Source: a virus. Taken from it: 22,266 nucleotides of DNA. Where the stretch lies: the IMG/VR virus record IMGVR_UViG_3300017764_000130, positions 1 through 22,266 of that record. One strand, 5' to 3'. This document shows, one piece after another, positions 1 through 22,266 of this stretch. The notes beneath the pieces were generated by a model. That model was not told the origin of the DNA. It saw nothing but the letters and a program-made list of their open reading frames with translations, and made no database searches. The translations under genes were made by a program, and so were the position numbers. The first letter of the stretch is position 1. Each line of letters opens with the position of its first letter.

Positions 1-640
1 CAACCGTCGAAGTCGTACCAATGGTTTTTAAGACACCAAGACGAACCGTTGATAGTGACGCAGCCGTTGCAATCGAAGCAGCACTAGGGGTAACGGTTTG
101 CGATGATGTATCAGTAAAGCTAGCGCTGGCTTCAAGAGTTGCAGCGGGTGGGGTCACGCTAACCGGGGCATCTGGGCACGTGAAATAGACCCAAGAGACC
201 CGTGTCTCCGATCCCATTGTCATTGAGTCCTCAGCGGAAATCTGAAGCCTTAGATCGGCGTAATCAGATGCACTAATTCCTGCCGCTTCGCTAGTACTCA
301 AGGTCATCGTGTAGTTTGCAAAGCTTGTCGTCGGTGTGAAGCTTGCGGTCTTAATTGTTCCAGAACTAGTTCCGAGCGCTACGCTCAGAGTTACGCTCCC
401 CGAGTACGAATCTGTATAGGCTCGCACGAGTACAGTGTGAGCCGTCGTTGCGCCCGGATCAGTTACAGAGCTTAGCTCTACTTGGCAAGATTGATCTGTG
501 CCAAAATAGTCATCGGTAACGCTGATGTAGTCTGCATCAGTTGCAGACGTTTCATCAATTACTCCGTATAACGTCGAACCAGAGTTTGGTGACCAGTTTC
601 CCGTCGATACGTCTGCGTCAGGTCTAGCGAATTGAGCCAT
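1..640 (-). CDS. Virion structural protein, beta-rich, partial (C-terminus beyond the window)
   Basis: The frame is open from an ATG at 638-640 to the window edge, so the stop lies outside and at least 213 residues are present. The N-terminus (MAQFARPDADVSTGNWSP, then GSTLYGVIDE) and the next 150 residues are rich in Thr, Ser, Val and Asp with alternating polar and hydrophobic residues, as in a beta-sandwich. Around residue 165 it changes to an Ala/Thr/Ser/Pro-rich low-complexity stretch. From memory, 'D.STG.W.P..GSTLYG.IDE' occurs in phage structural proteins found near tail fibres; this is family recognition, not proof. A weak Shine-Dalgarno (CAGGGA) precedes the ATG. A strong terminator (666-693) lies just upstream, so the gene either relies on readthrough or has its own promoter in the short gap. 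It could be a fibre, decoration or adhesin-like protein. Confidence 0.7.
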   Translation of the reverse strand, partial: MAQFARPDADVSTGNWSPNSGSTLYGVIDETSATDADYISVTDDYFGTDQSCQVELSSVTDPGATTAHTVLVRAYTDSYSGSVTLSVALGTSSGTIKTASFTPTTSFANYTMTLSTSEAAGISASDYADLRLQISAEDSMTMGSETRVSWVYFTCPDAPVSVTPPAATLEASASFTDTSSQTVTPSAASIATAASLSTVRLGVLKTIGTTSTV

Positions 641-665
641 TGAAATCCCTGTTTCTAAATCACAT

Positions 666-693
666 AAAAAAACGGCGGCAGTATTTGCCGCCG
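666..693 (-). terminator. Rho-independent terminator, strong on the minus strand
   Basis: A perfect 8-bp GC-rich stem (CGGCGGCA at 673-680, TGCCGCCG at 686-693) closes a 5-nt loop. On the minus strand it is followed by seven T residues (666-672). On the plus strand CTGTTTTT follows, so it may work weakly in both directions. It sits 33 bases after the stop of the 727-1179 gene and ends leftward transcription there. Confidence 0.85.
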
Positions 694-726
694 CTGTTTT
701 TAGTGCGGCAATATCAACTAAATGAC

Positions 727-1179
727 TTAGCTAGGCTCGTTGAGATCAATTTCACAGGCTTGGATCGTCAGGGTCTGAGTGTCTGAAACAGTTCGGTCAG
801 ACGAGAGATCAAAGTACGCAATGATATTGGCAGAGCTGGTGTTACCGTCCATTAATGCAGCCCACCTTGCACCGTCGCCAGAGGCTGGAATGTTACCACC
901 TGAAGCCGTCCAAGTGACATTGGAGACGACGACCTTCGCGCCGATTGTCGAGTCTTCTTCACTTACCGTGAAATCGGTATCAGCGGTCAATGATGACCCT
1001 CCGGAGGTGTACCCATTGCCTGCACCTATCTCGGTGAGCTGGCTCATAGTGTTCGTGGCCTTGGTCGGACTGGTTGCCGATGTGAACAGTGCCAGGTAGT
1101 AAGTTGACGGTACTGTCGTAGCGTCGAAGGAATATTTGAGGAGTTGATACTTTCCTCGGTCGGTTGTACCGCTTGCCAT
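727..1179 (-). CDS. Small phage virion protein (150 aa), function not assigned
   Basis: The 150-residue product begins MASGTTDRGKYQLLKYSFDA and continues TYYLALFTSA. The pattern of a short N-terminal helix, 'YYLALFTS..SPTKAT', a Gly/Tyr-rich turn (GAGNGYTSGG), 'VTWTASGG', and a final beta strand on 'TLTIQACEIDLNEP' matches a widespread phage family of about 120-150 residues, usually annotated as a tail or head structural protein. The match is by pattern only. The start is an ATG with GGAG 8 nt upstream. The gene follows the small early-region genes after a 71-bp gap with no obvious terminator and is closed by the terminator at 666-693. With the next gene leftward it forms a small structural block. 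Confidence 0.7.
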   Translation of the reverse strand: MASGTTDRGKYQLLKYSFDATTVPSTYYLALFTSATSPTKATNTMSQLTEIGAGNGYTSGGSSLTADTDFTVSEEDSTIGAKVVVSNVTWTASGGNIPASGDGARWAALMDGNTSSANIIAYFDLSSDRTVSDTQTLTIQACEIDLNEPS

Positions 1180-1250
1180 TTGAATGCTCCAGTGAAGAGG
1201 TGTAATTACCCCGTTTATTCTTCAAATCGCGGGTTCGGTTGCAACAACGC

Positions 1251-1490
1251 TTAGCCTGATGCTTTGCGTCTTTGGAGGTCTAGGAGCTTCTCTCGATACC
1301 AGTTGAGCTTTTGTAGATTAAGCTCGATGTCTTCGACGCTGTCGGCCTTGAGGTCGTGCCGGTAGAGATACTTGTGGACGTTGAACATACAGGCGTGTAT
1401 GCCTGCGTCTATCCCTGCCCAATCAACGAAAGAATCGAAGCACTCAACAGCGCCTCGATTCTTGTAATGTTCTGGGTTGTCTTTAGGCAA
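1251..1490 (-). CDS. DUF3310-like phage protein
   Basis: The 79-residue product has the DUF3310 (SaV-like) layout: 'NPEHYKNRGAVECFDS' near the N-terminus, a middle 'GIHACMFNVHKYLYRHDLK', then 'DLQKLNWYREKL'-type spacing (NLQKLNWYREKLLDLQRR) at the end. In the family the HY, EC.D, NV.KYL.R and L.K..WY..KL positions are the conserved ones, and all are visible. The molecular role of DUF3310 is not settled; members occur in phage early or nucleotide-metabolism regions. The start is TTG at 1488-1490, chosen because GGAG lies 7 nt upstream and it begins 4 nt after the stop of the HTH gene, which suggests coupled translation. Confidence 0.8.
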   Translation of the reverse strand: MPKDNPEHYKNRGAVECFDSFVDWAGIDAGIHACMFNVHKYLYRHDLKADSVEDIELNLQKLNWYREKLLDLQRRKASG

Positions 1491-1494
1491 TGCG

Positions 1495-1698
1495 TCACTC
1501 CTGCAAAGTTACCACCGCCTTTATACCTACGGCCTTACACATTTGAAACAACAGCTCCCAAGTCGGGTCAACCTTGCCGTTTTCCACCCGCCACCAAGTG
1601 GGTTGGCTGACGCTTGCCTTCTGAGCAGAGGCAACAGTTGTCCAGCCTTTTGTTTTGCGTGCCTTAATTATCCGTTTGACAATCTGGTTTTTGGTCAT
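1495..1698 (-). CDS. XRE-type helix-turn-helix protein
   Basis: This 67-residue protein is essentially one Cro/CI-like HTH domain. An N-terminal basic helix (QIVKRIIKARKTKGW) is followed by the turn 'ASAQKASVSQPTWWRVENGK' and 'PTWELLFQMCKAVGI'. The 'Q..AS.SQPTWWRVENGKVDPTW' stretch is the recognition-helix and turn signature. It could repress the promoter at 2384-2411 or act on the lysis/lysogeny switch; neither target can be read from the sequence. ATG start with GGAG 8 nt upstream, in a leader similar to those of the next two genes upstream. Confidence 0.8.
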   Translation of the reverse strand: MTKNQIVKRIIKARKTKGWTTVASAQKASVSQPTWWRVENGKVDPTWELLFQMCKAVGIKAVVTLQE

Positions 1699-1739
1699 TT
1701 CTAATTCTCCGATAGTTGTGCCGCTTGGCGGGGGGCTGG

Positions 1740-1952
1740 TTAACTACTTTTATATGTCTGTCTGTCAAAGTAAACCTCTAAATTCAAATGATGATTTACG
1801 TAACGAACCACGAGGTTTTTAAGTCCCAAATCATCGTCTAGCTCGATCATGTAGTCGTCTAAAAGTTCTTCGGTTGCGAATGTTTTTCTTACCGTTTTTT
1901 GGCTTTCGCCTTTGAGGTGGTAGATCAACTCAAATTGATGTTGCATAGTCAT
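1740..1952 (-). CDS. Hypothetical acidic small protein (70 aa)
   Basis: I do not recognise this gene. The product begins MTMQHQFELIYHLKG and contains an acidic helix (ATEELLDDYMIELDDDLG), then VVRYVNHHLNLEVYF. There are no cysteines and no membrane segment. The pattern (beta hairpin, acidic helix, beta) could be a small adaptor or inhibitor fold. The ATG at 1950-1952 has GGAG 7 nt upstream. Its 38-base leader closely resembles that of the gene at 2001-2339, suggesting duplication of an expression leader. It is in the transcript of the promoter at 2384-2411. Confidence 0.6.
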   Translation of the reverse strand: MTMQHQFELIYHLKGESQKTVRKTFATEELLDDYMIELDDDLGLKNLVVRYVNHHLNLEVYFDRQTYKSS

Positions 1953-2000
1953 TTTGTTTCTCCGAGTTTAGATGCCGTTGTTTCCTTTGTTTCGCGCTGT

Positions 2001-2339
2001 TTATTTGTTAGCACCCTTTCCTTTTGAAGCACGTTCTGTCGCAAGGCTAATCGCCTGCGTAATCGCTTTGTCACGATCCTGAGTCCACCCGTTATGAATC
2101 ATCTTTTCGTGACCAGCTTGCAGTGCCTCAACCGCCGAATCATACAATCCGACCGTGCTACCGTAGGCAACTTGGCAATACCACTCACCAATCGTCTCAG
2201 GGTAGTCGGATTCAATTGCGGTTATTTCAGCTTCGTCAACCTTCGGGCAAAATTTGCCGATAGGTGCAAATTCGTTAGAACCTGCGTTTTCTTTGCGGAC
2301 ACTGTCCGCGCGGTAATATGTTCTGTTCGTAGTACTCAT
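2001..2339 (-). CDS. Hypothetical protein (112 aa), first gene behind a strong promoter
   Basis: I do not recognise this gene. It starts MSTTNRTYYRADSVRKENAG and has a middle 'YPETIGEWYCQVAYGSTVGL' followed by two amphipathic helices (DSAVEALQAGHEKMI, DRDKAITQAISLATERASKG). The ATG at 2337-2339 is preferred over one two codons upstream because GGAG is 8 nt away; the upstream ATG would be only 2 nt from it. It is the first gene downstream of the best sigma-70 promoter in the window, with a predicted leader of about 35 nt. Strong early expression next to an HTH gene and a DUF3310 gene is the kind of setting where small host-takeover proteins are found, but no function is visible. Confidence 0.6.
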   Translation of the reverse strand: MSTTNRTYYRADSVRKENAGSNEFAPIGKFCPKVDEAEITAIESDYPETIGEWYCQVAYGSTVGLYDSAVEALQAGHEKMIHNGWTQDRDKAITQAISLATERASKGKGANK

Positions 2340-2383
2340 TTTCATTTCTCCGATGTTTGGGTGTCGTTGTTTTGTATGATTGA

Positions 2384-2411
2384 ATTATACACGCTGTGTA
2401 TCTTATGTCAA
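2384..2411 (-). promoter_or_regulatory. Consensus sigma-70 promoter driving the 2339-to-1251 gene set
   Basis: On the minus strand TTGACA (2406-2411) and TATAAT (2384-2389) both match the consensus exactly and are 16 bp apart. The predicted start is near 2377, about 35 nt before the first gene's Shine-Dalgarno and ATG. This is the clearest promoter in the window and divides the long early operon from the short gene set to its left. Confidence 0.85.
2387..2401. promoter_or_regulatory. Palindromic operator candidate inside the promoter
   Basis: ATACAC-GCT-GTGTAT is a perfect 6-bp inverted repeat with a 3-nt centre. It overlaps the -10 box and lies in the spacer, so a bound dimer would block RNA polymerase. 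An adjacent AT-rich 10-bp palindrome (GTATATATAC, 2415-2424) lies just upstream of the -35 box. The HTH protein encoded in this transcript (1495-1698) is the obvious candidate binder, which would make it autoregulated. The site is seen; the regulator is inferred. Confidence 0.5.
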
Positions 2412-2474
2412 TCGGTATATATACGCCCAATGTATAATTAATTCGAGATAAATAAAGAAAGTTTTAACGCTCTT

Positions 2475-2921
2475 TTAAGGTATCGAGATAAAGTTCGACC
2501 GGTTAAGAAGCACTATAGGCTTATTATCAAATACCCAGCGTCTATGCTTACGTTGAAGCCAGCGCGTTTCGAGAATGTCGTTTTTTATCTCGGGATTTAT
2601 CGGGGTGAGAAAGAGCTTGTCGTCCGTGTAGCTCACAGCTAACCAGACTGGTACAGGAGTCCACGAAGCATAATTGAGCAAATCGATCAGCTTGCTCTGG
2701 TCAATCATCACGTTATTAAACCGGTCAGAGTTAAACGTCCTCGACTTACACTCCAGATAACCCGTAATTGAATGGCCTGCGCAAATGGCAAAGTCAACCG
2801 GCTGATTTCCTGCCAGCTTGTTAAAGGTTCGTTTGCGGTTCTTATGCTCATCGAGCCAGACCTTCATTCGGTCAGCAATTGCTTGCTCGTGATCTCGGTC
2901 GGCTTCGGTTTCAAACAACAT
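2475..2921 (-). CDS. PD-(D/E)XK nuclease-like protein
   Basis: The 148-residue product shows a plausible PD-(D/E)XK core: an N-terminal helix with acidic residues (DHEQAIADRM, residues 10-19), D43 in PVDFAIC, then E57 and K59 in GYLECKSR, followed by a helix with 'IDQSKLIDL'. This order (helix, D-strand, E.K-strand, Q-helix) is typical of phage resolvase or recombination nucleases. The start is the ATG at 2919-2921 because AGGGGG lies about 8 nt upstream and it overlaps the stop of the preceding gene by 11 bp; an in-frame ATG at 3029 would overlap that gene too far. It is the last gene of the long early operon. Alternatives are a VRR-NUC-like or restriction-like nuclease. The substrate is unknown. 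Confidence 0.6.
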   Translation of the reverse strand: MLFETEADRDHEQAIADRMKVWLDEHKNRKRTFNKLAGNQPVDFAICAGHSITGYLECKSRTFNSDRFNNVMIDQSKLIDLLNYASWTPVPVWLAVSYTDDKLFLTPINPEIKNDILETRWLQRKHRRWVFDNKPIVLLNRSNFISIP

Positions 2922-3183
2922 AATCACGCCCCCTGCTCGCTGGTATGTGGTTAGCCGCAAACCTAACGATATCCTTAAGGAATCTAAGGTTCGTCGGATC
3001 GGCTGCAAGCGTCGCAGCTCGCAAGTCATTGCGGACGACGGCCTTAACGAAAGAGCCTAAATGCTTCGGATCAATGTCACCGACGGCATACTCGTTGATT
3101 ACTCGGAGGATGCGTGCCAGGTGCTGCTTCTCCTGATGCGTAGCTGCGAGCCTGTCGAGCGTTTCAAATACGGGGTCACTCAT
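2911..3183 (-). CDS. Hypothetical helical protein (90 aa)
   Basis: I do not recognise this gene. The 90-residue product is predicted to be almost entirely helical (VFETLDRLAATHQEKQHLAR, DPKHLGSFVKAVVRND, LRFLKDIVRFAANHIP) with no cysteines. It overlaps the nuclease-like gene downstream by 11 bp and the one upstream by 8 bp, so it is embedded between two PD-(D/E)XK-like genes and is probably translated with them. A partner or regulatory subunit for one of these nucleases is possible, but that rests on position alone. Confidence 0.6.
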   Translation of the reverse strand: MSDPVFETLDRLAATHQEKQHLARILRVINEYAVGDIDPKHLGSFVKAVVRNDLRAATLAADPTNLRFLKDIVRFAANHIPASRGRDYVV

Positions 3184-3553
3184 TTAATTCACCTTCCGCT
3201 TCATCGACGATTCTTACTATTAGCCTCGATAAGTTGACCAGCTCCTCAAGCTCAACTATTACGATCCACTGCCGTAAGTTCATGCGGTGCATAACGACCG
3301 GCACGTCTTCCTTTTTGGCGTCGTCAATTGCCTGATCAAGCCACTTGTACAGGGTCGTTGTTCCTGACTCCTGACGTTTGCATTCAACGTGCAACCCGTC
3401 CAGCACGCCGTCAGCTCCAAGCACGTCGCCGTGGTCTCCGTCGCTGCCGCAATACTGCCGACTCCGGTAGACGCTGCCCTCTGGCAGGCTCAAGACCTTT
3501 GCAAGACGTTTGGCAAGCTCTCGCTCTGCGCCAGCCCCTTTAGTGCGTTGCAT
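3176..3553 (-). CDS. Holliday-junction-resolvase-like PD-(D/E)XK nuclease
   Basis: The 125-residue product has 'KGAGAERELAKRLAK' at the start, 'YRSRQYCGSDGDHGDVLG' in the middle, and 'LHVECKRQE' after it. This corresponds to E10, D43, E57, K59 and Q61 of the PD-(D/E)XK fold as used by Hjc-like and phage 'ERE-LA..L' endonucleases, followed by a helix with Q74 (LDQAIDDAKK). It would cleave branched DNA from replication or recombination. The ATG at 3551-3553 was chosen because family members begin close to the KG.G.ERELA motif and GGGAAG precedes it; an in-frame ATG at 3607 would place 18 extra residues inside the methyltransferase. It overlaps the methyltransferase end by 14 bp. The precise substrate is inferred. 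Confidence 0.7.
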   Translation of the reverse strand: MQRTKGAGAERELAKRLAKVLSLPEGSVYRSRQYCGSDGDHGDVLGADGVLDGLHVECKRQESGTTTLYKWLDQAIDDAKKEDVPVVMHRMNLRQWIVIVELEELVNLSRLIVRIVDEAEGELNE

Positions 3554-4409
3554 TCTTCCCATTACTTTTTTCCCATTCGAGAATTCTTTCACCAAGAAAT
3601 TGCGCAACTTGTGGTACTACTGCATTACCTAAGCATTTAAGTCTGTCCAACCTTCTGGGAACCCCATCAGCCACTCGACCCACGTCGGGTTCAACTGCCC
3701 AGAATTTCCTGAGGTTCTCACGGCTTCGCGTAAGTTTCCCCGATAAGCCTTGGAACCTAGAAACCGGTTTTTCGGTGAACCTTTCCCGTCCGACGCCGTG
3801 GGAGTCGGCCACCTTCGTATTGGTGTTTTGCTCAAACTGTCGTTCGCTGCAGCCCCCAAGTTCCAACCGTGTGTTCCGTTGCGATGACTCGGAGCTACTC
3901 CCGTTCCACCCGTCATCGCTGTCGCAGTGGGCCACAATAAACACCCTGTCACGTCGGTGAGGCGCACCAACGGCTGCCGCTGGTATGCAATGCCATTCTG
4001 CGTCATACCCGATCTCGGCCAATGATCCGAGAACTTCATCCAACCCCCGAACAAGCAACGCTGCGACGTTCTCCAGTAATAAATACCTTGGCTGGAGTCT
4101 CTCTGTAATTCGCACAACTTCGTAAAATAAACCACTTCTCTCACCTTTTAAGCCTGCGCCCTTACCGGCTGCGCTAATGTCTTGACAGGGGAAGCCCGCA
4201 CAAATTAAGTCAACTTTCCACTGTTCAACGGCGGTCGGTGGAAACGTGCAAACATCATCGTGCCGCCGAACCTCCGGCCAATGCTTTTTCAATACCTTCA
4301 ACGCAAAGCTGTCATTCTCGACCTGCCAAGAGACCTCAAAACCACCAGTACGTTCCAGACCCAATCCAAAACCACCGATGCCCGCAAATAACTCACCGAC
4401 TTTCAGCAC
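3540..4409 (-). CDS. dcm: DNA (cytosine-5-)-methyltransferase
   Basis: The 289-residue C5-methyltransferase has its motifs in order: motif I FAGIGGFGLGLE (8-19, SAM binding), VEND (30-33), motif IV GFPCQDIS with catalytic C75, motif VI ENV (113-115), motif VIII-type PHRRDRVFIVAH (150-161), a short target-recognition region (about 165-235) and motif X LGNAVVPQVA (260-269). No good motif IX is visible in this frame, while a motif-IX-like sequence lies in an overlapping frame (see 3629-4144). The start is GTG with GGAGG 7 nt upstream and a 17-bp overlap with the gene before it. Its likely role is to protect phage DNA from host restriction, or occasionally regulation. It lies in the early operon beside a Vsr-like nuclease gene and two PD-(D/E)XK genes. 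Target specificity cannot be read. Confidence 0.93.
   Translation of the reverse strand: MLKVGELFAGIGGFGLGLERTGGFEVSWQVENDSFALKVLKKHWPEVRRHDDVCTFPPTAVEQWKVDLICAGFPCQDISAAGKGAGLKGERSGLFYEVVRITERLQPRYLLLENVAALLVRGLDEVLGSLAEIGYDAEWHCIPAAAVGAPHRRDRVFIVAHCDSDDGWNGSSSESSQRNTRLELGGCSERQFEQNTNTKVADSHGVGRERFTEKPVSRFQGLSGKLTRSRENLRKFWAVEPDVGRVADGVPRRLDRLKCLGNAVVPQVAQFLGERILEWEKSNGKNATH
3629..4144 (-). CDS. Overlapping-frame protein within the methyltransferase gene (candidate)
   Basis: This 171-codon frame lies wholly inside the methyltransferase gene, shifted +1, over methyltransferase codons 89-260. It starts at a GTG with only a weak ribosome site. Its translation does not look like a random shadow: 'HWPRSGMTQNGIAYQRQPLV', then LWPTATA, 'RWPTPTASDGKG' and 'LNPTWVEWLMGFPEGWTDLN'. 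I recall this set in proteins annotated as methyltransferases or hypothetical proteins next to dcm-type genes, and the last part resembles C5-methyltransferase motif IX. It could be a separate overlapping gene, a relic of an ancestral frame in which motifs IX and X were joined, or a sequence similar by chance because the main frame is conserved. Expression is unproven. Confidence 0.3.
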   Translation of the reverse strand: MREVVYFTKLCELQRDSSQGIYYWRTSQRCLFGGWMKFSDHWPRSGMTQNGIAYQRQPLVRLTDVTGCLLWPTATAMTGGTGVAPSHRNGTHGWNLGAAANDSLSKTPIRRWPTPTASDGKGSPKNRFLGSKAYRGNLREAVRTSGNSGQLNPTWVEWLMGFPEGWTDLNA

Positions 4410-4584
4410 TTGACGCCTCCCTGAATTGATAACAGAGGTCTTTGCTCTCTGCTGCCGTCAAACAAAATTCACCGGTTTCTGTGGCAACGATTATCTTGCC
4501 GTTTTCAACCCAGACAAATTGCTGGTAGACCTTCTCCTGCGTTAAGGCGCTCATACGTATGCAGTTACCGCTTCTAGCGTTCAT
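4393..4584 (-). CDS. Hypothetical small protein (63 aa)
   Basis: I do not recognise this gene. The product contains 'VYQQFVWVENGKIIVATETGEFCLTAAESKDLCYQFREA', which reads as a beta hairpin followed by a helix. The ATG at 4582-4584 has GGAG 7 nt upstream and overlaps the stop of the zinc-ribbon nuclease gene by 11 bp; its own 3' end overlaps the methyltransferase start by 17 bp. It therefore bridges the nuclease and methyltransferase genes in one coupled unit. It could be a cofactor for either, but nothing in the sequence says so. Confidence 0.6.
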   Translation of the reverse strand: MNARSGNCIRMSALTQEKVYQQFVWVENGKIIVATETGEFCLTAAESKDLCYQFREASSAESR

Positions 4585-5530
4585 CTTTTGGCTCCGTTCG
4601 TCTGTCGGCTATCGTGTTGCCTACGCCCCAATCACTTAACCTCATCACTCGTTTTGATTCCCCAGCCCTTAACTTGGTCAGATGAAACTCAAGCTGATTT
4701 AAGGTCGGAGTCCGACTGTTGCTCTTGATTACCAGCAACTTCCAACCGGCTTGCTTAATGTTTCTGTTCCGGGTTCTGTCTTCAGCGGATCGGTGGGCGT
4801 GCCAGTGCCAGCCGTCGTATTCAATCGCTATTCGCTCCTCGACTAACGCAATGTCTACCCGATGCGATGCAATGACGTAGTTAAGCTCTCCGTTTAACAT
4901 TTCAGCAATCGCAATCTGTGCTTTACTGACGAGCTTGCCGTTGCGATACGGCGGGCAATTAGGACACCCAGCGTAATTCCTTACGTGACGGTAAGCCTTT
5001 CGGAGAGTGCAACCATTGGGGCAAGCCCAAGTACCAACTGTGAAGACATTCTTGGGGACTTTTCGCTCTTTGAAGACCAAACCGTTTTTCTGCTCAATAG
5101 CTTGATAATCACTGAGCTTCAGAGACCTGTTTTCAAGGTTGCATTGTTGGCAATTTTTGCCTCGTCTTAACGAGTCGTACGACTTAAACGTCTTGTGACC
5201 GTTTGGGCAAATCCAAGTAGCGGCAATTTCAGTCCTGTCTGGGCATACCCCAACTAGCTTGTAACCCTTAGCTTCCCCAAGCCGAAGATAATCGTCTCGG
5301 TGCTTCCGTTTTCTGTCGGCCATTCTTCGAACCGAACACTTAGGGCAACTTGAGCCGTCTCGGATCGTGGCAAACGTCGTAAACCAAACGTGACCACAAC
5401 TGCACTTCCATTTGGTTTTACAAAAGCGCGTATTTTCAGGCAGTGTTTTACCTAGCCACGTATAACCACGACTCTCTGCAAGCTCGTAGTAATCTGCTAT
5501 CGTTCTTCTTCTGGGCAAAATTGCTATCAT
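4574..5530 (-). CDS. Triple zinc-ribbon protein fused to a Vsr/DUF559-like nuclease
   Basis: The 318-residue product has three copies of a unit of about 60 residues (about 11-65, 79-130, 140-192). Each opens with a DYY/DYL/DYQ helix and contains a zinc ribbon: C43/C45 with C62/C65, C108 with C127/C130, and C170/C174 with C189/C192. This resembles the 'probable zinc-ribbon' repeats found in DNA-binding phage and mobile-element proteins. The C-terminal part (200-275) has HRVDIALVEERIAIEYDGWH and 'EDRTRNRNIKQAGWKLLVI', the Vsr/DUF559 form of the PD-(D/E)XK fold, with D226, E237, D239 and a WHWHAH stretch like the Vsr WH.H. The ATG at 5528-5530 overlaps the previous stop (ATGA) and has GGGGAG 6 nt upstream. 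It may be a nicking nuclease targeted by zinc ribbons; homing, restriction and mismatch repair are all possible. Confidence 0.75.
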   Translation of the reverse strand: MIAILPRRRTIADYYELAESRGYTWLGKTLPENTRFCKTKWKCSCGHVWFTTFATIRDGSSCPKCSVRRMADRKRKHRDDYLRLGEAKGYKLVGVCPDRTEIAATWICPNGHKTFKSYDSLRRGKNCQQCNLENRSLKLSDYQAIEQKNGLVFKERKVPKNVFTVGTWACPNGCTLRKAYRHVRNYAGCPNCPPYRNGKLVSKAQIAIAEMLNGELNYVIASHRVDIALVEERIAIEYDGWHWHAHRSAEDRTRNRNIKQAGWKLLVIKSNSRTPTLNQLEFHLTKLRAGESKRVMRLSDWGVGNTIADRRTEPKDER

Positions 5531-5763
5531 TGTTTCTCCCCACATTTCCAACACTGTACGGCGCTCGTTGCAAGAAAGACTTTGCAATCTAGGTTCATGC
5601 AACTGACTAGGCCGTTATCCGCATCACTAAACTGTTTGTCGTTAGTGATATAGGCGTAAAAGCACGTTTGGCAAAACCAGCCGTTGTAACTTCGATCACG
5701 GACTAAACGCCTGTGATCTGATGCCCACTTTTTGCACCAATCGCAACGACCAGCAGTATTCAC
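5527..5763 (-). CDS. Small zinc-binding protein (78 aa)
   Basis: The 78-residue protein has clear cysteine pairs: CDWC (7-10), CQTC in 'GWFCQTCF', CMNLDC and CWKC near the C-terminus. This suggests two zinc sites, each from two pairs. No catalytic motif is visible. The start is GTG at 5761-5763, sharing bases with the TGA of the upstream gene (GTGA), and its own TGA overlaps the start of the nuclease gene (ATGA). The cluster of three consecutive cysteine-pair genes (this one, the Lar-like gene and the zinc-ribbon nuclease) is notable. Probable nucleic-acid or protein binding; not recognised further. Confidence 0.65.
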   Translation of the reverse strand: MNTAGRCDWCKKWASDHRRLVRDRSYNGWFCQTCFYAYITNDKQFSDADNGLVSCMNLDCKVFLATSAVQCWKCGEKQ

Positions 5764-6032
5764 TTCGGCGGCTCCCTATCTACTGAATTCCATTTAGCAG
5801 CAAGCTCAACCGCGCTCAGTTTTCTTTGTGAATGAAACTGCGTCAGGCAACCCAACTCCGTACACATCACAAATATCCCTAAGTGACTCCAACCCTGCTT
5901 AGCTTTGGCTCCACAGGTAAAGCACGCTTTGAGAGCAACCTTGTTGCGGTCTGCTACTCCAACGTGAGACTTGCTCTGATGCTTTGATTTAATCTTGGCT
6001 ACTCCGTATGTTTCGTACTCACTAACTGCCAT
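5760..6032 (-). CDS. Lar-like restriction alleviation protein
   Basis: The 90-residue product has 'LKACFTCGAKA' followed by 'VMCTELGCLTQF', then 'LSAVELAAKWNSVDREPP'. The order CxxCG, CxxxxC and a C-terminal helix ending in 'A..WN' is the layout of the Lar-like zinc-binding family (PF14354), whose founding member, Rac Lar, modulates type I restriction. Many phage members have no proven anti-restriction role. Here it sits in the same operon as a cytosine methyltransferase, consistent with counter-defence. The N-terminal 35 residues (basic, KIKSKHQSKSH) extend beyond the usual domain. It overlaps the genes on both sides by 4 and 11 bp. Confidence 0.65.
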   Translation of the reverse strand: MAVSEYETYGVAKIKSKHQSKSHVGVADRNKVALKACFTCGAKAKQGWSHLGIFVMCTELGCLTQFHSQRKLSAVELAAKWNSVDREPPK

Positions 6033-6204
6033 TTGGCTTTTCTTTCTTCACCGGGAAAACAACGGCAATCCAGAACCGTAGTAATCCGACTTGCTTGAAG
6101 CCTTCGTTGGTGAGTTCTGTGTCAATCTTGCACAACGCTTTAACGTCGTTTGTGAATACCCTGACTCTTCGGCCTTTGGTTCGATCAGTGTATCTAGCTC
6201 TCAT
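6022..6204 (-). CDS. Hypothetical basic small protein (60 aa)
   Basis: I do not recognise this gene. The product is strongly basic at the N-terminus (MRARYTDRTKGRRVRVFTND) and ends with a hydrophobic strand (LLRFWIAVVFPVKKEKPNG). It overlaps the replication gene upstream and the Lar-like gene downstream by 11 bp each, so it looks like a genuine member of the coupled operon, although its ribosome site is weak (AAGGA about 12 nt away). Confidence 0.5.
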   Translation of the reverse strand: MRARYTDRTKGRRVRVFTNDVKALCKIDTELTNEGFKQVGLLRFWIAVVFPVKKEKPNGS

Positions 6205-7024
6205 ATTTCGCTATTTCCTTTTTCATTAGTTCTGCTTTTTCACTTGTTCCCTGCCCGTTCTTAATCATTTCCACTAGTTGGACGTGTAAAGCCAAAACGT
6301 ACTTTTCACGCTTGCTCTGCTCTGGTGACTTTTCTTTGGGCTTTACGATCACAGTGCCGTCATTCCACGAGTCGGGATGATCTAACCAACGCTCTTGGTT
6401 CAGCCACGTAGACGGCTGCGGACAAAACTCCCCGTGAGCCTTTGGGGACTTAGCAAAGTTGGTAGCGGCTGTGATGATGTTGTCGGGCGTCTCCCGCTTA
6501 ATCGCCTTTTGCCACGCCTTGAACGCTGCCGCCTTACCCTGTTTTCTTTGAGCAGGCCAAAGAGACCAGAAAGAATCAAAAAGCGATGTATATCGCTTTT
6601 TAGTATTTTTATTTATCTTCTCTTCTCTTCTCTTCTCTGGTAACGCTTTTTGTGCGCGATCTGTAACGCTCTCACCGTTACGTTTTCGGTACTCAGAAAC
6701 ACGCCGATTTGTTTTCGCCCTATGTTTTGCGGTCTTTCCGTTGTGGCGGTCAAAGTTGGGTATTAGCACCCCCTCATCAGCGTTAGACAGCCAACCGACT
6801 ACTTGCAGTGATTGCGCAAAACCTGTAACAGATATGTAACGGTCGATCCATTTATATGTAACGCCGTGAGCGTTACCGTTTTCGGTGTGTTGATCAGCCC
6901 AGCACCAGAGCTTGAAAAGGCAACCGACAACCTGCTCTTCAGAGATTTCGAGCATGTCACTCATGCGGATTACCTCCGGACTTGAGTCGAGACCGATCTG
7001 CATTTTGATCCAGTCGCCAGCCAT
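6194..7024 (-). CDS. Phage replication initiator / helicase-loader-like protein
   Basis: The 276-residue product has two domains joined by a charged linker. Residues 1-95 look like the winged-helix replisome-organiser domain ('DWIKMQIGLDSSPEV', 'VGCLFKLWCWADQH', 'IDRYISVTGFAQSL..VGWL', 'LIPNFDRHNGKTAKHRA'). Residues 100-145 are a basic linker with PEKRREEK. Residues 146-222 resemble the DnaT/gpO C-terminal type ('FDSFWSLWPAQRKQGKAAAFKAW', 'FCPQPSTWLNQERWLDHP'). It would bind the origin and bring the host helicase. Shine-Dalgarno GGGAG about 8 nt from the ATG. The DNA of this gene contains repeated GTAACG words and a perfect palindrome, so the origin may lie inside it (6578-6885), as in lambda O. 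Confident as a replication gene; exact family not certain. Confidence 0.82.
   Translation of the reverse strand: MAGDWIKMQIGLDSSPEVIRMSDMLEISEEQVVGCLFKLWCWADQHTENGNAHGVTYKWIDRYISVTGFAQSLQVVGWLSNADEGVLIPNFDRHNGKTAKHRAKTNRRVSEYRKRNGESVTDRAQKALPEKRREEKINKNTKKRYTSLFDSFWSLWPAQRKQGKAAAFKAWQKAIKRETPDNIITAATNFAKSPKAHGEFCPQPSTWLNQERWLDHPDSWNDGTVIVKPKEKSPEQSKREKYVLALHVQLVEMIKNGQGTSEKAELMKKEIAKYES
6578..6885. other. Candidate phage replication origin inside the initiator gene
   Basis: Three elements lie in order. First, repeats of GTAACG/CGTTAC: minus-strand CGTTACA-type copies at 6635-6649, 6658-6671, 6821-6832 (GTTACA), 6831-6842 and 6851-6865, plus inverted copies at 6675-6682 and 6869-6877. Second, four tandem GAGAA units (minus) at 6618-6637 and an AT-rich tract (6597-6617). 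Third, a perfect 10-bp inverted repeat with a 4-nt loop at 6578-6601. In lambda the origin lies in gene O with iterons, an AT-rich purine-biased tract and a palindrome in the same order, between the two domain-coding parts. The repeats are seen; origin function is inferred. Confidence 0.5.
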
Positions 7025-7244
7025 TAATTCGCTCCCTCAAATAGATACCGATTGCTAGGGGTATTCCGATCAACCCTGCCTGCTCCGTCGGCACTGTTAA
7101 TAGTGGTAATAAGATGAGGCCAAACTTCTGGCCTCGTGATAGTTTCAAGTGCCGCTGATTGCGTCCACATGCTTCAAGCAGTTCTTCCAATCCTTCATCA
7201 ACCAACCGCAGCAGTGACCGTATGCCGGTCTCCTCAAGCCCCAC
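6957..7244 (-). CDS. Doubtful small membrane protein (95 aa)
   Basis: This GTG-initiated frame fills the gap between the replication gene and the small gene at 7145-7339. It carries a hydrophobic stretch (FGLILLPLLTVPTEQ, AGLIGIPLAIGIYL) that could span the membrane. It overlaps the replication gene by 68 bp and its other neighbour by 100 bp, and no convincing ribosome site precedes the GTG. If real, a later TTG start near 7190 is possible. It is listed because it would fill an otherwise empty 120-bp gap. Confidence 0.3.
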   Translation of the reverse strand: MGLEETGIRSLLRLVDEGLEELLEACGRNQRHLKLSRGQKFGLILLPLLTVPTEQAGLIGIPLAIGIYLRERINGWRLDQNADRSRLKSGGNPHE

Positions 7245-7339
7245 AGGCGCATAAACTCCTTCGTGGCCTGCTCGTCAGAGTCTCGGTCGATCTTTGTCGT
7301 GTATTCCTGCCCGTTGATAAGAAATATTGCTTGGTACAT
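7145..7339 (-). CDS. Hypothetical small protein (64 aa)
   Basis: I do not recognise a function. The product starts MYQAIFLINGQEYTTKIDRD and continues with an amphipathic helix (SDEQATKEFMRLWGLRRP). 'MYQA.FL.NGQE.T' followed by a helix is a common look for tiny phage early proteins. The ATG at 7337-7339 begins 4 nt after the stop of the DUF669-like gene, favouring coupled translation; earlier in-frame ATGs (7360, 7402) would overlap that gene. A 7-bp hairpin (GAGGCCA/TGGCCTC, 7116-7135) lies just after its stop. Confidence 0.5.
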   Translation of the reverse strand: MYQAIFLINGQEYTTKIDRDSDEQATKEFMRLWGLRRPAYGHCCGWLMKDWKNCLKHVDAISGT

Positions 7340-7343
7340 CTGG

Positions 7344-7760
7344 TTAAAAGGGAATGTCATCTGGCTCTTTGGCGCTAAAGGGTGGAATTGCGTAATTCTC
7401 AACTACGTTCTTCTCTGGATAGCCGTCTTGCGCCGGTTCAATAGTTAGAAGGACTGTCCCTGTCCGATCTACGCAATCGGCAGAGTCAAGCTTTCCGTCG
7501 GGAACTAGCACCGATGAGATGCCAACGCTCTTGCAAAAGTTTTCGACTTTCCAAAAACAAGTGTTTTTTCCTACTAAATGGTCAAATACTGTCGTTGTTG
7601 TTTTGTCGTCTTTCACGAGCAACTGAAGCACAATCATTTGATTACCGGCTTTGCTTGTTTGCGGCTCTGCGCCCGTAACCTTGAACCGGTATTCGCCAGG
7701 TGAAAAAATCACTCGTTCGTTGCTTTCCATTTCAAGCCACTCTTCTCTTATTTGGATCAT
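7344..7760 (-). CDS. DUF669-like ssDNA-binding accessory protein
   Basis: The 138-residue product shows 'FSPGEYRFKVTGAEPQTSKAGNQM', then IVLQLLVKDD, a 'CFWKVENFCKSVGI' helix and an acidic tail ending KEPDDIPF. The 'G.Y...V..AE...SK.GN.MI.L.L.V' opening is the DUF669 signature, and DDIPF resembles the acidic C-terminus of single-strand DNA-binding proteins that recruits partners. It follows the Rad52/Erf-like gene directly with an ATGA overlap. A role with the annealing protein in recombination or replication is likely; direct ssDNA binding is inferred. Confidence 0.7.
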   Translation of the reverse strand: MIQIREEWLEMESNERVIFSPGEYRFKVTGAEPQTSKAGNQMIVLQLLVKDDKTTTTVFDHLVGKNTCFWKVENFCKSVGISSVLVPDGKLDSADCVDRTGTVLLTIEPAQDGYPEKNVVENYAIPPFSAKEPDDIPF

Positions 7761-8452
7761 CTTGCTGCCCCACTTTCCTTCAGTTGTTTAATCTCGTTAA
7801 TGCACTGTTCAATCTGTGTAACACTTAGACGCTCAAAACTGTCAACGCTGTACTTCGTGACCCATTGAGCTATAAACTCACGCTTTTGCTCAGTCGTTAC
7901 GCCAGCAGCCAAACAAGCAGATCGTAAGTCTCTGAGCGCCCGACTTGTAGAGACCGCTTTATCGTGGTCATACCGCTTAGCAACGCCGTTGGATTTGCCG
8001 TTACTCGTTCCGTTATTGCTCGTCGTTTTGTAAAGGCGTTTGGTGACAAATTTGTTGTCGTCAAACCGGCCTTCGTAAACGTCTGCGTTGAAACCGAGCT
8101 TACTAAGTGCTTTGCTGCGTGCGTGCGTCTCGGCTTTTATTTGGACGTCATCACCGGCCTTATATTTGATGCTCGACTGGCACGGCAAAACGCCACGCTC
8201 TCCGTCGAGTAGGAACCAGAGAGTTCCCTTGTAAACGTATTCGAGAATATTGCCCGATCCGTCACGTATGTACTCGTCACTGTCAAACGTAATGCCCCAC
8301 CCGATGCCGTAAACGCCGAATTGCTCGGTTGCGGCTTTGACTTGGCTCTGTGCGCAGATAGCGGTAAAGCCTCCTCTGTGGTTAACTCTCGTGGTGTTCG
8401 CTGGGTCGGTCGTGCTGACCACTTTCCAGAGCTTTAGATTTGCGTTGTTCAT
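7757..8452 (-). CDS. Rad52/Erf-like single-strand annealing protein
   Basis: The 231-residue product has 'TDPANTTRVNHRGGFTAICA' near the N-terminus, 'KAATEQFGVYGIGWG' (39-53) and 'ETHARSKALSKLGFNADVYE' (108-127) with GRFDDNKF after it. The last region matches the 'DA..KALSKLGFaaDVY.G..DD.KY' pattern of phage Rad52-superfamily annealing proteins (Sak/Erf/DUF1071 type). After an Asn/Ser/Lys-rich linker there is a C-terminal helical domain. It would anneal homologous single strands for recombination and genome circularisation. The start is an ATG with GGAGGTGATC, a near-perfect Shine-Dalgarno, 6 nt upstream; this decides the start even though it overlaps the previous gene by 71 bp. The exact subfamily is uncertain. 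Confidence 0.75.
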   Translation of the reverse strand: MNNANLKLWKVVSTTDPANTTRVNHRGGFTAICAQSQVKAATEQFGVYGIGWGITFDSDEYIRDGSGNILEYVYKGTLWFLLDGERGVLPCQSSIKYKAGDDVQIKAETHARSKALSKLGFNADVYEGRFDDNKFVTKRLYKTTSNNGTSNGKSNGVAKRYDHDKAVSTSRALRDLRSACLAAGVTTEQKREFIAQWVTKYSVDSFERLSVTQIEQCINEIKQLKESGAAR

Positions 8453-8792
8453 TGATCACCTCCAATACGGTCGCTTTGCGGTGCTGACGAGCTGTGCGTA
8501 TCTGGTCGAACCAGTTTTTAACGCTGTACTCGTTTCTCTCCCGAGGCGTTTCGGAGGCTCTTAAAGAACAGGCTCTGCATTTGACGTCACGGATCAATGA
8601 CCCGCAGCCCTTGCATCGCCACGTTGCTGTTTTGTGGCTCTTCCAGAAAGTGCCACGTTCCCCACTAACGATCCTGAAGACGCTTGATGCGTCACGACCT
8701 AATTCTTTGCCAATCTCTCTGTAACTGCGTCCTTGCTTCTGCAATTCGAGGATTCTTTCCTGCTCTTGCTGAGAAATATAGTTGTTTGCCAT
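8382..8792 (-). CDS. HTH protein with a central zinc ribbon
   Basis: The 136-residue product begins with a homeodomain-like or Hin-type HTH: 'QQEQERILELQKQGRSYREI' then GKELGRDASSVFRIV (8-42). A zinc ribbon follows (CKGCG, then CRAC, about 60-75) and then a basic C-terminal tail. It therefore looks like a DNA-binding regulator with a metal-stabilised extension. Its last 71 bp overlap the annealing protein's start, including that gene's Shine-Dalgarno, so the two are probably coupled. It could regulate early transcription or be a small recombination accessory. Not recognised as a named family. Confidence 0.65.
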   Translation of the reverse strand: MANNYISQQEQERILELQKQGRSYREIGKELGRDASSVFRIVSGERGTFWKSHKTATWRCKGCGSLIRDVKCRACSLRASETPRERNEYSVKNWFDQIRTARQHRKATVLEVINEQRKSKALESGQHDRPSEHHES

Positions 8793-8833
8793 TACCGAAA
8801 TCCTTTCCAGTAAAATGCCGATTGCCTAATCCA

Positions 8834-9160
8834 TTAAGCAACCGGCGTAATGACGACTTTCCAAGTGCGTGCGCTTCTTCCTGAAACGTTGCATTTTCGA
8901 GAGTCGCCGTTAATGAGTTTGCCTTTCCGCTTGAGACCAGCAAGCCGTTTCCGGATCGTGCCAGCTTCAACCCCAGCAATTACTTCAAGCTCTTTGGCTG
9001 TTCTGCCAGGGTTCGCTGCGACGTAACGCAGTGCGAGCCTTTCAGTCCGTCCGAAAGTGCCAGAAGCTACGCACGCAAACGCTGCCTCTCGGCTCGTCTC
9101 TGGGTCGCTCTTTCGATAAAAAGCCCTAGCACTAAAATCAATTTGTTTTTGAATCATCAT
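8834..9160 (-). CDS. Winged-helix DNA-binding protein, phage early type
   Basis: The 108-residue product has 'RKSDPETSREAAFACVASG', typical of a common phage family that begins 'DP.TS..AA'. It is followed by a winged helix: LALRYVAANPGRTAKELEVI, 'VEAGTIRKRLAGLKRKGKLI' and 'GRSARTWKV' as the wing. Members sit in phage early or replication regions and are thought to bind DNA. ATG at 9158-9160 (a second ATG follows directly), with AGGTGA just upstream. It is the second gene of the leftward early operon. Confidence 0.7.
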   Translation of the reverse strand: MMIQKQIDFSARAFYRKSDPETSREAAFACVASGTFGRTERLALRYVAANPGRTAKELEVIAGVEAGTIRKRLAGLKRKGKLINGDSRKCNVSGRSARTWKVVITPVA

Positions 9161-9184
9161 TCACCTGCCTTCCTTGCTTGATGT

Positions 9185-9394
9185 TCATGCGTGTAGAGGT
9201 CTACCCCGTCTCGGTTTCTGCACGCTTAGATTTAGAAATTTGTTTATTTCGCTTTTAGTGGTGTACACAGTCCGACCGATTTTGATCGTAGAGAGACCAC
9301 GCTTTTGCCAGTTCGCAATAGTTTGCTCGCTAAGCTGGAAGTGGTCTGCTACCTCCGAGAGAGTTAGCTTGTCTTGAGAAAATGCGTCGATCAT
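9185..9394 (-). CDS. Excisionase/MerR-like HTH protein
   Basis: The 69-residue product is a single small winged HTH: 'KLTLSEVADHFQLSEQTIAN' (9-28), WQKRGL, then IKIGRTVYTTKSEINKFL and a basic tail (QKPRRGRPLHA). Excisionases and the DUF1580 proteins frequent in planctomycetes share this plan ('LTL.EAA......S..T...W...G......IG...YT....I..F'). As the first gene of the early operon, close to the integrase and attP, it is a good candidate for the directionality factor (Xis) or an early regulator. Its promoter region contains four 10-bp-phased repeats (9411-9444) that such a protein could bind. Start ATG at 9392-9394 with a weak GGGGCGG upstream. Confidence 0.65.
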   Translation of the reverse strand: MIDAFSQDKLTLSEVADHFQLSEQTIANWQKRGLSTIKIGRTVYTTKSEINKFLNLSVQKPRRGRPLHA

Positions 9395-9410
9395 CTGCCG
9401 CCCCGTTTCT

Positions 9411-9444
9411 ATTATCTTCGATTATTATCGATTATCTTTGATTA
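9411..9444. repeat. Four direct repeats phased at exactly 10 bp
   Basis: ATTATCTTCG, ATTATTATCG, ATTATCTTTG and ATTA(CGG) follow one another at 9411, 9421, 9431 and 9441. One repeat per helical turn places all copies on the same DNA face, as expected for cooperative binding by a small protein such as an Xis, or for intrinsic bending. They lie 17 bp upstream of the first early gene, in its leader or promoter region. Confidence 0.6.
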
Positions 9445-9510
9445 CGGTTTTCCATTGTGGCGGCGGGCGCTTTAGCGTCAAACAAAATTTCGCAAAATTA
9501 AGAAGAAACT

Positions 9511-9601
9511 GGTAAACTTTTACAATGCGGGTTTACATATCTATTTAGCTTTATATGATTCCATAAGAGGCTATTTGTCCCTCTACCCTCCGGAATCATA
9601 T
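9511..9601. promoter_or_regulatory. Regulatory interval with two inverted repeats between divergent genes
   Basis: GTAAA-CT-TTTAC (9511-9522) is a 5-bp inverted repeat, with a further GTTTAC half site at about 9531-9536. A perfect 10-bp inverted repeat, ATATGATTCC (9553-9562) and GGAATCATAT (9592-9601), encloses 29 bp that itself holds AGAGG/CCTCT. The interval separates the leftward early operon from rightward genes, so operators for a lysogeny switch are likely. I found no near-consensus promoter here. Confidence 0.45.
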
Positions 9602-9614
9602 TGGGTACATAACT

Positions 9615-9851
9615 TTGGCAGGTAAGAAACATCCACCTCGTGCGATGTCAACCAAATCGTTTCAGGCGTTAGCGTCTGAAATAGATACGATCCGTGCGCG
9701 CTTTCTAGCGCTGAGTGATAAGCTCGACGCATTTGACATTGAGTCAATCGAGGTAATGAATCACAGATCAGGTGACTCTGGGCTGGAGCTACTGGCCGCA
9801 TATCTAGAGGCCTGCGAAAAGGCTTGGCGTGCGAAATCTACAGAGCTGTAA
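9615..9851 (+). CDS. Hypothetical small helical protein (78 aa)
   Basis: I do not recognise this gene. The product is mostly helical: 'SFQALASEIDTIRARFLALS' then DKLDAFDIESIEVMN, and LELLAAYLEACEKAWRAKS. A short coiled coil is likely. The start is uncertain: TTG at 9615 or ATG at 9645, neither with a Shine-Dalgarno. It is the only rightward gene between the regulatory interval and the candidate attP, the place where lysogeny-control genes often sit. It has no DNA-binding motif that I can see. Confidence 0.5.
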   Translation: MAGKKHPPRAMSTKSFQALASEIDTIRARFLALSDKLDAFDIESIEVMNHRSGDSGLELLAAYLEACEKAWRAKSTEL

Positions 9852-9854
9852 TCG

Positions 9855-10133
9855 AGTACACTATTTCGATAAATCCTGTACACTCTTAGTACACTTTTGG
9901 GCTATTCTGAGCCATTCTGGCCTATAGCGAGTTATATTCAGACAGGATTAGTTATTGCGTTTTTCCCGATGTTTCTTTAAGATTTGCGTGTATTCAGGAC
10001 GAATACAAACTATGACCGCTCTAGTCCACATAAACAAATTCACTATGAGTTTTCGTTAAACGTCTAGGGCATTTTAACAAACTGTCAGCGCCAGAAGTGT
10101 ACTGTACACTTTTTACGGCAAGATCAGTACACT
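9855..10133. other. Candidate phage attachment site (attP) region
   Basis: Six copies of GTACACT occur. Three lie at left, all plus orientation (9856, 9878, 9889). Three lie at right (inverted 10096-10102; plus 10104 and 10127). Midway is TGTATTC-AGGAC-GAATACA (9989-10007), a perfect 7-bp inverted repeat around a 5-bp centre, like integrase core sites flanking the crossover. The integrase begins 16 bp after the last repeat. Arm-type and core-type assignment is inferred; the repeats could instead be operators. The stretch between the gene at 9851 and the integrase holds nothing else I can identify. Confidence 0.5.
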
Positions 10134-10148
10134 ATTCTCGGAGGTTCT

Positions 10149-11354
10149 ATGAGTACAAAATACCCTAAACTGTGTCGTCATAAAGGTCGCAAAATTGGCT
10201 ACGTAAGAATAGACGGTAAACAGCGTTACCTTGCCGGGACTTGGCACGATCCCGCAAAGCCGTCGAGCGAACTGCTCGCAAGCTACGAGGCGTTCAAATA
10301 TGAGGTTGATTTGGCTGCTGCTGGTGGCACGCACTCAATAGCTGAATTGCTTGAGAAGTACACTCGATTTTTCGCCAGTCGGGAAAGTCGCTCTGTATCT
10401 AGGATCAGAAACGACAACGGTAAGCTTAATAAACTGAAGAGAATGCTGCGGCCTTACAACGATCTTACATTTGAGCAGGTAACCGTACAGGATTTATCCA
10501 ACATTCGTGAGCGTCTGACTTCTCACGGGTACGCAATCAGCTCCGTTAAAGATTACTGGAGCCATTTACACGTTTTTATTAAGTGGTGCATATCTAGAGG
10601 ATTCTGCCAGCCGGACATTGCGATTAAGGAAATGTCACTCCCGCAAATAAATCTTGATCAGTATCCGACCGCAAAGCCTCCTAAGCAGCGCGAGGCCGTT
10701 AGTTGGGAGCAGGTTCGGTTGACGATGCCACATTTGAGCGAGACGCTTCAGACGGCTCTTCTGGTGTCTCTCGGTACGGGTGCAAGGCCTCAAGAGGTTC
10801 TTGACATGAGGTGGGAAGATATTGACACGGCTAAGCCTGTTTGGGAATACCGACCAGAGCATCACAAAATGAAGCGGCTTAATCACGACCGCTGTATCTA
10901 CATCTCGCTGCCAGTCCAGCAGCTCCTTAAAGAATACCAGTTACGACGGCTCGACCCTGATGCGGAATACATATTTACAGGGGCTGAGTCTTGGGCGTAT
11001 TCAATGGCCAAACGGATCGGTGAAGAGCCTGCTGAGACCTTTAGGATGAAACCCAACAACGTTACTAACCGGCTGGACTCTCGGCGAATGTATCAGGCTG
11101 TCAAACGTATCTGCGTTCGAGAAGGAATCGAGCCTTGGACGCCCTACCAGACCCGCCACTTTTTTGCAGAGACGATGCTTGCCAAGCTCAGCGACCACTT
11201 CAAGGGCAACGGCAGCGAAGGCTTAGCTATTGAAGCTGTGAGTGCGATGCTTGGGCACAAGAGCCTTGAAATGACTCAGCGATATTCGAAGCGTAACGTC
11301 TCGCTTTCTCGTGATTTATTAGAAGAGGTAAATATCTCTTTTTCAATTTCATAA
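10149..11354 (+). CDS. int: Tyrosine recombinase (phage integrase)
   Basis: The 401-residue integrase has an N-terminal arm-binding-like region (1-60, HKGRKIGYVRIDGKQRYLAG), a SAM-like core-binding domain (about 62-165), and a catalytic domain with R213 (GTGARPQEVLDMRW), a lysine at 240 or 242 (HHKMKR), R336 and H337 (TPYQTRHFFAE), H370 (MLGHKS) and nucleophile Y379 (TQRYSK). The first His of the HxxR box is replaced by Tyr (Y333), a variant I believe occurs in planctomycete integrases. The ATG is preceded by GGAGG 5 nt away. It is rightward, opposite to the early and late genes, directly follows the candidate attP and ends before a strong terminator. It catalyses integration between attP and a host site. 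Confidence 0.95.
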   Translation: MSTKYPKLCRHKGRKIGYVRIDGKQRYLAGTWHDPAKPSSELLASYEAFKYEVDLAAAGGTHSIAELLEKYTRFFASRESRSVSRIRNDNGKLNKLKRMLRPYNDLTFEQVTVQDLSNIRERLTSHGYAISSVKDYWSHLHVFIKWCISRGFCQPDIAIKEMSLPQINLDQYPTAKPPKQREAVSWEQVRLTMPHLSETLQTALLVSLGTGARPQEVLDMRWEDIDTAKPVWEYRPEHHKMKRLNHDRCIYISLPVQQLLKEYQLRRLDPDAEYIFTGAESWAYSMAKRIGEEPAETFRMKPNNVTNRLDSRRMYQAVKRICVREGIEPWTPYQTRHFFAETMLAKLSDHFKGNGSEGLAIEAVSAMLGHKSLEMTQRYSKRNVSLSRDLLEEVNISFSIS

Positions 11355-11386
11355 ATGACCAACCGTGTCAATGAGACCCGTTAAAC

Positions 11387-11426
11387 AAGGGAGTTTGTAG
11401 CACTAATGCTACAGGCTCCCTTTTTT
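11387..11426 (+). terminator. Rho-independent terminator after the integrase
   Basis: AAGGGAG (11387-11393) pairs with CTCCCTT (11416-11422), and TGTAGC (11396-11401) pairs with GCTACA (11408-11413). The hairpin leads into six T residues ending at 11426. It lies 33 bases after the integrase stop. Confidence 0.9.
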
Positions 11427-11465
11427 GTCGGAAAAAAGCGCCTAGTAATGCAGCCTTTATGCATC

Positions 11466-11486
11466 TAATAATAATAATAATAATAA
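11466..11486 (+). repeat. Seven tandem TAA trinucleotides
   Basis: Seven perfect TAA units are followed by TAG and, 2 bases later, the Shine-Dalgarno (GAAAGGA, 11491-11497) of the small gene at 11503. Slippage here would change promoter-to-gene spacing without touching the coding region. Confidence 0.75.
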
Positions 11487-11502
11487 TAGCGAAAGGATGT
11501 TT

Positions 11503-11691
11503 ATGGTATTCAAAGTAATAGCAACGATTGAAAACAAGCGTCTGGAGCGTAGGTTTCAGGAAGCTGAGACGGCTGCTGCTTACGTTAGTTCTATTCAGGC
11601 AGATGCTGACGACGTCGAGCTACTTGTTGACGAGTGTCCAAAGAATTGTGCCAAGTGCGCTGATGAGAGCAGAGACCCCGAATCGCATTGA
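11503..11691 (+). CDS. Hypothetical small protein with C-terminal cysteines (62 aa)
   Basis: I do not recognise this gene. The product starts MVFKVIATIENKRLERRFQE and ends with a cysteine cluster (CPKNCAKC), so it may bind zinc. The ATG at 11503 is chosen over one at 11497 because AAGGA is 5 nt upstream; the earlier ATG overlaps that ribosome site. It follows the integrase terminator and so needs its own promoter, which I could not identify. Its last 72 bp run convergent with and overlap the end of the leftward gene at 11620-11886. Confidence 0.5.
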   Translation: MVFKVIATIENKRLERRFQEAETAAAYVSSIQADADDVELLVDECPKNCAKCADESRDPESH

Positions 11692-11886
11692 CCAACTCGC
11701 ATGATTCTCTAACGAATCCACCTTCTGCTCTTGGTGGTAAAGCCTTGCTTCTAAGCCGGGTCGCCCGTTGCCTCTGACCAAATGAACGAACGGCCTAAGC
11801 TCGCTGTTCATCGATTCCAGCTTTATGTCTATTTCAGTTACCTTCTCTCGAAGGTCGTTAACTGCTTTTAGAATTTCGTCACTCAT
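11620..11886 (-). CDS. Coiled-coil protein with a C-terminal membrane anchor, lysis-type
   Basis: The 88-residue product has an amphipathic coiled-coil N-terminal half (MSDEILKAVNDLREKVTEID, IKLESMNSEL) and one C-terminal membrane helix (SMRFGVSALISALGTILWTL). This 'helix then tail anchor' plan is seen in small phage proteins next to holins (XhlA-like). The ATG at 11884-11886 is chosen because upstream in-frame codons cross a terminator-like hairpin (11908-11944); the ribosome site is weak. It is the last gene of the late transcript before the convergent integrase unit. Confidence 0.6.
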   Translation of the reverse strand: MSDEILKAVNDLREKVTEIDIKLESMNSELRPFVHLVRGNGRPGLEARLYHQEQKVDSLENHASWSMRFGVSALISALGTILWTLVNK

Positions 11887-11895
11887 CACTCGCAC

Positions 11896-11944
11896 CAAAA
11901 AGAAAAGAGGGGAATCAACTGCTCGGAGTACAATTGATCCCCCT
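11896..11944 (-). terminator. Terminator-like hairpin between lysis-region genes
   Basis: On the minus strand AGGGG-GATCAA pairs with TTGAT-T-CCCCT (arms 11934-11944 and 11908-11918, one mismatch/bulge, 15-nt loop), followed by CTTTTCTTTTT (11897-11907). It lies after the holin-like gene and just before the gene at 11886, so it may reduce that gene's expression or mark the end of the main late transcript. Confidence 0.55.
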
Positions 11945-12003
11945 GTGTGGCAAGGCAGGTGTAGCCAACACACCTTTTAATTATCTACGTATCCGTTGAC
12001 AGT

Positions 12004-12195
12004 TCACTCCGTGCCTATCGGTTTCTTGGTGACGAACCTCAGCACAATATTGCACGTCGCAATCAAGCCGCCGACTATCGCAGCCCCTTCAGGGTTGTCT
12101 TGTATCCACTCGCTGCCGCTAATCGCCCCTAAACCACTGGCAACGAACGTTACGACGTTCAACCAAATCGTTTTACTTTGAAACCACTTTTTCAC
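12004..12195 (-). CDS. Holin-like small membrane protein
   Basis: The 63-residue product has the layout of a common phage holin-like family: 'KKWFQSKTIWLNVVTFVASG' with a first membrane helix, 'SEWIQDNP' in the loop, a second helix 'EGAAIVGGLIATCNIVLRFV' and the tail TKKPIG. Two membrane segments and the 'SKTIW.N' and 'N..LRF.T..PI' ends are the features I recognise. It would make membrane lesions for lysis. The start is GTG at 12193-12195, overlapping the previous stop (GTGA). No endolysin gene is seen in the window. Confidence 0.7.
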   Translation of the reverse strand: MKKWFQSKTIWLNVVTFVASGLGAISGSEWIQDNPEGAAIVGGLIATCNIVLRFVTKKPIGTE

Positions 12196-12455
12196 TTGAA
12201 GATTCCTTTCACAAATTCTAATCCCTTAGAGCCGCCACCCGTGCTAATCAGCATGTATGTTAGGAGAGCAAGCCCCAACAAATAAACGAGCCAACGACGC
12301 TTCTCGGCTTTTGCCCTAGCCAGATTCGCTCGCGCTTCCAGCTTGTCAGTTTTGACCTCTGACCTTGTTTCCTTTTTGGTCGGCTGTTTGAGCAGCGAAT
12401 ACTGCCCGTCCTCTCTATACCGATCCGCTAGTTTTCGTTTTCGTTTTTCACCCAT
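12192..12455 (-). CDS. Small basic protein with a membrane helix (87 aa)
   Basis: The product has a very basic, coiled-coil-like N-terminal half (MGEKRKRKLADRYRED, TKKETRSEVKTDKLEARANL) and one membrane helix (RWLVYLLGLALLTYMLIST). It overlaps the holin-like gene by 4 bp (GTGA) and the zinc protein upstream by 28 bp. AAGGTG is 6 nt before the ATG. The membrane topology and place suggest a lysis accessory or a head/tail-region membrane protein; it is not a recognised spanin. Confidence 0.6.
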   Translation of the reverse strand: MGEKRKRKLADRYREDGQYSLLKQPTKKETRSEVKTDKLEARANLARAKAEKRRWLVYLLGLALLTYMLISTGGGSKGLEFVKGIFK

Positions 12456-12664
12456 TGCTTCACCTTTACGCTTAAACGATTTAGCTTCTCCCGTCGCTTC
12501 TTACAGCCGCCACATTCTGGAATATTCAAGGCCTTCGTCAACTTCGCAACCTTCTCACCTAATCCATTCGTCGCAGGACATTGACGCAGCGTTTCAACCG
12601 GCTTTACTTTGCCGCAGTTCACGCACTCAAAACCGTTATTGTGTTTCGTCCAATCGCAGTTCAT
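12428..12664 (-). CDS. Zinc-binding small phage protein (78 aa)
   Basis: The product has CVNCG (14-18), then a middle 'CPATNGLGEKVAKLTKALNI' and 'PECGGCKKRREKLNRL'. The 'G..V..LTKALGI..C.GC..R...LN' pattern is a frequent small phage protein found in late regions near endolysin or tail genes; its role is unknown to me. Four cysteines in two pairs could bind one zinc. The gene starts 3 bp after the stop of the cysteine-rich protein upstream. Confidence 0.65.
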   Translation of the reverse strand: MNCDWTKHNNGFECVNCGKVKPVETLRQCPATNGLGEKVAKLTKALNIPECGGCKKRREKLNRLSVKVKQWVKNENEN

Positions 12665-12667
12665 TAT

Positions 12668-13408
12668 CTACCCCGCAGAGACTGAAACAGTGACACCTGT
12701 CCAGTCACAAAAGTTAGTCCCGTTATGCCACGGCGTTGAAGGCTCGGGACTCAGACTAATGTTGTTAAAGTCACAGTCGTAGTCATCACCGGACTCGTCA
12801 GCTTGACCGATGTACGTAAGAGCTGCTGACGAAAAGAACGGGTTGAGCCGCCAGTCAGTGTCAGGGAGCTTAATGCTGCCAAATCCTGCGTCACACCAAT
12901 TCGTAACGGCAGGGTCTCCGTTTGGGTTGTTAAAGGCTGCGCTGGCCGCTGTCCAAACCCTGCACCAAAGTTTTCCGTCCGATTCAATGTAAAACTGAAT
13001 CATGTTTATCTGGTCTACAAGCTCGAATCCGATTGAGCATGACGTACATTTCGGCCACGTTGAATCGTATTGACAATTAAAGAAACCCCACCACTCGCAA
13101 TGCCCCCTAGGATCGCCGTCCGCAGGAGTGCCGTTTGTCCAGTATTTCTGGAGTGAATATGTCCCGTTATAATTCGCGCAGTTCGTGCAATTCGCCAGCA
13201 TACGCCTCTCACCAAAGCCGCCACAGCCTCCCGTCTCCGTAACTATACCGGCAATCGTTACGTCAATTTCACAAGGTGGGGACGACGCACAAACACAACA
13301 ACAACGCTCTTGTGGATCGTAAGAGCTACCACAATCATTCGTCTTAGAATTACAGCACGGCGTAGAATCGCAACAACTGCAGTCTCCGGGGTCATACTTA
13401 AAATTCAC
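12668..13408 (-). CDS. Cysteine-rich tail-region protein (246 aa)
   Basis: I recognise no domain. Of about 246 residues, 22 are cysteines, many clustered at the N-terminus (CSCC, CC, CCCVC) and the rest as CxxC or single Cys next to aromatic residues. The remainder is rich in Gly, Trp, Asp and Asn, beta-like, with many aromatics (WGFF, RVWTAASAAF, TDWRLNPFF). Such a composition suits a disulfide- or metal-stabilised extracellular receptor-binding tip. The GTG at 13406-13408 is chosen because it overlaps the previous stop (GTGA) and GGAGG lies 10 nt upstream; a TTG at 13415 sits too close to that site. It follows the tail-tip genes in the late transcript. Confidence 0.65.
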   Translation of the reverse strand: MNFKYDPGDCSCCDSTPCCNSKTNDCGSSYDPQERCCCVCASSPPCEIDVTIAGIVTETGGCGGFGERRMLANCTNCANYNGTYSLQKYWTNGTPADGDPRGHCEWWGFFNCQYDSTWPKCTSCSIGFELVDQINMIQFYIESDGKLWCRVWTAASAAFNNPNGDPAVTNWCDAGFGSIKLPDTDWRLNPFFSSAALTYIGQADESGDDYDCDFNNISLSPEPSTPWHNGTNFCDWTGVTVSVSAG

Positions 13409-14049
13409 GTTGTACAATCCTCCGCATCAACAACCCAATCGGAGGTGAGACCAAGCTGTTTGATCGTGATGTACTTCGAACCACCAACGGCGGTTTGACT
13501 CCAGTTGTAAACCGTAATGCTGCTGCCTGTGCTTGATAGACTACCGGACGACAAATAACAGACAGTACAACTTGCACTTCCGGCAGTGCTACCGCTTCGC
13601 GCAGGTATTCCACCTGACGACGTTTGAGCAATCGCTGTCTGATTTGGTTCTTCAACAAACCAGAAACCGGATTGGAAATCACGATAGCAATTGATGATCG
13701 TTCCGACCGGTACTGCCAACTTTGAAAAGTTATATATCACCACCTCTGTTCGTTCGGTTTCCACCAGTTCGTAAATGTAGGTGCTAGTTGGGTATGCAAT
13801 CTTTTGGATTCTTAATTGGGTTGCTTTGCCCTCAGCAATATTCCGGTTAGCAGTAGACCCTGACGCAATCGTCGGGTCACTCGGCTCAATCTTTGTCGTG
13901 ACTTTGAAAAAAGCACTGTTGGAAGGTGCTTGCGTCGCGCGCATCTGTGCCAGGTCAGCTTTCAACTGACGAAACTGATTCTTTAGCTGTTCATGATCTC
14001 GTTTAATTTTTTGAACAGACTCGTAATCAAATGCGTAACTAGAAGGCAT
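13405..14049 (-). CDS. Tail-region structural protein with N-terminal coiled coil (214 aa)
   Basis: The product begins with a coiled coil (YESVQKIKRDHEQLKNQFRQ, LKADLAQMRAT; residues 10-40). A beta-rich body follows with 'FFKVTTKIEPSDP', 'YELVETERTEVVIYNFSKL', 'VPVGTIINCYRDFQSGFWFV' and a Ser/Gly-rich C-terminal part. A trimerising N-terminal coiled coil joined to a beta domain suggests a fibre or tip subunit. Its start overlaps the previous gene by 11 bp and its end overlaps the cysteine-rich gene by 4 bp, so the two are coupled. Function inferred from position. Confidence 0.65.
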   Translation of the reverse strand: MPSSYAFDYESVQKIKRDHEQLKNQFRQLKADLAQMRATQAPSNSAFFKVTTKIEPSDPTIASGSTANRNIAEGKATQLRIQKIAYPTSTYIYELVETERTEVVIYNFSKLAVPVGTIINCYRDFQSGFWFVEEPNQTAIAQTSSGGIPARSGSTAGSASCTVCYLSSGSLSSTGSSITVYNWSQTAVGGSKYITIKQLGLTSDWVVDAEDCTT

Positions 14050-14860
14050 CAGTCCACGACTCCCTAACTGGTTTGGTGAGTGCTGAGCGATTGCTAATCG
14101 TTATGAAGTTCGGATCGTATGCAATGCTTCCGTTAGCACTCGGAGCGAGCGTCGTAATTGTTCTAGAATTAAGCGACTGGTTCAAATCAAGAAACACGCC
14201 TCTGACGTTGGCTGTGGTAATCGTCCCCGTTGAGTTGTGCGTGACCGTACCACCGTCACCGTTTAACGTTGTCATTGCTGCACTACCGGCTGACTTGAAC
14301 AAGCCGCCGTAAATGTTAAGAGTGACCACGCTGCTGCTGGTGTTCATCGTTCCCCCGAGGATCGTAACAGTCGAAAGCGTCCCGCCGTCACCGACTGACA
14401 ACGTGCCGCCTGTCATTTTGATAATACCTACCGTCGAGGTTTCGCCAGCATTAAGAGCAAATCCGACTGAGCCCCCAGTCAGTGCCAACGTGCTTAAGTT
14501 CGAATCGAGAAGATAAAGGCCTGCATTGCCCGCCGAGGAGCGAGCAGTATTTGTAACCGTTACGCTGACGTTTGCGTTTCCCAAATCCAAATAGCTCAAG
14601 CCTGTACCGTTAATCTCTACAGCCCCGCCGGGGTCAATCTGTAAATAGCCAGATTTGCTTCCGAGCTTGCCTGTATAACCGTCTACCGTGAACGTTCCAA
14701 TAGTTACGCCTGATTGATTCAAGCCAGCAGTTACGTCAGCATTGTAATCGGCTGTAAAATATACGTTGTCCGATGTTGTCGGAACCGCGCCAGTTGACCA
14801 GTTGGCTGCGGTCGAATAATTACCGTCACTCGCGCCGCCTGTCCAGATTGCTGTTGCCAT
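14039..14860 (-). CDS. Repeat-rich beta-solenoid-like tail or surface protein (273 aa)
   Basis: The product starts 'MATAIWTGGASDGNYSTAAN' then WSTGAVPTTSDNVYF. This 'WTGG..DG.WS...NW..G..P...D.V.F' opening is known from bacterial surface and autotransporter-like proteins and is frequent in planctomycetes. The rest is a run of short beta units rich in Thr, Ser, Gly and Val (GGSVGFALNAGETST, GGTLSVGDGGTLSTV, GGTMNTSSSVVTLNI), as in a beta-solenoid. It could be a fibre that recognises, or imitates, the host surface. AAGGA about 9 nt before the ATG. It has no glycan-cleaving motif that I can see. Confidence 0.7.
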   Translation of the reverse strand: MATAIWTGGASDGNYSTAANWSTGAVPTTSDNVYFTADYNADVTAGLNQSGVTIGTFTVDGYTGKLGSKSGYLQIDPGGAVEINGTGLSYLDLGNANVSVTVTNTARSSAGNAGLYLLDSNLSTLALTGGSVGFALNAGETSTVGIIKMTGGTLSVGDGGTLSTVTILGGTMNTSSSVVTLNIYGGLFKSAGSAAMTTLNGDGGTVTHNSTGTITTANVRGVFLDLNQSLNSRTITTLAPSANGSIAYDPNFITISNRSALTKPVRESWTDAF

Positions 14861-14872
14861 TGCTCTTAATCC

Positions 14873-16030
14873 TTATTGAACGTTTTTCATTTGATTTGGT
14901 TGATCGAATTTTAATGCGGTAAATGCCTTTTCAGGGTAAACCCCGTACTCTAAATAAACGGCAGCGTTTTCTTCTAGGTTCAATGGCTCACCGTTACCGT
15001 TAAGCAAAACAGGCTCAGACGAACGTTGACCGTGTTCATCAAGAATCGGCGTAGACGAGAAAGCATTTTCGTAGGCAGGGTCGTCAGCCTTATAACCGTC
15101 GGCTGTTGTGGAATAGCCACGATCCAGAATATTCATTCGATAGCCGAAAAGCGTATCAACTTCGGTCTCGACGGTAACATCAAAGAACCCGATACCGTTG
15201 ACGGTTTTAGCCTGCACATTACAGCCGAGTATTTTCATGCAATATTGGGGCACAAAAAACTTCGTGATTAAATCCTTATCATTATCGTCTTCATCTTTGA
15301 CCGTCACTGAGTGGTCGATCGTAAAAGCGTTTCTATTAATACTGTTTACAAATTTGAGATACTTCGTCGGGAAGTGGTCAGTATTAAAATTAAACCTTAT
15401 GCTTATGCGGCTATAGTCAACTTCCGGAGCCGGGTCGTAAGGGTGAAATACTGAATTTGTAATAGCTACGCCGTTGATAATCCTGCCTTGAGCGTCACCC
15501 CGCGCGAAGTTTTGAATAATCGGTATCCCTTTTGCAAAGTGCATTGATCTTCTGACTAGGGGAACGAAAGCCGCCTGATTCTGTTCTTTCGTGAAACGTC
15601 GTTGGCCGAAATAAGCGCCCCATTCGGCAGCCCGTGAAACTCTGACAGTCGAAAATTGAAGCATTGCGCCCCACAACGTCGGGTCTGGTTCTGGCTCACC
15701 TGTTTCAGCGTTGGTTCCCTCTGTCGGAGAGCCGTCGTCTCCTTCTTCCGGCTTAATCTTTTCATAGGTGGCGACTGCCGTCCAAAGATTGCGAGAGCCT
15801 GACTGAGGGCTAAGAGCAATAGATTTCAACGCAGCACGGTCGTCACGGTCGTTACCGACGTCATAGGACGAACCGACTGACGGCATTAGAGAAGAGCTTA
15901 GAATTGAATCTGCGCCGTCTTGCGGGTCGTTAACCTGTACTATGTAGGTGACTTGATACTTCCGGCCTTCCCTGATGTCGGCTGACCCCGTCCACCCCTC
16001 ATGAGATACAGTTACGCTTGTGACTGACAT
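14873..16030 (-). CDS. Tail-tip or baseplate-region protein (385 aa), unassigned
   Basis: I do not recognise a named family. Placed directly after the tape measure gene, where distal tail or baseplate hub proteins lie, it starts MSVTSVTVSHEGWTGSADIR. Residues 35-110 form a beta-rich region, then an acidic Glu/Gly/Pro linker (KPEEGDDGSPTEG), then a larger mixed domain with 'FVPLVRRSMHFAKGIPIIQN', 'RISIRFNFNTDHFPTKYLKF' and CGVQAK-like strands. Shine-Dalgarno AGGA 8 nt before the ATG. A hub or distal tail protein is the best guess from position. Confidence 0.65.
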   Translation of the reverse strand: MSVTSVTVSHEGWTGSADIREGRKYQVTYIVQVNDPQDGADSILSSSLMPSVGSSYDVGNDRDDRAALKSIALSPQSGSRNLWTAVATYEKIKPEEGDDGSPTEGTNAETGEPEPDPTLWGAMLQFSTVRVSRAAEWGAYFGQRRFTKEQNQAAFVPLVRRSMHFAKGIPIIQNFARGDAQGRIINGVAITNSVFHPYDPAPEVDYSRISIRFNFNTDHFPTKYLKFVNSINRNAFTIDHSVTVKDEDDNDKDLITKFFVPQYCMKILGCNVQAKTVNGIGFFDVTVETEVDTLFGYRMNILDRGYSTTADGYKADDPAYENAFSSTPILDEHGQRSSEPVLLNGNGEPLNLEENAAVYLEYGVYPEKAFTALKFDQPNQMKNVQ

Positions 16031-16040
16031 TGATTAAATC

Positions 16041-17360
16041 CTATAAACTTACGACGTTAGCCGAGCCAGTGTTTTGTAAAATTCCTTGAAGCAAATCCGT
16101 CTGCCGTTGTTCTTCCTGACGAGCTAGCTTCTCCTCTGCCAGCAGCTTCTCCATTGTCCTGACTTGCTTTTGCTGGACTGCGATGCTTGAGGTTGAGCCT
16201 CTTAGCGAGACCCCGACTGCTTGCCGTTCGCTTGCTTGTATTTCACGCTTCTTAAATTCCTCGGATCGTTTAAGCTCGTCCGTCGCTTTCTTCGCAGCTC
16301 GCTTATACGTCTCCCAAGTAATAGCACCTTCTTTAAGCAACGAATCAAACTCTGCAATTTTGTCGTTGTACATTTCGACCGGAGTCTTCAGCGATTCAGC
16401 CAGGGCAACTCCTTTCTTCTCTAATTCCTCCCGAGCTTTGGCGGCTTCTTCGGCGGCCTTAGTTTGTTCGTCAAAGGCTGCTGCAACTTTCCGTTCGTGT
16501 TCCGCTAAACGCTCAGCCTGCCCTTCCGCTGCGCGATCTGCGTCGGTCTTCCAGTAGTCGTTCCAAGCATCCACAATGCGAGCGACTGAACCAGCAATAC
16601 CCGCTAGTAAATTACCAACGGCCTCCAGTGCTGGAGCTACCGCAACCGCCAACTGGTTCCAGATGCCTTCCATTGCCATTCCAAATTTCGCCCAAGCATC
16701 GTTTGAGTCTTCAACGGCTTTTATGTCCATTTGGCTCATCGTGCCCTGCAGTTTTTCGGTTTCTTTTTCAATAGCCTCAATCCCAGCTCGCCCCCCTGAA
16801 AGCATTGGAATCAAGTCAGCTCCAGCTTTGCCGAAGATGTTCGTAGCATGTGCTGCACGCTCGGCAGGATTCTTAATTTTTGCAATCGAATCTGCGAAGG
16901 TTTTGAACTGTTCATCTGGGCTAAGATGCTTAAACTTATCAACATCAATGTTCATATCGTCAAGCGCTACTTTTAACGTTCCAACACCAAGCGCCGCCTC
17001 ACCGACGCCCCGCTGCATTTTTTGCAACCCTTTGCTCATCTTGTCAGCACCGACACCGCCTAAAACCGAAGCATTATTAAAAGCCATTAATTGCTGGGGC
17101 AGGATTCCTAGAGAGGTTGAGCGTTTGCCGATCTCGTCTAACCGAGACATTGCAGCGCCAATCTTTGCAACAGCGACCGCAGCACCGGCAGCAGCCGCTC
17201 CGATCCCAATCATTAACGGGTTCATTTTGCCGAGCATACCGCCGAGCTTACCCGACGACGATCCCGTCTGGTTCATTGAGCTTTGAGCCTTTGACAGGCC
17301 TTTAGTCAAACCGCCGGTATTTGATACGACGTTAACGGCAAGGGTGGCGATTGCGGTCAT
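16041..17360 (-). CDS. Tail tape measure protein
   Basis: The 439-residue product has the tape-measure layout: an N-terminal stretch (NTGGLTKGLSKAQSSM), a hydrophobic helix (MIGIGAAAAGAAVAVAKIG, about 50-68), 'TNIFGKAGADLIPMLSGG', 'LEAVGNLLAGIAGSVARIVD', then a long Ala/Glu/Lys coiled coil (about 275-430). Such proteins set tail length and enter the host membrane during DNA injection. At 439 residues it is short, implying a short tail by the usual rule of about 0.15 nm per residue. It starts in a TAATG overlap with the chaperone gene and has a good Shine-Dalgarno (AGAGG, 8 nt). Confidence 0.88.
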   Translation of the reverse strand: MTAIATLAVNVVSNTGGLTKGLSKAQSSMNQTGSSSGKLGGMLGKMNPLMIGIGAAAAGAAVAVAKIGAAMSRLDEIGKRSTSLGILPQQLMAFNNASVLGGVGADKMSKGLQKMQRGVGEAALGVGTLKVALDDMNIDVDKFKHLSPDEQFKTFADSIAKIKNPAERAAHATNIFGKAGADLIPMLSGGRAGIEAIEKETEKLQGTMSQMDIKAVEDSNDAWAKFGMAMEGIWNQLAVAVAPALEAVGNLLAGIAGSVARIVDAWNDYWKTDADRAAEGQAERLAEHERKVAAAFDEQTKAAEEAAKAREELEKKGVALAESLKTPVEMYNDKIAEFDSLLKEGAITWETYKRAAKKATDELKRSEEFKKREIQASERQAVGVSLRGSTSSIAVQQKQVRTMEKLLAEEKLARQEEQRQTDLLQGILQNTGSANVVSL

Positions 17361-17599
17361 TATGAATACCTCTCCTGCATTTGCTTTCTAAACGTATCAA
17401 TGGTCGATTTCTTCGACTTCGTCATCTTTGGTATGTAAGTGGCTGGGTTGGTTCCGCTGCCCTTCCCGCCGTTTGCTGCGTACAACATTGCGGCGACGGT
17501 TCCAGTTCTCAACCAGTCAATCTCGTGACCGAATGGCTCAACGTAGCAGCCGAATGCAAGCCACTCGTCGAACTGTTCCGGCGTTATCTGTTCCAGCAT
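17360..17599 (-). CDS. Tail assembly chaperone, second frame (gpT/DUF4035-like)
   Basis: Its own ATG gives 79 residues, MLEQITPEQFDEWLAFGCYV then EPFGHEIDWLRTG. The 'L..I...EF.EW.A....EPFG...D' pattern is the minor tail protein T/DUF4035 type. The real product is likely a fusion: a -1 shift at AAAAAAC (17677-17683) in the preceding gene leads into this frame with no stop, adding 'RRRFAYRLALALGYVDVDL', the N-terminal helix expected for this family. The fusion would be 225 residues. It acts with the tape measure and the first chaperone during tail assembly and is absent from the virion. Confident on the family role. Confidence 0.75.
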   Translation of the reverse strand: MLEQITPEQFDEWLAFGCYVEPFGHEIDWLRTGTVAAMLYAANGGKGSGTNPATYIPKMTKSKKSTIDTFRKQMQERYS

Positions 17600-17631
17600 C
17601 AGGTCAACATCGACATAACCGAGAGCCAGTG

Positions 17632-18036
17632 CTAATCGGTAGGCGAATCTTCGTCTTGAACCGACACCGCTTCGGAGTTTTTTACTGCGCCTTCAATATC
17701 CCCCCGATTAAATCCGCAATGCTCTTGGCACGCATCGTAGATGCGAGAAGCAACGGCTGCGTCCATACTTGAAATGACGCTTAAATCATTGTCAGTAAAA
17801 ACACGTTTGTCGTTCTCGTCTACAACGCACAAGGCAATTAAGCGACGGGTTGCATCTGCCAACCGGTCTTTCAATATGCCTCTGCCATTCTTTGAAATCA
17901 GAACAGTCTCATAATCAGACTTTTCTTTTTCACTCAGCGACTGAATGCGAACAACAACGCCAACGTCCGACAGTTCAATCTCGGCGTAGCGTCGTTGACA
18001 CAACTGGATTAAAGCATCTCTACTCGCTATCTTCAT
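17632..18036 (-). CDS. Tail assembly chaperone, first frame (gpG-like)
   Basis: The 134-residue product has the plan of phage tail assembly chaperones: a beta-rich start (YAEIELSDVGVVVRIQSLSE), 'KEKSDYETVLI', then RLADATRRLIALCVVDENDK, 'VFTDNDLSVISSMDAAVASR' and an acidic tail. The ATG at 18034-18036 is chosen for the GGAGG 6 nt upstream; an ATG at 18054 lacks one. It lies between tail tube and tape measure genes, where gpG lies. Codons 118-120 (GTA AAA AAC) hold the slippery site for the longer gpG-T product. Confidence 0.78.
   Translation of the reverse strand: MKIASRDALIQLCQRRYAEIELSDVGVVVRIQSLSEKEKSDYETVLISKNGRGILKDRLADATRRLIALCVVDENDKRVFTDNDLSVISSMDAAVASRIYDACQEHCGFNRGDIEGAVKNSEAVSVQDEDSPTD
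17677..17683 (-). other. Programmed -1 frameshift site (A AAA AAC)
   Basis: On the minus strand the heptamer A AAA AAC is in the correct register in the chaperone gene (GTA AAA AAC, Val-Lys-Asn), 13 codons before the stop plus the terminal codons. A -1 slip runs without a stop into the frame of the 17599 ORF, and the length closes in register (120 plus 105 codons). This is the arrangement of lambda G/GT. No strong stem-loop was worked out downstream. Confidence 0.8.
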
Positions 18037-18331
18037 CGTCGGCCTCCAAATCATCAGAAGAGACTTCTGGAATCATGCTCAGCTTGTCGTGAGTCACTCC
18101 CATTAAGTCGCTTACCTCTGCTCGAATTCGGTCGGCGTCGGCTTCGTCGAAGTTAACAATCAGATTAATACATCCTCCCTCGGCCTTACTTGCGAAACCG
18201 ATTAGATCGTCCTCGAAATAAATTGCCATTTGATCCGCAGCGGCAAGCGTTCTATCGGTAATCGGTGGATCAGCCTCCTCGAATTGCTTGCGCTGTGCGA
18301 TTGTGCTTGGATGTTCTGCGATGCTTATCAT
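18020..18331 (-). CDS. Hypothetical acidic tail-region protein (103 aa)
   Basis: I do not recognise a family. The product begins MISIAEHPSTIAQRKQFEEA and ends in a very acidic tail (VSSDDLEADDEDSE). The middle (INLIVNFDEADADRIRAEVS) reads as a strand followed by a helix. It lies between tail tube and chaperone genes and overlaps the chaperone start by 17 bp. Shine-Dalgarno AAGGGG about 8 nt from the ATG. A small tail accessory protein is the simplest guess. Confidence 0.6.
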   Translation of the reverse strand: MISIAEHPSTIAQRKQFEEADPPITDRTLAAADQMAIYFEDDLIGFASKAEGGCINLIVNFDEADADRIRAEVSDLMGVTHDKLSMIPEVSSDDLEADDEDSE

Positions 18332-18353
18332 ATTAATTCCCCTTATTAATTAT

Positions 18354-18779
18354 TTAGCTACCAGCTGAGTAAGCTGGAGCCGTTTCCCCGTCCCATTGAA
18401 CCGAGACAGTCATCTTCATTAGCTCTCCGGGAGCAGCTTCGGCTGTTCCTCGTGATGCAATAAACCCAGTCCCTGCAAATGTTGCAGCAGAGCCAGAAGT
18501 CGTCGCCTTCGGCCAAGTGATCGTTATCGTTTCCGCAACGGCTGCGATATTAGGCAGAGCCTGCGCAGCGCTGTAAAGAAACTCGACGTCAAACGTGCCG
18601 GGGTCGTAAATGTCTGCCGGTATAAACCGGCGAGGTTCGCCAGCCGATATTGACAGATCAGTAATATCGAGAGCGTCTCTTGTCTGTTCAACCGATCCGA
18701 TTGACGTAATTTTTCCCGTTAGGCCGGACGTGCCGAAAGCTACCGAGGCTCCCTGTGAAGCGTAATTGTTGAGTGCCAT
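18354..18779 (-). CDS. Major tail (tube) protein
   Basis: The 141-residue product starts MALNNYASQGASVAFGTSGL. It shows the tail-tube pattern: 'GKITSIGSVEQTRDALDITD' near the N-terminus, 'FIPADIYDPGTFDVEFLY' in the middle, and strands ending 'GELMKMTVSVQWDG'. The order 'I...G...R...D.TDL........F.PG....G...VE' matches the tail-tube family. Position between tail terminator and chaperones agrees. It forms the hexameric tube of the tail. Confidence 0.8.
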   Translation of the reverse strand: MALNNYASQGASVAFGTSGLTGKITSIGSVEQTRDALDITDLSISAGEPRRFIPADIYDPGTFDVEFLYSAAQALPNIAAVAETITITWPKATTSGSAATFAGTGFIASRGTAEAAPGELMKMTVSVQWDGETAPAYSAGS

Positions 18780-18818
18780 TTTTCATGCAATCCTTCTCCT
18801 GCCTAAGAAAAAAAATCG

Positions 18819-19241
18819 TTAGTAAGTTGGTATCTCGTTCACGTAAGTAATGTCGAAGCTAAGTAAAACCCGATGCCGTCCGAGGTCGGAACCGTCAACC
18901 GGCTTCTCGTACATCTCATAACGGTTAGTTAAGCGAACTGCTCCAACAGTCTCGCTCCCCATTGTGCCGCTATAGCCCTGCATCACTAATCTGATTTGCT
19001 CCCCGATGTTGTTGCTTGTAATGTGGCTGTCCGAGTAGACGTCTAGCTGTATGCCTGCTGTAACGCTCCCACTTGAGCCGAGAACGTCGTCGTTAGGTAC
19101 GCCCGTGACAACCGTGTAAACCACAGCGGGTAACGTAGCGGCCTGCGGTAATACCGACGGAAATACTCGGGTAGAAACAAGGTCAGTTACTGACGACTTG
19201 CTAACTAAGTATGTTCGAACTCCTACGCCTATATCACTCAT
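18819..19241 (-). CDS. Tail terminator / tail completion protein (DUF3168-like)
   Basis: The 140-residue product has 'GVGVRTYLVSKSSVTDLVST', then 'RVFPSVLPQAATLPAVVYTV', IQLDVYS, a central helix and 'RHRVLLSFDITYVN' at the end. The 'R.FP...PQ....PA.VY......Q.DVYS..' pattern is the DUF3168 family that caps the tail tube. It overlaps the gp10-like gene upstream by 4 bp (ATGA). It completes tail assembly at the head-tail joint. Confidence 0.82.
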   Translation of the reverse strand: MSDIGVGVRTYLVSKSSVTDLVSTRVFPSVLPQAATLPAVVYTVVTGVPNDDVLGSSGSVTAGIQLDVYSDSHITSNNIGEQIRLVMQGYSGTMGSETVGAVRLTNRYEMYEKPVDGSDLGRHRVLLSFDITYVNEIPTY

Positions 19242-19720
19242 GTCACATTCTTCGGCCTGACTTTGATCGCCGTCTCCGTAACTAGCCGAGCCATTTCCCG
19301 CTTAAATATTTGTTTGACCATTGGAGCAGCAGCCTTAATTGCTGGCCGTAAAAAAGGTTGAGCTGGTTGGTTCTTTGTTCCAAGCTCTACAGCGGCTGCG
19401 TACTTGCCGGGCGAATTTTTACTCTTCGGCCAACTCACCGAAGCACCAACTGCAACCCGTCTCTGTTTCTTTCCTAGCCGTGCCGAATATATCCGCATTT
19501 TGTCTCGGAGCTTCCCCGAGTCCACTGGAACCAACGACTGAGCTAAACTCAAGACTGGTTCGGCTGCGGCTTTCATTCCTTTGCGTGCCATTATCTTACG
19601 CAAGCGGATCGGAAACTTATTGAGCGTTGCGTCTAGCTCTGGCAGCCCAGTCATTGCGTTAGGGTTAGCGTCGCCGCCAAAACTGGTCGAGCTACCGAGA
19701 TGATGTTTAAATGCTGCCAT
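19238..19720 (-). CDS. HK97 gp10-like tail protein
   Basis: The 160-residue product has 'LPELDATLNKFPIRLRKIMA', AAEPVLSLAQSLVPVDSGKL (the V.SG.L motif), then 'KYAAAVELGTKNQPAQPFLR', and a final helix (PMVKQIFKREMARLV). The 'A..Y..VE.GT....A.PFLRPA' end is diagnostic of the gp10 family, found between head closure and tail terminator genes. It begins in TAATG with the stop of the head closure gene. An N-terminal extension of about 25 residues (KHHLGSSTSFGGDA) precedes the domain. Confidence 0.85.
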   Translation of the reverse strand: MAAFKHHLGSSTSFGGDANPNAMTGLPELDATLNKFPIRLRKIMARKGMKAAAEPVLSLAQSLVPVDSGKLRDKMRIYSARLGKKQRRVAVGASVSWPKSKNSPGKYAAAVELGTKNQPAQPFLRPAIKAAAPMVKQIFKREMARLVTETAIKVRPKNVT

Positions 19721-20043
19721 TAATCTTCGTCCTTACAAATCAACCAAAGCTCTTTAGATCGAGAGTCTTTAACCTGTGCGCTGATAATGTTTAACGTTCG
19801 TTCCCGATCAAAGTAGTCGTAAACAACTCTCATCTTTGCGTTTGGAAACTCGTCTTCTCTCGGGTAGTGGATGATTACGACAGTGTCTAGGATTCCGACC
19901 TCTTGGTCTCCCTGCCTTGTCTGAGTGCCGCCCCTATCCCAAATGTACGCGCTACACCTACGAACAACAGACCAGCTCGTTGTTTGCTGGCCTGAAGCGT
20001 CAACGCTTGAACTGCGTTTCTCGATTCGTATGCGTTGTGACAT
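19720..20043 (-). CDS. Head closure / head-tail joining protein
   Basis: The 107-residue product begins MSQRIRIEKRSSSVDASGQQ, 'TTSWSVVRRCSAYIWDRGGT', then VIIHYPREDE and 'DYFDRERTLNIISAQVKDSR'. The 'I..Q......D..GQ....W......A.I.......' pattern is the SPP1 gp16-like head-tail joining family. The ATG at 20041-20043 lies 6 nt after the stop of the connector gene; an ATG at 20067 would overlap it and has no ribosome site. It seals the connector before the tail attaches. Confidence 0.78.
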   Translation of the reverse strand: MSQRIRIEKRSSSVDASGQQTTSWSVVRRCSAYIWDRGGTQTRQGDQEVGILDTVVIIHYPREDEFPNAKMRVVYDYFDRERTLNIISAQVKDSRSKELWLICKDED

Positions 20044-20048
20044 TCGTC

Positions 20049-20642
20049 TCACGGGTATTGACCCCATTTCAACGAAGCAATCAAAGCATCGTAACCGTGT
20101 GGCACTGTGTTAACGCTCGTGGGTGACGTGATGCTCGGAGTGTTAAACAGGTGACTGATCAGCATCAGGATTGCATAACGGGCAATCTCGTTAACGTCTG
20201 AAGCACTCGATCCGTAACCTGCCACGTATGTAATATGAACGTCGTTGTAATAGCCTCGTGAGCTAGGCCAAGAGTCGCTATACCCCAGCACTACCCTTGC
20301 AGGCGTGCCGTCACTGTCCACTGTGTATTTTGAACTGCTGAAGGTCTGCAAGCTCCCTGTGTCGTCGTAATATTTTACGTGCGTCACGCTTGAGACTGGA
20401 GCAGTTGGTAATTCAATGTAGACCTCACCGGGGAAGTCATCCATTTTTAAGACTCTGGTCTGGTTCACGAATGACCGCCGAGAATCTTGCTCAACTCGCT
20501 TTCTACTAACTTCAATAAGCTGTTTGAGCTGTGAGTCGTAATAATTGTCGTCTAGATCGAGATGAAGCCGAGCCTCCTCAATGCTTACCGGTTCTACTGT
20601 AGGTTGAACCGAAACATAATCACGAATCTTTGTTAGAGGCAT
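20049..20642 (-). CDS. HK97 gp6-like head-tail connector
   Basis: The product is 197 residues, starting MPLTKIRDYVSVQPTVEPVS. It has 'VSIEEARLHLDLDDNYYDSQ' then LKQLIEVSRKRVEQDSRRSF, a beta-rich middle (LPTAPVSSVTHVKYYDDTG) and a C-terminal helix (VNEIARYAILMLISHLF). 'PVS.EEA..HL......D..L..LI..A...VE...' is the gp6 connector signature. ATG at 20640-20642 with AAGG about 6 nt upstream; an in-frame start at 20696 would run into the small gene. It docks on the portal. Confidence 0.85.
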   Translation of the reverse strand: MPLTKIRDYVSVQPTVEPVSIEEARLHLDLDDNYYDSQLKQLIEVSRKRVEQDSRRSFVNQTRVLKMDDFPGEVYIELPTAPVSSVTHVKYYDDTGSLQTFSSSKYTVDSDGTPARVVLGYSDSWPSSRGYYNDVHITYVAGYGSSASDVNEIARYAILMLISHLFNTPSITSPTSVNTVPHGYDALIASLKWGQYP

Positions 20643-20799
20643 TTGAGGCCTTCTTTCTTCTTCTGCGTTTTGGCTTTGGAAGATCAACGACCGCAAAGCC
20701 TCTGCGGATCAGGATTTCCGCAAGAGGCTTTGGCACGTCGTATGATTCGCCACTTCTGTAAGTTCGCCATTCGTTTTTGAATGCCAGTTTTACAGTCAT
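20620..20799 (-). CDS. Small basic protein next to the capsid gene (59 aa)
   Basis: At only 59 codons it is easily missed. It starts at ATG 20797-20799 with GGGGAAG just upstream and reads MTVKLAFKNEWRTYRSGESY, DVPKPLAEILIRRGFAVVDL, then a very basic tail (PKPKRRRRKKASN). The pattern 'V.L.....Y..GE.YDVP...A..LI.RG.A' is a frequent tiny protein in phage head modules. It ends 23 bp inside the connector gene. It fills the otherwise empty gap between capsid and connector genes. The basic tail could touch DNA. Confidence 0.65.
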   Translation of the reverse strand: MTVKLAFKNEWRTYRSGESYDVPKPLAEILIRRGFAVVDLPKPKRRRRKKASNASNKDS

Positions 20800-20817
20800 A
20801 ACTTCCCCACTTTCGAA

Positions 20818-22116
20818 TTATGATGCGGCAGTAAAGAGACCAACTAAAGCTCCAGCATTGGAACCGTCGCCAGCGTCATGAACATTAATGTCGTAGCGGG
20901 TCACACCACGCACAGCAGTAACGTATTCTGCAAAGTATGCAGCGTCACTAAATGCGAGTTCAACCTGCTCACGGTCACCAATGAGGACGCCGTCGCTAAA
21001 GTTACCAAAGATAGCAGCACATTTGCTTGCAGCGGATGCAGGCATCTGGTCGCTAACGTAGACTGGGAAGCCAAACAACTGAGGTCTAACGCCACCTTCA
21101 AGGTTAGAGACAGTATTGCCTCCGGCTGCGTAGATCAAGCTCTGGACGTGTGATGCCCAAGTAGTTCGACCCATTACAAACGCTGGGCTTCCGCTTCCGT
21201 AATACTTGTCCGGCAGTTTGCCGACTAAGTCATTAAGGTCAGTCAAGGCGATGTTGGCAAAGCCAGTGTCACCTGATCCCATTGTTACCTTCGAAGCAGC
21301 ACCCATTGCGCTAATGATTCCAGTCTCTCCACCGTAAGTCGAAGAGGCGTCGCCGTTGATTAGCTCGTTGTCCATTTGAACAGCGAAGGCCTGACCAATG
21401 CTAACAGCTAGATCATCAAGAACGTTGATTACAGCATCTGCTAGAAGTTGGTTAGAACTCTTTGCAAGCACTGCACGGGTGACGGCTGCGAGTGCAACTT
21501 GCGCCCAAGTGTTGTCGGATGCAGTGATAGAAGCAGCTTCTGAAGGATAATCAACAGTTAGACCGCCGGACTTCTTCGGAACGTTCAAGGCGTCCGATGC
21601 CATTGGGATAACTCGGCACAATTGGCGAGCAATACCAGCCCGCTGTTGTACGTCAATGATTGCCTGACTTAGTTCGGTAGGTACAAGGTAACCACCTGCT
21701 GAGTCAGTTCCTTCGGTAGCTGTTGCAAGGATGCCGTAATCAGCACAGTATTGCTTAGCGTTTGCGTCGTTGAAGTGAACAGCCTTGAGCCATTGCCCAG
21801 CTCGGAACGCTCTCTCGTCAGCGCCTTCACCAGTAAAGGCTTTGAGATTCAAGTTGCGTTTAGCGACGGCAGGCATCTTAACAGGAGTTGCTTCCTGTGG
21901 AACACGTGCTGCGGCAATACGTTTCTTTTCGTCTTCAATCTTCTGATAACGGGCTTCGGCAGGACGTAGCTCACCCTCGATAGTTTCGAGAATCTCGTCT
22001 ACTTTTTCTGCTTCTTTTTCGTCCAGTTGGCGGTCTTCTTCTTCTACCATTGAAATAATAGCCTGCATCTCGTCTTGCAGGTCAACGATCTCTGCTTTGA
22101 TTTCTTCTAAACTCAT
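20818..22116 (-). CDS. Major capsid protein, HK97 fold
   Basis: The 432-residue product has an N-terminal coiled-coil scaffold-like region (about 1-70, MSLEEIKAEIVDLQDEMQAI) that in HK97-type phages is removed by a prohead protease. The HK97-fold region follows: 'TDSAGGYLVPTELSQAIIDV', RVIPMASDALNVPKKSGG, 'VQMDNELINGDASSTYGG' then ETGI, and 'FGFPVYVSDQMPA'. GGYLVP and 'NGD.S....GI' are signatures of the family. ATG at 22114-22116 with AAGG about 8 nt upstream. The likely cleavage site is in the 70-95 linker (MPAVAKRNLNLKAF), not precisely readable. The protease and portal must lie beyond the right edge. Confidence 0.92.
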   Translation of the reverse strand: MSLEEIKAEIVDLQDEMQAIISMVEEEDRQLDEKEAEKVDEILETIEGELRPAEARYQKIEDEKKRIAAARVPQEATPVKMPAVAKRNLNLKAFTGEGADERAFRAGQWLKAVHFNDANAKQYCADYGILATATEGTDSAGGYLVPTELSQAIIDVQQRAGIARQLCRVIPMASDALNVPKKSGGLTVDYPSEAASITASDNTWAQVALAAVTRAVLAKSSNQLLADAVINVLDDLAVSIGQAFAVQMDNELINGDASSTYGGETGIISAMGAASKVTMGSGDTGFANIALTDLNDLVGKLPDKYYGSGSPAFVMGRTTWASHVQSLIYAAGGNTVSNLEGGVRPQLFGFPVYVSDQMPASAASKCAAIFGNFSDGVLIGDREQVELAFSDAAYFAEYVTAVRGVTRYDINVHDAGDGSNAGALVGLFTAAS

Positions 22117-22174
22117 TGTTTAACCTTTGCTTTCCTGCCTGTTTTGGAATTGCATAAAACGAACGTGCCGAATC

Positions 22175-22264
22175 TTAACGAGCATCGTTCGAGATGCGAT
22201 TTTGTTCAGCTATGAGAACGTAGGTTCTGTGTTTAATTTTCAGCTTAGAGTTACTTATTGCAAC
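22175..22264 (-). CDS. Possible C-terminal end of the upstream head gene (partial)
   Basis: One minus-strand frame is open from the right edge to a TAA at 22175-22177, giving 29 residues (VAISNSKLKIKHRTYVLIAE then QNRISNDAR). The C-terminus of a prohead protease or portal would be expected here. The stretch is too short to recognise. The bases between it and the capsid start (22117-22174) hold the capsid ribosome site and no clear terminator. Confidence 0.25.
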   Translation of the reverse strand, partial: VAISNSKLKIKHRTYVLIAEQNRISNDAR

Positions 22265-22266
22265 AA

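What the first reader, a model, noticed from the sequence alone, without database searches (positions are those of the whole stretch)
6578..6885. Lambda-ori-like arrangement embedded in the replication initiator gene
Seen: within about 300 bp of the initiator gene there are five same-direction copies of a (C/T)GTTAC word, mostly CGTTACA (minus strand; plus positions 6635-6649, 6658-6671, 6821-6832, 6831-6842, 6851-6865), and two inverted copies (6675-6682, 6869-6877). Leftward come four tandem GAGAA units (6618-6637), an AT-rich tract (6597-6617) and a perfect 10-bp palindrome with 4-nt loop (6578-6601). A given 6-mer on either strand would be expected about 0.1 times in this length. Known: lambda ori sits in gene O with iterons, an AT-rich strand-asymmetric tract and a palindrome, between the regions for the DNA-binding and helicase-recruiting domains. 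Here the same order falls on the linker between the two predicted domains. Inferred: this is the phage origin and the encoded protein binds the CGTTACA sites.
Basis: partly seen in the sequence, partly recalled or inferred. Interest (0 to 1): 0.75.

Follow-up and report, generated by a model that had tools for sequence, protein, structure and literature searches.

The report
Phage replication origin inside initiator gene
The DNA that spells a phage's replication-starting protein also carries, in the same bases, what looks like the docking and melting site for that protein, and hundreds of related phages keep the same layout while changing the docking word together with one helix of the protein.

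Summary
The gene at 6194-7024 (-) encodes a PHROG-2509 replication initiator. It carries CGTTAC half-sites in two blocks: A (6825-6876, inside the DNA-binding-domain codons) and B (6640-6681, linker). One base after block B comes a 23-nt (GAGAA)n purine tract (6616-6638), then AT-rich DNA and a 10-bp hairpin (6578-6601).

Homologues keep the layout although the word differs (GTAACG, GTCACG, GTCCGC, GTAGAC): paired half-sites 13 bp apart, direct copies 11-12 or 22-23 bp apart, all reading frames used, counts 3-5 times synonymous shuffles. The tract is phase-locked to the last half-site (1 bp, or one turn more) and occurs in several unrelated phage initiator families. Three residues of one predicted helix (101/105/109) predict the word in 113 of 126 genes (rule fitted to the same family). 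Exceptions show that the DNA itself matters: iterons plus tract lie in intergenic DNA when the gene lacks them, and two Rac prophages differ in DNA-binding domain and iterons while sharing the C-terminal domain.

Best reading: a lambda-like intragenic origin with a second iteron block, a locked unwinding tract and a readable specificity helix. Function is inferred; nothing was assayed.

The parts
6194..7024 (-). initiator gene, 276 aa: N-terminal DNA-binding domain, charged linker, C-terminal domain
   Evidence: PHROG 2509 E=1.6e-53, 9474, 270 'replication initiation protein'; C-terminal region weakly DnaT-like (E=0.046); AlphaFold2 pLDDT 86
6871..6876 (-). block A half-site GTAACG (left arm of dyad)
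   Evidence: same place in homologues
6858..6863 (-). block A half-site CGTTAC (right arm of dyad, 13 bp from left arm)
6836..6841 (-). block A half-site CGTTAC
6825..6830 (-). block A degenerate half-site TGTTAC, 11 bp on
   Evidence: intact CGTTAC at this place in L014 and L071
6680..6736 (-). codons of predicted helix 97-115, the proposed recognition helix (specificity residues 101, 105, 109)
   Evidence: helix 97-115 in the model; residues covary with the iteron word
6676..6681 (-). block B half-site GTAACG (left arm of dyad)
6663..6668 (-). block B half-site CGTTAC (right arm, 13 bp)
6640..6645 (-). last block B half-site CGTTAC, 1 nt before the tract
   Evidence: spacing 1 nt (41 genes) or 12 nt (16 genes) across the family
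6616..6638 (-). purine tract (AGAGA)4AGA on the coding strand, proposed unwinding / single-strand element
6597..6615 (-). short AT-rich stretch after the tract
   Evidence: sequence; family mean AT 0.66 at +10..+30 against 0.43 gene-wide, partly the tract itself
6578..6601 (-). hairpin AAAAAGCGAT-ATAC-ATCGCTTTTT
   Evidence: 42/154 family genes have a stem of 6 bp or more with a 4-nt loop here, against 4/445 control windows; 41 distinct stems

Best explanation
This is a theta-type phage replication origin encoded inside its own initiator gene. Shown by sequence: 19-bp dyads made of two half-sites (here GTAACG / CGTTAC) in two blocks; a GAGAA purine tract locked one base (or one base plus one helical turn) after the last half-site; a short AT-rich stretch; a hairpin. 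Inferred: the N-terminal domain, through helix 97-115, binds the dyads as a dimer and assembles a nucleoprotein complex on block B, with block A brought in by looping or serving copy control. Strain at the phase-locked edge melts the tract, one strand is held by the initiator or loader, and the C-terminal domain (DnaT-like, or of another module type) recruits helicase and loader. The hairpin would present a single-strand structure for loading or priming. Keeping site and binding domain in one stretch lets them recombine as a unit, so specificity changes as a cassette.
For: Word enrichment beyond protein constraint in the window (p=0.001) and in most homologues (88/134 genes at k=6). Same geometry for three unrelated words: dyads at 13 bp 31, 22 and 53 times; direct copies at 11-12 and 22-23 bp; all reading frames. 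Half-site-to-tract distance 1 nt in 41 genes, 12 in 16. 115 of 120 viral loci with the 20-mer ACCAGAGAAGAGAAGAGAAG have it in this gene family, and two of the other five belong to the family by sequence. (AGAGA)4AG also marks other phage initiator families, several with their own upstream repeats. AGA:AGG arginine codons 194:2 inside the tract, 91:135 outside. Helix residues predict the word (113/126, 2 conflicts; 32/32 within mixed close clusters, p=0.0005). Intergenic copies: L024/G001, L264, L110. Rac pair: N part 38/161, C part 87/98 identical, each with its own linker iterons. Skew minimum near the initiator in 3 of 4 circular replicons. Rac has an active origin, oriJ (PMC3945230).
Against: No binding, footprint, melting or replication assay was found for this family. 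oriJ has not been placed at base level in the papers held. The window carries no recognisable helicase-loader gene beside the initiator. Block A has no demonstrated role. The 101/105/109 rule was chosen and scored within the same family. Skew minima coincide roughly with transcription divergence points, and CP2 does not fit. Some homologues have few recognisable iterons (L005, L088, L100).
Confidence: 0.87

Rival explanations
1. The repeats are operators: the protein binds them to regulate its own operon, and replication starts elsewhere.
For: Many wHTH proteins autoregulate (general knowledge); block A sits early in the gene, where binding could block transcription.
Against: Block B is locked to a purine tract and moves with it (L105, L056). 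The module recurs in unrelated initiator families and in intergenic places far from the initiator promoter. Skew minima lie near the gene.
Confidence: 0.06
2. Protein-level constraint: conserved peptides (GVT, SVT, ALP) and a charged EKRREE linker create the DNA words by chance.
For: The tract does encode a charged linker and block A encodes conserved residues.
Against: Synonymous shuffles lose the words; the same word is read in all frames; Arg is AGA, not AGG, 194:2 in genes of median GC 0.575; intergenic copies exist.
Confidence: 0.02
3. The purine tract acts by DNA shape rather than as a bound single strand: it is a mirror-repeat homopurine run that could form a triplex under supercoiling, or a rigid phased tract.
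For: (AGAGA)n reads the same in both directions; it is shared by unrelated initiators, which fits a physical role.
Against: Many members have interrupted or 6-nt-period tracts (L135, L141, L148, L161) that break perfect mirror symmetry. No structural probing was done.
Confidence: 0.2
4. The words are recognition sites of a phage-encoded methylase or nuclease rather than of the initiator.
For: A C5-methylase gene lies at 3540-4409 in the window, and in epsilon15 and Vibrio phage 1.211 one lies next to the initiator.
Against: The word follows the initiator's helix residues, including within close clusters. Many members show no methylase beside the initiator.
Confidence: 0.02

Closest known systems
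Phage lambda ori in gene O (and lambdoid relatives)
   Same: Origin inside the initiator gene; iterons that are inverted repeats; AT-rich, A/G-rich coding strand after the iterons; order iterons then AT-rich (PMC7466680).
   Different: Lambda has four 18-bp direct iterons in one cluster. Here there are two blocks, a different half-site, fixed 1-bp spacing to a GAGAA tract (lambda's A/G run starts further from iteron 4), and a conserved-class tetraloop hairpin. Homology of the proteins is not shown.
DnaA-box plus DnaA-trio unit of bacterial oriC; ori2 DUE repeats of Vibrio cholerae
   Same: Double-strand boxes followed by a short strand-specific repeat close to the last box (PMC10797057).
   Different: The initiator is not DnaA; the repeat is a purine pentamer, not 3'-(G/A)AT-5' or 5'-(G/A)ATCA-3'; single-strand binding here is untested.
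Iteron plasmids (RK2, F, R6K)
   Same: Rep binds phased iterons beside an unwinding region with strand-specific repeats (PMC10797057).
   Different: Plasmid iterons are described there as direct repeats within the origin; here they lie in initiator codons as inverted dyads.
Rac prophage oriJ
   Same: Rac carries members or analogues of this initiator with linker iterons.
   Different: The papers held do not map oriJ to ydaU; MG1655 ydaU is a DUF1376 protein, a different N-terminal family.

Membership tests
PHROG 2509 phage replication initiators | profile match over the N-terminal domain | tested here: met
   E=1.6e-53, residues 1-143
lambda-type intragenic origin | iterons inside the initiator gene | tested here: met
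lambda-type intragenic origin | AT-rich strand-asymmetric tract next to the iterons | tested here: met
   23-nt purine tract and AT-rich stretch
lambda-type intragenic origin | encoded protein binds the iterons | tested here: inconclusive
   only covariation of helix residues and word; no binding data
lambda-type intragenic origin | initiator homologous to lambda O | tested here: inconclusive
   no direct comparison with O was run; the structure searches named no lambda O
lambda-type intragenic origin | origin activity | not testable with these tools
   needs a replication assay
Pfam DUF1376 | PF07120 match | tested here: not met
   no PF07120 match in the window protein; L257, another tract carrier, matches it
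DnaA-trio-like single-strand element | short strand-specific repeat at fixed distance from the last double-strand site | tested here: met
   1 nt in 41 genes, 12 in 16
DnaA-trio-like single-strand element | single strand bound by the initiator | not testable with these tools
   needs ssDNA binding assays

The most novel reading that the evidence does not exclude
The (GAGAA)n tract is a general phage origin-unwinding element, a counterpart of the DnaA-trio that is independent of the initiator's DNA-binding domain. It would be shared by many unrelated phage initiator families and read by a common factor (loader, helicase or a shared initiator surface), while each family supplies its own iterons, which in this family can be read off three residues of one helix.
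Probability: 0.4. Interest if true: 0.85.

Novelty: new variant of a known kind. Interest (0 to 1): 0.72.

Why it matters
Origins are unknown for most phages. Here an origin can be located to the base from sequence, its recognition word predicted from three residues, and its melting edge marked by a tract that also flags initiators in families without a function. It makes several questions directly testable: how a protein-to-site code evolves when both lie in the same bases, whether phages use a trio-like single-strand element, and why origins sit in initiator genes (domain and site recombine as one cassette, as the Rac pair suggests).

Tried and rejected
GC skew of the window: monotonic, uninformative. 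Arg AGA against CGN inside the purine run was dropped as circular; only AGA against AGG is used. PDB fold search of the full model: nothing below E=0.7; BFVD finds only other phage initiator-like proteins. First idea that the protein is DUF1376: rejected for the window protein. The hairpin as a general family element: rejected for about 70% of genes. An extended AT-rich region after the tract: not seen beyond about 30 bp. Relatives by genome kinship could not be drawn for a virus record. A similarity of helix 95-113 to bZIP basic regions was noticed from memory and not pursued.

Full report
OBSERVATION. The window is a 22,266-base IMG/VR virus record with an integrase, a C5 methylase and structural genes. 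The gene at 6194-7024 (-) encodes a 276-aa protein that matches PHROG 2509, 9474 and 270, all annotated replication initiation protein, but no informative Pfam family. CGTTAC is 8.6 times denser in the gene than in the rest of the window. When the protein and its codon usage are held fixed, 1.5 copies are expected against 6 seen (p = 0.001). Density alone would be weak evidence, since another 6-mer, GTACAC, also occurs six times in 272 bp upstream of the integrase. The strength comes from relatives.

HOMOLOGUES. A scan of viral contigs and of one genome per species gave 147 relatives; 15 phage relatives were added. In 88 of 134 distinct genes the commonest 6-mer exceeds synonymous shuffles (p<0.05), mostly with copies in the same two parts of the gene. 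The word differs between relatives: GTAACG, GTCACG, GTCCGC, GTAGAC and rarer ones. The geometry does not: dyads with half-sites 13 bp apart (31, 22 and 53 cases for the three main words), direct neighbours 11-12 or 22-23 bp apart, half-sites read in all codon frames. Block B lies in the linker before the tract. Block A lies at nt 132-200 for GTAACG and GTCACG but at nt 48-110 for GTCCGC, so the DNA element has moved relative to the protein.

TRACT. Directly after block B comes AGAGAAGAGAAGAGAAG. In relatives found by protein similarity only, the last half-site ends 1 nt before the tract in 41 genes and 12 nt before in 16. (AGAGA)4AG without the leading ACC was present in 158 of the loci held: 144 in this family and 14 outside the blast match. 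Of those 14, three are family members or carry the same iterons (L228, L275, L343), and most of the rest are other initiators (Phage_rep_org_N, Lin1244_N, PHROG replication initiation or replisome organizer) or linker-type proteins of unknown function, several with their own repeats upstream. L257, found by the first search, is a DUF1376 protein. Arginine inside the tract is AGA 194, AGG 2; outside 91 and 135, in genes of median GC 0.575. The longest purine run is 23 against 12.8 after synonymous shuffling (medians). Because a pentamer read in any frame gives the same charged peptide, the frame itself is not evidence; codon choice and the intergenic copies are.

HAIRPIN. Within 60 nt after the tract, 42 of 154 genes have a perfect stem of 6 bp or more with a 4-nt loop, against 4 of 445 control windows further down the same genes. 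The stems are nearly all different (41 distinct), while the loop converges on C(TNAC)G or C(TAAA)G (CTAACG 10, CTGACG 6, CTAAAG 5, CTTACG 3). Whether it acts as DNA or RNA is open.

WORD AND PROTEIN COVARY. AlphaFold2 gives a confident N-terminal domain and a helix at 97-115. In it, residue 105 is D/E in 52/52 genes with GTCCGC, T or G in 44/51 with GTAACG, A in 17/24 with GTCACG; residue 101 is R in 51/52 of the first group; 109 is K in all of that group and V in 37/51 of the second. These codons (nt 301-327) lie outside both iteron blocks. A rule from residues 101/105/109 names the enriched word in 113 of 126 genes with two conflicts (the rest had few copies); the predicted word is 3-5 times above synonymous shuffles and the other words are not, apart from a mild excess of GTAACG in the GTCACG class. 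The rule was drawn up and scored within the same family, so it is a fit, not a blind test. Controlling for relatedness, within clusters of similar N-termini that contain two words, 32 of 32 match expectation (p = 0.0005); L107 and L111 share 74% of the N-terminal 90 residues but differ in word and in these residues.

NATURAL EXPERIMENTS. (1) L024: its initiator gene has neither iterons nor tract, yet the same contig has GTAACG dyads and the tract in intergenic DNA at 13171-13445, with an A-like and a B-like dyad 232 bp apart, and a second intergenic copy of half-sites plus tract at 9384. (2) L264: iterons and tract in intergenic DNA of a 4.6-kb phage fragment. (3) L110: a 127-aa protein whose stop codon lies in the iterons, tract just after. 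(4) L105 and L056: block B sits 300 nt further down, still against the tract. (5) Rac prophages of E. coli 442/2 and MG1655: the N parts are 24% identical, the C parts 89%, and each has its own iterons in the linker; Rac has an active origin, oriJ (PMC3945230), not mapped to this gene in the papers held.

SKEW. In three of four complete circular replicons the detrended cumulative GC-skew minimum lies close to the initiator: 38860 against gene 38043-38816 (pT7-7, a plasmid record with phage genes), 24857 against 25259-26002, 34994 against 35140-35955; CP2 does not fit. Transcription divergence nearby confounds this.

MECHANISM. Shown: layout, phase, covariation, persistence outside coding DNA. 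Inferred: dimer binding through helix 97-115, assembly on block B, melting at the locked tract, loading through the C-terminal domain. Several relatives have a DnaC-like, P-like or ATP-binding gene next to the initiator; the window has none recognised. Block A may serve looping or copy control; no evidence decides.

KNOWN. Lambda ori has the same order of parts in gene O (PMC7466680). The iteron-plus-single-strand-repeat logic recalls DnaA boxes and DnaA-trios (PMC10797057). The two-block design, the phase-locked GAGAA tract shared by unrelated initiators and the helix code were not found described in the library searched, which lacks most subscription papers. Hence new variant of a known kind.

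Noticed in passing
window 9855-9898 and 10091-10136: Six GTACAC/GTGTAC words (AGTACACTATT twice, AGTACACTTTT, inverted AGTGTACT) before the integrase start at 10149: likely integrase arm sites or repressor operators.
   Followed up: partly
L056, L068, L049 (initiator genes): An HNH-endonuclease-like domain sits in frame inside the initiator protein, within block B between the recognition helix and the tract, as if a homing nuclease had entered the origin.
   Followed up: partly
L301, L307, L337 ORFs (PHROG 15768, 29280, 28809, unknown function): Proteins of unknown function carry the GAGAA tract in a linker, some with repeats upstream; the tract suggests they are phage initiators.
   Followed up: partly
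NC_000913 ydaU (L357 220-1077): MG1655 YdaU (DUF1376) has its own linker repeats (GATGTTCAA direct copies, TGTTCAAACA/TGTTTGAACA inverted), a candidate site for oriJ.
   Followed up: partly
L264 3250-3335: Intergenic mixed array of GTAACG and GTCACG dyads plus tract on a 4.6-kb phage fragment: a phage with an intergenic origin, or an element using another phage's initiator.
   Followed up: no
window 3540-4409 and 3629-4144: C5-cytosine methylase gene with a long overlapping ORF in another frame; a methylase also lies near the initiator in epsilon15 and Vibrio phage 1.211.
   Followed up: no
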